This document shows, one piece after another, positions 1-64,000 of a stretch of 64,000 nt of DNA; the first letter of the stretch is position 1, and each line of letters starts with the position of its first letter. Location: the NCBI RefSeq assembly GCF_038630985.1, contig NZ_CP152049.1:3181501-3245500 (forward strand), in the 5' to 3' direction. A model generated the notes under the pieces. It saw only the letters and a program-made list of their open reading frames with translations. It was not told the DNA's origin and did not search any database. This stretch comes from Paenibacillus sp. FSL H8-0548. GTDB taxonomy: Bacteria; Bacillota; Bacilli; Paenibacillales; Paenibacillaceae. Position numbers and translations under genes: made by a program.

Positions 1-1
1 A

Positions 2-784
2 ACCGGTGCGGCGCCAGTAATCGCCGAAATCGCTCGTGAGTGCGGAGCTTTGACGGTTGGTGTTGTTACTCGTCCATTTACTTTTGAAGGACGTAAGCGT
101 TCGGGACAAGCTGAGCTTGGCATCGAAGCACTTAAGGAAAAAGTAGATACACTAATTGTCATTCCAAATGACCGATTGCTAGAAATCGTAGACAAGAAGA
201 CTCCGATGCTTGAAGCTTTCCGTGAAGCGGATAACGTACTTCGTCAAGCTGTACAAGGTATCTCTGATCTTATCGCTGTTCCAGGTCTAATCAATCTCGA
301 TTTTGCCGATGTAAAAACGATTATGACTGAACGTGGTTCTGCCCTGATGGGTATTGGTATCGCAACAGGTGAGAATCGTGCAGCTGAAGCAGCTCGCAAA
401 GCGATTATGAGCCCCTTGCTAGAGACGTCTATCGATGGCGCACGCGGTGTTATTATGAATATTACGGGTGGCAGCAATCTGTCTCTCTACGAAGTTAATG
501 AAGCAGCCGAAATTGTCATTTCTGCATCTGATCCAGATGTGAATATGATCTTCGGTGCGATTATCGATGAGGATCTGAAGGATGAAATCAAAGTAACCGT
601 AATTGCGACGGGCTTTGAGCACAAGCCACCTACACCTCGTCGTTCTCCACAGCAGCCAGAAGCGGTTGATACAAGACAACAAGGTACCACTAGTGGTGTT
701 AAGCCTTTTGGAGCGGGCAACACTTCCAGCGACCAACTGGAAATCCCAGCATTCCTTCGCAATCGTCCACGTAACGATCGCTAG
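2..784 (+). CDS. ftsZ: Cell division protein FtsZ, C-terminal part (5' truncated by window)
   Basis: Tubulin-like GTPase that forms the cytokinetic Z ring at mid-cell. The reading frame is already open at base 2, so the start and the N-terminal GTP-binding half lie outside the window; about 260 codons remain. The synergy (T7) loop GLINLDFAD, which inserts into the neighbouring subunit to trigger GTP hydrolysis, is visible about one third into the fragment. A variable linker rich in Pro, Thr and Gln follows. The protein ends in the conserved tail peptide [13 protein letters not shown], which in this family binds FtsA, SepF and other Z-ring partners. A terminator follows directly. Neighbouring spoIIGA, sigE, sigG and ylm genes are the standard Bacillales context. 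Confidence 0.98.
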
Positions 785-799
785 AAGCATTTCTAATTC

Positions 800-826
800 G
801 CCTCACCATTTATGGTGAGGCTTTTT
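800..826 (+). terminator. Rho-independent terminator of ftsZ
   Basis: GCCTCACC and GGTGAGGC form an 8-bp stem, followed by a T-rich tract (CTTTTTG). It lies 16 bases after the ftsZ stop codon. Confidence 0.9.
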
Positions 827-839
827 GTTGTTCTTTCAG

Positions 840-2071
840 AGAGAAAGCGGCGTATAGTGGAGCGCTAAAAGACGCTGTAAGCATGTATATGCTCTTACAG
901 CGAAGGAGTAACTGGTAACGGTGGCCTGTAAGCACATATACGTGCTTACAGGGTGAAAACGGCGCATGGGGTAGGAGGAAAGGACGCTGTAAGCACATAT
1001 ACGTGCTTACAGAGTGAAAACGGCGCATGGAGGAGGATGAAAGGACGCTGTAAGCACGTATATGCTCTTACAGCGAAGGAGTAACTGGTAACGGTGGCCT
1101 GTAAGCACATCTATGTGCTTACAGAGTGAAAACGGCGTATGGAGGAGGATGAAAGGACGCTGTAAGCACGTATATGCTCTTACAGTGAAGGAGTACTTGG
1201 TAATGGTGGCCTGTAAGCACATATATGCTCTTACAGCGAAGGAGTAACCGGTAACGGTAGTCTGTAAGCACATATACGTGCTTACAGAGTGAAAACGGCG
1301 CATGGAGGAGGATGAAAGGACGCTGTAAGCACGTATATGCTCTTACAGCGAAGGAGTAACTGGTAACGGTGGCCTGTAAGCACATATACGTGCTTACAGA
1401 GTGAAAACGGCGTATGGAGGAGGATGAAAGGACGCTGTAAGCACGTATACGTGCTTACAGCGAAGGAGTACTCGGTAATGGTGGCCTGTAAGCACATATA
1501 CGTGCTTACAGGGTGAAAACGGCGCATGGAGGAGGAGGAAAGGACGCTGTAAGCACGTATATGCTCTTACAGCGAAGGAGTAACCGGTAACGGTAGTCTG
1601 TAAGCACATATACGTGCTTACAGAGTGAAAACGGCGTATGGAGGAGGATGAAAGGACGCTGTAAGCACGTATATGCTCTTACAGCGAAGGAGTAACCGGT
1701 AATGGTGGCCTGTAAGCACATATACGTGCTTACAGAGTGAAAACGGCGTATGGAGGAGGATGAAAGGACGCTGTAAGCACGTATACGCTCTTACAGCGAA
1801 GGAGTACTCGGTAATGGTGGCCTGTAAGCACATATACGTGCTTACAGGGTGAAAACGGCGCATGGAGGAGGAGGAAAGGACGCTGTAAGCACGTATATGC
1901 TCTTACAGCGAAGGAGGAACCGGTAATGGTGGCCTGTAAGCACATATACGTGCTTACAGAGTGAAAACGGCGTATGGAGGAGGATGAAAGGACGCTGTAA
2001 GCACGTATATGCTCTTACAGCGAAGGAGTAACCGGTAATGGTGGCCTGTAAGCACATATACGTGCTTACAA
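840..2071. repeat. 112-bp tandem repeat array with about 22 palindromes
   Basis: About eleven units of 112 bp. Each unit carries two 26-bp palindromes with arms CTGTAAGCAC/GTGCTTACAG. The two linkers differ: about 25 bp (CGAAGGAGTAACYGGTAAYG...) and about 35 bp (GTGAAAACGGCGYATGGAGG...). Two palindrome classes alternate: a near-perfect one with centre ATATAC, and an asymmetric one ending GCTCTTACAG. The copy at 1435-1460 is a perfect 26-bp palindrome. Units differ by point changes only. The first is degenerate (GTAAGCATGTATATGCTC at 877-894) and the last loses its final G at 2071. Open frames across the array shift by one every unit because 112 is not a multiple of three, so none is a gene. 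The function is unknown; a protein-binding array or an expanded bacterial interspersed palindrome are both possible. Confidence 0.93.
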
Positions 2072-2222
2072 AGTTGAACGAGGTTGGAAGGTCATTAGAC
2101 AATTACATGCAATATTTATGACTGCTCCGAAAAAGGAACATTTAAACAAGAATGAATGAGTTGACTTCATACAAACAGAAAATGATTAACCATATTGAGA
2201 AATAGCAACGTTGTTCAACCCG

Positions 2223-2909
2223 CTATTGCTGAACAAATAAAGAGGATGGTTGTTCGGGATTTATTTTGTAACAGCGAATTCTTTGTGTACCCTTTCCTGC
2301 TGGAAGCAACAGTTGCTTGGTTACCATACTATGGAGCAGCTTTTGAGCATCGCGTTTTTTGATTTTCAAAAGATCAATGACGTCACTGGGGCGGATATGG
2401 TACTGTAAGCTTGAAGCGTGTTTTAATACTTCTCGTTGCAAGAAAATTTCTGCGCTGCTCACCTTTTTTCTACCAAGTAAGCTTTTGCCCATAAATTGCT
2501 GAAGAAGCTGCTGGCACATACGCGGCTTCTCTTTAATGTCATCGTAGGAGAAGCGTATTATCTTCCAACCATCAACAATGAGATGGTTTTGGCGCATTAA
2601 AGAATCGGAGAATTGCCAACGTGATATTTCAGCCGAATGCGTGCGATAACCATCAATTTCGATAGCAAGCTGTAAACCATCCTTCAAGTAGGCAAAGTCC
2701 AAAAATCGACTGCCATCACGGAAATCGGCAACTTCATACTCTGCATGTAGCCCGTCAAAATCATGGAAGGCAGGATACCAAATTTTTTCTGTAAACAGTT
2801 TTTCAGCATGACCATGCCCTTCTATTAGCCTACGTTTGCGCTCTCCTTTATAGTTTTTTATCTGCGTGTCCAGCCAGTGTCCGTAATTCACTTCAAACGT
2901 CATGTCCAT
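2223..2909 (-). CDS. DUF559-type PD-(D/E)XK nuclease-like protein
   Basis: A 228-residue protein resembling the DUF559 / very-short-patch-repair-like endonuclease fold. Around residues 68-91 the pattern RFLDFAYL...LAIEIDGYRTH supplies the expected Asp-71, Glu-84 and Asp-86 active-site residues. GWKIIRFSYDDI at 114-125 matches the strand and helix that follow in this family. The C-terminal ~60 residues look like a winged-helix segment (VIDLLKIKKRDAQKLLHSMV), perhaps for DNA binding. The ATG at 2909 is preferred because AAGGGAG ends 6 bases upstream; an in-frame ATG at 2942 lies inside a hairpin and has no ribosome binding site. Such proteins are often annotated as hypothetical; no substrate is known here. 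It faces the palindrome array and is divergent from spoIIGA. Confidence 0.75.
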   Translation of the reverse strand: MDMTFEVNYGHWLDTQIKNYKGERKRRLIEGHGHAEKLFTEKIWYPAFHDFDGLHAEYEVADFRDGSRFLDFAYLKDGLQLAIEIDGYRTHSAEISRWQFSDSLMRQNHLIVDGWKIIRFSYDDIKEKPRMCQQLLQQFMGKSLLGRKKVSSAEIFLQREVLKHASSLQYHIRPSDVIDLLKIKKRDAQKLLHSMVTKQLLLPAGKGTQRIRCYKINPEQPSSLFVQQ

Positions 2910-2925
2910 CTCACTCTCCCTTAGA

Positions 2926-2949
2926 AAATAAAAAAACCGCATACTGCGG
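2926..2949 (-). terminator. Terminator-like hairpin just upstream of the nuclease-like gene
   Basis: Read on the minus strand, CCGCA-GTA-TGCGG is followed directly by TTTTTTTATTTT and then by the ribosome binding site of the nuclease-like gene. The stem is only 5 bp. Its position between any upstream promoter and the start codon suggests attenuation, or protection from antisense transcription. No gene upstream on this strand would need it as an ordinary terminator. Confidence 0.45.
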
Positions 2950-3096
2950 GTATGGTTATCCCGAGTAAGCGGTGTGCTTCACTGCTTTACTTCTATATCA
3001 AATATCATACGATATTTTGTAGAGCTGAACAAGCAAATTTCTAGCGGTCGTGGCCGTATCGAAATTAAACATACTTGGCGGTTTTTATACTCCTAC

Positions 3097-3162
3097 TCGA
3101 CAAAAAAAGATATGTCATGCTGTCATGAATAGACAGACTTTGAAATAGGATTTTAATATACT
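3097..3162 (+). promoter_or_regulatory. Putative Spo0A-controlled spoIIG promoter
   Basis: TAGACA (3130-3135) and TATACT (3157-3162) are separated by 21 bp, resembling the unusually long spacer (22 bp) known for the B. subtilis spoIIG promoter. Upstream lies TCGACAAAA (3097-3105), the reverse complement of a Spo0A box core, and two direct TGTCATG copies (3113, 3121) that partly match TGTCGAA next to the -35. Assignment rests on resemblance and position before spoIIGA. Confidence 0.5.
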
Positions 3163-3230
3163 AGTGTCAATCGTTCTCCCGGGAGCCATTTACAGATCCG
3201 TGTATCGCCAGTTGCAGGAAGGTGACCGAA

Positions 3231-4151
3231 GTGGCTATTTATGTGGATGTGATGTTTCTAAGAGAGCTGCTCGTGGATGGTGCAATTCTATTAACTACCG
3301 CGTGGGTCCGTCATTTGAAACCTAGGCCGTGGCGGGTGTTAACAGCTTCTGCTGTCGGAGCTTGTTATGTCGTTTTGATGCTTTTTCCGCAATTATCTTT
3401 TTTATTTACGTTAATTGTGAAGGTCGGCATGTCGTTTTTTATGGTATGGATCGCTTTTGGCTTCTCCTCCTTGCAAAATTTTTTGAGAAATGTTGCGGCG
3501 TTTTATGCGGTTAATTTTGTTGCTGCTGGTGCGGTGCTTGGGATTTATTATCTGTTTATGCAAGGGTCTGGTGAGGTTTGGAGGACGATTACATTCGTAA
3601 ACGGCAGCATGCATGTAGAGCTCAAGATGGGATTGTTTTATTTAATTGCTGCGTTTTGCATCGGTCTGTATATATACCGTACTGTATTAACGCAAAAAAG
3701 AGAACGGGAGCTGGTGCAAACACATTTAGCAGAGGTGAAAATTACGATTGGAGATCGGACTCAAACCTGTGTTGGTCTAATCGATACTGGCAATCAGCTA
3801 TATGATCCGCTCACAAGGACACCTGTTATGGTGATGGAAGCTTCCTTATGGCAAGAAGATTTGCCCGAATCGTGGTTGAATAGCATACGAGATGCACAAG
3901 TGGATCGTCTCGTGGCGGGAATGGATCAACAGCCCTATTTTATATGGCAAGACAGGCTTCGTCTCGTACCATTCAGAGGTGTCAACCGGGGATCACAGTT
4001 CATGCTGGCGATAAAACCCGACGCGGTTGAGATAACTAGGGAAGGACAAGTTTTTGAAACGCGAAAGGTGCTTATCGGGCTTGACGGCGGAAAGCTAACG
4101 TCTGATGGAGCATATCGAGCCATTATCCATCCGTCTATGGTACAACAATAA
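3231..4151 (+). CDS. spoIIGA: Sporulation sigma-E factor-processing peptidase SpoIIGA
   Basis: Membrane aspartic protease that cleaves pro-sigma-E in the mother cell after the SpoIIR signal arrives from the forespore. The N-terminal half (residues about 5-150) is a series of hydrophobic segments. The cytoplasmic C-terminal half carries the catalytic aspartate in [11 protein letters not shown] (Asp about 185), the retroviral-type D-T/S-G motif of this family. GTG at 3231 is chosen over GTG at 3222 because GGAAGGTGA lies five bases upstream of the former, and the resulting 306-residue protein begins VAIYVDV like relatives (B. subtilis MKIYLDV). It sits directly upstream of its substrate gene sigE. 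Confidence 0.95.
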
Positions 4152-4188
4152 AACCGTATGCTTATACAAACGAGGAGGGATGGGCCAG

Positions 4189-4911
4189 ATGCTCGTCAAG
4201 TACAAATTAATCCTTCAGTTATATTATTATCGGATCATGTTTTTATTCGGATTAAAAAGTGAAGAAATTTATTACATTGGTGGAAGTGAAGCGCTTCCGC
4301 CGCCCTTAACACGCGAAGAGGAAGAATATTTGCTGGAAAAGCTTCCTTCGGGCGACACAGCTATTCGGGCAATGCTAATTGAACGAAACTTAAGGCTTGT
4401 CGTATATATTGCCCGCAAGTTTGAAAATACCGGCATTCATATTGAAGATCTCGTATCGATAGGCGCGATTGGTCTGATTAAAGCGGTGAACACATTTGAT
4501 CCAGAAAAGAAAATCAAGCTTGCGACCTATGCCTCGCGTTGTATCGAAAATGAAATATTGATGTATCTGCGCCGGAATAGCAAGACGCGTACAGAGGTAT
4601 CGTTTGACGAGCCGCTCAATATCGATTGGGATGGGAATGAGCTGCTTCTCTCAGATGTTCTCGGTACGGAAAATGATACGATATACAGAAACATTGAGGA
4701 GCAGGTTGACCGCAAGCTGCTTCATAAGGCGCTTGATAAGCTTTCTGAGCGGGAGCGGATCATTATGGAGCTTCGCTTCGGACTTGCAGATGGCGAAGAG
4801 AAAACACAAAAGGATGTTGCTGACTTATTGGGTATTTCTCAGTCCTACATTTCACGGCTGGAGAAGCGGATTATAAAAAGACTTCGAAAAGAATTTAATA
4901 AAATGGTTTAA
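4189..4911 (+). CDS. sigE: RNA polymerase sporulation sigma factor sigma-E
   Basis: Early mother-cell sigma factor, made as an inactive membrane-associated precursor and activated by SpoIIGA. The 240-residue product matches the usual 239. An N-terminal hydrophobic pro-sequence (about 1-27) is followed by [13 protein letters not shown], region 2 ([16 protein letters not shown]...[15 protein letters not shown]) and region 4 with the helix-turn-helix [20 protein letters not shown]. The ATG at 4189 is selected: GAGGAGG (4172-4178) is ten bases upstream, whereas the ATG at 4180 would leave only one base. It follows spoIIGA by 37 bases, in line with co-transcription. Confidence 0.97.
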
Positions 4912-4931
4912 AGGCCGCGTCCTGCTTGCAG

Positions 4932-5007
4932 TTGTCGAATGATGTCGCAATAGGAATAAAAAGACCTTCTCAGGAGATAATGTACAGTAATGTTTCTCCT
5001 TGGGAGG
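4932..5007 (+). promoter_or_regulatory. Putative forespore promoter and leader hairpin of sigG
   Basis: GAATA (4954-4958) and GGAGATAATG (4973-4982), 14 bp apart, resemble sigma-F/sigma-G promoter elements (GYATA / GGNNANANT). A perfect TGTCGAA, the Spo0A box core, lies at 4933-4939. TCTCC (4995-4999) can pair with GGAGG (5003-5007) of the sigG ribosome binding site across a 3-base loop. GGAGA at 4973 could instead pair with the same TCTCC. All of this is motif inference. Confidence 0.4.
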
Positions 5008-5015
5008 TAATCACG

Positions 5016-5798
5016 TTGACCCGAAATAAAGTCGAGATCTGTGGAGTGGATACCGCGAAACTGCCTGTCCTAAATAATGTCGAGATGAGAGAATTGTTTA
5101 CGGCATTGCAAACCCGCAACGAGTGGGCAGCAAGAGAGAAATTAGTAAACGGCAACCTGCGGCTAGTACTGAGCGTAATTCAAAGGTTTAACAATAGGGG
5201 AGAGTTTGTGGACGACCTATTTCAGGTCGGCTGCATCGGACTTATGAAGGCGATAGATAATTTTGACCTTAGCCAAAATGTCAAATTTTCCACCTATGCC
5301 GTTCCGATGATCATCGGAGAGATACGCCGTTATTTGCGTGACAACAATCCAATTCGAGTGTCTCGCAGCTTAAGGGACATCGCCTATAAGGCGCTTCAGG
5401 TTAGGGATAGCCTGACGAACAGAAATTCGCGAGAGCCAACTATTTTTGAAATTTCAGAAGCGCTAAACGTTCCAAAGGAAGATGTTGTTTTTGCATTAGA
5501 TGCGATTCAAGATCCGGTTTCTTTATTTGAACCGATCTACCATGACGGTGGAGATCCGATTTACGTTATGGATCAGATTAGCGATGAACGCAATAAGGAT
5601 GTATCGTGGATTGAGGAAATTGCACTTCGAGAAGCGATGCATAAGCTCAATGATAGAGAAAAAATGATTTTGTCGATGCGCTTTTTTGAAGGCAAGACGC
5701 AAATGGAAGTAGCCGATGAAATTGGCATCTCTCAGGCACAAGTATCTAGGCTTGAAAAATCAGCTATTCAGCAAATGCAAAAACATGTGAAATCGTAA
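5016..5798 (+). CDS. sigG: RNA polymerase sporulation sigma factor sigma-G
   Basis: Late forespore sigma factor that switches on spore protection and germination genes after engulfment. The product from the TTG at 5016 is exactly 260 residues, the length of the B. subtilis protein, and begins LTRNKVEICGVDT like it. Region 2 reads NLRLVLSVIQRFNNRGE...DDLFQVGCIGLMKAIDNFD; region 3 follows with NPIRVSRSLRDIAYKALQVRD; region 4 ends with VADEIGISQAQVSRLEKSAI. GGGAGGT (5002-5008) lies seven bases before the TTG; an upstream ATG at 4926 has no ribosome binding site and would add 30 unconserved residues. The non-AUG start and a possible hairpin over the ribosome binding site suggest restrained translation. 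Confidence 0.97.
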   Translation: MTRNKVEICGVDTAKLPVLNNVEMRELFTALQTRNEWAAREKLVNGNLRLVLSVIQRFNNRGEFVDDLFQVGCIGLMKAIDNFDLSQNVKFSTYAVPMIIGEIRRYLRDNNPIRVSRSLRDIAYKALQVRDSLTNRNSREPTIFEISEALNVPKEDVVFALDAIQDPVSLFEPIYHDGGDPIYVMDQISDERNKDVSWIEEIALREAMHKLNDREKMILSMRFFEGKTQMEVADEIGISQAQVSRLEKSAIQQMQKHVKS

Positions 5799-5801
5799 AG
5801 A

Positions 5802-5829
5802 AGCGGTGCCGCGAGGCACCGCTTTTTTT
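5802..5829 (+). terminator. Rho-independent terminator of sigG
   Basis: AGCGGTGCC-GCGA-GGCACCGCT forms a 9-bp GC-rich stem with a tetraloop, followed by seven T residues, a few bases after the sigG stop. Confidence 0.95.
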
Positions 5830-5904
5830 GTTGTTTAGGAAGCTATGGATTCTCCGAACCTGTTGATAACGATGCTGCGGCAGCAGTCGGAGAGCGGCTA
5901 ACGA

Positions 5905-6125
5905 AAGCTAACGGAAGCCAGAGACGTTAAAGTTCGATTTTTGGTTAGCGTCATATTTTAACGGAAGTGGGAGACGCTATTCCGCAGAAATGAAGCGAGA
6001 TCGTGCATGTAGGGTACAAATAGAGGCCTGTGCTTCCGTTAGAATCTTGAAATGAAAAATAAAGGCGATTTAGCGTCTGTGGTTTCCGTTAGAAGTGTGA
6101 GCTGACGCGTCTGCGATTTCCAATA
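5905..6125. repeat. Interspersed repeats TAACGGAA-N5-AGACGYTA
   Basis: The gap between sigG and ylmC holds two direct copies (5909-5929, 5959-5979), one inverted copy (6071-6091), an inverted half-site CTTCCGTTA (6033-6041) and a degenerate inverted copy near 6102-6125. The core is TAACGGAA, five variable bases, then AGACG(C/T)TA. Opposed copies could fold together in RNA or mark binding sites. No open frame or promoter was recognised in this ~400-base gap beyond these repeats. Confidence 0.7.
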
Positions 6126-6223
6126 ATCTCTTTTTTGAATGGAAGGACATTTTGGGCTAATTGCTCATATAGTTATAGGAGAGATACATGGACGATTACT
6201 CTAAATGAAACGTGGTGAGGGCA

Positions 6224-6505
6224 ATGAAAATATCTGATTTTCAGACGAAGGATGTTATTAATATTGTTGATGGAAAAAAGCTTGGTCAAATATCAGATTT
6301 GGAGCTGGATTTAAGACAGGGTCGCATCGATTCGATTGTTGTTCCCCAATACACTAAGTTTATGGGGATATTTGGCGGGGGAGGCACGGAGGTTGTGATC
6401 CCGTGGCGCAATATTGTGAAAATAGGTGCAGATGTCGTACTGGTGCGAATGGATGATACAAAGCAGCTCCGTTCCGAAGAGGAGGATTTGCACGTTCGCT
6501 CATAA
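6224..6505 (+). CDS. ylmC: YlmC/YmxH family sporulation-associated PRC-barrel protein
   Basis: A small (93-residue) single PRC-barrel protein of the YlmC/YmxH family. MKISDFQTKDVINIVDGKKLG is the family start and describes a beta-barrel with the typical GKKLGQISDLELD turn. IIPW-like VVIPWRNIVKIG closes the domain. The ATG at 6224 follows GGTGAGG by three to five bases and replaces a GTG at 6212 without a ribosome binding site. Members sit beside ylmD and ylmE in many spore formers; the biochemical role is not established, although PRC barrels often bind RNA or protein partners. Confidence 0.9.
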   Translation: MKISDFQTKDVINIVDGKKLGQISDLELDLRQGRIDSIVVPQYTKFMGIFGGGGTEVVIPWRNIVKIGADVVLVRMDDTKQLRSEEEDLHVRS

Positions 6506-6555
6506 CACTGTACACTGTTTTTATGTTAATTAGACAGAAACGTATTGCAATGTGA

Positions 6556-6691
6556 AAGGTTGCTGCGCAAACCTAAAGCTAATGCTTACGAAGCAGGTTT
6601 GCACAGCAAACCTAAAGCTAATGCTTACGAAGCAGGTTTGCACAGCAAACCTTAAGCCTACGCTTACGAAGCAGGTTTGCACAGCAAACCT
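6556..6691. repeat. 39-bp tandem hairpin repeat before pgeF
   Basis: Four hairpins AGGTTTGC-ACA-GCAAACCT (the first degenerate) recur every 39 bp, at 6556, 6595, 6634 and 6673. Between them is AAAGCTAATGCTTACGAAGC, which has its own small GCTT-ACG-AAGC dyad. The last hairpin ends nine bases before the pgeF ribosome binding site at 6700. The period equals 13 codons, so a minus-strand frame repeats a 13-residue peptide; with no ribosome binding site this is probably chance. Confidence 0.9.
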
Positions 6692-6712
6692 TTGAATAGA
6701 GGTGAAAGCCAA

Positions 6713-7564
6713 ATGGAAGCATTTGAACATTTGCAAACAGCGAAGGGGCCTTCGCTGTTTTTGCTGCCTGATTGGATGGCTCGGAACGAGGAGCTTACTG
6801 TAGGATTTACTGGCAGGGGTGGAGGAGTAAGCAAAGCTCCATGGTCTTCATTTAATATGGGACTGCATGTAGGCGATCAGGATCATTCGGTTATTGCCAA
6901 TCGGCGTTTGCTGACGGAAGCCATTGGATGGCCATTCGACGCGTGGACGTGCGCGGAGCAGGTGCACGGCAATGTCGTGCATCAGGTCGTGGAGACTGAT
7001 AAGGGAAGAGGCAGAGACTCTCTGAGCGATGTAATTAAGGACTGCGACGCCATAATGACAGATGTGCCTGGCGTGCTCTTAGCGTCCTTTTATGCGGATT
7101 GTGTGCCGCTCTATTTCTATGATCCTGTGCATAATGCCGTAGCGCTTGCCCACGCAGGGTGGAAGGGCACGGTGCAGCAAATTGCTAAAGTTACTGTTGA
7201 AGCGATGGGAGATGCGTATGGATCGGCTCCAAATACGCTGCTAGCTGCAATTGGACCATCGATCAGCGGCTGCTGTTATGAGGTTGATGGCGTAGTGATT
7301 GATCAGGTGCAGCAGCTCACTGAGAGGCTTGGACTTGAAGGAGAAGTAACTGACCATATGCTCAAACGGTCCGAGAATGGGAAAGCGAACTTGTACTTGA
7401 AAGAAATAAACCGACAGATTATGATAAAAGCAGGAATTTTGCCGATCCATATCGAATTAACACAGTGGTGCACTGGATGCAGACGGGATTTATTTTTTTC
7501 CCATCGCAAAGAAGGTGGCTTAACCGGCCGAATGGCCAGTTGGATCGGTATTCGGGAGAGGTGA
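6713..7564 (+). CDS. pgeF: Peptidoglycan editing factor PgeF (YlmD, laccase-like family)
   Basis: Cytoplasmic metal-dependent enzyme of the YfiH/YlmD family. In E. coli the homologue hydrolyses L-Ser-containing peptidoglycan precursors wrongly made by MurC; older annotation calls it polyphenol oxidase. The 283-residue product shows the conserved metal-site segments CAEQVHGNVV, DCVPLYFYDP, AHAGWKGTV and GPSISGCCYEV, and the C-terminal CTGC...FFSHRKEGG. ATG at 6713 is taken because AGGTGA ends seven bases upstream; an upstream TTG lies inside the hairpin repeats. It is followed three bases later by ylmE, so the two are surely co-transcribed. Confidence 0.93.
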   Translation: MEAFEHLQTAKGPSLFLLPDWMARNEELTVGFTGRGGGVSKAPWSSFNMGLHVGDQDHSVIANRRLLTEAIGWPFDAWTCAEQVHGNVVHQVVETDKGRGRDSLSDVIKDCDAIMTDVPGVLLASFYADCVPLYFYDPVHNAVALAHAGWKGTVQQIAKVTVEAMGDAYGSAPNTLLAAIGPSISGCCYEVDGVVIDQVQQLTERLGLEGEVTDHMLKRSENGKANLYLKEINRQIMIKAGILPIHIELTQWCTGCRRDLFFSHRKEGGLTGRMASWIGIRER

Positions 7565-7567
7565 AAT

Positions 7568-8287
7568 ATGTCATCTACATTTGAGAATCGCGTCGAGCTC
7601 GTTGAAGAGCGTATTAAACAAGCCTGCGAGCGTTCTGGACGCAGCAGGGATGAAGTTCACATTATTGCAGTTACCAAATATGTTTCGTTGAATACGACCA
7701 AGACAGCTCTTGAGCTGGGCTATCGTCATCTTGGCGAGAATCGCTGGCAGGATGCTCAGGTGAAATGGGAAGCGATTACCGAGGAATGTGACGTGAAGCT
7801 GAGCGAGCATCCGATTTGGCATTTCATCGGCTCATTGCAGACCAATAAGGTGAAAGACGTCATTGGGAAGTTTACATACATGCATTCATTGGACAGGCTG
7901 TCGTTAGCCGAAGCTATTGATAAGAAGGCATCACAGCTTGGCATTATCGTTCCTTGCTTTATTCAGGTTAATGTCTCAGGAGAAAACTCAAAGCAAGGTC
8001 TTGAACCAGAAGAGCTGCTTCCATTTGTAAATCAGCTTGAGCGATTCCATTCCATTAAGCCCATTGGTTTAATGACGATGGCGCCGTACGAAGCTGAGCC
8101 GGAGCAAACAAGACCAGTGTTTAGAGCACTTCGTGAATTGCGTGATGAAGTTCAGCAGAGCTCGAAGCATGCAAGCACGATCACTCATTTATCCATGGGC
8201 ATGTCGAATGATTTTGAAGTTGCGATTGAAGAAGGAGCGACATGGATTCGCCTGGGTACGATATTAGTAGGGAAAGAGGAGGAATAA
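7568..8287 (+). CDS. ylmE: YggS/YlmE family PLP-binding homeostasis protein
   Basis: Single-domain alanine-racemase-like barrel that binds pyridoxal phosphate and helps maintain B6 and amino-acid balance; no enzymatic reaction is firmly known. The 239-residue length is usual. IIAVTKYVS holds the PLP lysine (about residue 36), [13 protein letters not shown] and [11 protein letters not shown] are the family signatures, and [19 protein letters not shown] is the phosphate-binding end. GAGAGGTGAA precedes the ATG. The stop codon lies just before the sepF start, placing it in the pgeF-ylmE-sepF-ylmG-ylmH run. Confidence 0.95.
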
Positions 8288-8289
8288 GG

Positions 8290-8739
8290 ATGAGCGTCAT
8301 GAACCGATTTATGAGCTTTCTCGGTCTCCAGGATGAGGAAGAGATAGTGGAGAGAGAACGTGTTGTACAGCCGGAAGAACAAGAAGCTGAAACCTCTCCG
8401 TTCGAAGCACGTAAAACTACAAAGAGTAACAATGTCGTCAGCATACACTCGCAGAAAAATGTACGAGTTGTGCTTAGTGAGCCCCGTTCATATGATGAAG
8501 CGCAAGAAATAGCGGATCATCTTCGCTCGCGCCGTGCCGTCATTGTTAATCTACAGCGCGTTCGGAGCGATCTCGCCGTGCGCATTGTTGATTTCCTAAG
8601 CGGTACAGTGTACGCTTTAAACGGAAGCATCTCTAAGCTTGGCCCTAATATTTTTCTATGCACGCCGGATTCAGTTGAAATTCAAGGTGCTATAACGGAA
8701 ATGCTGGCGGAGGAGAACGACTACAACAAAATGAGGTGA
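8290..8739 (+). CDS. sepF: Cell division protein SepF
   Basis: FtsZ-associated protein that forms rings, anchors and bundles Z-ring filaments at the membrane and supports septum formation. The 149-residue product begins [18 protein letters not shown], an amphipathic membrane-binding helix as in B. subtilis SepF. A charged linker follows, then the globular domain (about residues 60-140) with [18 protein letters not shown] and [14 protein letters not shown]. The ATG at 8290 has GAGGAGG seven bases upstream. It overlaps no gene but starts two bases after the ylmE stop. Partner FtsZ is encoded at the left edge of the window. Confidence 0.95.
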
Positions 8740-8746
8740 CCTTGAG

Positions 8747-9019
8747 TTGTTTAATAGTGTGGGAAATGTAATAGATACACTACAAAGTATCTACAGCTTT
8801 ATGATTATTGGTTATGTGCTGCTGTCGTGGTTGCCTAATGCTCGTGAAAGCTTTATTGGCGTATTTTTGGGCAAAATGGTAGAGCCTTATCTCGGGATTT
8901 TCCGGAGATTTATTCCTCCTATTGGGGGTATGCTGGATCTGTCGCCGATCATTGCACTGTTCGCTTTGCGTTTCGTAGCTAGCGGTTTGACTGCAGTAAT
9001 CGAATTTTTGATACCTTAA
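8747..9019 (+). CDS. ylmG: YggT family membrane protein YlmG
   Basis: Small integral membrane protein (90 residues) with two hydrophobic segments (about 12-30 and 65-85) flanking the conserved ...EPYLGIFRRFIPP...LDLSPIIALFALR motif of the YggT/YCF19 family. The family is linked to division or osmotic tolerance in bacteria and nucleoid distribution in plastids; the molecular role is unclear. The start is TTG at 8747 with GAGGTGA seven bases upstream; that ribosome binding site overlaps the sepF stop codon, indicating translational coupling. Confidence 0.92.
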   Translation: MFNSVGNVIDTLQSIYSFMIIGYVLLSWLPNARESFIGVFLGKMVEPYLGIFRRFIPPIGGMLDLSPIIALFALRFVASGLTAVIEFLIP

Positions 9020-9052
9020 ATCAATTTTTGATTAATAAAGGAATGTGTTTTT

Positions 9053-9835
9053 ATGAAAGAAGGCATATACGATCATTTTCATCCCGACGAGAAACCTTTT
9101 GTCGCTCGGGCAGAGGAATGGATAGAGCGGTCCGCACAGCAGCATGAGCTGAAGCGGACCGATTTTTTAGACCCGAGACAAGCGCAAATATTGATGGCTT
9201 TGGCTAATCGGAATCCAGATGTCACTGTTCGTCTAGATGGCGGCTATGATCAAGCGGAGCGCAGGCGAGTTATTATTGGTCCGGACTATCGAAGCCTTGA
9301 TGATGAGGCAATGGGAATTTGTGTGCTTGTCGTAAATGGACCAGGACAGGCTCAGCTTGAGCTTGATCACGGTGACTTTTTGGGTGCGCTGCTCGGACTG
9401 GGCATTAAGCGCGACCGAATTGGCGACATCCATGTTCATGAGCATTTTTGTCATATTGTCGTTATGGATGAAATTGCTGATTACTTGAATATTCAGCTTA
9501 GACAGGTTCACCGTATTAATGTGCTGACAGACGTCGTTTCATTGGCTGAACTCAAAATAGTCGTTCCAAAGCTTGAAGAGATGAACCTATCGGTTGCTTC
9601 CATGCGATTGGATGGAATTGCGAGCGACGTTTATCGGATCAGCAGGTCTAAGATTGTGGACCCGATTCGAGCAGGCAGATGCAGAGTGAATTGGAAATCC
9701 GAGGAGGACCCTTCCAAGCAGCTCCGCGGGGGAGATGTGGTGTCGTTCAAGGGGCTTGGCCGTTTTAAAGTGCTGGAGATGGATGGAGTGACAAAAAAGG
9801 GCAGAATTCGTGTCAAAATAGGCAAGTTTATTTGA
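9053..9835 (+). CDS. ylmH: YlmH family S4-domain RNA-binding protein
   Basis: RNA-binding protein of the division cluster; homologues are implicated in ribosome quality control together with RqcH. At 260 residues it is full length. The N-terminal part is the YlmH-specific domain with RRRVIIGPDYRSLDDEAMG and LGALLGLGIKRDRIGDI. The C-terminal S4 domain (about 180-260) reads MRLDGIASDVYRISRSKIVD, AGRCRVNWK and LRGGDVVSFKGLGRF. AAAGGAATG precedes the ATG. It lies 33 bases after ylmG. Confidence 0.94.
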   Translation: MKEGIYDHFHPDEKPFVARAEEWIERSAQQHELKRTDFLDPRQAQILMALANRNPDVTVRLDGGYDQAERRRVIIGPDYRSLDDEAMGICVLVVNGPGQAQLELDHGDFLGALLGLGIKRDRIGDIHVHEHFCHIVVMDEIADYLNIQLRQVHRINVLTDVVSLAELKIVVPKLEEMNLSVASMRLDGIASDVYRISRSKIVDPIRAGRCRVNWKSEEDPSKQLRGGDVVSFKGLGRFKVLEMDGVTKKGRIRVKIGKFI

Positions 9836-9931
9836 ACGAATGCAGGAATTTAACTGCGCTTGTCGAAATTGTTCACAACAAACAGTATAAATCGGTTCCC
9901 AGAATTACAAATACCATGAGGAGGTGCCCCA

Positions 9932-10432
9932 ATGCCACTATCGCCATTGGACATACATAACAAAGAGTTTGGCCGGAGATTACGCGGCTATGACGAGGAT
10001 GAGGTAAACGAATTTCTCGATCAGGTTATTAAAGATTACGAATCGCTCATTCGTGAAAATAAAGAGATGCAGAATCAAGTGCTTGGGCTGCAAGAAAGAT
10101 TGAATCATTTTACGAATATAGAAGAAACACTTAGCAAAACAATCATCGTCGCACAGGAAGCGGCTGACGAGGTGAGAAGCAATGCGAAGAAGGAAGCGCA
10201 GCTGATCATCAAGGAGTCAGAGAAAAATGCTGATCGAATTATTAATGATTCACTAGCGAAATCACGCAGGGTTTCTCTTGAGGTGGAAGAGCTTAAGAAG
10301 CAAGCCTCAGTATACCGTGCTCGTTTCCGTACACTAGTTGAAGCACAGCTTGAGCTGCTTACTGTTGATGGTTGGGATACACTGGAGCCGCAGGCTTCAA
10401 GACATTCCGAGCATGAGCTTACAAGAGGTTAA
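9932..10432 (+). CDS. divIVA: Cell division / polarity protein DivIVA
   Basis: Coiled-coil scaffold that senses negative membrane curvature at septa and poles, and recruits Min and sporulation polarity factors. The 166-residue product starts MPLSPLDIHNKEFGRRLRGYD, the lipid-binding N-terminal domain with the exposed Phe and Arg residues. GYDEDEVNEFLDQVIKDYE follows as the start of the coiled coil, which runs to about residue 140. GAGGAGGTG gives a strong ribosome binding site eight bases before ATG. It closes the division cluster and has about 100 bases of its own upstream sequence. Confidence 0.97.
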   Translation: MPLSPLDIHNKEFGRRLRGYDEDEVNEFLDQVIKDYESLIRENKEMQNQVLGLQERLNHFTNIEETLSKTIIVAQEAADEVRSNAKKEAQLIIKESEKNADRIINDSLAKSRRVSLEVEELKKQASVYRARFRTLVEAQLELLTVDGWDTLEPQASRHSEHELTRG

Positions 10433-10458
10433 GGTTTGATAAATAGGCGAATTGCCAT

Positions 10459-10488
10459 TTGACATTTAGCCTGCTGTTAAGCTATAAC
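10459..10488 (+). promoter_or_regulatory. Sigma-A promoter of ileS
   Basis: TTGACA (10459-10464) and TATAAC (10483-10488) with an 18-bp spacer lie about 60 bases before the T-box leader starts to fold. Confidence 0.75.
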
Positions 10489-10519
10489 TAGAATATTGAA
10501 TTGATGATCTAAACTTCGT

Positions 10520-10836
10520 TGAAGAGAACAAGTACACTTTAAGTTCACTCCTCAGAGAGCCGGCGGCAGCTGAAAGTCCGGTGTGTGAGCTATTGCGGAA
10601 TATCCTCTCTGAGAAGCGGCGCCGAACCTGCGAGAGCAGCAGTAAGTGTTGACGGCTGTCCCCCGTTACAGGGAACGCGAACGTAGAGTTCGCGACTAAG
10701 GTGCCGCATGAAGCACAGCTCGCTTGAGCTGCTTGCCTTCAGCTTAAGTCCAGAAATTTGGGCAGAAGCAGATGCGGAACAAGGGTGGTAACGCGACTAA
10801 GCCTCGTCCCTTCTCATAGGGATGAGGCTTTATTTT
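10520..10836 (+). promoter_or_regulatory. T-box riboswitch controlling ileS
   Basis: tRNA-sensing leader that reads aminoacylation of tRNA-Ile and allows transcription when the tRNA is uncharged. Stem I is closed by TCAGAGAG (10552-10559) and CTCTCTGA (10605-10612). An ATC isoleucine triplet at 10602-10604 sits where the specifier loop is expected. The T-box sequence GAACAAGGGTGGTAACGCG occupies 10778-10796. The competing terminator is AAGCCTCGTCCC / GGGATGAGGCTT plus a T-rich tail (10799-10836). IleS begins 30 bases later, which fixes the amino acid. Confidence 0.95.
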
Positions 10837-10865
10837 TGTTTTTTTAAACATAGGAGGCTGAAATC

Positions 10866-13800
10866 ATGCAACGCGTAGATGTTAAGGAGCGTGCACGCAG
10901 TCGTGAACTGCGTGTGCTGGAGCAATGGAAAACAGAGGATACCTTTAAACAATCGATTACTAATCGGGAAGGCAAGCCAAACTTTGTGTTTTATGAAGGG
11001 CCTCCGACTGCAAACGGCGCTCCGCATATCGGTCACGTGCTTGGTCGTGTAATCAAAGATTTTATTTGTCGTTACAAGACGATGGCAGGCTACCGGGTTA
11101 TTCGTAAAGCGGGCTGGGATACACATGGACTTCCCGTTGAGCTTGGCGTTGAGAAGCAGCTGGGTATTTCCGGCAAGCAGGAGATCGAGGAGTACGGTGT
11201 AGAAAAGTTTGTGAAAAAATGTAAAGCCAGCGTATTTGAATACGAGAAGCAGTGGCGCGAGCTTACAGAAGCTATTGCTTACTGGACTGATTTAGACAAT
11301 CCGTATATCACACTAAAAAATGAATATATCGAAAGTGTTTGGCATATTTTATCAACGATTCATGGTAAAGGCTTGTTATACCGCGGTCACCGCGTAAGTC
11401 CTTATTGCCCGGATTGTCAAACGACACTGAGTTCACATGAGGTAGCGCAGGGCTATGAGGATGTTAAGGATTTAAGTGCAACAGCGAAATTCAAGCTTGC
11501 TGAGTCGGGTGAATTCATTCTGGCTTGGACGACAACGCCTTGGACGCTGCCAGCAAACGTAGCGTTAGCAGTTAATCCAGAGCTAGATTACATTCGGGCA
11601 GCTAAGAACGGCGAAGTTTATATCGTTGCTCAAAACTTAGCGGAGAGTGTTCTGAAGGAAGAATATGAAATTTTGTCTGTTGTTAAAGGTGCTGAGCTAG
11701 TAGGCCTTAGCTATGAGCCGCCATTTAATTATATGGCCATCGATAAAGGACATATTGTCATTGCTGGCGATTTCGTCAGTGACACCAGCGGTACAGGTAT
11801 CGTTCATATTGCTCCTGCACACGGTGAGGATGACTATCGGGTTTCACGGGAGAATGGCATCAGCATGCTGAGTGTTGTTGATTTGGCAGGACGGTATGTA
11901 GCAGAAGTAACAGACTTTGCAGGTCGTTTCGTTAAAGACAGCGAGCTCGACATCGACATCGTGAAAAACTTAAGCGAACGCGGTTTGCTTTATTCCAAAG
12001 AGCGCTATGAGCATAGCTATCCGTTCTGCTGGCGCTGCAAAACACCATTGATTTATTATGCAATGGAGAGCTGGTTTATTAAGACGACTGCAGTTAAGGA
12101 TCAACTCATCGCCAACAATAATGGTGTGGACTGGTACCCAGGACATATTCGCGAGGGTCGCTTTGGCAAGTTTTTAGAGGATCTGGTGGATTGGAATATT
12201 AGCCGCAACCGCTACTGGGGTACGCCTCTGAATGTGTGGGTCTGTGATGTGACAGGCAAGGAGTATTCACCAAGCAGCATTGCTGATTTGCGTGCGATGG
12301 CTATCGGTGATGTGCCGGAGGATATTGAGCTTCATAAGCCATACGTGGATGATATTAAGCTGAGATCACCATTTGCTGAGGGAGCGGAAATGACTCGCAC
12401 GCCAGAAGTTATTGATGTTTGGTTCGACAGCGGATCAATGCCGTTCGCGCAGCAGCATCAGCCTTTTGAGAACGATCAACAATTTGCTGAACAATATCCG
12501 GCTGACATCATTTGTGAAGGTATTGACCAAACGCGGGGCTGGTTCTACAGTCTGCTTGCGGTTTCAACGCTTTACAATGGCAAGGCACCTTATAAAGCCG
12601 TTATCTCGACAGGTCATATTTTGGATGAAAATGGACAAAAAATGTCCAAATCGAAGGGGAATGTTATCGATCCTTGGGAAATCATCAATGAGTACGGAAC
12701 CGATGCATTCCGCTGGGCTCTTCTTGCAGATAGCGCGCCTTGGAACAGCAAACGCTTCTCACGCGGTATTGTTGGCGAAGCCAAATCAAAGGTTATCGAT
12801 ACGATTGTAAATACGCATGCGTTTTTCGCGTTGTATGCATCCATCGACGGTTATCAATATGCTGAGCATGAAGAAACGACGTCGAGCAACAAGCTTGATC
12901 GCTGGATCATCTCGCGCTTGAACAGCCTAATCAAAACGGTAAACAAAGGACTGGAAGTAAATGACTTCCTGAACCCAGCCAAATCGATCGAGCTATTTGT
13001 TGATGAGCTTAGCAATTGGTATATTCGCCGTTCACGTGATCGTTTCTGGGGAAGCGGACTGTCGGCAGAGAAGCTTGCTGCATACCAGACGCTGCGGAGC
13101 GTATTGCTTACACTCTCCCGTGTCATTGCACCTTATGCGCCATTGCTCGCGGAGGATGTTTACGGAAACCTCGGCGGAGCTGGAAGCGTCCATTTGGCGG
13201 ATTACCCTAAAGCGGATGAAGCTGCAATCGATGAAACATTAGAGCAGGATATGGAAAGCGCGAAGCAAATCGTAGAGCTCGCACGCAATGTGCGCAATGA
13301 AACAGGGATAAAAACGCGCCAGCCTCTATCGGAGCTGATCGTTTCTCTGGATCGCGACTTTGATGTGGCAGGCTACGAGGAGATCGTGAAGGACGAGATT
13401 AATGTAAAAGCGATCATCGTCCAAAACTCAGACAGCGGCTTTGTTGATTTTACGCTGAAGCTGAATTTGAAGGTTGCCGGCAAAAAATATGGCAAAAACG
13501 TAGGTGCTATTCAAGCTCAGCTGAAGGGCTTGGACGCTGAACAAACGCGCAGCATCGTTAATGGCAACAGCTTCGCTTTCACAAGTGCAGAGGGCGAGCA
13601 GCTTGCGATTTCAGTGGATGAGCTGTTAGTGGAGAAGCAGGCGAAGTCAGGTTTTGCTTCTGCATCTGGCAATGGTGTTACTGTAGCGTTGAATACAGAT
13701 ATTACACCTGAGCTAGAGCAAGAAGGCTTAGTCCGTGAAGTTATTCGTGCCGTTCAAGATACGCGCAAAAAGCTTGATTTGCCAATTGAAAAGCGTATTG

Positions 13801-13964
13801 ATCTTGTGCTTGATGTGGATAGCGAGCTTAAAGCTGCGCTTGAGGCATTCAAAGAAGTGCTACATGATAATGTGCTTGTACAAACGGTCACATACGAAGT
13901 GGTTGCTGAAATGGAAAAAGTAGCAATCGGAAATAAAGAAATAGGGATTTTCATTCGCGGTTAA
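10866..13964 (+). CDS. ileS: Isoleucyl-tRNA synthetase, type 2 (eukaryote-like)
   Basis: Class I aminoacyl-tRNA synthetase that charges tRNA-Ile with isoleucine and edits misactivated valine. At 1032 residues it is longer than the ~920-residue type 1 enzyme of B. subtilis. It opens with YEGPPTANGAPHIGHVLGR (HIGH motif at about 57-60) rather than the type 1 HDGPPYANG. The editing domain contains the TTPWTLPAN signature. KMSKSKGN near residue 595 binds ATP, and the C-terminal tRNA-binding region is the long type 2 form. Type 2 enzymes are typically insensitive to mupirocin. AGGAGG precedes the ATG, and a T-box leader controls it. Confidence 0.96.
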   Translation: MQRVDVKERARSRELRVLEQWKTEDTFKQSITNREGKPNFVFYEGPPTANGAPHIGHVLGRVIKDFICRYKTMAGYRVIRKAGWDTHGLPVELGVEKQLGISGKQEIEEYGVEKFVKKCKASVFEYEKQWRELTEAIAYWTDLDNPYITLKNEYIESVWHILSTIHGKGLLYRGHRVSPYCPDCQTTLSSHEVAQGYEDVKDLSATAKFKLAESGEFILAWTTTPWTLPANVALAVNPELDYIRAAKNGEVYIVAQNLAESVLKEEYEILSVVKGAELVGLSYEPPFNYMAIDKGHIVIAGDFVSDTSGTGIVHIAPAHGEDDYRVSRENGISMLSVVDLAGRYVAEVTDFAGRFVKDSELDIDIVKNLSERGLLYSKERYEHSYPFCWRCKTPLIYYAMESWFIKTTAVKDQLIANNNGVDWYPGHIREGRFGKFLEDLVDWNISRNRYWGTPLNVWVCDVTGKEYSPSSIADLRAMAIGDVPEDIELHKPYVDDIKLRSPFAEGAEMTRTPEVIDVWFDSGSMPFAQQHQPFENDQQFAEQYPADIICEGIDQTRGWFYSLLAVSTLYNGKAPYKAVISTGHILDENGQKMSKSKGNVIDPWEIINEYGTDAFRWALLADSAPWNSKRFSRGIVGEAKSKVIDTIVNTHAFFALYASIDGYQYAEHEETTSSNKLDRWIISRLNSLIKTVNKGLEVNDFLNPAKSIELFVDELSNWYIRRSRDRFWGSGLSAEKLAAYQTLRSVLLTLSRVIAPYAPLLAEDVYGNLGGAGSVHLADYPKADEAAIDETLEQDMESAKQIVELARNVRNETGIKTRQPLSELIVSLDRDFDVAGYEEIVKDEINVKAIIVQNSDSGFVDFTLKLNLKVAGKKYGKNVGAIQAQLKGLDAEQTRSIVNGNSFAFTSAEGEQLAISVDELLVEKQAKSGFASASGNGVTVALNTDITPELEQEGLVREVIRAVQDTRKKLDLPIEKRIDLVLDVDSELKAALEAFKEVLHDNVLVQTVTYEVVAEMEKVAIGNKEIGIFIRG

Positions 13965-13993
13965 GGATATAGTATAAAGGAAAATAAGAAGTG

Positions 13994-14086
13994 AAAACGA
14001 GGCTGTCGCCTTCCGGCTGCGCAAGCAAGCGACCGAAAGGTCGCAAGTTCACTGCGGCTGGGGGAGGTTAAGCCTCGTTTTATTGT
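13994..14086 (+). terminator. Long terminator-like hairpin after ileS
   Basis: AAAACGAGGCT (13994-14004) pairs with AGCCTCGTTTT (14071-14081), followed by ATTGTTT. Within the loop, GCGACC-GAAA-GGTCGC makes a second hairpin. It begins 30 bases after the ileS stop and probably ends ileS transcription. Confidence 0.7.
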
Positions 14087-14107
14087 TTGACAAGGGGGAT
14101 GCCACGG

Positions 14108-14446
14108 ATGGAAATAAAAAACCCGGAACAGCCGAAAAATTTGAATGAGCTGCAATCCTCGTTAAGCAAGCTTGACAAGCGGCTGCAATCTATTGCAGCC
14201 GATATGGAGCGTACACAAATTGCTGAATATGTTGATCTGCTTAATCGTCCAAGATCTTTAATTTGGAGAAACCTACTTGCAGGTACGGCAAGAGGTGTAG
14301 GCATTGCGATCGGCTTTACTTTTTTTGCTGCAACGATTTTATACGTGCTGCAAATACTAGGTGCACTCAATCTGCCTATTATTGGCGATTATATTGCTGA
14401 CATCGTTCGAATTGTACAAATTCAGCTTGAAGGGAAATCCTATTAG
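14108..14446 (+). CDS. DUF5665 family small membrane protein
   Basis: A 112-residue protein with an N-terminal charged helix (LNELQSSLSKLDKRLQSIAADME, probably coiled coil) and then LNRPRSLIWRNLLAGTARGVG, the DUF5665 signature. One transmembrane segment follows (about 62-82: IAIGFTFFAATILYVLQIL), then NLPIIGDYIADIVRIVQ. The ATG at 14108 is favoured because AAGGGGG lies ten bases upstream; ATG 14099 would be one base from it. The family is common in spore-forming Firmicutes and has no established function. Confidence 0.8.
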   Translation: MEIKNPEQPKNLNELQSSLSKLDKRLQSIAADMERTQIAEYVDLLNRPRSLIWRNLLAGTARGVGIAIGFTFFAATILYVLQILGALNLPIIGDYIADIVRIVQIQLEGKSY

Positions 14447-15178
14447 TCATCCGTTCTCGTTAGGCTCATCACTTTCGAGAACATGATCTCCTTCTCCACT
14501 TTCCATATAATGCTCATATTCTCGGTTGCGAATGACAGAGACGTGACGGCCAGTAATATCTGTTGCAAGAAAGCTTTCGATAGACTCTACAAAGCCGTCA
14601 TTCTCGAAGGCATCAATGCCAATATGGTCGTAATCGGCCACATCACGATTTTCAGACATGGCGGGAGAATCTGAATTACCAAATTGCTCAACAATTTGCC
14701 AAGCATCCTCGCCATCAAAGCCGTTGTAGGAATCGTGCTCATCCATGCTTGTTCGGCCAAATGGAGGATCAAGCACTAATTCCTCAACAGGCCGGTTAGT
14801 CGACAATTGCTGGCGGGGAGCATGTTCAATACAATATAAAGTGTCGGGCACAGCATCCAATCGATCCAGAGGAATCGGTTCATGGCAGGCTTCGCAAATA
14901 CCGTATGAGCCGCTCGAAATGGCATTTAGGGCGGCCTCAATACGTAATAAATGAAGCTCTTCCTGCTCAATTAGCGCAATATCTTTTCCGCGCTCGTAAA
15001 GCTCACTTGCTGTATCCGCAGGGTGATTGTCATTTGTAGAAAGCTCACCGGTATTATCGCGAAGGGAATGAGCAAGACCGTAATGATCATCGTCAGCGAG
15101 ACGATGCTCGATTTCACGCTGTTCGTTCATTAACCTGCTTTGCAGCAATTGTAATTGACCTTGTGATAGGGTTGTCAT
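14447..15178 (-). CDS. TraR/DksA-type zinc-finger protein, YteA family
   Basis: A 243-residue protein whose central part carries a C4-like zinc finger YGICEACHEPIPLDRLDAVP...CIEHA (Cys-Cys...Cys-His) typical of YteA, a DksA/TraR relative found in spore formers. The N-terminal half is a long coiled coil (LSQGQLQLLQSRLMNEQREIE), and the acidic C-terminal region is poorly conserved, with DEHDSYNGFDGEDAWQIVEQFG as the most family-like piece. ATG at 15178 is about ten bases after AAGGAG. DksA-like proteins bind the RNA polymerase secondary channel; whether YteA proteins do is not shown. Its stop codon adjoins the convergent DUF5665 gene, with no terminator visible between them. Confidence 0.85.
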   Translation of the reverse strand: MTTLSQGQLQLLQSRLMNEQREIEHRLADDDHYGLAHSLRDNTGELSTNDNHPADTASELYERGKDIALIEQEELHLLRIEAALNAISSGSYGICEACHEPIPLDRLDAVPDTLYCIEHAPRQQLSTNRPVEELVLDPPFGRTSMDEHDSYNGFDGEDAWQIVEQFGNSDSPAMSENRDVADYDHIGIDAFENDGFVESIESFLATDITGRHVSVIRNREYEHYMESGEGDHVLESDEPNENG

Positions 15179-15360
15179 TTCGATCACACTCCTTAGCAGA
15201 CAAACATAATTGCTGTATTAGCTTATCCGAAAGTCAGCTTTTCAGTATGGGCTTCAATGGAAGCAAGTAGTTTATTTATGGGCGCTGGCTCTCTTTTGGC
15301 TCCGTATGCTACAATTGATGGGATTGAAACGTTGCTTCACAAAAAAATAGGAGTGATCAG

Positions 15361-15882
15361 ATGCGTTTTTATTATTACTGGCTAGCGGTTTTGGTATTTA
15401 TCCTTGATTTTGTTACAAAAAGATTAATTGAGTCAAAATTAGAGATCATGGAACAAATTAGCGTTATCGGTAATTTTTTTCTTATTACTTCGCATCGAAA
15501 TCGAGGTGCTGCATTTGGCATTTTGCAGGAGCAACGATTTTTTTTCATCATCATTACGATCGTAATAGTCGCAGGTATTATTTGGTACATACAGGTAATG
15601 CGGAAGACTGCTAACCCGGCGTTGTTAATCGGACTCGGAATGGTGCTTGGAGGAGCGATTGGAAACTTTTTGGACCGCGCGCGCTTTGGAGAGGTTGTCG
15701 ATTTTCTGCAGTTTAATTTTGGCAGCTATCAATTTCCAATTTTCAATATTGCGGACTCAGGAATCGTCTGCGGTGTAATACTCATTCTTATCGACACCTT
15801 AATGTCAGCAAAAGATGAAAAAAAACGTATGCAAGATGGAGAGGACAAGGATCAAAACAATCATGAGCAGCAACCTGTATAA
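15361..15882 (+). CDS. lspA: Lipoprotein signal peptidase (signal peptidase II)
   Basis: Membrane aspartic protease that removes the signal peptide from lipid-modified prolipoproteins. The 173-residue product has four hydrophobic segments. The two catalytic aspartates lie in GNFLDRARFGEVVDFLQF and FNIADSGIVCG, and RGAAFGIL is the conserved substrate-side motif (usually N-x-GAAFG). TAGGAGTGATC precedes the ATG. Its 3' end overlaps the following pseudouridine synthase gene by 20 bases. Substrates in this window include the lipoproteins near 30.0, 34.9 and 44.0 kb. Confidence 0.96.
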   Translation: MRFYYYWLAVLVFILDFVTKRLIESKLEIMEQISVIGNFFLITSHRNRGAAFGILQEQRFFFIIITIVIVAGIIWYIQVMRKTANPALLIGLGMVLGGAIGNFLDRARFGEVVDFLQFNFGSYQFPIFNIADSGIVCGVILILIDTLMSAKDEKKRMQDGEDKDQNNHEQQPV

Positions 15883-16801
15883 TGAAGAGCCGTTGGAGTG
15901 GATTGCGGAAGAGGAGCAGTCAGGAGAACGGGTAGATAAGTTTGTAACAGACCTAATTGATAATCAAGGTGTATCCAGAACACAAGTACAAGAATGGATT
16001 AAGGCAGGTGCCGTTCAAGTAGATGGCAAGATTGCCAAAGCAAATGTGAAGATTGTTCCAGGGAATCGTGTTGTTTTACAAATTCCGGAGCCTGAGGAAG
16101 CGGCAATTGTGCCGGAAAATATTCCACTGGAAATTATTTATGAGGATTCAGATTTGATAGTGGTCAATAAAAAACGCGGCATGGTCGTTCATCCTGCCCC
16201 AGGCCATTCCTCGGGGACGCTTGTGAACGCTCTAATGTATCATTGCAAGGATTTATCCGGTATCAATGGCATGATTCGTCCGGGCATTGTTCACCGTATA
16301 GACAAAGATACTACAGGCTTGCTGATGGCAGCGAAAAATGATCTTGCACATATCTCTTTGGCTGAGCAGTTGAAGGAGCATACGGTCACTCGAAAATATA
16401 TTGCTCTCGTTCATGGCAATTTACCGCATGATCAAGGAACTATAGATGCGCCGATCGGACGTGACTTGAACGACCGCAAGCTGTTTACAGTGACAGAACG
16501 CAACAGCAGAAATGCAGTTACACATTTTCATGTGTTGGAGAGGTTAGGCGATTATACCGTTGTTGAGCTGCAGCTTGAGACAGGGCGCACTCATCAAATT
16601 CGTGTGCATATGAAGTATATCGGTCATCCGCTTGCTGGAGATCCGGTTTATGGACGCAACAAAACAGTAGCGCTTAAGGGACAAGCTCTGCATGCTACAC
16701 GGCTTGGCTTTACGCATCCGCGGAGCGGCGAGCGGCTGGAATTTGAGATGCCTTTGCCTGCTGATTTTGAGTATGTTTTAAGCAATTTGCGATCCAGATA
16801 G
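15863..16801 (+). CDS. rluD: RluD-family 23S rRNA pseudouridine synthase
   Basis: Converts specific uridines of 23S rRNA helix 69 to pseudouridine, by analogy with RluD. The N-terminal S4 domain (about 15-75: ERVDKFVTDLI...SRTQVQEWIKAG) binds RNA. The catalytic motif GIVHRIDKDTTGLLMAAK contains the nucleophilic Asp, and ELQLETGRTHQIRVHM with GHPLAGDPVYG completes the active site. ATG at 15863 lies inside the lspA end. At 312 residues the length is typical. RluA, RluC and RluD cannot be fully separated by eye; the S4 domain and ylyB-like position after lspA favour RluD/YlyB. Confidence 0.92.
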   Translation: MSSNLYNEEPLEWIAEEEQSGERVDKFVTDLIDNQGVSRTQVQEWIKAGAVQVDGKIAKANVKIVPGNRVVLQIPEPEEAAIVPENIPLEIIYEDSDLIVVNKKRGMVVHPAPGHSSGTLVNALMYHCKDLSGINGMIRPGIVHRIDKDTTGLLMAAKNDLAHISLAEQLKEHTVTRKYIALVHGNLPHDQGTIDAPIGRDLNDRKLFTVTERNSRNAVTHFHVLERLGDYTVVELQLETGRTHQIRVHMKYIGHPLAGDPVYGRNKTVALKGQALHATRLGFTHPRSGERLEFEMPLPADFEYVLSNLRSR

Positions 16802-16920
16802 TTTGATCGTCCAATAGTGCAAACATTTCACCACATTCTTCATTATTTCAAGCTGGGAAGTAAGTTATTCTAAGCAATAACGACAGAACTCAATGAGAAA
16901 ATAAGGACAGGTGACATGAA

Positions 16921-18156
16921 ATGACATCGATAAATCAAAACTACTTGGAACTGCAAGGCAGCTACTTGTTTTCTGAAATTGCTAAGCGCCGCAATAAATT
17001 TATTGAAGAGAACCCGACTGCTGAAATTATTAGTCTGGGCATTGGCGATGTTACTCGCGGCTTGCCGGATGTCGTTCTAAATGCGATGCATAGCGCGGTA
17101 AACGAGCTTGCAGAGCCGGGCTCGTTCCGAGGCTATGGCCCAGAGCAAGGATATGACTTCTTAATTAACGCGATCATCGAGAATGACTATAAAGCACGGG
17201 GCATTGACATTGCAACGAATGAAGTTTTCGTTAGTGACGGTTCGAAATGCGACGTCGGCAATATTCAAGAAATTTTTAGCCAAAACAGCATCGTTGCCGT
17301 TCAAGATCCTGTATATCCGGTATATGTAGATACGAATGTAATGGCTGGTCGCTCAGGCAAATACAACCAAGAGACAAAGCGTTACGACAATATCAGCTAT
17401 CTGGAGTGCACGGCTGAAAATGACTTCAAGCCAAGCTTGCCGGATCGCAAGGTAGACATCATTTACTTGTGCTATCCGAACAACCCGACAGGGATGACGC
17501 TTACGAAGGCAGAGCTTAAAGTTTGGGTTGATTATGCGAAGGCAAACAACTGCATTATTCTTTATGACTCCGCGTATGAAGCCTTTATTCAAGAAGAGGA
17601 TGTTCCGCATAGCATTTATGAAATCGAAGGCGCACGTGAGGTAGCCATTGAATTCCGCAGCTTCTCTAAAACAGCTGGCTTTACCGGCGTTCGCTGCGCG
17701 TATACAGTCGTTCCGCGTGAAATTAAGGGTCTTGATGCTTTCGGCAATGAGGTTTTGATCAATGATCTGTGGAATCGCCGTCATACAACAAAGTTCAATG
17801 GTGTATCCTATGTGACTCAACGCGGTGCTGCTGCTATTTATTCGGCAGAGGGCAAAGAACAAATCAAATCGTTGGTTGAGTACTACATGACCAATGCAGC
17901 GATTATCCGTGATGGACTGGCGTCACTGGGGCTTGAAGTGTTTGGGGGAGTGAACGCTCCTTACATCTGGCTGAAAACACCGAAGGGCATGGATTCTTGG
18001 TCCTTCTTCGATAAGCTGCTTACAGAAGCGAACATCGTTGGAACACCTGGCGTAGGCTTCGGTCAAAGCGGTCAAGGCTATTTCCGGCTGACAGCATTCG
18101 GCAGCAAAGAAAATACAGAAAAAGCAGTTGAAAGAATTCGTAAATTAACTCTGTAA
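16921..18156 (+). CDS. dapL: LL-diaminopimelate aminotransferase
   Basis: PLP-dependent class I/II aminotransferase converting tetrahydrodipicolinate directly to LL-diaminopimelate, a one-step shortcut in lysine and peptidoglycan synthesis. At 411 residues it is full length. The segments [40 protein letters not shown] and [10 protein letters not shown] match Dap[18 protein letters not shown] holds the PLP-binding lysine (about residue 250), and [12 protein letters not shown] is the C-terminal substrate arm. GGTGA precedes the ATG. It stands alone between rluD and the pyr promoter. B. subtilis uses the acetylated pathway instead, so its presence supports a Paenibacillus-like lineage. Confidence 0.96.
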
Positions 18157-18239
18157 TAAAAATGAGTGATCAGCGCTGCCTAGGTATAGCTAATTAGAAT
18201 TAGTTCACACTAAGTTCAAGCGGAAATATTCGTTTTTAC

Positions 18240-18268
18240 TTGACATGTTTTGTCGAACGTGGGATAAT
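18240..18268 (+). promoter_or_regulatory. Sigma-A promoter of the pyr operon
   Basis: TTGACA (18240-18245) and GATAAT (18263-18268), 17 bp apart, just upstream of the PyrR-binding leader. TTTTGTCGAAC in the spacer contains a Spo0A-box core that may be coincidental. Confidence 0.85.
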
Positions 18269-18285
18269 TTCTATGATATATAGCA

Positions 18286-19976
<1,691 letters not shown>

Positions 19977-20022
19977 CCATAAAAGCAGCAGAGATCGAAC
20001 CAATTCGGAAGGGGATTACACA

Positions 20023-21309
20023 ATGTCTTTATGGATTATGAACGGTAGCGTATGGAACGAAGCTTCTGGTGCTCTAGAGAGCAAGCATATACAAATAACA
20101 AACGGTAAAATTGATGCAGTTATAGACGGAGGACAAACACCAGACACAGGCAGCTCAGAGGTTATTGATGCACAAGGCAAGCTGGTATCTCCAGGCTTTA
20201 TCGATATGCATGTCCATTTGCGGGACCCGGGCTTCGAGTACAAGGAAGATATTGCAACAGGTACTCGCTCAGCTGCTAAGGGCGGTTTCACAACGATTGC
20301 TTGTATGCCTAACACGCGTCCGGTAACCGATACTGCTGAAACCGTGAGCTATATTAAAAATAAAGCCGAGCAGGTGGGTATCGTTAAGGTATTGCCTTAC
20401 GCATCTATTACCAAAAACGAGCTTGGCCGAGAGTTGACGGATTTTGCTTCACTTAAGGAAGCCGGAGCCATTGGTTTCACAGATGACGGCGTCGGTGTAC
20501 AGAACGCGCAAATGATGAAGAACGCGATGGCGCTAGCGCAATCGATGGATATGCCGATTATCGCTCACTGTGAGGATGACACTTTGGTGGAAGGCGCTTG
20601 GGCATCGGAAGGCGAGTTCTCCCGCAAGCATGGCTTGAAAGCCATTCCGAATGAATCGGAAGCCATTCATGTCGGAAGAGATGTGCTGCTAGCGGAAGCG
20701 ACCGGCGTTCATTATCATGTATGCCATGTCAGCACGGAGCAGTCGGTTCGCTTGATCCGTTTGGCTAAGCAAATCGGAGTACGTGTAACTGCTGAGGTTT
20801 GCCCGCATCATCTGATCTTGTCCGATGAGGATATTCCGGGCCTTGAGGATGCGAATTGGAAAATGAATCCTCCGCTTCGCACGCCGCGCGATGTTAAAGC
20901 GGTTATCGAGGCATTAGAGGATGGAACGATTGATATGGTCGTTACCGATCATGCTCCGCACAGCGCTGAAGAGAAGGCGCGCGGTGTACTGCTTTCACCA
21001 TTTGGCATCGTAGGATTCGAAACAGCTTTCCCGCTCTTGTACACAAAATTTGTGCAAACGGGCAAGTGGACACTTGGTTTCCTATTACAGCGCATGACTG
21101 CTGATCCAGCTCGCGTGTTCCGTCTGCCGACAGGGCGCTTGGAGCAAGGTGCGCCAGCAGATATAACGATCGTGGATCTAAACAGCGAGCGTTCCGTTGA
21201 TCCAAGCACATTCGCTTCGAAAAGCAATAATACGCCATTTGGCGGTTGGAAGCTTAGCGGCTGGCCTGTGACAACGATTGTAGACGGCGCGGTTGTGTGG
21301 TCAGAATAA
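20023..21309 (+). CDS. pyrC: Dihydroorotase
   Basis: Zinc amidohydrolase that cyclises N-carbamoylaspartate to dihydroorotate. The 428-residue type I enzyme shows the metal motif DMHVHLRDPGFEYKED, HCED and the family segment VTDHAPHSAEEK with the catalytic Asp. PASRV-like DPARVFRLP and the Asp-rich C-terminus fit the class. GGAAGGGGATT provides the ribosome binding site. It lies 46 bases downstream of pyrB within the operon. Confidence 0.97.
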   Translation: MSLWIMNGSVWNEASGALESKHIQITNGKIDAVIDGGQTPDTGSSEVIDAQGKLVSPGFIDMHVHLRDPGFEYKEDIATGTRSAAKGGFTTIACMPNTRPVTDTAETVSYIKNKAEQVGIVKVLPYASITKNELGRELTDFASLKEAGAIGFTDDGVGVQNAQMMKNAMALAQSMDMPIIAHCEDDTLVEGAWASEGEFSRKHGLKAIPNESEAIHVGRDVLLAEATGVHYHVCHVSTEQSVRLIRLAKQIGVRVTAEVCPHHLILSDEDIPGLEDANWKMNPPLRTPRDVKAVIEALEDGTIDMVVTDHAPHSAEEKARGVLLSPFGIVGFETAFPLLYTKFVQTGKWTLGFLLQRMTADPARVFRLPTGRLEQGAPADITIVDLNSERSVDPSTFASKSNNTPFGGWKLSGWPVTTIVDGAVVWSE

Positions 21310-21370
21310 TCATTTTATCAACATACTTAAGCCAATATATGGGTTAATCAACACCTGAGGAGTGATACGG

Positions 21371-22516
21371 ATGCAAGCAAGATTATTGTTGGAAGACGGT
21401 ACGTTGTTTACGGGCCTTTCGTTCGGTGCAGAAGCACAAATGATGGGAGAGGTTGTATTTAATACAGGGATTACAGGTTATCAAGAGGTACTGTCCGATC
21501 CGTCCTACTGTGGGCAAATCGTGACGATGACCTATCCGCTAATCGGAAACTATGGTATTACTCGTGATGATTTTGAAGCTATGCGTCCCTTTATTCACGG
21601 ATTTGTAGTACGTCGTCATGAAGAAGTGCCAAGCAACTGGCGTGCACAATATTCACTAGGCCAGCTTTTGAAGGAATATGGCATTCCGGGCATTAGCGAA
21701 ATTGATACTCGTATGCTTACGCGTAAGCTGCGTAATTACGGAACGATGAAGGGCCTTATTACAACAGGCAACGAGCGTGTTGAAGAGCTTGCTGAGCGCC
21801 TCAATATTTCTCAGCTCATGACAGATCAAGTTGCACGTACATCGACATCACATGTATTCTCAAGCCCTGGTCAAGGCGAGCGTATCGTATTGGTAGACTT
21901 TGGTGCGAAAAGCGGGATTTTGCGCGAGCTTACGAAACGCGGCTGCGATGTCGTTGTAGTTCCTCACAATACAACAGCAGATGAAATTCGTCGCCTAGCT
22001 CCAGATGGCATTCAATTGTCTAATGGCCCTGGGGATCCGAAGGATGTACCATACGCTGTGAAAATGATTTCTGAGCTGCTTGGTGAATATCCAATCTTCG
22101 GCATTTGCTTAGGTCATCAGCTGTTCGCACTTGCTTGTGGAGCAGAGACAACAAAGCTGAAATTCGGACATCGCGGTGGAAATCACCCGGTTAAAGAGCT
22201 CTCAACGAATCGCTGCTACATTACTTCACAAAATCACGGCTATACCGTGCTTGATGATTCTATAGGCAGCACTAACCTAGAGATTACTCATATCAATAAC
22301 AATGACCGTACGATTGAAGGCTTAAAGCATAAAACATTCCCAGCTTTCTCGGTTCAATATCACCCAGAGGCGGCACCGGGACCTTATGATTCCAGCTACT
22401 TGTTCGATGAATTCCTGCAAATGATCCGTACGCACAAGCAAAATAACCCACAAAAACCTCGTCAAGCAGTGTTATCGGAGACGTTGAAAGGAGAGCTTCA
22501 GTATGCCCAAAAATAA
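21371..22516 (+). CDS. carA: Carbamoyl-phosphate synthase small (glutaminase) subunit
   Basis: Glutamine amidotransferase subunit that hydrolyses glutamine and channels ammonia to the large subunit. The 381-residue protein starts [40 protein letters not shown] is the N-terminal domain signature, and the triad motif is [15 protein letters not shown] (Cys) plus YHPEAAPGP (His, Glu). ATG at 21371 is eight bases after GAGGAG; the in-frame GTG at 21362 overlaps that site. It overlaps carB by 14 bases. One carAB pair serving the pyr operon is suggested, since no arginine genes are near. Confidence 0.97.
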
Positions 22517-25500
22517 TGAACTCAAAAAAATTCTCGTGATCGGTTCTGGCCCAATTGTCATCGGACAAGCGGCAGAATTCGACTATGCAGGTACTCAAGC
22601 TTGCCAGGCACTCAAGGAAGAGGGCTACGAGGTTGTTCTTATAAACAGTAACCCGGCAACGATTATGACGGATACAAATATGGCTGATAAAGTATATATC
22701 GAGCCGATTACATTAGATTTCGTTTCACAAATTATACGCCAGGAGCGTCCGGATGGACTTCTTCCGACGCTAGGCGGACAGACCGGCCTTAACATGGCTG
22801 TTGAGCTAGCACGTGCAGGCGTTCTTGAACGCGAAAACGTTAAGCTGCTAGGAACTCAGCTGACAGCTATCGAGAAAGCAGAGGATCGCGATTTGTTCCG
22901 TGACCTTATGCGCGAATTGGAGCAGCCGGTACCCGATAGTGACATCGTTACGACTGTTGAAGCTGCGATCAGCTTTGCCAATACGATTGGCTATCCGATC
23001 ATCGTTCGTCCTGCATACACGCTGGGCGGTACAGGCGGCGGTATTTGTGCGGACGAGGAAGAGCTTCGCGAGACCGTTGCTTCCGGTATTCGTTACAGCC
23101 CGATCAGCCAGTGCTTGATCGAGAAATCGATCGCAGGCATGAAGGAAGTAGAATATGAAGTAATGCGTGATGCGAACGATAACTGTATCGTGGTCTGCAA
23201 CATGGAAAACTTTGATCCGGTTGGCGTTCATACAGGCGACAGCATCGTAGTAGCACCTAGCCAAACCTTGTCTGATCGTGAATACCAAATGCTTCGTTCG
23301 GCATCTTTGAAAATCATTCGCGCTTTGAACATTGAAGGCGGCTGTAACGTACAGTTCGCGCTAGATCCACAAAGCTATCAATATTATGTTATTGAAGTAA
23401 ATCCGCGGGTTAGCCGTTCATCGGCGCTTGCTTCTAAAGCAACGGGCTATCCGATTGCGAAAATGGCAGCAAAAATTGCGATTGGCTACACTTTGGACGA
23501 GCTTGTTAATCCAGTTACTGGACAAACGTATGCTTGCTTTGAGCCAACACTTGACTATATCGTATCGAAAATTCCACGCTGGCCTTTTGACAAGTTCGTT
23601 AACGCGAACCGTAAGCTAGGCACGCAAATGAAAGCAACAGGCGAAGTTATGGCGATTGGCCGTACTTTCGAGGAATCGATTCATAAGGCGGTTCGCTCGC
23701 TCGAAATCGGCGCACACCGCATTCATTTGAAGGAAGCATCTTCATTGGAGGATGCCGTGCTTCGCTCGCGCCTTGAGAAGCCGGACGATGAGCGTATGTT
23801 CCTCGTAGCGGAGGCTTTCCGCCGCGGTTACAAGCTGCAAGATATTCAAGACCTTACAAATATCGATTGGTGGTTCCTTGACAAGATCCAGTCGATCGTA
23901 GCGTTCGAGGATCGTATGCGCAGTGAGTCAACGCTGTCTGCACAAACGCTATATGAAGCAAAACGCAAAGGCTTCTCTGATCGCTCGATCGCAGAGGTTC
24001 GGAACGAAGGTTTTCCAAATGGAAGTCATACAACTGAAGAAGATGTGCGTGCACTTCGCGTGCAGCTTAACTTAAAGCCAGTTTACAAAATGGTCGATAC
24101 ATGTGCTGCTGAATTCGAAGCGTCAACACCTTATTACTACTCAACTTATGAAGTGGAAAACGAAGTTATCCAAACAGACAAGCAAAAGGTGCTTGTTCTT
24201 GGATCAGGTCCAATTCGAATCGGCCAAGGTATCGAATTCGATTACTCTACTGTCCATGCGGTATGGGCAATCCAGAAAGCTGGCTATGAAGCGGTTATCA
24301 TTAATAACAATCCAGAGACGGTATCGACAGACTTCAGCACATCCGACAGATTGTACTTTGAGCCATTGTTCTTCGAGGATGTAATGAACGTTATCGAGCA
24401 AGAAAATCCGATTGGCGTTATCGTACAATTCGGTGGTCAAACAGCCATTAATCTTGCAGCACCACTATCCAAAGCGGGCATTCGTATTCTAGGCTCCAGC
24501 CTAGAGAGCATCGATGCTGCGGAAGATCGCAAGAAGTTCGAAGCTTTGCTTCGCAGCTTGAATGTTCCACAGCCTGACGGGAAGACCGTTACTACGGTAG
24601 ATGATGCGGTTGTAACTGCTCAAAGTCTTGGTTATCCGGTACTTGTTCGTCCTTCTTATGTTCTTGGCGGCCGTGCTATGGAGATCGTATACTCCGATGA
24701 AGATCTGCTTAGCTACATGGAGGTTGCTGTGAAAATCAACCCAGAGCATCCGGTGCTTATTGACCGTTATATGCTTGGTAAAGAAGCAGAGGTAGACGCG
24801 ATTTGTGATGGTGAAACTGTGCTTATCCCTGGAATCATGGAGCATGTTGAGCGTGCAGGTGTTCACTCCGGTGACTCCATCGCGGTATATCCGCCACAGT
24901 CGCTCTCCGATGATATTAAAAAGCAAATCGTCGACATTACGATCAGTGTATCCAAAGCGTTGAATGTCATTGGTCTAGTAAATATCCAATTCGTCATCCA
25001 TCAAGAGAAGGTATATGTCATCGAGGTTAATCCGCGTTCGTCACGTACTGTACCATTCTTGAGCAAAGTAACAAACATTCCTATGGCGAATCTTGCTACT
25101 CAAGCGATTCTTGGAACGAAGCTTGCTGATCTCGGTTATGTAGATGGCTTATGGCCTGAGGATGAATACGTATCGGTTAAAGTACCTGTATTCTCCTTCG
25201 CTAAGCTTCGCCGCGTTGACCCGACATTGACTCCGGAGATGAAATCGACGGGTGAAGTCATGGGCCGCGATGTACAGTATGCTAAAGCTCTCTATAAAGG
25301 CCTCATCGGCGCAGGAATGAAAATTCCAACCTCGGGTGCCATTATTGCAACTGTAGCGGATAAGGACAAGGAAGAGGCTACAGAATTGCTGCGCGGCTTC
25401 TTTAACCTCGGCTACAAAATTATTGCAACAGGCGGAACGGCAAAAGCGCTTGAAGAAGCAGGCTTGATCGTTACGACTGTGAATAAGCTAAGCGAAGGCT

Positions 25501-25727
25501 CACCGAATATTCTAGATCTTGTTCGTGAAGGAGAAGCGCAGTTTGTTGTCAATACGTTGACAAAAGGCAAAGCGCCTGAGCGTGATGGATTCCGGATTCG
25601 TCGTGAAGCTGTTGAGAACGGTGTTGTATGTATGACATCGCTGGACACTGTACGCGCATTGCTAGTGATGCTCGAAACGTTGAACTTCTCATCACGCTCT
25701 ATGCCGGTATTGCTTCAAAAGAAATAA
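22503..25727 (+). CDS. carB: Carbamoyl-phosphate synthase large subunit
   Basis: ATP-dependent ligase joining bicarbonate and ammonia to carbamoyl phosphate. The 1074-residue protein has the expected duplicated halves, each opening with an ATP-grasp module: [18 protein letters not shown] near residue 13 and [18 protein letters not shown] near residue 562. Both halves contain a VNPR...SR metal-site segment ([37 protein letters not shown]). The C-terminal MGS-like regulatory domain (about 935-1074) includes [25 protein letters not shown] precedes the ATG inside the carA end. Full length, no defects seen. Confidence 0.98.
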
Positions 25728-25747
25728 GCTGATACAAGCTTAAAAGT

Positions 25748-25819
25748 ACGGCCAGCGTTACTTGCTCCCCTAATCTTTTCATTAATGAAGAGATTAGGGT
25801 GGAGCAAACGTATGGCCGT
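25748..25819. other. Strong three-tier hairpin between carB and pyrF
   Basis: ACGGCCA (25748) pairs with TGGCCGT (25813), TTGCTCC (25762) with GGAGCAA (25801), and CCCTAATCT (25768) with AGATTAGGG (25791), with a short ATTAATG-type tip. No long T run follows, so it is not a standard terminator; RNA pausing, processing or a degenerate palindromic element are options. It lies where B. subtilis carries pyrK and pyrD. Confidence 0.75.
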
Positions 25820-25858
25820 TTATTATGCAAATGAACAGAGAAAAAGGAGCGATTTCGA

Positions 25859-26596
25859 ATGAAGTTGACAAACGAGCAAGCAGCAGGGCGAATTATGGTT
25901 GCGCTTGATTATCCGGATGCAGGAGCAGCCGAGCGTTTAATTGCCGAGCTGGAGGGCATTCCTTGTTATTTGAAGGTGGGAATGCAGCTGTTCTACGCCG
26001 CAGGTCCTTCATTTGTGCAGAGCTTAAAAGAGCGAGGCTATTACGTTTTTCTCGATGTTAAAATGCATGATATTCCGAACACAGTTAAAGGTGGAGCAAG
26101 CAGCGTGACGAAGCTTGGTGTGGACATGTTTAATGTTCATGCCGCAGGCGGCAGCGACATGCTTGAGGCTGCACTCGAAGGGGTAGACATTGCGCTTAGC
26201 GGGAGTGGGCTTCGTAAACCAACCGTCATTGCTGTTACCCACTTGACGAGCACGAGCCAATCGATGCTGAATGAGCAAATTGGGATCGAAGGCTCAGTAG
26301 AGGCTGCCGTACTGCGCTATGCGGAGCTTACGAAAAAAGCCGGTCTTGATGGCGTAGTGGCCTCACCCTCCGAGGTTGAGGCCATTAAGGCGCTGTGCGG
26401 TGCGTCGTTCAAAACAGTAACACCAGGCATTCGCCCTGCGGGAGCGGCTCTAAATGATCAATCTCGTATTATGACGCCAAGCGAGGCGCTGCGTCAAGGC
26501 ACTGATTATATGGTCATCGGCCGTCCGATAACGGCAGCAGCTAGTCCACGCAGTGCGCTTGAATCCATTATTGAGGAGATGACTAACCATGAGTAA
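25859..26596 (+). CDS. pyrF: Orotidine-5'-phosphate decarboxylase
   Basis: Decarboxylates OMP to UMP, the last step of the pathway. The 245-residue protein has MVALDYP-like [11 protein letters not shown], and the catalytic segment [15 protein letters not shown] with the Asp-x-Lys-x-x-x-Asp array. TPGIRPAG and [11 protein letters not shown] are the phosphate-binding loops. AAAAAGGAG precedes the ATG. The 3' end overlaps pyrE by eight bases. Confidence 0.97.
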
Positions 26597-27236
26597 ACTA
26601 TCATTAGCAGAACTGCCTAACCAAATTGCAAAGAGCTTGCTTGAAATCGAAGCTGTTGCATTACGCCCAAATGAGCCATTCACATGGACATCTGGCATCA
26701 TTTCACCAATCTACTGCGATAATCGTCTTACGATGACTTATCCGGCTATTCGTGAAATGGTTGCTGAAGGCTTTGCGGCAATTATTCGCGATCGTTATCC
26801 GGATGCCGAGGTTATTGCCGGCACCTCCACAGCAGGAATTCCTCATGCAGCGTGGGTTGCGCAGAAGCTTAATCTGCCCATGGCATATATTCGCGATAAA
26901 GCGAAAGGCCACGGCAAGCAAAACCAGATCGAAGGGCGTGTATTGCCTGGTCAGAAGGTTGTTGTCATCGAGGATTTAATCTCAACTGGCGGCAGCTCAC
27001 TGAAAGCAGCGCTAGCGGTTCGGGAGGCTGGCGCAGAGGTGTTGTCAGTACTAGCAATCTTCACCTATGAATTCGCTTCAGCGATCCAATCATTTGAAGC
27101 CGAGCATGTGCCTCTTGCAACCTTGTCTAACTACAGTGCGTTAATTGAATCCGCACTAGAGCTTGGAAAAATCGCTCCAGAAGACGTAGCAGCACTGAAA
27201 GCCTGGAGAGAAGATCCACAATCATTCGGTAAATAA
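26589..27236 (+). CDS. pyrE: Orotate phosphoribosyltransferase
   Basis: Transfers the phosphoribosyl group of PRPP to orotate, making OMP for PyrF. The 215-residue enzyme shows [16 protein letters not shown], the [13 protein letters not shown] loop and the PRPP motif [18 protein letters not shown]. Overlap with pyrF and the following terminator mark it as the last gene of the operon. Dihydroorotate dehydrogenase, which supplies its substrate, is not encoded in this window. Confidence 0.97.
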
Positions 27237-27258
27237 TCTGAATTCTTTTTTTCCTGAA

Positions 27259-27296
27259 AGGTGTGCTCTCTTTATTACGAGAACACGCCTTTTTTG
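27259..27296 (+). terminator. Terminator of the pyr operon
   Basis: AGGTGTGCTCTC and GAGAACACGCCT form a 12-bp stem allowing G-U pairs, followed by six T residues, 22 bases after the pyrE stop. Confidence 0.9.
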
Positions 27297-27365
27297 TTTG
27301 AAGGAATCGTGTATTCGATATAAAAAATTTTTTTTGAAATCCTCTTCTCAAATTAATTAATTTTC

Positions 27366-27372
27366 CCGATAT
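27366..27372 (+). promoter_or_regulatory. Possible sigma-D -10 element before the chemoreceptor gene
   Basis: CCGATAT resembles the sigma-D -10 (GCCGATAT). An upstream TCAAA at 27348 is only a weak -35 match. Expected for a chemotaxis gene but not strong alone. Confidence 0.35.
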
Positions 27373-27414
27373 AAGATGTAGAAGTATTTCCAAGAATTGA
27401 AAGGCGGTTTATTA

Positions 27415-29142
27415 ATGAAATTATCTTTACGAGTGAGGCTGGCATTGCTAGCACTTATTCCACTCTTCTTTTATGCGGTGAGCGGCTTTTATTTGCTCGG
27501 ACAGCAGAGAAGTGTTTTCACAGAAATGAAAGAAGAAATTTATGAGACGACTAATCAAGTCGACAAGCTGGTTCTAAATGCGGATCGCGATATGTATCAG
27601 GCGTATCAGGCTTATTTGAAGATTGAGTCAGGAACGCTTGATCAGCCCGAGGCTGATGCAGCACGGGAAGAACTAGCAGAGAATATTAAACAGGTAGAGG
27701 AACGTATCGGAGAAGCTCAGAAGATTTTGTACGAAAATGATCTTCAGCACTTGGCAGCTGGTGAGTCCAAGCGCAGCATTGATCAGATTTTAATCGAATT
27801 CAAGGCTAATTTTAATTTTTGGACAGCGGCAGCGGTTAAAGCAGCGGCTAATAATTCCGATAATTTCAAAAACAAACAAATCGATAATAGCTTTCAAACG
27901 AGCCGGTCTGGCATTGATGAGATTGGGCAAAGCATAGACATTTATGCGCAGGAGAAAATTGCGAGTATAGCCGATGATTTGGACGACAGTCAGCTATTTA
28001 CAAATGTGTCTGTAGGCGTGGTGACGCTTATACTGCTTATCTCTTGTTACTATATTGTTCGTCAAATTATGAGGACAATTAAAAGTGTGGTCTTCAAAAC
28101 GGAACGAGTGGCGCAAGGTGATTTGAGCATACCTCCTGATCAGAGGTACAGTAAGGACGAGCTGGGCAGTATTGCACGGTCTGTTGATCATATGATAGAT
28201 GCGATGAAGCGACTAATTAGCGGGATCGCAGAGAATGCGGAGGAAGTTACTAAGTCGACGCATCAGCTTACAACAGCTTCGAAGGAATCCGCAGCAGCTG
28301 CTGAGCATGTGGCTCTTAATATTCAAGAGGTAGCCAACGGCTCGGAAGTGCAGGCAAGAGGTGCTGAGGAAACGTCTAGAGCGATTGGTGAAATGACGAT
28401 TGGTATTCAGCGGATCGCTGAGAATACAGCTTCCATAGCTGATAAATCTACGTCAACCGCTGAGCAGGCGGATCTTGGCCATGAAGCGCTGCTGCGTCTT
28501 GTTTCTCAAATGGACGAGATTACTAAGGTTATAGGCAAGCTGTCTGCTACAATCTTAACGCTGGAGCATCGTTCGCGGGAGATAGGGACAATTGCTGACA
28601 ACATTACGAGCTTCTCCAACCAAACGAATATTTTGTCGCTTAATGCATCGATTGAAGCTGCACGTGCAGGTGAGCATGGCAAAGGATTTGCTGTGGTCGC
28701 AGGAGAAATTCGAAAGCTTGCGGCAGGCTCGCTCGCTTCCGCGGATGGGATACACCAGCTTGTTGACGTAACTCGCAGTGAAATTGATGGAGCTGCGGGT
28801 TACATGACCCAAACGATGGAAGAGATGGAGAAAGGCGCTGAGCGAGTAAGCGAGGTTCGACAAAACTTAGATGTAATTGTCGCTTCGATTATCCAAATGA
28901 GTGAACAGATTCATGAGAACTCAGCAATTACCGAGCAAATGTCCGCAAGCTCAGAGCAGGTTAGTGCTTCTATGGAGCAAACCGCTTCGACGGCTTCAGT
29001 TAATCTGGAGAAGACGGAGAGCGTTGCAGCCGCAACAGAGGAACAGCTTGCGCTTATGGACAATATTTCGTCAGCTGCTGCGCATTTGGATGAAATTGTT
29101 CGTGAGCTTGATGATGCGATTGCTCAGTTCAAAGTGAAATAA
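27415..29142 (+). CDS. Methyl-accepting chemotaxis protein
   Basis: Transmembrane chemoreceptor that passes ligand signals to CheA/CheW. The 575-residue product has TM1 at about 9-27, an extracytoplasmic four-helix sensor region (about 28-197), TM2 at about 198-216 (VSVGVVTLILLISCYYIV), and a HAMP domain to about 270. The cytoplasmic signalling coiled coil follows, with the hairpin tip ILSLNASIEAARAGEHGKGFAVVAGEIRKLA-type sequence near residue 400. Start at ATG 27415, eight bases after AAGGCGG. No che genes are adjacent, so it is an orphan receptor with unknown ligand. Confidence 0.95.
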   Translation: MKLSLRVRLALLALIPLFFYAVSGFYLLGQQRSVFTEMKEEIYETTNQVDKLVLNADRDMYQAYQAYLKIESGTLDQPEADAAREELAENIKQVEERIGEAQKILYENDLQHLAAGESKRSIDQILIEFKANFNFWTAAAVKAAANNSDNFKNKQIDNSFQTSRSGIDEIGQSIDIYAQEKIASIADDLDDSQLFTNVSVGVVTLILLISCYYIVRQIMRTIKSVVFKTERVAQGDLSIPPDQRYSKDELGSIARSVDHMIDAMKRLISGIAENAEEVTKSTHQLTTASKESAAAAEHVALNIQEVANGSEVQARGAEETSRAIGEMTIGIQRIAENTASIADKSTSTAEQADLGHEALLRLVSQMDEITKVIGKLSATILTLEHRSREIGTIADNITSFSNQTNILSLNASIEAARAGEHGKGFAVVAGEIRKLAAGSLASADGIHQLVDVTRSEIDGAAGYMTQTMEEMEKGAERVSEVRQNLDVIVASIIQMSEQIHENSAITEQMSASSEQVSASMEQTASTASVNLEKTESVAAATEEQLALMDNISSAAAHLDEIVRELDDAIAQFKVK

Positions 29143-29155
29143 AAGGTTGCAGCTG

Positions 29156-29201
29156 CGGCTTTTAGCGTTATGCATATGCATTCGCTAAAGGCCTCTTTTT
29201 T
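29156..29201 (+). terminator. Terminator after the chemoreceptor gene
   Basis: GGCTTTTAGCG and CGCTAAAGGCC pair around ATGCATATGCAT, followed by seven T residues. Confidence 0.85.
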
Positions 29202-29319
29202 ATAAACTGAGTGGTTTTGAAAAGATGTTTTATTTTGACGTAACTTTTTAATCATATCCTGCGTCTATCATGTAAGATGAGAATTATGAAGGTAGGTTGA
29301 GGAGGAATCAGAAGCACAA

Positions 29320-30051
29320 ATGGCCATTTTGCAAGGAGATGAAGAGTCAACAGAAGTAAACCTTGAATCGGCTGAAGAAAGCCGCAATCTACTTACCGTT
29401 ACCGATCTAGTACGTACATTTAAAGTTGGTGGTACGCCACTGCATGTATTGAAAGGTATACGAATGGAGCTCAAGGAGCGTCAATTAGTCATGCTAAGAG
29501 GAAGGTCAGGCTCTGGCAAGACAACGCTTCTGAACTGTTTGGGCGGGCTGGATACACCTAGCAATGGAGAAATTTTATTTAACGGTTTGCCGTTTCACAG
29601 CATGAGCGATGATCAAAGAACATTAGTTAGACGGAAGCATATGGGGTTCATTTTCCAAGCTTTTGCGCTTATGCCGCTGTTGTCGGCGAGAGAAAATGTT
29701 GAGCTCTCGTTGCGTATGGCTGGAATTCCACGAGCCCAGTGGAAGGATAGAGTTCTGCAATGTCTAGAGCTGGTAGGCTTGGAGCGACGTATGAATCATC
29801 GTCCTTTCGAGCTGTCAGGGGGAGAGCAGCAGCGTGTCGCCATTGCCAAGGCAATCGCACATAAGCCGATGCTCCTTCTGGCTGATGAGCCTACAGCGGA
29901 GCTTGATTCAGGAATGTCGGCTCAAATTATGGCGGTTTTCCAAAATATTATTCGCACTGAACAAGTTACAATTTGTATGACTACACATGATCCTACGATT
30001 TTGGAGGTTGCCGACCGTGTCTATGAAATGGTGGACGGAAAGTTTATTTAA
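29320..30051 (+). CDS. ABC transporter ATP-binding protein (MacB/LolD type)
   Basis: ATPase of an FtsX-family ABC transporter. Walker A is GRSGSGKTT (about 61-69), the Q-loop is [22 protein letters not shown], the signature is [15 protein letters not shown], Walker B is [12 protein letters not shown], and the H-loop lies in CMTTHDPTI. The 243-residue length is typical, with about 20 extra acidic residues at the N-terminus. GAGGAGG lies about 14 bases before the ATG, rather distant. The adaptor lipoprotein gene starts inside its 3' end by 35 bases, so it heads a five-gene operon. Substrate unknown. Confidence 0.93.
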
Positions 30052-31090
30052 AAATACTATGGTTGCTGTTATGAGTGTTTCATTATTGTTTGCAAGCGGG
30101 TGCTCTCTGCTCCCAGCAGAGGAAGAAGAAGAGGTATTGCCTGAAATAGCGCCGCCTCAAATCGCTAAGAAGCCGGAGTATGAGGTGACGACCGCGACGC
30201 TTGAGACAAAAGTACAGGTTATTGGAAAGCTGATCTCCTTGGAAGAAGAAACATTGTTTTTCACATTGGACGGCAAGCATTTGAAGCAGCTGTATGTGAA
30301 AGCAGGAGAGACAGTAAAGGCAGGGCAAGTGATCGGAGAGCTGGATGTTGATGATTTGGCCAAAGCGTTAAGGATGGATAAGCTTGCATTTAAAAAAGAG
30401 GAAATTGCAATGAAAGAGACGCTTCGTGCGCGCGACGAAATGGACCCGATTGAATTCGAAGAAAAATCGATTGCTTTCGAGGAGCGCAAGCAGGCGCTGG
30501 TTGATAAGGAAGCGGAAATTGCCAAAGCGACTTTGACAGCCCCGTTTGGCGGGACGATTGTTACGCTTAATGTACAGAAAGGCGATTTAATTAAAGCGTA
30601 TGCACCCATTGCTATTGTAGCCGATACGAGTAAAATTACGGCGGCTGCGAAGCTAACCAAAACAGAGCTTGAGAAGATTGCTGTAGGCTTAGAGGTATCA
30701 GCTAATATTAGTAATGTAGGGACCTTTAAAGGGAAGGTGAAGCTTCTCCCAGTCAAAGCAGAGGACCAAACTGGCAACGGAGGAGGCGGTGGCAATTCTG
30801 GTGAAGTGAAGCCGGAGAGGCCAGAGGATTTCATGATCGTTGATCTTACGGATTTGCCTAAAAACTTGAATAGAGGCACACCGCTCTCCATTAACATCAT
30901 TACGAAGCGCACGGTAAACGCCATTGTTATTCCTCCTTCCACGCTTCGTTCAATCGGGTCTCGTACTTATGTGCAGGTGATTGATGCGGATGGCAAGCGT
31001 GAGGTAGACGTAGAGGTCGGCCAACAAACGGCGACCCAGATTGAAATATTGCAAGGCTTGACGCCGGGGCAGAAAGTTGTAGGTAGATAG
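30017..31090 (+). CDS. Periplasmic-adaptor-like (HlyD/MFP) lipoprotein
   Basis: Membrane-fusion-type adaptor anchored as a lipoprotein. From the GTG at 30017 (GGAGG nine bases upstream) the signal peptide runs to the lipobox LLFASGC, with Cys-29 as the lipid site. The next region is acidic (EEEEEVLPEI). A lipoyl/biotinyl-like hybrid motif LYVKAGETVKAGQVIGELD follows, then a helical hairpin (about 110-175), the second lipoyl half APFGGTIVTLNVQKGDLI and a beta-barrel domain. A glycine-rich loop (TGNGGGGGNSGE) is inserted at about residue 250. It probably links the ATPase/permease pair to the extracellular side; the substrate is unknown. Start choice is moderately sure; ATG 30023 is an alternative. 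Confidence 0.88.
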   Translation: MSMKWWTESLFKNTMVAVMSVSLLFASGCSLLPAEEEEEVLPEIAPPQIAKKPEYEVTTATLETKVQVIGKLISLEEETLFFTLDGKHLKQLYVKAGETVKAGQVIGELDVDDLAKALRMDKLAFKKEEIAMKETLRARDEMDPIEFEEKSIAFEERKQALVDKEAEIAKATLTAPFGGTIVTLNVQKGDLIKAYAPIAIVADTSKITAAAKLTKTELEKIAVGLEVSANISNVGTFKGKVKLLPVKAEDQTGNGGGGGNSGEVKPERPEDFMIVDLTDLPKNLNRGTPLSINIITKRTVNAIVIPPSTLRSIGSRTYVQVIDADGKREVDVEVGQQTATQIEILQGLTPGQKVVGR

Positions 31091-31093
31091 CCG

Positions 31094-33991
31094 ATGGGGA
31101 TTCCGCTGTTTCGTTTTTTGTTTCGCAAAATGTGGAACACGCGCTGGCTAACCTTAAGCACGCTAGCGGGTCTGACCTTAGCGGTTGCATTTGCGACCAG
31201 TATACCAATGTACGCAGACGGTGCTCTCAAACGAGTTGTGGCTGAATCGCTGCAGCAGAAGAGTGCTGGCTTGCCGGCAGGCTCACTGCTTATGAGGTAT
31301 CAATCACCCGCTGGCGGGAAAACGGAGTTATCGGCGTTATCTGAGCTTGAGCGTTACATAACTGAAGGTGTTCCGCAAGAAATTGGTTTTCCCTTCAGCA
31401 CCTATGTTAATAGTAAATCGATTCGCAGTGCTGAGGTAGTGCCTGAGGATGCCACGAAGGTGGATGCTGGGCGCAATCGGCAATTGACCATCATGACGAT
31501 GTCAGAGCTTGAAGCGAATACGGAGCTTGCACAGGGCAGATGGTTTGTGAATGCTGCAGGAGATGAAGGGCTTCTCGAGGCTGTGATGTTCGAGGAAGCG
31601 ATGTATCGTAATGATGTACATATCGGTGATGTTTTTGAATATCCGGTATACGGCGGTCTAAACCTTACACTTCGGGTCAAAATCGTCGGTGCGGTTAAAC
31701 CGCTGACAGAAACGAGTGCTTACTGGTATCAAGGGATGGAGAGCCTTCTGAATACTTTCCAAATTAGCGAGCCGGCATTCGATCAGGTGCTGCTTGCGAA
31801 AAGAGGCATTCCTATTCATAATGCCAGCTGGTATTATGCCTTTAATCTTTCGGAAATTCAAACGAGTCAGCTTTCGCCGCTAAGCAGGACGCTGGAGCGC
31901 TTGAATATTGAATTGTATCAGCGATTGGCTGAGACAAGAGTCGAAATTTCTTTTGCATCTACGTTAACGGAATTCAAGAAGCAAAGCCTGCAGCTGCAGA
32001 CGCTGCTGTTCACGCTCGCTGCTCCGATGCTGGCAATGGTTTTCTTCTTCATTGCTATGAATGCTCGGCAGTCGCTGGATAAACAGCGCAGTGATATAGC
32101 CGTGCTTCGAAGCCGGGGAGCAGGCACACGTCAGATCATTTGGATTTATTTGCTGGAAGGACTGCTCCTTGGAGCGATTGCACTTGCCAGCGGTCCTTTT
32201 ATCGGATGGTTCATGGCCAAGAGCATTGGCTCGGCGAATGGCTTCCTCTCCTTCGTCAATCGAAAGTCCATACCGGTCGGCTTCTCAACAGAAGCGATTA
32301 TCGCAGGTGCGGCAGCGGTCTTGCTCGCTCTTCTAGCGACAATTATTCCCGCCGTTATCTATGCGAGATCATCCATTGTCAGCTATAAGCAGGATTTGGC
32401 AAGATCGGATCGGAAGCCGAGCTGGCAGCGCTGGTATTTGGATGTATTATTGCTCGCTGCTGCAGGCTATGGCTGGTATATGTTCAATGAGCGGCAAATG
32501 CTGACGTTCAAAACTGGGATGACGACAGATCAATTGAATGTTCAGCCGTTTCTGTTCTTTGTTCCGGCGCTGTCTATTTTTGCATTAGGGTTGTTTTTTT
32601 TGCGGCTGTTCCCGTGGCTGTTGAAGCTATTCACATGGATAGGACGCAAGTTCTTGCCTGTGCCGCTTTATTTGACACTCACACAGCTTTCACGCTCCTC
32701 TAAGGGGTATTATCCACTTATGATTTTGTTAGTGTTAACGCTTGGACTTGGCGTTTACAACGCATCTGCAGCTAGAACTATCGATTTGAACTCAACGGAA
32801 CGCACGCTGTATAAATATGGCGCTGATGTGACGATTCAAACGGTGTGGGAAGGCTCTGCTGAAATTGTAACAACGCCAGGCAATAATAATGGCGGCAACA
32901 ACGGTGGAACCGGTGGAGGCTCAGGCGGTGGAGCTGGCGGGGGCGGAGCTGGTGGCGGCTCCGGAGGCAACGGCCAAAGCGTGCCAACTAAAATTTTGTA
33001 TAGTGAGCCTCCGTTTGAGCTGTTTCGTTCTCTTGAAGGCGTAGAAGCTGCTGCACGTGTGCTGCAAACTAAGGGCAGCGTTGTGATTTCAGGGAAATCC
33101 ATCGGTCAAGGTACCATTATGGGAATTGACAACGTGGATTTTGCGAAGGTAGGCTGGTTCCGCAACGATCTTTACGCTGCTCATCCTAACTATTATTTAA
33201 ATAACTTAGGATTCTATGAGAATGCTGCGCTGATTCCTACGAAAGTAGCGGAGAAGTATCAGCTTAAGCTTGGAGATCCCGTTTCCGTGGGCTTTCCTGA
33301 AGGAAAGGTCGATTTTGTAGTCGTTGGCATTTTGCCGTATTGGCCTAGCCAATATCCGGATAAATCACCTTTTATCATAACAAATCTAGATTATATTTAT
33401 GATCAGCTTCCACTTATTCCATATGAGGTATGGCTGAAGATGAAACCCGATGCCAAGGTTGCTCCAATCGTTGAAGGGCTTCAAAAAGCAGGTGTTGAGC
33501 TCGCAGCCGTCAAGGATGTAAGAAGCGAGCTGATTATGCAATCGAAGCTGCCAACAAGGGGCGGTGTATTCGGCATTTTAAGTCTAGGCTTTCTTGTATC
33601 TGTAATAATCACTTTAGCGGGCTATATTCTCTTTTGGTTCTTTAATTTGTCTGGACGTGTCGTTCAGTTTGGCGTATTGCGCGCGATGGGACTATCTCGC
33701 AGACAGCTTACAGGAATGCTGCTGCTAGAGCAGATCTTCACAGCGGGCCTTGCCATCGGGCTTGGTGTAATCATTGGGAAAGCGGTTAGTCTTCTGTTTC
33801 TTCCATTTCTACAAACGGCAGAAAATGTTGCGGAAACCGTGCCACCTTTCCGAGTTATCTTCGAAGCGAACGATACGAACCAATTGTTTGTTGTAGTAGG
33901 ATTTATGATGCTGATTGGTGCTCTGCTGCTCTTCTTGCATATTCGCAGGCTTAGAGTGCATCAAGCCGTCAAGATGGGAGAGGAACGATGA
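31094..33991 (+). CDS. Large FtsX-family ABC transporter permease
   Basis: A 965-residue permease with an N-terminal TM (about 17-38), a large extracytoplasmic domain (about 40-305), a first FtsX core (about 310-410: LAAPMLAMVFFFIAMNARQS...LEGLLLGAIALASGPFIG), further TMs to about 560, a second extracytoplasmic domain and a C-terminal FtsX core (about 830-950: GFLVSVIITLAGYILFWFF). Between about 593 and 630 lies a low-complexity Gly/Asn stretch, GGTGGGSGGGAGGGGAGG. It starts three bases after the adaptor stop and ends overlapping the second ATPase gene by four. Probably a MacB-like export or lipoprotein-handling pump; substrate unknown. Confidence 0.9.
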   Translation: MGIPLFRFLFRKMWNTRWLTLSTLAGLTLAVAFATSIPMYADGALKRVVAESLQQKSAGLPAGSLLMRYQSPAGGKTELSALSELERYITEGVPQEIGFPFSTYVNSKSIRSAEVVPEDATKVDAGRNRQLTIMTMSELEANTELAQGRWFVNAAGDEGLLEAVMFEEAMYRNDVHIGDVFEYPVYGGLNLTLRVKIVGAVKPLTETSAYWYQGMESLLNTFQISEPAFDQVLLAKRGIPIHNASWYYAFNLSEIQTSQLSPLSRTLERLNIELYQRLAETRVEISFASTLTEFKKQSLQLQTLLFTLAAPMLAMVFFFIAMNARQSLDKQRSDIAVLRSRGAGTRQIIWIYLLEGLLLGAIALASGPFIGWFMAKSIGSANGFLSFVNRKSIPVGFSTEAIIAGAAAVLLALLATIIPAVIYARSSIVSYKQDLARSDRKPSWQRWYLDVLLLAAAGYGWYMFNERQMLTFKTGMTTDQLNVQPFLFFVPALSIFALGLFFLRLFPWLLKLFTWIGRKFLPVPLYLTLTQLSRSSKGYYPLMILLVLTLGLGVYNASAARTIDLNSTERTLYKYGADVTIQTVWEGSAEIVTTPGNNNGGNNGGTGGGSGGGAGGGGAGGGSGGNGQSVPTKILYSEPPFELFRSLEGVEAAARVLQTKGSVVISGKSIGQGTIMGIDNVDFAKVGWFRNDLYAAHPNYYLNNLGFYENAALIPTKVAEKYQLKLGDPVSVGFPEGKVDFVVVGILPYWPSQYPDKSPFIITNLDYIYDQLPLIPYEVWLKMKPDAKVAPIVEGLQKAGVELAAVKDVRSELIMQSKLPTRGGVFGILSLGFLVSVIITLAGYILFWFFNLSGRVVQFGVLRAMGLSRRQLTGMLLLEQIFTAGLAIGLGVIIGKAVSLLFLPFLQTAENVAETVPPFRVIFEANDTNQLFVVVGFMMLIGALLLFLHIRRLRVHQAVKMGEER

Positions 33992-34902
33992 CTACAGCGA
34001 TGATCGATTGCGAGGGCTTGGTGAAAATTTACAAGACAGACGATCTAGAGGTTGTCGCCTTGCAAGGCTTGAATTTAAAAGTTAATGAAGGCGAGCTTAT
34101 GGCTATCATCGGGAACAGCGGCAGCGGCAAATCGACGCTGCTCAATACGCTGGGCGGTCTTGACCGCCCCTCAGCTGGACAGGTGCATGTCGGACCGTGG
34201 GATTTGCTCAAAATTTCTGAAGAGGATCTTGTGAAGTACAAGAGAGAAACGGTAGGCTTTATTTGGCAAAATAATGCCCGCAATCTCTTGCCATACCTCA
34301 CAGCGCTTGAAAATGTAGAAATGCCAATGATGCTCTCTGGCAAGGTTGACCGCGCTTATGCGAAGCAGCTGCTCGAATGGGTAGGCTTGAAGGAGCGAAT
34401 GCACAATAAGCTCCATCAGCTGTCCGGTGGAGAGCAGCAACGGGTAGCGATTGCGATATCGCTCTCCAATCGGCCTAAGCTATTGCTTGCCGATGAGCCA
34501 ACCGGGTCGGTAGATACGGCAACATCCGATTTAATAATGGGTATTTTTCGAAGGCTTAATCGCGAGATTGGGATTACGATCGTAATCGTAACGCATGATT
34601 TAACGCTGGCAGGAAAGGTTGACCGAGTGGTAGCCATTCGGGATGGTTTGACGAGCACCGAGTTTATAAAGCGAAACCCGAATATTAATCTGGAGGATGG
34701 TTCGCTAGAGGTTTCTGCTGCTGCCAGCGGGCTGCAGTCTGTGCATGAAGCTTATGTCGTCGTAGACCGAGTCGGACGATTACAAGTACCCAAGGAGTAT
34801 TTAACAGCTTTAAATATTAAAGACAAAGCAACTATGGAATTTGACGGCGAACGGATTATTATAACTCCGCCAAAATCATTGGAGGTTAAATCGGATGAAT
34901 AA
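33988..34902 (+). CDS. ABC transporter ATP-binding protein with AbrB-like C-terminal tail
   Basis: Second ATPase of the operon. Walker A is GNSGSGKST (about 42-50), the signature [16 protein letters not shown], Walker [13 protein letters not shown] and the H-loop VIVTHDLTL. The ABC core ends near residue 225, but the protein runs to 304. Residues about 255-298 read VVVDRVGRLQVPKEYLTALN then IKDKATMEFDGERIIITPP, which looks like a SpoVT/AbrB swapped-hairpin domain. Such a tail is unusual for MacB-type ATPases and could mediate dimer contacts or regulation. Translationally coupled to the permease (4-base overlap) and to the binding protein (8-base overlap). Confidence 0.9.
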   Translation: MTTAMIDCEGLVKIYKTDDLEVVALQGLNLKVNEGELMAIIGNSGSGKSTLLNTLGGLDRPSAGQVHVGPWDLLKISEEDLVKYKRETVGFIWQNNARNLLPYLTALENVEMPMMLSGKVDRAYAKQLLEWVGLKERMHNKLHQLSGGEQQRVAIAISLSNRPKLLLADEPTGSVDTATSDLIMGIFRRLNREIGITIVIVTHDLTLAGKVDRVVAIRDGLTSTEFIKRNPNINLEDGSLEVSAAASGLQSVHEAYVVVDRVGRLQVPKEYLTALNIKDKATMEFDGERIIITPPKSLEVKSDE

Positions 34903-36412
34903 CAAGCGATTTTCAGGTAAAATTTTTCGTAAATTCACTTTGGTTAGCTTGACTCTAGCGCTGCTAATCGGCTTGCTTGCTGCGTGCAGCAGCGGCGCGG
35001 AGGAATCTACTGAAAAACGAGTGCTTCGTATCGGCGTTCTTTATGGCGGATCAGATAACGAGCCTTATTTCCGGCAGCAGTATACGGATATGTTTGAAAT
35101 ATCGCATCCCAACATTGAGTTTGAAATTGTAGGTGCAATCAATTATGATGAGCAGCGCTTCGAGCAAACCGATCCATCGAAGCCTTATACTCAGCCCGAT
35201 ACGTATGAGAAAATGAAAGGAATGCTTAACGGCACAAATCCGGTTGATGTAGTCGTCATTGATTACAGCATGCTGCGCCGAATGACGCAGGATAACCTGC
35301 TTCAACCACTGGATACGCTTGTTACACAGGATAAATTTGATTTGACTGATTATGTCCCTACTGTTATTGAAGGCATAAAAGCGGTAGGTGACGGCAATCT
35401 GTACGCCTTGACGCCTACGTTCAGCTCCTCTGCACTTTATTATAATAAAAAATTGTTTGCTGATGCGGGCATTGCCCCTCCGACAGATAAAATGCAATGG
35501 GCTGATGTATTGAATCTTGCTCGTCAAGTTTCTTCAGGTGAAGGTGAGGATCGTAAATTTGGATTCTCGTTTAATCGTTGGCAGTCCGATGGTTATAGCA
35601 GTGCGCAATTATATAGTCAAGCTCTTCAGTTGAAGATGTGGGATGACAAGGTTGAGAAAATGCTAGTTAATAGCGATCAGTGGGAAGATGTATGGAGTAC
35701 GGTTGCGTCGCTGTACAAGGAAGAAATTGTTCCAACTCAAGAATTTATTAATAAAATTTATGAGAAGCAAAGCACTGAAGGTGTAAATGATCCTTTTTAT
35801 GGAGATTTGTTCATTAAAGGAAAGGTAGCTATGACGATCGGAGAATATGGCTATATTAATGAACTCAAGAAGGCATCAGACAACGCTTCAAAAATTAAAG
35901 ATTTTGAGCCTGTAGACTGGGATGTCGTAACGGTGCCAGTTCATCCTAACGATCCGAATGTAGGCGGCAATATTGCGTTAAGCCAATTAATGGCGATAAA
36001 CAGCAAAGCGCAAAATGATAAAGATGCATGGGAATTTATTAAGTTTTCGAACAGCAAGGAATGGGCAAAGCTGAAATCCAGAAGCCTGTACGAGATGGTA
36101 GCTCGCAAAGAGTTTCTAACTCCAATTGGCGGTATGCAATACAATATTGATGCTTTTACAACATTGAAGCCATTGATGCCTACGAACACGGATGATGAAA
36201 AGATTTACCGTGAAAATCCAGGCATTTGGGAGGCACAGCAGCCTGGCTATGAGCTGTTCCAGGAAGTAATTAACGGAACGAAGTCAGCTCGCGAGGCACT
36301 CACAGAGTGGGAGACACGTGGAAATGCAGTTTTGGAAAAAATAAAAAACAATTTACCTGTTGATGAGGGTGTTGGAGACGGCTCCGTCGATATTATGCCA
36401 ATGCCTAGGTAA
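34895..36412 (+). CDS. Extracellular solute-binding lipoprotein (family 1)
   Basis: A 505-residue secreted lipoprotein: signal peptide with lipobox LLAACSS (Cys-31), then a periplasmic-binding-protein fold of the sugar-binding (SBP_bac_1) type, with VVVIDYSMLRRMTQDNLLQPL, YALTPTFSSSALYYNKKLF and KVAMTIGEYGYINEL. TTGGAGG precedes the ATG and it overlaps the ATPase gene by eight bases. No import permease of the MalF/MalG type is nearby; its operon partners are an FtsX permease and two MacB-like ATPases. It may therefore be a sensor or accessory of the export system rather than an importer subunit. Confidence 0.9.
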   Translation: MNNKRFSGKIFRKFTLVSLTLALLIGLLAACSSGAEESTEKRVLRIGVLYGGSDNEPYFRQQYTDMFEISHPNIEFEIVGAINYDEQRFEQTDPSKPYTQPDTYEKMKGMLNGTNPVDVVVIDYSMLRRMTQDNLLQPLDTLVTQDKFDLTDYVPTVIEGIKAVGDGNLYALTPTFSSSALYYNKKLFADAGIAPPTDKMQWADVLNLARQVSSGEGEDRKFGFSFNRWQSDGYSSAQLYSQALQLKMWDDKVEKMLVNSDQWEDVWSTVASLYKEEIVPTQEFINKIYEKQSTEGVNDPFYGDLFIKGKVAMTIGEYGYINELKKASDNASKIKDFEPVDWDVVTVPVHPNDPNVGGNIALSQLMAINSKAQNDKDAWEFIKFSNSKEWAKLKSRSLYEMVARKEFLTPIGGMQYNIDAFTTLKPLMPTNTDDEKIYRENPGIWEAQQPGYELFQEVINGTKSAREALTEWETRGNAVLEKIKNNLPVDEGVGDGSVDIMPMPR

Positions 36413-36426
36413 GACGGAATGACAGT

Positions 36427-36468
36427 AAGCCCGTAAACGACCAAAGAGTCGTTTACGGGCTTTTATTT
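36427..36468. terminator. Bidirectional terminator between the ABC operon and the yjcG-like gene
   Basis: AAGCCCGTAAACGAC and GTCGTTTACGGGCTT form a perfect 15-bp stem with a 6-base loop and T-rich flanks. It serves convergent genes on both sides. Confidence 0.93.
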
Positions 36469-36488
36469 TGAAATATATACGGATTTGG

Positions 36489-37001
36489 TCATCCTCTTAA
36501 AAGAAATGATTGAAAAGCGGTCCAGGACCCATTATCGGTTTGATAAAGCAATTGAATACGGTCAATTTTTGATGAAATATGGATCGACTGCATTCTAAGG
36601 TTGCCATATAAATCGTGAAGCTCATCAGCAGACAGCTCCTGGCCAATGGTGACATGAGGCGTATACACGTACTTAGAGGCAGTAATAGCTAGCGGCTCGC
36701 AGCATATAGCCTCGTGAAGCCTCTGCATAGCAGCTGTGTCTTGCAGAGCTAAATAGAGCACATGACTTACAGGATAGAAGGTAGACACTCGATCCAAGGC
36801 TATTGTGAATGGAGGGAGAGCTGCGGTTGCCTGCTCTAAATGAGCGACAGCTAGCTGCAGCTCTTCATCCGACCACTCCTGCGCCTCTCGTAAAGTAAGA
36901 TGCGCAGGAATAGCAGAGTAATGCGGGTCATAGCGCCTTCGCCAGCTGTTAGCGAAATCCTGCACATGCTTTTCAGGGAAAGCGACGATTCCATATAACA
37001 T
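36489..37001 (-). CDS. yjcG: YjcG-like 2H phosphoesterase / 2'-5' RNA ligase family protein
   Basis: A 170-residue member of the two-histidine phosphoesterase superfamily. The paired H-x-T/S-x motifs are HLTL (about residue 34) and HVTI (about 119), forming the catalytic site. YGIVAFPEKHVQDFANSWRR and RYDPHYSAIPAHLTLRE closely follow B. subtilis YjcG (171 residues). ATG at 37001 is preferred since AAGGAG lies nine bases upstream; ATG 37019 would have the site inside the gene. Substrate is not known; related enzymes hydrolyse or ligate 2',3'-cyclic phosphate RNA ends. Confidence 0.88.
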   Translation of the reverse strand: MLYGIVAFPEKHVQDFANSWRRRYDPHYSAIPAHLTLREAQEWSDEELQLAVAHLEQATAALPPFTIALDRVSTFYPVSHVLYLALQDTAAMQRLHEAICCEPLAITASKYVYTPHVTIGQELSADELHDLYGNLRMQSIHISSKIDRIQLLYQTDNGSWTAFQSFLLRG

Positions 37002-37169
37002 GTTCTTCAGCTCCTTCATAGTGACCTAGATTGAGTATATCCAATTTGTATGGAAAATAGGAGAAGATAAGAATTTTTCAATTTTCGGGGTATCCTAATA
37101 GCTACAACCTTTGTTAAGCGGTTAAGCGGCCAGCGGCCGCTCATTCTATTAAACAGCGGGGGGATTCAC

Positions 37170-37346
37170 ATGAGATGGGTGTACTGGGTTCGTCTATACG
37201 ATACGAAGTTTCAAGCTGGGTGCCTGGTTAGAAGGATGGAAAACGATTGGTGGGTTTATGGTTATGAATCGCCTCACGAGGTCGAAGTTTTTCGATCGCG
37301 TAAAGGGCGTTTTGGCGTTAGATTTATACCGCAAAAAAAGAAATAA
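37170..37346 (+). CDS. Small hypothetical protein (58 residues) upstream of the tRNA cluster
   Basis: An ATG at 37170 preceded by GCGGGGGGA opens a 58-codon frame: MRWVYWVRLYDTKFQAGCL at the start, rich in Trp, Tyr and Arg, ending IPQKKK. It ends before the tRNA promoter. Basic and aromatic composition and the strong ribosome binding site argue that it is translated. I do not recognise the family and no signal peptide or membrane segment is seen. Confidence 0.6.
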   Translation: MRWVYWVRLYDTKFQAGCLVRRMENDWWVYGYESPHEVEVFRSRKGRFGVRFIPQKKK

Positions 37347-37366
37347 AATAAATTATAATAATATGC

Positions 37367-37396
37367 TTGACTTAAAACACCATCATATAGTATATT
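37367..37396 (+). promoter_or_regulatory. Sigma-A promoter of the tRNA cluster
   Basis: TTGACT (37367-37372) and TATATT (37391-37396) with 18 bp between, about 45 bases before the first tRNA. Confidence 0.75.
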
Positions 37397-37442
37397 ATTT
37401 TATGTCGCCATTTCAAGAAGCTTTGCTCAAATGGATATACGT

Positions 37443-37519
<77 letters not shown>

Positions 37520-37556
37520 ACCTTTCGATGAACACGTTGAAATATACGTTTTTCGA

Positions 37557-37633
37557 GGGCCCTTAGCTCAGTTGGTTAGAGCGGTCGGCTCATAACCGAT
37601 TGGTCGGGGGTTCGAGTCCCTCAGGGCCCACCA
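37557..37633 (+). tRNA. tRNA with CAU anticodon, most likely tRNA-Ile2 (lysidine type)
   Basis: A 77-nt cloverleaf, acceptor GGGCCCT/AGGGCCC, CCA encoded, anticodon CAT in GGCTCATAACC. The body (TTAGCTCAGTTGGTTAGAGC, GGCTCATAACCG) resembles B. subtilis tRNA-Ile(k2CAU), whose C34 is changed to lysidine by TilS so that it reads AUA. Elongator tRNA-Met is the alternative. Confidence 0.85.
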
Positions 37634-37654
37634 TAAGCAAAACCTTCATCTCAT

Positions 37655-37740
37655 GCCGGGGTGGCGGAACTGGCAGACGCACAGGACTTAAAATCCTGCG
37701 GTGGGTGACCACCGTACGGGTTCGATTCCCGTCCTCGGCA
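37655..37740 (+). tRNA. tRNA-Leu (UAA)
   Basis: An 86-nt class II tRNA with a long variable arm (GGTGGGTGACCACC) and anticodon TAA in ACTTAAAAT. Acceptor GCCGGGG/CCTCGGC has one G-U pair. The genomic 3' end is A then TAC, so CCA is not encoded, unlike the two preceding tRNAs. Confidence 0.93.
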
Positions 37741-37807
37741 TACCTAGAAAACTTTGAGGATTCAATAGTTTTCACGAAGTACATAATGTACTACAGTACG
37801 TAAAGTT

Positions 37808-37863
37808 GAAAAAACCTCCTTCTAGTATCTGCTAAATCAGATGCAAACGAAGGAGGTTTTTTC
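37808..37863. terminator. Terminator of the tRNA cluster
   Basis: GAAAAAACCTCCTTC and GAAGGAGGTTTTTTC form a 15-bp perfect stem with an inner ATCTG/CAGAT hairpin; T-runs serve either strand. Confidence 0.9.
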
Positions 37864-38015
37864 ATTCCGCCTGCATGTATTAGTAAGTCAGTAATATCTC
37901 CGTTTCAATTACTGTCAAAAAAAATACAACTCTCTTCCATTGCATATTGCTAAGTTTATAGTGTATCATTTTACCTTGGAATGACAAACATACAGATTTA
38001 TGGAGGAAACCAACT

Positions 38016-38225
38016 ATGCAAGAAAAAATCAAGCTTGTACCTGGTCAACAACTAATCACTAACAAAGATTTTGAAGTCGCAATTGCTCAAAAAGCAGTGA
38101 TTAGCGCAATCCAAAATGGAATGCAAATCAGACCAGCAACAACCATTGTAGGTTATAACGATGATTCAATCCGCATGTCTGACGGAAGTATTATCCACAG
38201 AGGCGCAAACTCATTTTTTGTTTAA
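38016..38225 (+). CDS. Small conserved-looking protein of unknown function
   Basis: A 69-residue cytoplasmic protein, start ATG with TGGAGGAAA upstream. Features visible are an acidic/basic N-terminal half (VPGQQLITNKDFEVAIAQ), AISAIQNGM-type helix and a short beta-rich tail (TTIVGYNDDSIRMSDGSIIH). It has its own terminator and lies alone after the tRNA cluster, so it is monocistronic. I do not recognise the family. Confidence 0.7.
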   Translation: MQEKIKLVPGQQLITNKDFEVAIAQKAVISAIQNGMQIRPATTIVGYNDDSIRMSDGSIIHRGANSFFV

Positions 38226-38232
38226 ATGTTTC

Positions 38233-38263
38233 GGACCGACGTTTCTGTCGGTCTATTTTTTTT
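38233..38263 (+). terminator. Terminator of the 69-residue gene
   Basis: GACCGAC-GTTTCT-GTCGGTC, then T-rich TATTTTTTTT. Confidence 0.9.
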
Positions 38264-38272
38264 GCATTCCAT

Positions 38273-38803
38273 TTATTCCACGCCTGAATGTTGACTAGCA
38301 GCCTCCCTAGCGGCATTATGAGCGATCCTGTGCAAATAATTATTTTTCTTATGTTTACTAATATACTTTATACTGACTTGGACCTCGGGAAACGATTTAT
38401 TCAAATGATCTAGAGAAGCTAAGATCTCATCTCTACAATTTTCATCATGTTGATTTTGAAAATAGCTTCTCGATAATATTCGTGAAATAGAGCTGCAATC
38501 CGTATAAATGACGGCAATTTTGGGTTGATGCTCAGACAGTGATTTTGTAAGTATTTCAAGACTATAAAGGATAGCTAATAATTCACCATAATTTGAACCT
38601 CTATCTTTTTCAATGATTAGTTTCTTAGCGGTGACGTTTATCTCTCGATTGTAGACGAAGCAGCAAGCGGCACCATAATTGTTTTGAACTGCAAATCCAG
38701 CATAATCGCAATATAGGAAGCATGTACCCGTATTAAATATATTTTGTCTAAAGCGCGGGTTGGCAAATGCTTTTTTTATCAATTTGTCCTTAGTTAAATT
38801 CAT
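38273..38803 (-). CDS. RNase H-like superfamily protein
   Basis: A 176-residue RNase H-type fold. Expected carboxylates are Asp-33 (YCDYAGFAV), Glu-74 (SNYGELLAILYSLE) and Asp-102 (IYTDCSSI). At the last catalytic site, where RNase HI has N-x-x-A-D, this protein reads NNYLHRIAHNAARE, placing His-162 instead of Asp. The N-terminal Lys-rich helix (MNLTKDKLIKKAF) is extra. Such domains occur in reverse-transcriptase-less RNase H homologues of Bacillales; activity is uncertain because of the fourth-site change. AAAGGAG lies 12 bases before the ATG. Confidence 0.75.
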   Translation of the reverse strand: MNLTKDKLIKKAFANPRFRQNIFNTGTCFLYCDYAGFAVQNNYGAACCFVYNREINVTAKKLIIEKDRGSNYGELLAILYSLEILTKSLSEHQPKIAVIYTDCSSISRILSRSYFQNQHDENCRDEILASLDHLNKSFPEVQVSIKYISKHKKNNYLHRIAHNAAREAASQHSGVE

Positions 38804-38975
38804 GAGTTTATCATTCTCCTTTCATAAAGGTTGAAATAAGTCGAGGGTTATGCGATAAGGATAAACCTAACGAGCATGATCTAAACCTATAGCTTTTTTT
38901 GCATTGTTTATTTTGAATGAAGTAAACTAGAGGTTAGATTGTAATAAATGAGTATTAAGGGAAGCTGGTGATCTA

Positions 38976-39461
38976 ATGAAGCAGCAGGAGAACGAGGAGT
39001 CTACGCTTAGACAGAGCTCGCGATTGTTGTATGCGGAAGTATACTCATTGAAGGATACGCTCTATAATGACCTTTTGGAGAGGTTTAAGGACGATGAATC
39101 CATCATAGAGAAGGCTGACCATTGGAAAATGGGCATCATGGCCGCTTCGATCTCAACCGCGCTATTTAGCTCAGTGCTATCAGGGAGTAAGGATTTTCCA
39201 TATATTTACTCCTATTTAAAAATAAAGCTCAGCGCACAGCATCCAGAAGGAGAAGCTGTAATTGAGGATTGTATGGGTATGATTTCTAAGCTGCTGAATG
39301 ATTCTGCTTACCATTCAGGGGCATTTTCCGAAGGAATTGCGCTCTGGCTTTATTTTAGCATAAAAGGTAGAGAAACGTTTGTTGAAGAGGAAACGCTGCC
39401 CTATCTGCTTGCAGGACAATATATTAATCAATCTTTTTATAATTGGTTTGACAAGCAGTAA
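38976..39461 (+). CDS. Hypothetical protein, predominantly helical
   Basis: A 161-residue soluble protein without signal peptide. Sequence is mostly amphipathic helix: QSSRLLYAEVYSLKDTLYND, DHWKMGIMAASISTALFSS and YLLAGQYINQSFYNWFDKQ. GGGAAGCTGG gives a modest ribosome binding site. No motif is recognised and its neighbours give no clue. No terminator is obvious after it. Confidence 0.6.
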   Translation: MKQQENEESTLRQSSRLLYAEVYSLKDTLYNDLLERFKDDESIIEKADHWKMGIMAASISTALFSSVLSGSKDFPYIYSYLKIKLSAQHPEGEAVIEDCMGMISKLLNDSAYHSGAFSEGIALWLYFSIKGRETFVEEETLPYLLAGQYINQSFYNWFDKQ

Positions 39462-39539
39462 AGTATAACCTTAGGGGACCCTTTTTGACTTAGCCGGTAT
39501 GTTGACACGGAATAAGCCAATTTGGGTCTTTTTTGCGCT

Positions 39540-39735
39540 GTGAAAGAACAAGATTCCCGGAAAAATGTATCGCTAGACTACACAGATGAATTCGCGTTGT
39601 CCAGCGCGTTCCAAGAGCTTGCTCATGACTGGGGTGCCTTCTGAAATGTCGATTGTCAGCTTCGATAATACGATATTGGCTGCGGTGACGAATCCGCCGT
39701 TAACACCGATTGCTCAGCAAAAGGTTTGTAGATGA
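39540..39735 (+). pseudogene. Remnant of a LacI-family regulator (C-terminal fragment)
   Basis: The frame ending at the TGA at 39733 reads VPSEMSIVSFDNTILAAVTN then PPLTPIAQQ, which matches the C-terminal effector domain of LacI/GalR regulators (VP.D.SVVGFD...TPPLT). Just upstream, in another frame, DEFALSSAFQELAHDWG ends at a stop (39642) where one base would join the two. There is no DNA-binding domain or start. A terminator-like hairpin lies 48 bases downstream. A decayed gene is the simplest reading; at only 65 codons it is not certain. Confidence 0.55.
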
Positions 39736-39782
39736 CCTGCGTCTATGCTAGAATAACATGAAAAACCTATCAGGCTATCATA

Positions 39783-39830
39783 TCTCTCTTGCATGGATCT
39801 GACTGTTCAGGTCCATGCAAGGGAGATTTT
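39783..39830 (+). terminator. Orphan terminator after the LacI remnant
   Basis: TCTCTCTTGCATGGA and TCCATGCAAGGGAGA make a long stem, followed by TTTTTAT. With no intact gene upstream within 300 bases, it fits the end of the decayed regulator gene. Confidence 0.75.
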
Positions 39831-39834
39831 TATG

Positions 39835-39932
39835 AAATATAGGAAAGTATATCATTACGCCATACTTTCTCTATATTTCTCCGGAATGAAACATGCCACC
39901 GCCATAAGGACAGCGATAGCCGTTTCACCTTG
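39835..39932 (+). repeat. Dispersed structured repeat, copy 1
   Basis: About 98 bases, nearly identical to 57634-57730: AAATATAGGAAAGTATA, a hairpin with ATACTTTCTCTAT, then TTTCTCCGGAATGAA, GCCACCGCCATAAG and AGCCGTTTCACCTTG. It lies just upstream of ung, on the same strand. Confidence 0.85.
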
Positions 39933-39962
39933 AATAGGATGCTGGGGGAGAGTGAGGAAGCC

Positions 39963-40658
39963 ATGACGATAAAGCTAAGCAATGATTGGTCGGAGCTGCT
40001 TGAGGAGGAGCTTCGTTTGCCGTATATGGCCGAGCTGCTAGCTATGCTAGAGGAGAAATACGAAACGTTGACGGTATATCCAGACAAATCGAATATTTTT
40101 AATGCCCTTCATTATACTTCCTATGAACAAACGAAGGTAGTCATTTTGGGGCAGGACCCGTATCATGGGCCGCAGCAGGCTCATGGACTAAGCTTCTCTG
40201 TGCAGCCTGGTATAAAGGTGCCGCCCTCCTTGAAAAATATTTATAAAGAGCTTGAAGCAGATATAGGTGCACAGATGCCAGACCATGGCAGCTTGGAAGC
40301 TTGGGCACATCAAGGCGTGCTGCTTCTTAATACCGTGCTCACCGTGGAGAAGAGCCGGCCAGGCTCCCACCAAGGCATAGGGTGGGAGCGTTTTACCGAT
40401 GCTATTATTGCTGCCCTGAATGAGAGGGATAAGCCCGTTGTATTTATGCTCTGGGGCAAGCATGCGGAGGCCAAAGCAGCAGCTATTAATACAGATAAAC
40501 ATTTCATTATATCTTCACCGCATCCAAGTCCGTTTGCTGCTCGTAAAGGTTTTTTTGGCAGCAGACCGTTCTCGCGAGCAAATGAATTTTTAGAGGAAAT
40601 TGGCAGCAAGCCGATTGATTGGTCTATTCCAAAGCTAGCTGAATTAGAAATGAAATAA
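39963..40658 (+). CDS. ung: Uracil-DNA glycosylase
   Basis: Removes uracil from DNA to start base-excision repair. The 231-residue family 1 enzyme carries the water-activating motif VVILGQDPYHGPQQAHGLSFS (Asp about 65), the LLNTVLTV stretch, and the Leu-intercalation/His motif SSPHPSPFAARKGFFGSRPFS. Length matches B. subtilis Ung (225). ATG at 39963 is seven bases after GTGAGG; an upstream ATG at 39930 lies within the repeat. It has its own bidirectional terminator. Confidence 0.97.
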   Translation: MTIKLSNDWSELLEEELRLPYMAELLAMLEEKYETLTVYPDKSNIFNALHYTSYEQTKVVILGQDPYHGPQQAHGLSFSVQPGIKVPPSLKNIYKELEADIGAQMPDHGSLEAWAHQGVLLLNTVLTVEKSRPGSHQGIGWERFTDAIIAALNERDKPVVFMLWGKHAEAKAAAINTDKHFIISSPHPSPFAARKGFFGSRPFSRANEFLEEIGSKPIDWSIPKLAELEMK

Positions 40659-40717
40659 AAAAATGGGCTTCTCTGTTGACTGTACAATCGTACAGACAAG
40701 TAGAGAAGCCCATTTTT
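40657..40717. terminator. Bidirectional terminator between ung and the SLH gene
   Basis: AAAAATGGGCTTCTCT pairs with AGAGAAGCCCATTTTT; an inner CTGTAC/GTACAG hairpin fills the loop. A/T runs flank both sides. Confidence 0.93.
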
Positions 40718-40724
40718 GTAATGA

Positions 40725-41678
40725 TTACTGTGCAATAATTGCAGGACCTGTGGATGCTTCGCTCGAATCGAAAGCTGCAGGCAGCACCGGTTTTAGCTTT
40801 GCGTCAACAAAAGTGGAGACCTGCACATCTGTGATGACCTGTGGATACATTTTTTCAGGATCAGGTAGTACCGTTTCGACATAAATAATCGCTTGATCCC
40901 CCTCGAAACCAATGGAAGAAATTCGTATGCCATAACCTGGATGCGGCACCTGAGCGGAAACCGTTACTTTGTTAACGTCCGAATTTACAGCTGTGACCGA
41001 AAGCTTTAGGTCAAGTGTAGGCTGCTCTGGCAAATCTGGAATAGGAGTCGTCTCCTTTACGAATTGAATAGCATCAAAGGCCCAGCCAGCGGCTTCACTG
41101 CGCGTAATCGCTTTTTTCGGTAAAAACTTGTTGGTATCATCTAACGTAATGACTTTACTGATGATTAGCTTTTGTATGCTGTCCATGTAATCTTTATTAA
41201 CGTCAGCTTCATCATCGAGCAGCATGAAGATTTCAATAAAGGCATAATCGCCTTTGGTCATCATTGCCTTGAACAAATGATGAGCGAATTGCTCACGGGT
41301 CATGACATCATTAGCTTTTACTGCTTGGGGAATTTCTAACCCGTTAATGCTCGCAATGATGAACGCGTCAGCATACCAGGCATCGTCCTTAAGGTTTGGG
41401 AAATAATCGGTTGCTTTAGGAGCTTTAATGAAACGAATGTGATCAATGTTGATGTCCAACCCTTTTACGATCAAGGAAACGCCTTGCGCATAAGTCAGCT
41501 TGTCTTGTGGATTAAACCTGTCGTTGTTATCACCGCTCAATATGCCTAGTTTCTTAAGCTCGGCAATCTTTTGCTCGTTGACGTCATTTTTGACATCTTT
41601 GAATGCCCAGACGGTTTGTCCGAGTGTGAAGAGCATCATTGCAACTAGTGTCAAAATTAATACTGAACGTTTTCGCAT
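40725..41678 (-). CDS. S-layer homology domain protein with PrcB-like C-terminus
   Basis: A 317-residue secreted protein. A signal peptide (about 1-25) is followed by about three SLH domains (about 27-215; FKDVKNDVNEQKIAELKKLG, DAWYADAFIIASINGLEIPQ, ITRSEAAGWAF), which anchor proteins to pyruvylated cell-wall polymers. The C-terminal ~90 residues (YGIRISSIGFEGDQAIIYVE, then DPEKMYPQVITDVQV) resemble the PrcB protease-complex inhibitor domain. GAGGTGA precedes the ATG. Probably a surface protein; ligand of the terminal domain unknown. Confidence 0.85.
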   Translation of the reverse strand: MRKRSVLILTLVAMMLFTLGQTVWAFKDVKNDVNEQKIAELKKLGILSGDNNDRFNPQDKLTYAQGVSLIVKGLDINIDHIRFIKAPKATDYFPNLKDDAWYADAFIIASINGLEIPQAVKANDVMTREQFAHHLFKAMMTKGDYAFIEIFMLLDDEADVNKDYMDSIQKLIISKVITLDDTNKFLPKKAITRSEAAGWAFDAIQFVKETTPIPDLPEQPTLDLKLSVTAVNSDVNKVTVSAQVPHPGYGIRISSIGFEGDQAIIYVETVLPDPEKMYPQVITDVQVSTFVDAKLKPVLPAAFDSSEASTGPAIIAQ

Positions 41679-41927
41679 AGTGTCACCTCATCGTTTATTT
41701 GCTGCAGCACTGTATTTGACGTAATTATAAGATAATTTGTTGCAAATTTCCTAATAATGAATAAACCATCGGCGCCAAGCTAACTCTTCTCAGCGACTTT
41801 AACGCATGCTTGTCGCCTATGCAACTTGCTGGCTGCATTCATGAACGATGACATTATAACTGCAACATTTGTATATACGCAAACGTCTTGTAAATGTTGT
41901 CAAATGTATATTTTTAAGGAGGAAGCG

Positions 41928-43433
41928 ATGAATAAATACCCAAATATAACGAAGCTGCTTCTCGCTTCAATTCTTTCCACCCTTATTATTTTTCCAACTC
42001 CTCTATTTGCTGCTACTGAATCCAGTGCAAAATACTTAGACAACATTGTACAGGTAAGTAGTTCGGGAGGGCACGAATACTATTTCACTCACAGTTTAGC
42101 TTTAGATCAGAACGGTGTTGTTTGGGCTTGGGGAGAAAATTTTAATGGCCAATTAGGTAATGGAATTAAAGGCAGAAATTCAGCTGCTGTTCCAGTATTT
42201 AAGGATGTCAAAAAAATTGATACTACACAATCGAATAGCTTCGCGCTTAAAAATGATGGTACCGTCTGGATGTGGGGTGATGCAAATGGTTTGCAAGGGG
42301 CTGGGGCGTTAAACGCCTACAATGACGACTTCGTTACTCCAATACAAATTAAAGCTCTGTCTGACATCGTTGATATACAAGTCGGCAACTTTCATATCCT
42401 TGCCTTAAAATCAGATGGAACGGTGTGGACCTGGGGAGGTTCAAATGGGGGCGTACTGGGAAGACCCGAATGGAAGGAATCCTCAGCGAAAGCTTATACG
42501 CCAATGAAGGTGCCCGGTCTTCAAAATATAAAGTCTATTTATGCAGGATATGGTTTCTCCGCAGCAACGGATGAGGCTGGAATAACATGGGCTTGGGGGA
42601 CGTTAAGCAGTTATTTCGACATTGTGAATCATCAAATATCCAAATGGGCGCCTGTAAAGCTCTTTGATTTCCCGATCAAAGAAATCGATGATATGAGAAG
42701 TCGTATCTACGTGACAAAGTTAGATGGCACACTTTGGGAAGTGCAACAAACGTTAAAGCTAAAGCAAATCATGAAAGATGTTCTAACATTTAACTGCGTA
42801 TACAATAGTTGCGGTGTTATGAAAACGAGTGGTGAAGCCATTAAATTTAGTGACATTAATGATATTCAGAAGCATGGTTTAGTGATAAACCCGCTTGAGT
42901 TAAAACAAATAGAGTTTAATTATTCTACTATTCTTCTAAAAACGGATGGTACTGTATATTCTTATGGCCCGATTTCTTCTATTACCGGTAATGAAATGAT
43001 AAATGATCCAGATTATAAGAAGTATGCGAATCTAACTGAAAAGATGGTGAATGAGCCTCAGCTCAGAGCTGTATGGAAAGCGATCATTTTAAAGCTTAAT
43101 GGACAGGAGGTTACATTAACTACAAACCCAATCGTTATAAACGGTGTTTCTTATGTTCCGCTGCGAGGGGTGATTGAGCAGATGGGCGGACAGGTTCAAT
43201 ATGATAGCGGCAACATTATTGTATCGAACGATCAGAATTTGCTTAAGCTCAAGATTAGAACGACAGACGCATCAAAAAACGGGCAAAGTATGAAGCTGAT
43301 CAGTCCACCGTTAGTCATCAGGGGTACGACTATGATTCCGCTTCGTTTTGTAAGTGAGGGCCTAGGAGCTTCAGTCGAATGGGATGAGAAAAATCGAATG
43401 ATCACGATTTTAACTGATCATTCGATTTTTTAG
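41928..43433 (+). CDS. Secreted RCC1-repeat protein with copper-amine-oxidase N-like domain
   Basis: A 501-residue secreted protein with a signal peptide ending near PLFA (about 28). At least five RCC1-type blades are visible (about 45-345), with GVVWAWGENFNGQLGNG, GTVWMWGDANG, GTVWTWGGSNGGVLG and ITWAWG; several are degenerate. The C-terminal copper-amine-oxidase N-terminal 'stalk' domain (about 385-498) reads ISYVPLRG-like VSYVPLRGVIEQMGGQVQY and MIPLRFVSEGLGASVEWD. These stalk domains are common on Paenibacillus surface proteins. AAGGAGGAAGCG precedes the ATG. The terminator overlaps the last codons. Confidence 0.88.
   Translation: MNKYPNITKLLLASILSTLIIFPTPLFAATESSAKYLDNIVQVSSSGGHEYYFTHSLALDQNGVVWAWGENFNGQLGNGIKGRNSAAVPVFKDVKKIDTTQSNSFALKNDGTVWMWGDANGLQGAGALNAYNDDFVTPIQIKALSDIVDIQVGNFHILALKSDGTVWTWGGSNGGVLGRPEWKESSAKAYTPMKVPGLQNIKSIYAGYGFSAATDEAGITWAWGTLSSYFDIVNHQISKWAPVKLFDFPIKEIDDMRSRIYVTKLDGTLWEVQQTLKLKQIMKDVLTFNCVYNSCGVMKTSGEAIKFSDINDIQKHGLVINPLELKQIEFNYSTILLKTDGTVYSYGPISSITGNEMINDPDYKKYANLTEKMVNEPQLRAVWKAIILKLNGQEVTLTTNPIVINGVSYVPLRGVIEQMGGQVQYDSGNIIVSNDQNLLKLKIRTTDASKNGQSMKLISPPLVIRGTTMIPLRFVSEGLGASVEWDEKNRMITILTDHSIF
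43389..43430 (+). terminator. Terminator embedded in the end of the RCC1-protein gene
   Basis: AAATCGAATGATCA and TGATCATTCGATTT pair around CGATTTTAAC, followed by TTTTTT; the stop codon TAG at 43431 comes after the T run. The last 14 codons are therefore also the hairpin. Confidence 0.85.
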
Positions 43434-43519
43434 AATGAATAAACACATACGAGTGAAAAGTATGGATCCTTCAGATCTGTTGAGGAAGGAGAAGAAATAT
43501 CCTTCTCCTCAAATTACGC

Positions 43520-43696
43520 TTATCCACTTATGTCTAGATTTCCGCCTAAGTTTGGTTGTACACTAAGTTCCATCATTTTTGCCATTTGCTGAGCTTGTTC
43601 AGTAGATTGCTCATTAGCAATTTTAAGAACACTTAATCCAACAGCTTGGGATAAGTTGTACTGAGCTAAGGATATTGATAGCGCTGCGATGTCCAT
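43520..43696 (-). CDS. yjfB: YjfB-like small putative motility protein
   Basis: A 58-residue protein, MDIAALSISLAQYNLSQAVG, then LSVLKIANEQSTEQAQQMAK and MMELSVQPNLGG, matching the YjfB family (MDIPALSM.LSQ...QVGLSVMK). In B. subtilis yjfB belongs to the sigma-D motility regulon; no molecular function is known. AAGGAGG lies seven bases before the ATG. A CCGATAT, as in sigma-D -10 elements, sits 38 bases upstream on this strand. Downstream, GAGGAAGGAG/CTTCTCCTC can fold at 43478-43512. Confidence 0.85.
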   Translation of the reverse strand: MDIAALSISLAQYNLSQAVGLSVLKIANEQSTEQAQQMAKMMELSVQPNLGGNLDISG

Positions 43697-43733
43697 GTGG
43701 TCCTCCTTGATGAATGATGATCTGACATTTTAT

Positions 43734-43740
43734 ATATCGG
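43734..43740 (-). promoter_or_regulatory. Possible sigma-D -10 element of yjfB
   Basis: CCGATAT on the minus strand, upstream of the yjfB start. The -35 (CAAA at 43759-43762) is weak and its 18-base spacing is longer than usual. Confidence 0.35.
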
Positions 43741-43822
43741 AAAATGTACTTGCAATTCTTTGCTAACAAGAAATTATTTTTAGTTAGAAGCTGAATTTAG
43801 AAATACATGGAAGGGGGAAGCC

Positions 43823-43939
43823 ATGTATTATGCTAAGCTGAGAAATGATTTTAGAGAGGCTTATCAAGTGGTTACCGAATTAGGGAAATTGAAGGGAACA
43901 CAATTGAAGAATAAATGTAGAGCCTTTTGTCAATCTTAA
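43823..43939 (+). CDS. Possible 38-residue small protein
   Basis: ATG at 43823 with GAAGGGGG five bases upstream opens 38 codons: MYYAKLRNDFREAYQVVTEL then GKLKGTQLKNKCRAFCQS. It is basic and helical, with two cysteines. It stops 35 bases before the CAP-lipoprotein start. It is probably translated on ribosome-binding-site strength; no family recognised. Confidence 0.45.
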   Translation: MYYAKLRNDFREAYQVVTELGKLKGTQLKNKCRAFCQS

Positions 43940-43974
43940 ACTCGATAACATCAATCGAGGAGAGGTTGGGTTTA

Positions 43975-44670
43975 ATGTTTAGAATTATTATTTTAGCGGC
44001 AATTTTATTGATAACAGGTTGTGGAGCTAATGCCAAGAATGATTTACCACCAAATCAAGTGACTCCTCAACAAACGCAAGTCGAGAAATTCGATACTAAA
44101 GCTCATACGATCACTAGGAAGACACAAGCTTCATCCATCGTTACATCGAAGGATGGGAAATCATCTATTTCGATGAAGCAGGTACCCAATACATCAACTA
44201 CAGATTGGTTTGATTGGTTTAATCGCGGTCAGGTTTCGGTTGAAAATCCAGCGAACCAAGCACCGGCAAAAACAGCACCGAATGAGACTTCAAAACCGTC
44301 CCAAACTCAATTCGAGCAACAAGTATTAGATTTGGTTAATCAAGAGAGAAGCAAAGTTGGGTTGAAATCCCTAGTAATGAATAGTGAATTATCGAATATG
44401 GCGATGGTCAAGGCTAAGGATATGCACGATAACAATTATTTTGATCATAATTCACCGAGGTACGGATCTCCATTTGATATGATGAAGGAGTTCGGGATCG
44501 AGTACAGCTCAGCGGGAGAGAATATCGCAAAAGGCCAACAAAGCCCGACACAAGTTATGAATGATTGGATGAATAGCCCTGGGCATAGAGCTAATATTTT
44601 GAAAGATAGTTTTACCCAAATAGGAATTGCTTATTATAACGGAGAATGGGTACAAGAATTTATTGGGTAA
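43975..44670 (+). CDS. CAP/SCP-domain lipoprotein (YkwD-like)
   Basis: A 231-residue lipoprotein: signal peptide with lipobox LLITGC (Cys-16), a Pro/Gln/Thr-rich spacer to about residue 115, and the CAP domain (QQVLDLVNQERSKVGLKSL, NYFDHNSPRYGSPFDMM, AGENIAKGQ, NSPGHRANIL, WVQEFIG). The His and Glu residues of CAP domains are present (FDH, GEN, GHR). YkwD-type proteins are secreted in Bacillales with no firm function. ATG at 43975 is preceded by GAGGAGAGG (about 11 bases). Confidence 0.92.
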   Translation: MFRIIILAAILLITGCGANAKNDLPPNQVTPQQTQVEKFDTKAHTITRKTQASSIVTSKDGKSSISMKQVPNTSTTDWFDWFNRGQVSVENPANQAPAKTAPNETSKPSQTQFEQQVLDLVNQERSKVGLKSLVMNSELSNMAMVKAKDMHDNNYFDHNSPRYGSPFDMMKEFGIEYSSAGENIAKGQQSPTQVMNDWMNSPGHRANILKDSFTQIGIAYYNGEWVQEFIG

Positions 44671-44686
44671 GAATCCTATACGTTCT

Positions 44687-44728
44687 AAAAAAGCCGCTTA
44701 GCGAATTTTGAATTCGCAAGCGGCTTTT
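44687..44728 (+). terminator. Terminator of the CAP-lipoprotein gene
   Basis: AAGCCGCTT and AAGCGGCTT with inner GCGAATT/AATTCGC, then TT-rich sequence. Confidence 0.9.
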
Positions 44729-44813
44729 GATCGTTACGGTGTGATGATCTCTCGAGTCTTACCAAGCCACGAGAGGCAAGAAAAAGGATCACTGTTCGAT
44801 ACTCACTAGGTGG

Positions 44814-45043
44814 CTCATTTGGCTGGAAAGTGTATGAATAGATTTATTTATTAGATCTATTCCTGCGCTCTGAGCTAATTCGGAGGATTTAGAGCTAAAA
44901 ATTAGCTTTATTTCATCGTAGAGAGGGCATTAAGTGCTCATTTGGCTGGAAAGTGTGTTAATAGATCTATTTATTAGATCTATTCCTGCGCTCTGAGCTA
45001 ATTCGGAGGATTTAGAGCTAAAAATTAGACTTATTTCACCGTA
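44814..45043. repeat. Two 107-bp direct repeats
   Basis: Copies at 44814-44920 and 44937-45043 are about 93% alike, offset by 123 bp. Each contains AATAGATCTA-TTTAT-TAGATCTATT (imperfect in copy 1) and a GAGCTAA / TTTAGAGC dyad. The surrounding ~890 bases (44671-45562) hold no convincing gene except the tRNA on the other strand; a 23-codon minus-strand frame near 45108-45182 lacks a ribosome binding site. Confidence 0.9.
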
Positions 45044-45230
45044 CTCCAGTGGCATCCGGCGTCTCTTGTGATATTTAGACCTTCTAACAGTTAGGCGTTG
45101 AATGACCGCGGCTGGACATACGCATCAAAACGCACGATCTTTCCGTAAGAGCGATGCTTGACCATCTTTAATCGGAATTGAACAGTCGAATTTCAATCGT
45201 AATAATGGATGACTATGAGTCATAGAAAGC

Positions 45231-45258
45231 AAAAAGTCCTTACAGTGTAAGGACTTTT
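45231..45258 (-). terminator. Terminator of tRNA-Val
   Basis: On the minus strand, AAAAGTCCTTAC and GTAAGGACTTTT pair around CT, followed by T residues, six bases after the tRNA. Confidence 0.85.
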
Positions 45259-45263
45259 CTGTA

Positions 45264-45336
45264 TGATCTGAACAGGGTTCGAACCTGTGACCCCTACCCT
45301 GTCAAGATAGTGCTCTCCCAGCTGAGCTACCAGATC
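45264..45336 (-). tRNA. tRNA-Val (GAC)
   Basis: A 73-nt cloverleaf on the minus strand: acceptor GATCTGG/TCAGATC, D-arm TAGCTCAGCTGGGAGAGC, anticodon stem CTATC/GGTAG with loop TTGACAG (anticodon GAC), T-arm ACAGGTTCGAACCTGT. CCA is not encoded. Confidence 0.93.
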
Positions 45337-45357
45337 GTATTAGCGGCGACAATTAGT

Positions 45358-45386
45358 AATATATCAGAAGCATAGAGTTAAGTCAA
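45358..45386 (-). promoter_or_regulatory. Sigma-A promoter of tRNA-Val
   Basis: On the minus strand TTGACT (45386-45381) and TATATT (45363-45358) are exactly 17 bp apart, about 22 bases before the tRNA. Confidence 0.85.
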
Positions 45387-45562
45387 CACTTTTTGGGGAT
45401 TTTTTCTTATAGAACTTTGATAATAATCTGCTTGCTAATAACGTCAACGTTTTAAAACCTGAGCTTTTATTATTGGCTAGGATGGGAGGTATGAATTATT
45501 GATGTATACGCAACCATTAATAAGCGGAACTATATAATGAAATCTTCATTTAATGCCATTAA

Positions 45563-45730
45563 TTAACGCGATCTCTTCGCTAAGCGCCCAGAATATTCAT
45601 TTAAGAGCTTGTCTAGCTCTTGACTGATTTTGACAACAGCATGATCTGTGAAATTGTTGCAGGCTTCAAATAAAAGAACCATTTCTGCTCTTAAATCTTC
45701 GATCTTCTGTTGTGAAAAATGGTTGTCCAT
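45563..45730 (-). CDS. Spo0E-family aspartyl-phosphate phosphatase
   Basis: A 55-residue protein with the Spo0E signature SQELDKLLNEY (residues about 36-46) in a two-helix hairpin: QKIEDLRAEMVLLFEACNNF then DHAVVKISQELDKLLNEY. Family members remove the phosphate from Spo0A~P and so delay sporulation. GGAGGGA lies five bases before the ATG. It stands alone; which response regulator it acts on cannot be told from sequence. Confidence 0.85.
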   Translation of the reverse strand: MDNHFSQQKIEDLRAEMVLLFEACNNFTDHAVVKISQELDKLLNEYSGRLAKRSR

Positions 45731-45858
45731 TATAATCCCTCCAACTTTTCATTTGTTAGTATTAGAATAAACGAAGGTTGTTAGAACTTTTTCAAATAGA
45801 AATTAGGTTTATGTTAGTTTTTTGAACAACTAATCGAATAAAGATAAGTGGGATGAAA

Positions 45859-45891
45859 TACCCCCAAAGGCAAATAAGCCTCTGGGGGTTC
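45859..45891 (+). terminator. Orphan terminator-like hairpin
   Basis: ACCCCCAAAGGC and GCCTCTGGGGGT pair with one mismatch, then TCTATTT. No gene on the plus strand precedes it within 1 kb except the CAP-lipoprotein gene, which has its own. Confidence 0.5.
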
Positions 45892-46119
45892 TATTTATGC
45901 TTGCATTAATATAAATGACTGTCAGCGTTAGTCGATTTCCCGCATAAGCAATTATGCTGCTGGAATTTCCACCATACACCTCCTAATTATGTTATCGGCA
46001 GATATGTGGATTTTTTTTATATCTATTTTATTTTTTATATCAGCATAATGCTTGAGTCAAATACTAAACAAAAAATTTTCCGCATATCTTTAAAGAAAGC
46101 GCGCAGGAGGCGGTTTCTG

Positions 46120-46287
46120 TTGGCAGCAGAGTATGCTTATTTAGCCATATGGCTAGCGGGTATGTTTGGCATTATCGGTATTGTCATTGGTGCTGTGGCG
46201 AGGTTTACTATTTATGATTCCCTTGCTCATGATGAGCAATTAGTCTGGCGAAGGAAGCTTCCAGCAGATGCGTATAATGAGAAATGA
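46120..46287 (+). CDS. Small single-pass membrane protein, hypothetical
   Basis: From a TTG at 46120 with AGGAGG nine bases upstream, 55 residues are encoded: LAAEYAYLAIWLAGMFGIIG then IVIGAVARFTIYDSLAHDEQ, one transmembrane segment (about 8-28) and a polar tail. The same frame opens at 46006 and would give 93 residues with a basic extension, but that start has no ribosome binding site. I do not recognise the family. Confidence 0.5.
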   Translation: MAAEYAYLAIWLAGMFGIIGIVIGAVARFTIYDSLAHDEQLVWRRKLPADAYNEK

Positions 46288-46299
46288 AAAGAGATACGG

Positions 46300-46341
46300 A
46301 AATCCGGCGATCGCATACGATGCGAATACGTCGGATTTTTT
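46300..46341 (+). terminator. Terminator of the small membrane protein gene
   Basis: AAATCCGGCG and CGTCGGATTT with an inner TCGCAT-ACG-ATGCGA hairpin, then six T residues. Confidence 0.85.
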
Positions 46342-46440
46342 GATTTTTCAGACCTAAAAGAACTTTGATTAATTTATCGAAGAAGGGGCATCATAAAAAT
46401 TGGATTTACATTTTCTGAATTCGAGAGGAGCTAGGAAAAC

Positions 46441-46692
46441 ATGAGCGAGATTACAGGCGGGCAGGATACGAGAGAGCAAATCGTTGCAGTGCAAAAGAAT
46501 GGAGACGGCGATCTGACTGCATTCAAAACGACAAATGGTCGCGTTCTTGATTATGCTTCTGCGCTGGAAGAAGTGCAAGCAGGACATATTGCGGGCGTTA
46601 ACACGTTCAAAGGCAAGGATGGAGAATTTTATATCCGAGGTGACGCAGACGGAGATCCGACTAACAATCTGGATCAGCTGCCAATCTTCTAA
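46441..46692 (+). CDS. DUF3892 domain protein
   Basis: An 83-residue protein whose whole length matches the DUF3892 pattern: EQIVAVQKNGDGDLTAFKTT, GRVLDYASALEEVQAGHIAG, NTFKGKDGEFYIRGDADG. GAGAGGAG is ten bases before the ATG. Function unknown; small stand-alone members are widespread in Bacillales. Confidence 0.85.
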   Translation: MSEITGGQDTREQIVAVQKNGDGDLTAFKTTNGRVLDYASALEEVQAGHIAGVNTFKGKDGEFYIRGDADGDPTNNLDQLPIF

Positions 46693-46747
46693 GAAAAATA
46701 ATTAATGTGATAAAATAATTGTTGAATTGCTGCCTAAAGGGTGGAAA

Positions 46748-46792
46748 TAAGGAAGGCGCCGCATGATTGGCATGTAGGCGCCTTCCTTAATT
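46748..46792. terminator. Bidirectional terminator between DUF3892 and MBL genes
   Basis: TAAGGAAGGCGCC and GGCGCCTTCCTTA form a perfect 13-bp stem. Confidence 0.9.
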
Positions 46793-47520
46793 TAATTGAT
46801 TTCATATTTTTCATGCTGCTCGACAATACGCATATGGCCTGTACGGCCTTTATACTGCTCTATCGCGTCTCCATAGTGCATAAGCCAGGTTTTCTTCTGC
46901 AATGCCTCTGGAAGCTTTAGAAGCTCCTCTAGGGAAGCGTGAACGACGCCTGGTGCTTCCAACTGGCAATCGTGATAAATAGTCGTGACGCCTTCATCAG
47001 ACAGCTGTTGAAGAAGAGAAGGGTCAAAACGCATATCAGCTGAATAGAAGAAGTGATGATTGAAAATAAAGGAATAGCTTGGCTTATTCGGGATGTGCTT
47101 CGTTTGCAGCAGCCTTACCGTTAGCCCTGAATTCAGCTGAATATCTTTATTTGGGGCAAGTGGACGAACCTCGAAAAAATCTTCTAGCGTATTCAGCGAC
47201 CCCTGTGTCAATCCACCGCGCAGCGTGTTCTCCCATAAAGGCTCCACAAGTGACTCCGCAAGGTACAAGATAGGCTTCCGATTATATTTGAACATCATTT
47301 GAAACGCGTACTCTTCCAATCCGCCAACGTGGTCACCGTGAATGTGACTGATTAATACCGCATCAAGTTCAGGAAAGGAGAGCCCTTGTTCGTGGAGCGC
47401 TTTAGGCAAAGTAATTCCGCAATCAACAAGCAGCTTATAGTTGTTCGCTTCAATAATGGCATTATTATTATCGTACTTTTTTGCAAAAGCACTACCTGTT
47501 CCAATCATTGTTATGTACAA
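46792..47520 (-). CDS. Metallo-beta-lactamase-fold hydrolase
   Basis: A 242-residue MBL-fold protein with the zinc motif SHIHGDHVGG (HxHxDH, about residues 59-64), a further His in LLQTKHIPNK (about 147), YSADMRFD (metal Asp) and a late MHYGD. The architecture is like RNase Z/YhfI-type phosphodiesterases. The start is TTG at 47520 since AGGAGG lies seven bases upstream. Terminator-type stem lies at its 3' end. Substrate not known. Confidence 0.88.
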   Translation of the reverse strand: MYITMIGTGSAFAKKYDNNNAIIEANNYKLLVDCGITLPKALHEQGLSFPELDAVLISHIHGDHVGGLEEYAFQMMFKYNRKPILYLAESLVEPLWENTLRGGLTQGSLNTLEDFFEVRPLAPNKDIQLNSGLTVRLLQTKHIPNKPSYSFIFNHHFFYSADMRFDPSLLQQLSDEGVTTIYHDCQLEAPGVVHASLEELLKLPEALQKKTWLMHYGDAIEQYKGRTGHMRIVEQHEKYEIN

Positions 47521-47648
47521 GAAAAAACCTCCTTAAGTTCCACTTCTTTAATGTAACAAAAACGATATACTCTTGACAATGCTTGATACACATTGACCCT
47601 TCTCTACATACAATGCAAAAGCAGTATGTTAATGGAGGCGAATGAGTG

Positions 47649-47852
47649 ATGAGCAAAGGAAAAGGTAAAGTTGTTAAGAAGAAACAGCCTGCAAGTGATC
47701 GGAAGCAGTACTCGTATAAGCTGGTGCTCTCGGACACCTGTGCGGTGTGTAAAACACCATGCGCCAGAGGAATGAGCTACTTGTCCAGAATGAGACAGCC
47801 AGGAGCAGTCGGCAAGGGCGTTCCCTGTATATTAACGAGAAGACTCGGGTAA
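47649..47852 (+). CDS. Small basic cysteine-containing protein, hypothetical
   Basis: A 67-residue basic protein. N-terminus MSKGKGKVVKKKQPASDRKQ is lysine-rich; the middle has CAVCKTPCARG (three cysteines in nine residues) and a further Cys near the end (GVPCILT). This could bind zinc as a short knuckle. ATG at 47649 follows GGAGGCG by nine bases. Unknown family. Confidence 0.65.
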   Translation: MSKGKGKVVKKKQPASDRKQYSYKLVLSDTCAVCKTPCARGMSYLSRMRQPGAVGKGVPCILTRRLG

Positions 47853-48019
47853 TGATTTGGAATAATTGCTTATTTCCCAGGCAAGCGCAGGATTCAACAC
47901 CGTTTGACAGTTTTGGCCGATAGGCAAAGCGGACAAAATTGTTTAGGAGCAGGCGCAACTTTGCATGAATTAACGAGTATAACCTTACATCCAGGCAATC
48001 GGATGGAGGGCTAACAACT

Positions 48020-48583
48020 ATGAAATTCAGAAAAGTTGTCATTCTGCTGACATTGTTGTCACTTTGGGGTGGTACGATGCTGTTTGCAGACTCTGCAACA
48101 CAAAAAGTACGCGTCGTGATCAACAGTTTAGACCAGGATGACGGGGGAATAGTCTCCGAAGGCAAGACGTATTTGCCGCTTCGTCAATTAGCCACTTCTA
48201 TGCAAGCCATCGTTGAATGGGACAATCAGAACAAACGTGCGACCGTGTATAAGCCCAATGTGCATATGTTCCTTTTCCAAAACAATGCAGTATTCGGAAA
48301 TGTAGCAAAGGGCTATCAAGGAAAATTCAAAGTGTTTGCTCAGATCGACAACCTGAAGACTAATATTGCAGCTGTGAAGGTATCGATCTTTGACCCATAC
48401 GGCAAAGAGAAAGTGATCCAAACGGAAGCCGTTAATACTACGAAAGATAATTTTTGGTATGCTACAGATGAAATCGAATATAAATTCGAATCTAGTGGAA
48501 AATATCCGATTCGCTTCTTCGTCAAGCAGAAAGGTTCAGATGAATGGACTGCTGTTTCAGAAAAGCTGATTTCCTCCCTATAA
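48020..48583 (+). CDS. Secreted copper-amine-oxidase N-like stalk protein
   Basis: A 187-residue secreted protein. Signal peptide about 1-23 (VVILLTLLSLWGGTMLFA). GKTYLPLRQLATSMQAIVEW followed by DNQNKRATVY is one half of the copper-amine-oxidase N domain found on Paenibacillus surface proteins; no catalytic domain of amine oxidase is present. The rest (about 75-187) is beta-rich (VKVSIFDPYGKEKVIQTEA). GGATGGAGGG precedes the ATG. Likely an extracellular or wall-associated protein. Confidence 0.8.
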   Translation: MKFRKVVILLTLLSLWGGTMLFADSATQKVRVVINSLDQDDGGIVSEGKTYLPLRQLATSMQAIVEWDNQNKRATVYKPNVHMFLFQNNAVFGNVAKGYQGKFKVFAQIDNLKTNIAAVKVSIFDPYGKEKVIQTEAVNTTKDNFWYATDEIEYKFESSGKYPIRFFVKQKGSDEWTAVSEKLISSL

Positions 48584-48592
48584 CCACATCAT

Positions 48593-48634
48593 CAAACGAA
48601 TACGCCCTCATCCACGAGGTGCGTATTCGTTTGA
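48593..48634 (+). terminator. Terminator-like hairpin after the stalk protein gene
   Basis: CAAACGAATACGC pairs with GCGTATTCGTTTG; inner CCTC/GAGG. The T tract is short. Confidence 0.7.
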
Positions 48635-48698
48635 CCGTTCATAGAATGTCATGATAATATACGATAGTCTATAAACATTATTGAAATGGGGTAATAAC

Positions 48699-49007
48699 AT
48701 GAGCGAACATCAGCATGGCGCTGATTGCGGCTGTGGAGAAGACCACGAGCATGAAGAGCAAGTTCTAATCGTGACTGACGACGAGGGCCAAGAACGCGAA
48801 ATGGTCATGGTTTATACGTTTGAATCCGAGAACAATGTGTATGCTGTATTGCTGGATCGCAACGATCCGGAAGAGGACGGCGTTATTTTCCGCATTCAAG
48901 AAGAAAACGATGAATCCTTCCTCGTTGGGATCGAAGACGATGCCGAATGGGATCGCGTAACTGCGATCTACGAAGAAATTGCTCGCACAGAGAACGAAGA
49001 GAACTAA
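48699..49007 (+). CDS. DUF1292 family protein (YrzB-like)
   Basis: A 102-residue very acidic protein. It starts MSEHQHGADCGCGEDHEHEE, a His/Cys-rich segment that may bind metal, and then shows the DUF1292 core (LIVTDDEGQEREMVMVYTFE, YAVLLDRNDPEEDGVIFRI, DDAEWDRVTAIYEEI). B. subtilis YrzB is a relative. AATGGGGT precedes the ATG. No function is established. Confidence 0.88.
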   Translation: MSEHQHGADCGCGEDHEHEEQVLIVTDDEGQEREMVMVYTFESENNVYAVLLDRNDPEEDGVIFRIQEENDESFLVGIEDDAEWDRVTAIYEEIARTENEEN

Positions 49008-49036
49008 TTCTCGGCTGTTTTCGTTTGAAAGAGCAA

Positions 49037-49080
49037 GCAAAGAGAGGTCTGCGGGCAACGCTCGTGGACCTTTCTTTCTT
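49037..49080 (+). terminator. Probable terminator of the DUF1292 gene
   Basis: AAAGAGAGGTC and GGACCTTTCTTT can pair with small mismatches, followed by T-rich sequence. Confidence 0.6.
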
Positions 49081-49082
49081 TA

Positions 49083-49117
49083 AAATATAGGAAAGTAAAT
49101 CGTTTTTTCTTATTTAA
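49083..49117 (+). repeat. Partial copy of the dispersed structured repeat
   Basis: AAATATAGGAAAGTA matches the first 15 bases of the repeats at 39835 and 57634; the rest diverges. It could be a truncated copy or chance. Confidence 0.4.
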
Positions 49118-49142
49118 TAGCATTAATTAATTCGGATAAAGC

Positions 49143-49559
49143 TCATTTTCTTGGATTATAATAAATGGTTCGACCATTAAACATCGTAAGCTCTGCTTTC
49201 AACTGCTTGGCGATATATTTACATAACTCATTTGCTTTTGCTTTGTCACCGTGAGTCGCTTCGTCTGGCAGGACAACTTGTACACATGGAAATTGTTGCC
49301 CGCTTGAGCTTGCAGCTTCTCCAGGTCCGAATATGATATGTTTGTAAAGAGGGTTAAGTCCTTTCAAATAAAACCAACGGTCGTCTTGCTTTGACTCAAT
49401 GGTGTAAGGGAAAGCCGCTCCGGCATAATCCCAATCTAATTGTGTGCCGGTTAAAGCGGTCTGCTCGCGATAATGAAGAAGCTGACTCTTAATCTCTTCT
49501 AAGGACAGTTTTTCAACGGATGATCCTTGCACGAATTTGATATAAGCGCTCTGACTCAT
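49143..49559 (-). CDS. DUF1885 family protein
   Basis: A 138-residue protein beginning MSQSAYIKFVQGSSVEKLSL, with GTQLDWDYAGAAFPYTIESK and WFYLKGLNPLYKHIIFGPG, which match the DUF1885 family of Bacillales. GAGGTGAGATACG precedes the ATG. No function known. It stands alone on this strand with no terminator of its own recognised. Confidence 0.75.
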   Translation of the reverse strand: MSQSAYIKFVQGSSVEKLSLEEIKSQLLHYREQTALTGTQLDWDYAGAAFPYTIESKQDDRWFYLKGLNPLYKHIIFGPGEAASSSGQQFPCVQVVLPDEATHGDKAKANELCKYIAKQLKAELTMFNGRTIYYNPRK

Positions 49560-49697
49560 CGTATCTCACCTCTGCCAACATCATAGCACGAGCGAAAAGC
49601 ATTGACAATAAGTGGTATACTCAAGAAGTTTTTCGCAAAAATATAGGCGGAGTATGCATGTGAAGCTGATACCTTCCTATAGATTGAAAAGTAACAC

Positions 49698-49749
49698 AAA
49701 AAAGCCGGCCCGCACAGCATAGGAGATGCACAGTGGGCTGGCTTTTTTG
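49698..49749. terminator. Terminator of the arginine decarboxylase gene
   Basis: AAAAAAGCCGGCCCGC pairs with GTGGGCTGGCTTTTTT (one G-U); usable on either strand. Confidence 0.9.
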
Positions 49750-49755
49750 TTTCAA

Positions 49756-51225
49756 TTACGATATTGCGGTTTCTTCCACGATTACTTTAACAAATTCAAT
49801 GCTCCGATCCTCGGGTCCCTTGACCGGAAGACCGACCTGAACATGATCAACGATATAATTGATATTTTTTTGTGTAATCACTTCGCCTGGCAATAGGATC
49901 GGAATGCCGGGAGGATATACATAAATGAATTCAGCGATGATTCGGCCGGCAGATTCCTTAAACGGAACAACTTCTGTTTCACCATAGAAAGCATCTCTTG
50001 GCGTCAGGGAAAGCTGAGGAATATCCGGGATTTTTACGACTAATTCACGTGCTTCAGCGCCTTCATGGAACCGTTCAGACAACCCGCGAAGCGAAATTAT
50101 TAATTTTGACACAGAGTCAGACGTATCACCAGGCGTAACTAGGCAAAGAATGTTATACATGTCGCTCATTTCAATTTCAACATTAAAATGGTCACGCAGC
50201 CAGTTTTCCGTCTCATAGCCCGTGATGCCAAGGTGCCGGACATGAATGGAAACTTTGGTCGGGTCGTAATCATAGGTTGCCTCATCGCCGAGAATTTCTT
50301 CACCGAAGCAATAAAGACCTGGAATTTCGTTGATCTGTTGACGTGCATGCTGCGCGAGTGCAATGGCTTGTTCAGCGATAGCATGTCCATTTAGAGCTAG
50401 ATTTCGTCTAGAGGTGTCTAGCGAACCGAGCAAAATGTAAGAGGTTGAAGTCGTCGTCAGCATACTGATTACCGTTTGTATGCGATGTGGATTGACCCTT
50501 CCTTTGCGAACATTGAGTACGGAGCTTTGTGTCATGGATCCGCCAAGCTTATGTACGCTTGTGGCCGCCATGTCCGCACCAGCCTGCATAGCAGACATCG
50601 GAAGCTTCTCGTGGAAATGTATGAGTACGCCATGAGCCTCATCTACCAGCACAGGGATGTCGTAGCTGTGCACAAGATCAACTATTTCCTTTAAGTTGGC
50701 ACAGATGCCGAAGTAAGTAGGGTTGATCACCAGCACGGCTTTGGAATCAGGATGACGCTCAAGTGCTTTGCGGACAGAACGAGTAGTGATGCCATGATCA
50801 ATGCCTAGATTGTTGTCGCGTGCAGGTGAGATGAATACAGGTCTTGCACCTGCGAAAATAATAGCGGCCATAATGGATTTATGAACATTTCGCGGCACGA
50901 TGATTTTGTCGCCAGGCGCGCAAACGGTCATGATCATTGTAATAATTGCGCCACTTGTTCCTTGTACTGAAAAATAAGTGTAATCTGCTCCGAACGCATC
51001 AGCAGCGAGCTGCTGCGCTTCCTCAATTACGCCGGTCGGCTGATGCAGGTCATCAAGCGGTGCTATATTGATTAAATCGATAGACAACGCGTTATCGCCG
51101 ATGAATGCGCGGAATTCCGGGTCGCTGCCTAATCCTTTTTTATGTCCGGGAATGTGAAATTGTACGGGATCCTGCTCCGCATGCCGGCGAAGCGCGGTGA
51201 AGAGCGGGGTTTTATTGTGATCCAT
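49756..51225 (-). CDS. speA: Arginine decarboxylase (SpeA-type, fold III Orn/Lys/Arg decarboxylase)
   Basis: PLP-dependent decarboxylase, fold type I, that makes agmatine for polyamine synthesis. The 489-residue product closely follows B. subtilis SpeA: QFHIPGHKKGLGSDPEFRAF, ALSIDLINIAPLDDLH, FSVQGTSGAI, VDEAHGVLIHFHEKLP and the PLP-lysine motif SVHKLGGSMTQSS. The C-terminal PLTRDAF-like LSLTPRDAFYGETEVVP is typical. ATG at 51225 is favoured by spacing from CAGGG; ATG 51234 adjoins that site. Lysine decarboxylase is less likely given the SpeA resemblance. Confidence 0.92.
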   Translation of the reverse strand: MDHNKTPLFTALRRHAEQDPVQFHIPGHKKGLGSDPEFRAFIGDNALSIDLINIAPLDDLHQPTGVIEEAQQLAADAFGADYTYFSVQGTSGAIITMIMTVCAPGDKIIVPRNVHKSIMAAIIFAGARPVFISPARDNNLGIDHGITTRSVRKALERHPDSKAVLVINPTYFGICANLKEIVDLVHSYDIPVLVDEAHGVLIHFHEKLPMSAMQAGADMAATSVHKLGGSMTQSSVLNVRKGRVNPHRIQTVISMLTTTSTSYILLGSLDTSRRNLALNGHAIAEQAIALAQHARQQINEIPGLYCFGEEILGDEATYDYDPTKVSIHVRHLGITGYETENWLRDHFNVEIEMSDMYNILCLVTPGDTSDSVSKLIISLRGLSERFHEGAEARELVVKIPDIPQLSLTPRDAFYGETEVVPFKESAGRIIAEFIYVYPPGIPILLPGEVITQKNINYIVDHVQVGLPVKGPEDRSIEFVKVIVEETAIS

Positions 51226-51402
51226 CGTTATCATCCCTGCCTTTCATTAGAGTTTGCAAACAAAATTGAGTATAGCAAATACAGGTGGGAATGCAAGCAA
51301 CATTTTTGTAAAAGATACGGTAAAGCTTAATTTGTTCTTCAATTGTTCATAGATGCTTCATAAATGGATATGGTAACATAGGATTGGTGGAGGGATTGCA
51401 GC

Positions 51403-52599
51403 TTGAAAGATAAACGTATGCTTATTGTAATGGCTATTTTAATGACAACATTTATTGGTTTCGGAATTATCATTCCGGTTATGCCAGAAATTATTCAAGC
51501 GACAGATCCGAATAAGGCGGAAATACATACTGGACGGATGCTGGCTATTTATTCGGCTGTGTCGTTTATTCTATCGCCTATTTGGGGGAGCTTGTCCGAT
51601 CGCATCGGCAGACGGCCAATTATTTTAGTTGGCGTGCTTGGATTTTCTGCAAGCTTTTTGCTATTTGGTCTTTCCTCAGGCGATTTAACGCTAATGTATC
51701 TGTCCAGGGTGCTTGGCGGTTTATTCTCAGGAGCCGTTGCTTCGGTTATTGTAGCGTATGTGGCAGACATTACGCCACCGGAGGAGAGAACGAAGGGGAT
51801 GGGGCTGGTTGGGATGTCCATCGGCCTAGGCTTTACGATTGGTCCCGGCGTAGGCGGCCTCTTGAGCGTGTTCTCGCTCGAAACCCCATTTTACGTTGCA
51901 GCAGCACTGGCGTTGATTACCTTCGTTTTAGCTTTCATGAAGCTGAAGGAATCGCTTGCTCCACACCAGCGGAGAAGTAAAGAAGAGAAAAATGTTTCAC
52001 GTTGGGCTGCGTTTACAGGGCCGCTGAAATATTTATATGTACTCGCGTTTTTTGTGACATTTACGCTTGCTGGAATGGAAGCTACCTTGCAGTTTTTCGG
52101 AATGCGGCGCTTTGATGTTACGCCGCTTCAGGTCGGCATTTTGTTTTTTGTATGCGGCTTTGTGGGTGCCCTCGTGCAGGGTGGTGTCGTACGCCGGTTA
52201 ATTAAGAAAGGGGAGGAGCCCAAGTATATTGCGATCGGGCTCATTATTTCGGCTCTGGGCTTCTTCCTTCTTCTGGCAGCACACTCCTTATGGTGGGCTA
52301 CGATGTCATTAGCCATTTTCGGTATCGGCAATTCTTTAATAAGACCGTGTGTGACCTCACTCATCACGCAGAAAACGACGGTAGGACAAGGGGTGGCTTC
52401 AGGTCTAAGCTCATCCATGGACAGCTTAGGTCGGATCGCTGGGCCGCTGCTCGGTTCCTTCTTATTTACAATTGAGATGGGACTGCCGTATTTGTTTGGC
52501 GGTATATTATGTATAGCTGCACTTTTGCTGCTGCTTCGCTTCCGTCAACTGGACAAGCATAATAGTGTAGGAGAGCCACTCGTGGATTCAGCCAAATAA
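51403..52599 (+). CDS. MFS transporter (tetracycline/multidrug exporter-like)
   Basis: A 398-residue drug:H+ antiporter with 12 predicted transmembrane segments. Motif A is GSLSDRIGRRPIILVG between TM2 and TM3, and motif C-like GPGVGG lies in TM5. Start is TTG at 51403 with GGTGGAGGGA upstream. TetA/Bmr-type efflux is the closest recognisable class, so drug export is likely, but substrate is unknown. Its terminator is now interrupted by an IS3 element. Confidence 0.9.
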   Translation: MKDKRMLIVMAILMTTFIGFGIIIPVMPEIIQATDPNKAEIHTGRMLAIYSAVSFILSPIWGSLSDRIGRRPIILVGVLGFSASFLLFGLSSGDLTLMYLSRVLGGLFSGAVASVIVAYVADITPPEERTKGMGLVGMSIGLGFTIGPGVGGLLSVFSLETPFYVAAALALITFVLAFMKLKESLAPHQRRSKEEKNVSRWAAFTGPLKYLYVLAFFVTFTLAGMEATLQFFGMRRFDVTPLQVGILFFVCGFVGALVQGGVVRRLIKKGEEPKYIAIGLIISALGFFLLLAAHSLWWATMSLAIFGIGNSLIRPCVTSLITQKTTVGQGVASGLSSSMDSLGRIAGPLLGSFLFTIEMGLPYLFGGILCIAALLLLLRFRQLDKHNSVGEPLVDSAK

Positions 52600-52624
52600 A
52601 AAACAAGCCGGTTAATCATCGCAG
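52597..52624 (+). terminator. Left arm of the MFS gene terminator, split by IS3
   Basis: AAAAAACAAGCCGG with TCATCGCAG; its partner GATGAGCAGCCGGCTTGTTTTTT is at 54354-54376 beyond the IS. The joined hairpin would be a long stem with loop GCAG. CAG at 52622 is the target duplication. Confidence 0.85.
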
Positions 52625-52719
52625 TGAAGTGCTCCCTGTCAAGTAGACAGTAGAAAAAAACAAAAAACGATTAGACCTATCCCTCAGTTCAAGTACAGAG
52701 AACTGGGGGATTATTTTTA

Positions 52720-53574
52720 TTAAGCAGCTCGGCGATACTCGTGGGGAGACAAGCCGTTAAGTCGCTCCGTATATCGGTAGTTGTTGTAGTATCGAATATA
52801 GTTCCTCACATCTTCAAGAACTTCATCGTAGGTATCGTATTTCTTCAAATAAAAGCTTTCTGCCTTGAATGTGCCCCAAAATCGCTCGATCGGCTGGTTA
52901 TCCAGGCAGCGACTCACACGAGACATGCTTGTTGTGAAACCGTATTTCACCTTCAAGCGATTATATTCATGCGAGGTATATTGGAAACCTCTGTCACTAT
53001 GCAGAAGTGGCGTGATTCCACGTTTTCCCCTATATGCCTTCTTTACCGTGTCCATGACCAATTTGTTGTTGTTGGAGTGGCTGAGCACCCACGAAACGAC
53101 GGAGTTATCGTGCACATCAATCATGGCGCTCAAATAGGACTTTCGACCGTTCCCATACTTCAGCTCGGTGACATCTGTACACCACTTTAGGTTCGGAGCA
53201 GCGGCTTGAAAGTCACGGTTCATGACGTTTTCGGCAACATGTGTTTCCGTGGCTCTCACGTAGCTTGGACGCTTCCTCCGAATCACTGCTTTTAATCCGA
53301 GAGCTCTCATAATCCCGTAGTAACGCTTTTTGTTGTAAGTCTTTTTCAGTTTACGGTTTAATTGGAGACGCATTTGGCGATAACCCAGTATCCCTTTTCG
53401 CTTGTCATAGCGAAGCTTCACTTCTTTTGCTAGTGAAAGCCGTTCAAGTTCTCGATTGGACGGCGTCCATTTTAACCATTTATAATAGGCAGATCTGGCG
53501 ACGTTAGCGAGCTTGCATAACGCTAGTATCGCGTAGCCCTTTTCCGTGTGCAGTTCTTGAATCGCTTGATACAA
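52720..53574 (-). CDS. IS3 transposase OrfB (DDE integrase domain)
   Basis: A 284-codon catalytic part of the transposase. It has an N-terminal HTH-like region (YAILALCKLANVARSAYYKWL) and the DDE integrase core with WCTDVTELKY (first Asp), LLHSDRGFQYTS (second Asp) and the Glu in QPIERFWGTFKAE. It starts in frame with the -1 extension of orfA; TTG at 53574 lacks a clear ribosome binding site, fitting expression as the fused OrfAB. The C-terminal motif YNNYRYTERLNGLSPHEYR is standard for IS3. Confidence 0.95.
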   Translation of the reverse strand: MYQAIQELHTEKGYAILALCKLANVARSAYYKWLKWTPSNRELERLSLAKEVKLRYDKRKGILGYRQMRLQLNRKLKKTYNKKRYYGIMRALGLKAVIRRKRPSYVRATETHVAENVMNRDFQAAAPNLKWCTDVTELKYGNGRKSYLSAMIDVHDNSVVSWVLSHSNNNKLVMDTVKKAYRGKRGITPLLHSDRGFQYTSHEYNRLKVKYGFTTSMSRVSRCLDNQPIERFWGTFKAESFYLKKYDTYDEVLEDVRNYIRYYNNYRYTERLNGLSPHEYRRAA

Positions 53575-53594
53575 GTCTACGTGTCGAACGAGGG

Positions 53595-54278
53595 TTAGCG
53601 TGTACGTTTTCGCCGGATCTCTGCCAACTTTTTTTCGAAGGCGTTCTCCATTTCTAAATACTCGTTACGCGCTTCTAGCTCTTTGATTCGGAGTTTAAGA
53701 CGTTCAGCCTCATCCAGTTCTTCCTCAGGTCTACTGCGCCCACGACGGTCCCTAAGAACCTCCTCGCCGCCTGAATGATATTTACGAACCCATGCGTACA
53801 CCTGTTGGTAGGAAACATCGTACTTCTTCATCGATTTCTGATCATCCAACTGATTGGCAAGGGTATACTGCACAATTTCAATACGCTCTTCAAAAGTGGT
53901 TTTACGTCCTTTATTCATGTGAACCGTTCCTTTACGAGTAGGTTTAATTTCTTTCCCACAAGTATACTTGGAAATCCAGTTCGTCAAAACACTTTTACTT
54001 GAAATGTGATGCTGGTTTGTCGCTTCTCGGATGGAGTACTTTCCGGATAGAACGTCACGAACCGCGGTCTGCTTGAGCTCATGTGAGTACGTTTTCCAAG
54101 CTTTGGATTCCTTTAACCCTTCATAACCATCTGCTTTGTATTTCCTTATCCAATCCACAACAGTCATATCGTCGATCCCCAGTTGCTTTGCTTCATGATG
54201 AGGATTTGAATCCTGTTTAAGGCATCTTTTTACAACCTGTAGTTTTACATCTAATGAAATTGCACTCCTTTTTGACAA
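53595..54278 (-). CDS. IS3 transposase OrfA (double HTH, frameshift partner)
   Basis: A 227-codon DNA-binding protein with helix-turn-helix regions (EAKQLGIDDMTVVDWIRKYK and MKKYDVSYQQVYAWVRKYHS) and a leucine-zipper-like end (LRIKELEARNEYLEMENAFE). The TTG at 54278 is favoured since AGGAG lies seven bases upstream; an ATG at 54296 is the alternative. Near its end, seven A residues followed by G (minus strand, 53635-53629) form the A-AAA-AAG slippery site; slipping back by one continues without a stop into orfB. Confidence 0.92.
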   Translation of the reverse strand: MSKRSAISLDVKLQVVKRCLKQDSNPHHEAKQLGIDDMTVVDWIRKYKADGYEGLKESKAWKTYSHELKQTAVRDVLSGKYSIREATNQHHISSKSVLTNWISKYTCGKEIKPTRKGTVHMNKGRKTTFEERIEIVQYTLANQLDDQKSMKKYDVSYQQVYAWVRKYHSGGEEVLRDRRGRSRPEEELDEAERLKLRIKELEARNEYLEMENAFEKKLAEIRRKRTR

Positions 54279-54350
54279 AGCAAAAACTCCTATCATGGTA
54301 GAAGTAGAAGTTTTGTTTTTTCTACTGTCTACTATGATGGGAGCATATCA

Positions 54351-54376
54351 CAGGATGAGCAGCCGGCTTGTTTTTT
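54351..54376 (+). terminator. Right arm of the MFS gene terminator, beyond the IS
   Basis: CAGGATGAGCAGCCGGCTTG and a T7 run. It complements the left arm at 52597-52624 (CAAGCCGG, TCATC). Confidence 0.85.
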
Positions 54377-54397
54377 TATTATTATAAAATCCTTCTC

Positions 54398-54461
54398 CGT
54401 CTGGAGTCTTAGCTAGGTTGCGTCTTGGGACCGGAATAAAATCCCATCTCTAGACGTTTTT
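54398..54461 (+). terminator. Attenuator-like hairpin upstream of the RND exporter gene
   Basis: CGTCTGGAG (54398-54406) and CTCTAGACG (54448-54456) pair with one mismatch, with GGGA/TCCC inside, followed by five T residues. It lies about 80 bases before the RND gene start. Confidence 0.5.
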
Positions 54462-54540
54462 AAGCATGCAAGTATGCACCTATCATTAAACAAGACAAAA
54501 GCAATAAAAATCGTTTTTAGGAGAAGGAGTCAAAGGTAAA

Positions 54541-57500
54541 ATGAGCAAATTAACTGAATGGTCATTTCGCAATAAGGCGGCAGTCATCCTGATCGTCATT
54601 ATGGCTTTGGTGATGGGAGCAATTAGCTATTTCCGGCTGCCGATGGAGTTTCTGCCAGCAGCGGATAATCCGCAGGTGATGATTACCGTTATCGGACCTG
54701 GCAGCGATGCCAAGTCGATGGAGCAGCTCGTTACAAATCCGCTGGAGGAGGCCGTAACGCTAGTTAAAGGCAAGACCGATATGTTCTCGACATCAGGTGA
54801 CGGATATGCCCAGCTGAGTTTAAACTTTAATTCCAAAACAAACATGAAGGATGCTAAGGCACAGATCGTGCAGTTGATAGAGCAGGTTCAATTGCCTGCA
54901 AATGTAATGAAGCCGTTCGTCGTACAGCTGAACACTTCTATGATTCCGATTGCTTGGGTTACACTAACCTTCGATGATGGGTTGAGCGGGCAAGAAAAGG
55001 AAGAGAAGCTGAAGGCGGTTGCGGCAGAGCTGCAAAAAACAGAAGGTGCTGGCGAGGTAAGTACGAGCGGCAAGTCCACACCGACCATTCATCTTACTCC
55101 AGATGCTGATAAGCTGGCAGCGGCCGGCATTCAGGTACAGTCGCTCATGGGCGTGCTCCAAGGAAGAGGAGTCTCAGTGTCCATTGGGGAGAGAACTTTG
55201 GACGGGGCCGCCGGTAATCTGAACGTCTATGATCAAGTGACAGATTTGGAGACGCTGCGCAAGCTTCCTGTTGGAGCAGGCGTTAAGCTTGGAGATGTAG
55301 CAAAGGTTGAGCTAGCCAAGGATCAAGAAAGCATCAGTCGAATGAATGGCAAAGATGCGATTATGTTCACGATTTCGAAATCAGCCGATGCGAATGCTGT
55401 AACGGTTGGCAATGGCATTAAAAACACGGTACATCGATTAAATGCCGATATTAAGGGCATCGATGCTTCCATTATTTTAAGCACATCGGATTCGGTCGTC
55501 TCTTCGGTTAATAGTATGATGCGAGAGGTGCTGCTAGGCGCGTTGTTTGCCACTATCGTTATTTTATTGTTTATGCGTAATTTTAAAGCCACGATCGTAA
55601 CGATTGTCTCGATTCCTTTGTCGCTAGCCATCACGCTCTATTTATTGCAGCTATCTGGAGTATCTCTTAATATTATAACGCTCGGGGGTGTCGCGGTAGC
55701 GGTAGGGCGTTTAGTAGACGATAGTATTGTCGTCATTGAAAACATCTATAGACGGCTTCAGAAGGAAGCTTTTTCAATTACGCTTATCACGGATGCAACC
55801 AAAGAGGTGGCGTCTGCAATTACGTCGTCCACGCTCGTAACGGTCGCTGTATTTTTACCAATGGGGCTTCTGAGAGGCTCACTGCAAGCGTTCCTGCTTC
55901 CCTTCGCGCTGACCGTCGCTTATTCGCTGCTGGCTTCTCTGCTCGTAGCGTTAACAGTAGTGCCTCTTCTCAGTGCGCTGCTGCTGCGCGGCACGAAGGA
56001 GAAGGCGCATGCAGGCTCACCTAAATTTGCATTATTCATTCGCTGGAATTTGGCACATAAATTAGTGCCATTAATAATTGCCGTGCTGCTTTTTGCGGGC
56101 TCAATAAGTGCTTATTTATTCATGCCAAAGGGTGCATTGGACTCATCCAGTGCTGAAAACATTAACGTAACGCTGCAATATCCAAGTGAAACCCCTGCAG
56201 ACAAAGTATTAGAAGCAGGAAAGCAGCTCGAATCCTATTTGACCGCAAACCAAGATGTCGATTGGGTAATGATGATGCTTGGAAATAGTGCAGATGCGGC
56301 TCAGTATGGCTCCGTTTCTTCACCTACACTCATTACGTATATGATTGACTTGAATAGTGGTGTGAATGCTGAGGAATTCATGGATAACGTAAAGTCGCAG
56401 CAGACTAATTACAAGGAAGCAGATTTAATGGTTAATGCATCAGATCTCATTATGGGGGGAGGCTCTCCGCAAATTTTTATTGATGTTACTGGCGATGACC
56501 TAGAGCAATTGGCTAAATCAGCAGAGCAGCTGATTGCAGCGATCAAGCCGATTGACGGGGTGCAAAAGGTGGAGAGCAACGTAGAGGAGAAAAAATCAGT
56601 ATATTCCTTTGTTGTCGATCCTACCCTTGCAAAGGGGCAGGACGTAGCCGTGCAGCTGCAAAGCATGCTTAATCCTCTGCCTATTGGCTCCATTCGGATA
56701 GAGAATAGCGATACGCCGGTTATTTTACAGCCGATTATTAATCCAGCATCAATGCGCGAGCTTGAGGATTTGAAATTGATGACCGAGAATGGGGTTACTG
56801 AGGTCTCAAAGGTTGCCAAATTAGTTCGCTCTGAAGAGCCTTCCCTGTACTATCATAAAGAAGGCAAGACCTATATTCGCGTTACAGCTAGTGCTGAGCC
56901 AAAAGAGCTGTCGGTAGTTGGGACGAAGATAACGAAGGCTGTGAGTGGGCTTAAGCTGCAAGAGGGAGTTGTTATAGAGGTCGGAGGTGCTTCGGCAGAT
57001 CAATCCAGTGATTTTTCTGATTTGGGCATGACGGCGCTTATTTCAATTGGTATCGTTTATCTCATTATGGTTCTGACCTTCAAGACGCTGCGGGCACCGC
57101 TCGCTATTATGATATCCTTGCCGCTTGCTGCCATCGGCGCAGTTACCGGTTTGCTCGTATCGGGCGTAACGCCAGACTTCACAGCCATGTTCGGAGCCTT
57201 GATGCTGATTGGAATTGTGGTGACCAATGCAATCGTCTTAATAGACAGGGTTAAGCAAAACGAGCTGTCTATGCCTATTCGAGAGGCGTTAATTGAAGCA
57301 GCCGTTACTCGTATGCGTCCGATCATAATGACTGCTTTAGCAACGATTTCTGCGATGCTGCCGCTTGTGTTCGGCTCTCATGAATCAGGAAGCATCGTAT
57401 CACAAAGTCTAGCCATAGTCGTCATAGGGGGCTTAATAGCAGCTACTCTTCTTACACTCGTCATTGTACCGTGTGTGTATGAGCTGTTGTTTTATCGGAC

Positions 57501-57564
57501 CTCGCGCAAGCAGCGAAGAGCTGGTACAGCATCTGAGCAAGCTGAGGCCGCCGTATCGCAGTAA
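54541..57564 (+). CDS. RND-family exporter (HAE1/SwrC-like)
   Basis: A 1007-residue proton-driven efflux pump of the AcrB/SwrC class with 12 predicted transmembrane segments and two large extracytoplasmic loops. The TM4 motif VAVGRLVDDSIVVIENIYRR has the proton-relay acids; the start MSKLTEWSFRNKAAVILIVI is as in SwrC/YerP, which exports surfactin-type lipopeptides in B. subtilis. The second half repeats the TM pattern (FGALMLIGIVVTNAIVLIDR). No adaptor gene is adjacent. GGAGAAGGAG precedes the ATG. Confidence 0.93.
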   Translation: MSKLTEWSFRNKAAVILIVIMALVMGAISYFRLPMEFLPAADNPQVMITVIGPGSDAKSMEQLVTNPLEEAVTLVKGKTDMFSTSGDGYAQLSLNFNSKTNMKDAKAQIVQLIEQVQLPANVMKPFVVQLNTSMIPIAWVTLTFDDGLSGQEKEEKLKAVAAELQKTEGAGEVSTSGKSTPTIHLTPDADKLAAAGIQVQSLMGVLQGRGVSVSIGERTLDGAAGNLNVYDQVTDLETLRKLPVGAGVKLGDVAKVELAKDQESISRMNGKDAIMFTISKSADANAVTVGNGIKNTVHRLNADIKGIDASIILSTSDSVVSSVNSMMREVLLGALFATIVILLFMRNFKATIVTIVSIPLSLAITLYLLQLSGVSLNIITLGGVAVAVGRLVDDSIVVIENIYRRLQKEAFSITLITDATKEVASAITSSTLVTVAVFLPMGLLRGSLQAFLLPFALTVAYSLLASLLVALTVVPLLSALLLRGTKEKAHAGSPKFALFIRWNLAHKLVPLIIAVLLFAGSISAYLFMPKGALDSSSAENINVTLQYPSETPADKVLEAGKQLESYLTANQDVDWVMMMLGNSADAAQYGSVSSPTLITYMIDLNSGVNAEEFMDNVKSQQTNYKEADLMVNASDLIMGGGSPQIFIDVTGDDLEQLAKSAEQLIAAIKPIDGVQKVESNVEEKKSVYSFVVDPTLAKGQDVAVQLQSMLNPLPIGSIRIENSDTPVILQPIINPASMRELEDLKLMTENGVTEVSKVAKLVRSEEPSLYYHKEGKTYIRVTASAEPKELSVVGTKITKAVSGLKLQEGVVIEVGGASADQSSDFSDLGMTALISIGIVYLIMVLTFKTLRAPLAIMISLPLAAIGAVTGLLVSGVTPDFTAMFGALMLIGIVVTNAIVLIDRVKQNELSMPIREALIEAAVTRMRPIIMTALATISAMLPLVFGSHESGSIVSQSLAIVVIGGLIAATLLTLVIVPCVYELLFYRTSRKQRRAGTASEQAEAAVSQ

Positions 57565-57580
57565 AGTAAGCTTAATAGTC

Positions 57581-57632
57581 AAAAGGCTGTACCTAGGCGG
57601 GTCGATCTCGACCTGTAGGTACAGCCTTTTTT
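57581..57632 (+). terminator. Terminator of the RND exporter gene
   Basis: AAAAGGCTGTACCT and AGGTACAGCCTTTTTT with inner GGTCGA/TCGACC. Confidence 0.95.
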
Positions 57633-57633
57633 A

Positions 57634-57730
57634 AAATATAGGAAAGTATAGCATTTCGCCATATTTTCTCTATGTTTCTCCGGAATGAACGCGCCACCGC
57701 CATAAGAACGGCGACAGCCGTTTCACCTTG
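57634..57730 (+). repeat. Dispersed structured repeat, copy 2
   Basis: 97 bases, about 88% like 39835-39932. The first hairpin is AGGAAAGTAT / ATATTTTCTCT; relative to copy 1 a C became T, keeping G-U pairing. It directly follows the RND gene terminator. Confidence 0.85.
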
Positions 57731-57742
57731 CTGAAGGGGGGA

Positions 57743-58390
57743 TTAAATGCTAGCCATATGATAAAGCGGCATTAAAGTCTCGTAAGTAGAGGATGCCAGT
57801 GCGAGCAGTGCCTTGCCATCACGCAGGATAGGGTCATTTGCCTCTATATGGCGGCCAATCAGCAGCTCAGATTTCTGTACATCACGGAAGCGAACGAGTG
57901 CGTCATTCCAGTCCTGCTTAGACATTTCGCTGACCGCCATGGATTCCTTCTTCATATGATCAAGCGAGATTACATAGTCGCTTGGTACTGCAGCAATGAC
58001 GGTGTCCAGCTGTTTTAAGAAAGCTGTTGCTATGTTGGCCTTATTAGGCACTTCATAAATAAGTGCAAGCCATATAAATAAATGATCATCGAACAAGCCA
58101 AGCTGAAAATGCGGATGTGCCTTGTAGCCGCGTTTATTATTGCAAATCGCAAGCCAAGTATCCTTAGGCGGATTTACTTTACGCCGAGCATGCCTTGCGA
58201 CATGAAGATACATTTCATTACCGGCATGAACGGCAGCGTCGACGCTGAGCTGCTCTCCAATGGCTCTGAACTTGGGTTGAATTTGGTTTTGTATAGCAGC
58301 CATGCGTTCCTCGAGCCCTGCAAGCTGAAATACGGCGAAGTCGGCTTGCGAGAATCCTGGTAGAGAAACAGCAGCAGATTGTGTGGTCAT
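57743..58390 (-). CDS. yktB: DUF1054 family protein (YktB-like)
   Basis: A 215-residue cytoplasmic protein matching the YktB/DUF1054 family: LPGFSQADFAVFQLAGLEER, VARHARRKVNPPKDTWLAI, NNKRGYKAHPHFQLGLFDDH and FIWLALIYEVPNKANIA. B. subtilis YktB has the same length and motifs. The fold of a B. cereus-group member is known but not its function. AAAGGAG precedes the ATG. Confidence 0.92.
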   Translation of the reverse strand: MTTQSAAVSLPGFSQADFAVFQLAGLEERMAAIQNQIQPKFRAIGEQLSVDAAVHAGNEMYLHVARHARRKVNPPKDTWLAICNNKRGYKAHPHFQLGLFDDHLFIWLALIYEVPNKANIATAFLKQLDTVIAAVPSDYVISLDHMKKESMAVSEMSKQDWNDALVRFRDVQKSELLIGRHIEANDPILRDGKALLALASSTYETLMPLYHMASI

Positions 58391-58415
58391 ATTTATAAAT
58401 CTCCTTTAAGCATCA

Positions 58416-59060
58416 TCATGATTGATGCAATAATTTCAAATAATAGATTGCGATTTGTGTACGGTCGCGCAGTTCAAGCTTATTTAATATTTCAGATATA
58501 TAGTTTTTGATAGTTCCCTCGCTGAGAAACAAGGAGGCAGCAATTTCTTTGTTCGATTGGCCTTCAGCGATCAGGCGAACAATTTGGCCCTCAGCGGCTG
58601 TAAGTCCAAAGATCGTTAAATCTTTGTTTGTTTCTTTGCGAGGCGTTCCGATCATGCCAGCCAGCTTGCGGGCAATGTCAGGATGGATTAGCATCGAGCC
58701 CTCGTGTACGGTTTTGATGCCGCTTATGATACGGCTAGGAGGTACGTTTTTGAGTAAATAGCCATTGGCGCCATTTCTAATCGCCTGCGCGATATAGTCA
58801 TCATCGTCGAAGGTCGTCAGCAGCAGCACGGCAGGAGGAGGGGTGAGTGCTCGCAGTAGCTTTGTACCTTCCACGCCGTCACAAACAGGCATTCGAATAT
58901 CCATTAGTACAACATCAACAGGGTGCTCGCGGACAAACGCGGTCGCCTCATGCCCGTTGGAGCAGACACCGGCAACCTGCAAATCGGCATCCAGTCCTAA
59001 GATCACGTTCATACTCTCTCGAATAAAAGGGTCGTCATCGACGATCAACACTTGAATCAT
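58416..59060 (-). CDS. NarL/LuxR-family response regulator
   Basis: A 214-residue DNA-binding response regulator. The receiver domain has acidic residues DDD at 8-10, the phosphorylation Asp-54 (VVLMDIRMP), Thr near 82 (LLLTTFDDDD) and Lys-104. The LuxR-type HTH at about 150-210 contains LTAAEGQIVRLIAEGQSNKEIAASL. ATG at 59060 has GGAG about twelve bases upstream, and residue 1 starts the receiver as expected (MIQVLIVDDD). It follows the histidine kinase gene on the same strand, so they are likely one system. Confidence 0.93.
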   Translation of the reverse strand: MIQVLIVDDDPFIRESMNVILGLDADLQVAGVCSNGHEATAFVREHPVDVVLMDIRMPVCDGVEGTKLLRALTPPPAVLLLTTFDDDDYIAQAIRNGANGYLLKNVPPSRIISGIKTVHEGSMLIHPDIARKLAGMIGTPRKETNKDLTIFGLTAAEGQIVRLIAEGQSNKEIAASLFLSEGTIKNYISEILNKLELRDRTQIAIYYLKLLHQS

Positions 59061-59099
59061 ATGCGGGCACATCTCCAATTCTGAGCGAATGTAATTGAC

Positions 59100-60230
59100 T
59101 TATCCTCCGAGCAGTGGAAGTGTCGTTTTTACAGAGAAGCGATCGCCCTTCTGCCATTCTAGCCGCCCTCCAATAAGGGCAATCCGCTCATTCATGCCTT
59201 TCATGCCGATACCTGCCTCAATAGGCTCGCTTGGCAAGCTGCCATTATTGGAAACGGTCAGCGATACGCTGGCTGCCATAAATTCGAGCTCAACGTCAAC
59301 CGTTGTTGCCATGCCATGACGAACGGCATTGGTGATCGCTTCCTGTGCATTTTTGAATAAAATGAGCTCAACGCTTGGATAGAGCGGCCTAGCATTGCCG
59401 GTTACTTGAAAGCTAACCGTGATCCCTAGACCCGAAGCGGATTCTTCGACTAACCGATCAAGCGCATATCGTCTTGCATCCTTATCCCCATCGACTGCAA
59501 TTCTACGAACTGTACGTCGCATCAGCTCCATGCTGTCCTGCAGCTGATCGCGTATTTGCTCTACCGTGTTTTTCGATCTAGCTGTATCAGTGTCGAATAA
59601 ATGCAGAGCGGCCTCGGACATCATTTTGACACGTATAAGTCGATGGCCAAGATCATCGTGAATATCCTTGGCGATTCGATTCCGTTCCTCGACCTGAGCA
59701 TTCAGCTCAACCTGAGAGGCATAATTTTGCATTCTGCTCTTTGCAGCACCGAGCTCTACGTTGCTAGCTGCTAATGCCTCATACAAATCCTCGATTTGGT
59801 GATGCTTATCCTCGAATCTATTAGAAGTATATAAAATGGCAGCGGTTGTAATCCAGAGAATGGCGACGGAAAAAACAACCTCATACACTCTTTCATGCAA
59901 TCCTGCGAGCAGGGCAGCTATACCGACAGCTGTCCATAATATACTGGCTTGTGAGGATGGCTTGCTTTGGAATATAGCGATAAGCGTGGAGAATAGCAAG
60001 AGAAACAAGACGCTGGCATAGGTGTAGGATAACCAAGAGAATAGTATTAGCTCAGCTAGCAGCAAGAGCTGACTGTGCTTCGTAAACAAGGCGCTGGACT
60101 TGATAAGAAGCAAAGCGACCAGCACGTAAGCGGTATATATAGCGTACGAGCCCGCGCCTACGTTCACGATGCTAATCATAGATGGGACAGCTACGAGCAA
60201 AGCCCTAATCCGATTTAGCATGATATTCAT
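59100..60230 (-). CDS. Two-component sensor histidine kinase (HisKA_3, NarL-partner type)
   Basis: A 376-residue membrane kinase. Four to five transmembrane segments are clustered in residues 1-135. A coiled-coil dimerisation stretch follows, then the H-box ERNRIAKDIHDDLGHRLIRV with His-191. The ATPase domain includes the N-box FKNAQEAITNAVRHG and G-box GIGMKGMNERIALIGGRLEW. There is no large extracytoplasmic sensor, so stimulus may be membrane-based, as for DesK- or LiaS-like kinases. GGAGC precedes the ATG; partner response regulator is 59060-58416. The divergent ABC-2 exporter operon may be its target. Confidence 0.93.
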   Translation of the reverse strand: MNIMLNRIRALLVAVPSMISIVNVGAGSYAIYTAYVLVALLLIKSSALFTKHSQLLLLAELILFSWLSYTYASVLFLLLFSTLIAIFQSKPSSQASILWTAVGIAALLAGLHERVYEVVFSVAILWITTAAILYTSNRFEDKHHQIEDLYEALAASNVELGAAKSRMQNYASQVELNAQVEERNRIAKDIHDDLGHRLIRVKMMSEAALHLFDTDTARSKNTVEQIRDQLQDSMELMRRTVRRIAVDGDKDARRYALDRLVEESASGLGITVSFQVTGNARPLYPSVELILFKNAQEAITNAVRHGMATTVDVELEFMAASVSLTVSNNGSLPSEPIEAGIGMKGMNERIALIGGRLEWQKGDRFSVKTTLPLLGG

Positions 60231-60355
60231 AATAGAATTGCTCCTGCAGCTGAATTTGCTCCATTATAGCATATTGTTGAACGGATAAACGAAATTGGCA
60301 AAGCTTTTCATACAACCTTCATAGAGTTATCGGCTTAGGTGGAAAAATGACTTTT

Positions 60356-60379
60356 GTCACCTTCAGGAGGTGACTTTTT
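60356..60379 (+). terminator. Terminator-like hairpin upstream of the ABC-2 exporter operon
   Basis: GTCACCT-TCAGG-AGGTGAC then five T residues, about 70 bases before the ATPase start. An attenuator is one possibility. Confidence 0.5.
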
Positions 60380-60449
60380 AGACCTGTTTGCAAGCGGCTT
60401 ATGGTCTACAATGGGATTATTAGAAGCAATCAGAGAGGATGAAAGATTA

Positions 60450-61394
60450 ATGAGTTTAGTCTCATTTCGAGAGGTTGTCAAAAAATACGATACGACCTTA
60501 ACTGTAAATCATTTGACCTTTAATATTGGGGAAGGAGAAATTTTCGGGCTGCTGGGCCCAAACGGAGCAGGCAAAAGCACGGCTATCCATATGCTGTCAG
60601 GACTGCTTGATCCAAGCAGCGGCGATATTTTGGTAGATGGCTTCTCTATTCGAAAGCAGCCGCTTGAGGTGAAGAAAAGGATTGGCTTGGTGCCGCAGGA
60701 GCTCGCTATTTATGAATCACTTACGGCGCGCGAGAACGTAACCTTTTTTGCAAAGCTGTACGGTCTTAAAGGCTCATTGCTTCGTGATCGGGTAGATGAA
60801 GCACTGCAGTTTGTTGGCTTGCTGGAACGAGCCAAGGATAAGCCCTCAACGTTCTCAGGGGGGATGAAGAGGCGGCTCAACATCGCCTGCGCGATTATGC
60901 ATCGTCCGAAGCTGATCATTATGGATGAGCCGACAGTAGGCATTGATCCACAATCACGCAATCACATTTTGGAATCAGTTAGATCGTTAAATGAGCTGGG
61001 CTCAACCGTTATATATACAAGCCACTACATGGAGGAGGTTGAGGCCATTTGCACTCGAATTGGCATCCTTGATCAAGGCAAGCTTATCGCATGCGGGACG
61101 AAGGATGAATTGAAGCGTCAGGCAGGGCAAGAAGAGAAGCTTGTGTTTGAGATTGATCGGAATTTGGCGAAGGCGTTAGCAGAAATGATAGAGCATCCCG
61201 GCGTGCAAAAGCTGGATGAGCGTGATCAGGGATTGACATTGGAGGTTACGGTGAAGGAGTCACCCTCCATATTGCAGGATTTATTGTTTATTATTCAGAA
61301 GCACGGGATTAATCTTCGCAAGCTTTCGCGTGTTGAGCCAAACCTGGAATCGCTATTTTTACAAATGACAGGACGCAATTTGCGTGATGAATAG
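60450..61394 (+). CDS. ABC-2 type transporter ATP-binding protein
   Basis: A 314-residue ATPase: Walker A GPNGAGKST (about 36-44), Q-loop PQELAIYESLTARENV, signature FSGGMKRRLNIACAI, Walker B IIMDEPTVGIDPQ and H-loop TSHYMEEVE. The ~80-residue C-terminal extension is usual for drug-efflux-type (DrrA/NatA/CcmA-like) ATPases. ATG at 60450 follows GAGAGGATG by about ten bases. Two permease genes follow within 15 bases or with overlap. Next to a LuxR-type two-component system the operon may respond to envelope stress; substrate unknown. Confidence 0.93.
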   Translation: MSLVSFREVVKKYDTTLTVNHLTFNIGEGEIFGLLGPNGAGKSTAIHMLSGLLDPSSGDILVDGFSIRKQPLEVKKRIGLVPQELAIYESLTARENVTFFAKLYGLKGSLLRDRVDEALQFVGLLERAKDKPSTFSGGMKRRLNIACAIMHRPKLIIMDEPTVGIDPQSRNHILESVRSLNELGSTVIYTSHYMEEVEAICTRIGILDQGKLIACGTKDELKRQAGQEEKLVFEIDRNLAKALAEMIEHPGVQKLDERDQGLTLEVTVKESPSILQDLLFIIQKHGINLRKLSRVEPNLESLFLQMTGRNLRDE

Positions 61395-61406
61395 GAGGTC
61401 CGTGTG

Positions 61407-62576
61407 ATGCGGGAATGGTGGATAGCAGCTCATTATGAGCTGCTCAAATATAGCCGAATGCGTTCCGTTCTTATTATATTAATTGGTTTGCCATTAGTAT
61501 TAATCCTACTGCTCGGCAGCGCCTTTGACACCGAAATTAAGCCAGCGAAGGTCGCTCTGTTTATAGCGGATCAGGGTGAAATGAGTGCCAGCATGGATAC
61601 ATTTTGGAACGACGAGGCCATAAGTCATTACATTAAGGTATTGCCTGCCAATTCGAATAAGGAGATTCAGGATTGGCTGCGTGAAGGAATTGCGGATTAC
61701 GGCGTACACATTCCCGCTGGTTTCTCAGAACGGCTGCTTGCTGGTGAAGCGGCGAATTGGTTAACGTATTCAGGGCGTTATGAGGAAAAAAATATAGCCG
61801 CAGATGCTGTTGTAAACGGTTATTTGGGTCAGTTGAATTTGCAGCTGGCAGTAGTGGAGACACTGGGGCCTGATGCTTTAGAGACTTTTAAAGAAACCAT
61901 CAGCGAAGCTAAGACGATTGTCCCGCCCATATCCACCTACAATTTAGGGGCAGGAGATAATCAAAGCTTTGGGAAAACAACCTCTCTCCAGTATTATTCA
62001 GCAGCGTATTTAATTATGTTCTTGCTGTATGGCGGCATGACGGCGGCTATTGCACTCCTGAATCAGCGAGAGAATGGTACTCTGCAGCGAATGTATGCAA
62101 TATCCGGCTCATTCAGATCTATTGTGTTTGGGATCATCGTTGGGGCAGTACTGCTCGCTGCACTGCAGGCAGTCATTATTGTGGCGTTTACAGCGTATGT
62201 CTACGGCGTCGATTGGGGAAATCATTTTATGTGGATTACACTTATTTGCTTGCTTACTACTGCGGCAGGAGCCGGCCTGGCTATAACAATCGCTTCCATT
62301 GCCCGCACGGTAAAAACAACACAAAGCTTATTTGGAATCATCGTATTCAGCATGACCTTTCTTAGCGGCGGCATGATAACAGGGATCGAGAGATTGGTTG
62401 GCGGTGCCAATAAATTTACGATCAATCATTGGGCGAATGAAAGCTTGAGAGCCATTATGAGTCATTCTGATACATCGAACGTCTGGCGTGAAATTGGGGT
62501 TCTCAGCTTGATTGCACTTGTTTTAACGATTATCGCAGTGATTAGACTGCCTAAGGTGGTGAAGCAGCATGCCTAG
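61407..62576 (+). CDS. ABC-2 type transporter permease, first
   Basis: A 389-residue permease. TM1 is at about 20-38 (SVLIILIGLPLVLILLLG), then a long extracytoplasmic segment to about 190, then five TMs, ABC-2-like, with YGGMTAAIALLNQRENGTLQRMYA and FSMTFLSGGMITGIE. ATG at 61407 has GGAGG nine bases upstream; the preceding GTG at 61404 would be too close. Its 3' end overlaps the second permease gene by eight bases. Confidence 0.9.
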   Translation: MREWWIAAHYELLKYSRMRSVLIILIGLPLVLILLLGSAFDTEIKPAKVALFIADQGEMSASMDTFWNDEAISHYIKVLPANSNKEIQDWLREGIADYGVHIPAGFSERLLAGEAANWLTYSGRYEEKNIAADAVVNGYLGQLNLQLAVVETLGPDALETFKETISEAKTIVPPISTYNLGAGDNQSFGKTTSLQYYSAAYLIMFLLYGGMTAAIALLNQRENGTLQRMYAISGSFRSIVFGIIVGAVLLAALQAVIIVAFTAYVYGVDWGNHFMWITLICLLTTAAGAGLAITIASIARTVKTTQSLFGIIVFSMTFLSGGMITGIERLVGGANKFTINHWANESLRAIMSHSDTSNVWREIGVLSLIALVLTIIAVIRLPKVVKQHA

Positions 62577-63729
62577 CTTACATATCGCAGCACATCTCAT
62601 TCGCAGAACGATGGGGACCCGCCGCGGCCTATTCATGAACGTGTTGCTGCCAGCTATTATTTTATCTATTATTTCTGGAATTTTCTCTAATTTGGAAGGA
62701 CAAAAAGCGTTTATTGCTATTCAAAATACTGATTCTGGACAGCTAGGCTCGTATCTTGTTTCTTCCTTGGAGACGGAGACTTTATATGAGATTCATTTGG
62801 AATCCGGCCTCTCTAATGAACAATTAAAGAAAATGGTGCTTGACGGGAAAGCGGATGCAGCAATCTTTATCCCGTCTGATTACACAGAAAAAATGCTGGA
62901 GGATGGCCAGTCTAAGGCTGATTTGTACCGCATGAACGAGCAGCTGTGGAATGCGTCGCTAGAAGCTATGCTGACAGACGAAGCGAATAAGCTGTCTGCT
63001 TCTGTAGCACTTGTGCGAGCCGCAGGCAGCGAAGCGGAAGTAAGTGAAGGAAAGCTTATGGATTTGCTTGAAGCACAAGCAGAACCTTTGGCAGGCGTGG
63101 AAAACGCTGATATGAAGCTTGGTAATATCGTATCGAATCCGATGATGATTGGGCTTATTCTAATGTTTGTCATGCTGCTTGTCAGTCAGTCGGTGGGCTT
63201 CATCATGGAGGACCGGGAGCGGCGAACGATGGCTAGAATGTTTACTGCACCTTTGCGTGCCATGGATATCGCTATCGGCAATTTTATGGGCAGCATGCTA
63301 GTAGGCACGATTCAGCTCGTTATCGTTCTCAGCTTAACCTACTTTGTATTTGGCTACTCGCCAGGTATTTTATTTGGAGCGATGCTGCTTGTTATGGAAT
63401 TTTTCTTACTTGCGGCAGTTGGGCTTGCATCAGCGGTAGGCGGTCTTGTGCGGAACAGCGTCCAGCTGGCTCAAATCAATAATTTGGTCATTACGCCTAC
63501 CTGCATGATTAGCGGCTGCTTCTTCCCCCTATCCATGCTGCCAGACTTTATGCAAAAGCTCGCGAATTTCACTCCGCAAAAATGGGCGATTCAAGCCATT
63601 GATCGTTTAGACGGCGGAGGCTCCTTTGCCGATATTGGTTTACAGCTCTTCATATTGCTCCTATTTGCCGCTGTGTTGATTGCTTTTGGATCAGCGGTAT
63701 TAAGACCGAACAGGATGAGCAAATCGTGA
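62569..63729 (+). CDS. ABC-2 type transporter permease, second
   Basis: A 386-residue permease of the same topology as the previous one: TM1 at about 19-36 (LFMNVLLPAIILSIISGIFS), extracytoplasmic segment to about 185, then five TMs including NPMMIGLILMFVMLLVSQSVG and the family motif MEDRERRTMARMFTAPL. The two permeases likely form a heterodimer with the ATPase. Its start ATG lies inside the previous gene; translation is probably coupled. No terminator is recognised after it inside the window. Confidence 0.9.
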   Translation: MPSLHIAAHLIRRTMGTRRGLFMNVLLPAIILSIISGIFSNLEGQKAFIAIQNTDSGQLGSYLVSSLETETLYEIHLESGLSNEQLKKMVLDGKADAAIFIPSDYTEKMLEDGQSKADLYRMNEQLWNASLEAMLTDEANKLSASVALVRAAGSEAEVSEGKLMDLLEAQAEPLAGVENADMKLGNIVSNPMMIGLILMFVMLLVSQSVGFIMEDRERRTMARMFTAPLRAMDIAIGNFMGSMLVGTIQLVIVLSLTYFVFGYSPGILFGAMLLVMEFFLLAAVGLASAVGGLVRNSVQLAQINNLVITPTCMISGCFFPLSMLPDFMQKLANFTPQKWAIQAIDRLDGGGSFADIGLQLFILLLFAAVLIAFGSAVLRPNRMSKS

Positions 63730-64000
63730 TGGTTTCCATCATCAATGACTGCTTGACTTCGTTTGCATAGTAATGTAAATTTGACAAAAGTTAATGACAG
63801 CACAACAGCGTCGACCAAGGCTACGTTAATCAGCCTCCGTTTATATCAGAGAGGAAGCCCGCAGGCTGCAAGGCTTCTATAGACGATTGATTATTCCCTA
63901 CCTTGCAAGCTGCAGCGGTGAAGAACAAAGCCGCTGCCGGAATTTCTTATTCCGTTATCTCTAGAGAGCTGCTTGCTAGCATCAGCAGCTATATTAGGGT
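63730..64000. other. Unassigned region at the right edge
   Basis: 270 bases without a convincing start. AAGCCCGCAGG/CTGCAAGGCTT and GCAGCGG/CCGCTGC can form small hairpins (63855-63877, 63912-63936). A plus-strand frame is open from 63891 to the end (NKAAAGISYSVISRELLASI) but no start with a ribosome binding site was found. Confidence 0.4.

Follow-up and report, generated by a model that had tools for sequence, protein, structure and literature searches.

Arrays of TA-anchored palindromes accompany a family of small predicted nucleases in Paenibacillales

A 22-copy array of short palindromes in the genome of Paenibacillus sp. FSL H8-0548 belongs to the predicted nuclease gene beside it, not to ftsZ or spoIIG. 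The array lies within the window, by which we mean the whole 64,000-nucleotide stretch analysed here (contig NZ_CP152049.1, positions 3,181,501 to 3,245,500), and the gene encodes a member of a family in Paenibacillales, small predicted nucleases that join a Vsr/DUF559-type PD-(D/E)XK domain to a winged helix. The pairing of copies of this nuclease with palindromes of their own is well supported, and appears to be a novel type of enzyme-repeat partnership. Our preferred reading, to which we give a probability of roughly 0.6, is that the nuclease family is partnered with its own TA-anchored palindromes, which it would bind and cut or nick, repair then expanding, homogenising and at times spreading the repeats. 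A stronger version, in which each nuclease recognises its own TA-anchored palindrome, cut-and-repair copying makes and spreads the arrays without a transposase, and specificity and sites co-evolve, we hold at slightly worse than even odds.

The array occupies 875..2071 on the minus strand, the sense of the nuclease gene, and consists of 22 palindromes of 26 bp (CTGTAAG-N12-CTTACAG, with a TA...TA span of 20 bp) separated by linkers of 25 nt and 35 nt, with a period of 112 bp. A preliminary description of about 22 palindromes of 26 bp in 112-bp units had the count and the period right but placed the start at 840; judged by eye against the other linkers, 840..874 (minus strand) is a degenerate long linker, the last of the array. 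The perfect copy that it singled out, at 1435..1460 (strand not assigned), proves to be the only perfect palindrome in the array. Two arm classes and two linkers alternate, though not strictly as first claimed, since two long linkers are consecutive at 926/987 and two short ones at 1160/1211, where the palindrome at 1211 is a hybrid of both arm classes. CGTC follows many class A palindromes of this array. Because the linkers are conserved from unit to unit, with no unique spacers, the array is not a CRISPR, in agreement with the preliminary description. Protein coding was likewise rejected, the 112-bp unit not being a multiple of three and the minus-strand frames reaching only 71-98 aa. A genome-wide search for the palindrome core, which had been proposed at the outset, found 31 exact copies of CTGTAAG-N12-CTTACAG at four places in the whole 7.35-Mb genome and 0 of the reversed control, so the array is not due to chance; 21 of these copies are in the window array, whose 22nd palindrome has one mismatch. 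A second array, with other arms and the same 61/51 spacing, lies at genome position 1,916,562 (L016), and a third, longer one was detected near 4,509,660 (L019) when mismatches were allowed.

The long ORFs at 1-6000 of the window are presumably ftsZ, the nuclease gene, spoIIGA and two sigma factor genes. The array had been placed between ftsZ and spoIIG, which is correct for the region but passes over the nuclease gene (2223..2942, minus strand) that separates it from spoIIGA and points its 3' end towards the array. The best spoIIGA matches listed for this genome come from Paenibacillus, P. paridis and P. luteus among them, at 88-94% identity.

The nuclease has a predicted N-terminal Vsr/DUF559/MTES_1575-like PD-(D/E)XK domain and a predicted C-terminal winged helix. 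In the 239-aa frame the first ATG (2942) falls inside the leader terminator described below, and the database form has 226 aa; the true start is therefore probably near 2903-2909. The window protein itself scores below the curated cut-offs for MTES_1575 (22.6 bits against 38.2) and DUF559 (17.4 bits against 20.6); across 87 homologues, Pfam matches at E<=0.01 number 81 for MTES_1575 and 80 for DUF559, and D69, E82, D84 and H89, which we take to be the catalytic residues of the nuclease domain, are invariant. A structure-model search, chiefly of residues 148-226, assigned the winged helix a MarR/IclR/Z-alpha-like fold, while a Foldseek comparison of the model with the PDB returned no match at E<=0.001; as the first of these searches concerned chiefly residues 148-226, the nuclease domain may still have a known fold. 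An NCBIfam scan of 15 homologues gave one weak match (1/15), and database names for the family vary ('DNA-binding response regulator', 'DUF559 domain-containing'). The family occurs in 51 of 60 sampled genomes. Seven of its genes are in the window genome, with repeats downstream of five; the paralogues L110 and L112 lack an array. At L113, about 3473-5250 in the nuclease sense, the nuclease 3' end and its flank are tandemly duplicated, making three copies in total. A full-length close relative (297 bits) is also found in a 1.6-Mb genome from another family of the phylum (L270, genome G187), perhaps through horizontal transfer or contamination, and in three distant genomes (L273, L274, L275) the nuclease domain lies within open frames of ~750-770 aa.

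The tie between gene and array was first apparent at the ftsZ-spoIIGA site of other Paenibacillus, where the best 80 of 189 loci were compared and 78 were measurable. Tandem arrays with a period of 51 or 111-113 bp, a criterion chosen after viewing the repeat results, occur at 9 of the 17 loci that contain nuclease sequence and at 0 of the 61 that lack it (Fisher p 1.3e-7). Where 208-234 nuclease residues are matched an array is present at 8 of 11 loci, and where 50-144 are matched at 0 of 5; at L037 the nuclease is split into two pieces on the opposite strand and a 51-bp repeat lies at its 5' side. The arms at this site vary by species (TAAGCAC, TAAGAAC, TAAGCGC, TAAGGCTG, TAAGGTAC and others) and the spacing is constant. 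The preliminary description had taken absence of the palindrome from related genomes, with no sequence constraint, as a sign of neutral slippage; several relatives instead have arrays built on the same plan but with other arms. It had also given weight to the position between ftsZ and spoIIG. The array follows the nuclease gene, whose 77 copies fall into 33 synteny groups, and we therefore rejected a special tie to ftsZ/spoIIG; the ftsZ site is one such group, with 15 copies. Other tandem repeats, with periods of 8-49, are found at 13 of the 61 ftsZ loci without nuclease. These repeats, like the tandem duplication at L113, speak for passive repeats, that is, for palindromes spread in MITEs or by slippage, with the nuclease a bystander or prone to land beside them, a reading we consider very improbable in view of the evidence that follows.

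For a wider survey 79 distinct entries were read, comprising 60 fetched loci, the six paralogues, the ftsZ loci and the window. The 60 fetched loci had the top scores among the matches listed, several with internal stops or near contig ends being omitted; for flank and palindrome counts, copies were de-duplicated by 200 nt near the start and had to reach 150 bits and have flanks of sufficient length, and the three L113 entries represent one gene and two partial duplicates. The 400 bp downstream of the nuclease are repetitive in 40 of 72 copies and the upstream flank in 15 of 72, while the 3' flanks of other long ORFs at the same loci are repetitive in 4 of 150. At least three related palindromes are present downstream of 24 and upstream of 5 of the 76 copies; after base shuffling the count is 0 of 76. 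By either criterion an array accompanies 41 of 70 apparently intact copies and 2 of 8 broken ones, both of the latter being duplicated ends of one gene; the contrast between intact and broken copies is not significant (p 0.13). The other 29 of the 70 intact copies are without an array, and these, together with the upstream repeats, we count against the nuclease partnership. The spread over 33 synteny groups shows that the association is not a single inherited locus, and the association itself, with its bias to the downstream side, is difficult to reconcile with passive repeats.

The palindromes are also specific to their nuclease copy. For the 30 copies with at least two related palindromes, 650 comparisons yielded a single downstream case of palindromes of a clearly different class, the presence of the own class at 30 of 30 being by construction; cognate palindromes lie upstream of 4 of the 30. 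This specificity too argues against passive repeats. Over 38 copies, 8 of whose arm sequences are based on one palindrome, arm distance is correlated with nuclease-domain distance (Mantel 0.39, 0 of 2000 permutations as high). The correlation with winged-helix distance is lower (0.20; partial 0.10, p 0.03), so we rejected the winged helix as the better predictor of the arms, and this weaker relation is another point that we count against the partnership model.

Across classes the palindromes share a common design. A symmetric TA with a span of 20-23 bp is present in 22 of the 30 palindromes chosen as representatives (several come from the ftsZ site, so the 30 are not fully independent), and the next commonest dinucleotides reach 5 of 30. 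Centre-to-centre distances of 51-52.5 bp account for 10 of 22 group modes, the others lying near 61-63, 72 and 40. All spacing modes together favour a period of ~10 bp (none of 5000 random sets scored as high), but the signal is lost when the 51-bp mode is removed (p about 0.15), so that helical phasing is only suggested. That unrelated classes share the same spacing is a further argument against passive repeats. Conserved linkers, operator-like TA-anchored palindromes and an architecture recurring at many loci bear out the early suggestion of a binding array or an expanded element. They might instead mark a binding array without mobilisation, in which a host or defence nuclease is anchored or titrated by an operator or decoy array that slippage and unequal exchange expand. 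We judge this account unlikely though far from negligible: the operator-like sites of 20-23 bp with recurrent spacing, the predicted winged helix with its MarR/IclR/Z-alpha-like fold, and the arrays adjoining the gene, 15 copies being in the one synteny group at the ftsZ site, all agree with it, whereas titration alone hardly explains the dispersed populations of 71-241 sites described next, and a PADLOC scan of 15 homologues gave no clear defence match (among the matches listed, three weak ones to SoFic, best E 0.0017).

Dispersed copies were counted at length for three palindrome classes; the window's own class is confined to few places. The class of paralogue L109, TAGATCTA-N5-TAGATCTA, has 95 copies in the window genome with <=2 mismatches, against 3 for the reversed control. 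One of its arrays is in the window itself, at 44839..45033 (strand not assigned), where four palindromes start at 44839, 44890, 44962 and 45013 with spacings of 51, 72 and 51; no nuclease gene is present among the ORFs of >=100 aa at 43500-46800 around it. The gene adjoining this array belongs to a multigene family. Twenty dispersed TAGATCTA loci were drawn from among the matches listed. Eight have exactly four palindromes at 51, 72 and 51, four more depart from this by 1 bp, three have longer arrays obeying the same spacing rule, and pairs exactly 51 bp apart are found at 19 of the 20. Between loci the median likeness is 0.875 for arms and 0.53 for linkers; since the arms served as search bait, the spacing is the one feature free of this bias. 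None of the loci fetched lies at the eight places in the genome with a nuclease match. In other genomes, the class of the nuclease at L190 has 241 copies in its own genome and 0, 0, 0, 0, 4 and 6 in six others, two of the zeros being congeners, and that of L165 has 71 in its own and 0-5 in seven congeners. Such genome-specific cognate populations again tell against passive repeats.

At the L019 site, the gap between an MFS gene and a methyltransferase gene is 1349 bp and holds 10 TA-anchored palindromes. In ten relatives with both genes the gap is 75-1121 bp without an array, with 0 palindromes in nine and one in L206; in one further genome a nuclease copy (L187) adjoins that methyltransferase gene. 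Five of the 20 dispersed TAGATCTA loci (L251, L258, L263, L264, L266) lie inside MITE-like elements of 319-481 bp with the terminal inverted repeat AGGCCTGTTGATTATCCA, and at L264 a TA target duplication is possible. These elements, which suggest that some of the spreading may be due to another transposase, also speak for passive repeats; against that reading, no terminal inverted repeats of this type were found at eleven own-genome loci (L016-L020, L109-L114) or in the window.

Upstream of the nuclease genes lies a conserved leader, which in the window covers 2932..2986 on the minus strand (from the leader alignment and model) and comprises two hairpins, a short one around AAGMA and then a terminator-like one with a T run. 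GAAGMAC occurs upstream of 58 of 76 nuclease copies, in two of which (L157, L161) the match is shown inside the gene start, and in 138 of 1529 background windows. Requiring a T run left 57 leaders, of which 52 were aligned, L028, L113, L153, L176 and L192 being omitted for their irregular ends. In these 52, 92% of cells form the four-pair AAGMA hairpin. Against 500 shuffles, which leave relatedness in, the hairpin exceeds all controls in cells paired, cells changed on both sides and covariation score, and fails on two of the five measures, namely pairs changed on both sides (3 of 4, reached by 496 of 500) and pair types (477 of 500); one slid version has more pair types. In the window genome the leader model, whose training set held six of the seven nuclease copies (not L113), ranked all seven first (E 8e-9 to 2e-4) among 150 scored of 1126 candidates, and nothing else was better than E 0.016. 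A candidate relic beside the L019 array, at E 0.016 and on the strand opposite the sense of that array's nuclease, was judged a plain terminator and rejected. The terminator stem often overlaps the leader hairpin, which suggests that the leader may be an attenuator of nuclease production.

The covariation in this leader, the position of the array directly downstream of the nuclease on the same strand, and a weak resemblance to the RAP domain in 14 of 87 homologues would fit a function in RNA, the palindromes forming hairpins at the 3' end of the nuclease mRNA or an RNA used or processed by the nuclease. We see only a slight chance of this. Mismatches within palindromes (22 G-T, 16 A-C, 37 of other kinds) do not clearly point to selection acting on one RNA strand, the TA anchors and the spacing are as expected of a DNA site, none of the eight nuclease-match places coincides with a dispersed TAGATCTA locus among those fetched, and Rfam at window 1-8000 returned only two sub-threshold miRNA matches, both inside the array (best E 0.069).

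Returning to the nuclease partnership, its steps of binding, cutting, repair-driven expansion, spreading and attenuation are ones that we infer. The nuclease would bind its own palindromes as double-stranded sites, probably one dimer per palindrome through the winged helix, with neighbouring sites bound together, and would nick or cut there. Repair from other copies might then expand and homogenise the arrays and sometimes seed new ones, MITEs may carry some palindrome sets further, and the putative leader attenuator probably keeps nuclease production low.

The pairing of an enzyme (RAYT) with a population of short palindromes (REPINs) is well known in bacteria, and the related BIMEs have short and long linkers. 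A distinct REPIN cluster beside each RAYT, and co-evolution of the two, have been described (PMC3116915), as have vertical inheritance of RAYTs and their retention at syntenic sites (PMC8049555). The nuclease system resembles these in its dispersed palindromes, fixed-distance pairs and own-class cluster beside the enzyme gene, and in that nuclease and palindromes co-diversify and the enzyme is retained at syntenic sites. The fit is limited by the intact copies without an array (29/70) and by the window's own class, with its 31 exact copies at four places. The enzyme is also different, a predicted PD-(D/E)XK nuclease with a winged helix where RAYT is of the HUH/Y1 type, and TA...TA-anchored sites, up to 22 tandem palindromes and an attenuator-like leader set the present system apart. 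Membership of RAYT/REP was rejected: the Y1 (HUH) tyrosine transposase profile PF01797 had 0 matches in the window genome at E<=0.001 (as a control, the profile matches 5 of 14 known genomes), and in 0 of 24 arrays do at least 60% of palindromes have a GTAG or CGTC tag. CGTC-tagged REPs are short dispersed palindromes without a known transposase (PMC3733652), and are similar in having no Y1 transposase attached; here, unlike there, no array (0/24) has CGTC at most palindromes, and an associated enzyme is present. The nuclease domain is probably of the same family as in Vsr-type, DUF559 and MTES_1575 restriction endonucleases. Giant MTES_1575 proteins include a Vsr-family endonuclease with winged helices (PMC3710099), while the nucleases described here stand alone, at about 220-250 aa, with cognate palindromes, and the Pfam scan of the family lists no HEPN, helicase or transglutaminase domain. 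Some dispersed arrays resemble MITEs in sitting within small elements with terminal inverted repeats; at the six paralogue loci and in the window such repeats were not found. A literature search of titles and abstract openings, with most subscription papers and all bioRxiv preprints outside its range, found no account of a nuclease paired with palindromes of this kind.

In its stronger version, the system would mean that evolution arrived at the REPIN-RAYT mode of existence a second time, independently. A second, unrelated enzyme class in such a role would show that enzyme-palindrome partnerships evolve repeatedly. It would also suggest a function for a variously named nuclease family, account for some of the intergenic repeats of Paenibacillus, and provide many natural nuclease-site pairs from which specificity might be read.

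Several further repeats were observed. At L250 a TAGATCTA palindrome has beside it TAGATGGAGAAATTCCATCTA, a second TA-anchored class, together with partial copies of the latter. Another repeat, TATTTCTCCGGAATGAAACGCGC...GCCGTTTCACCTTG, was recognised by eye at 4380-4500 of L016 and upstream of the L113 nuclease, with a similar one, GAAACG...CCGTTTC, at L220. In the window, 6567-6691 holds 3.2 copies of a 39-bp unit carrying AAACCT...AGGTTT inverted arms.
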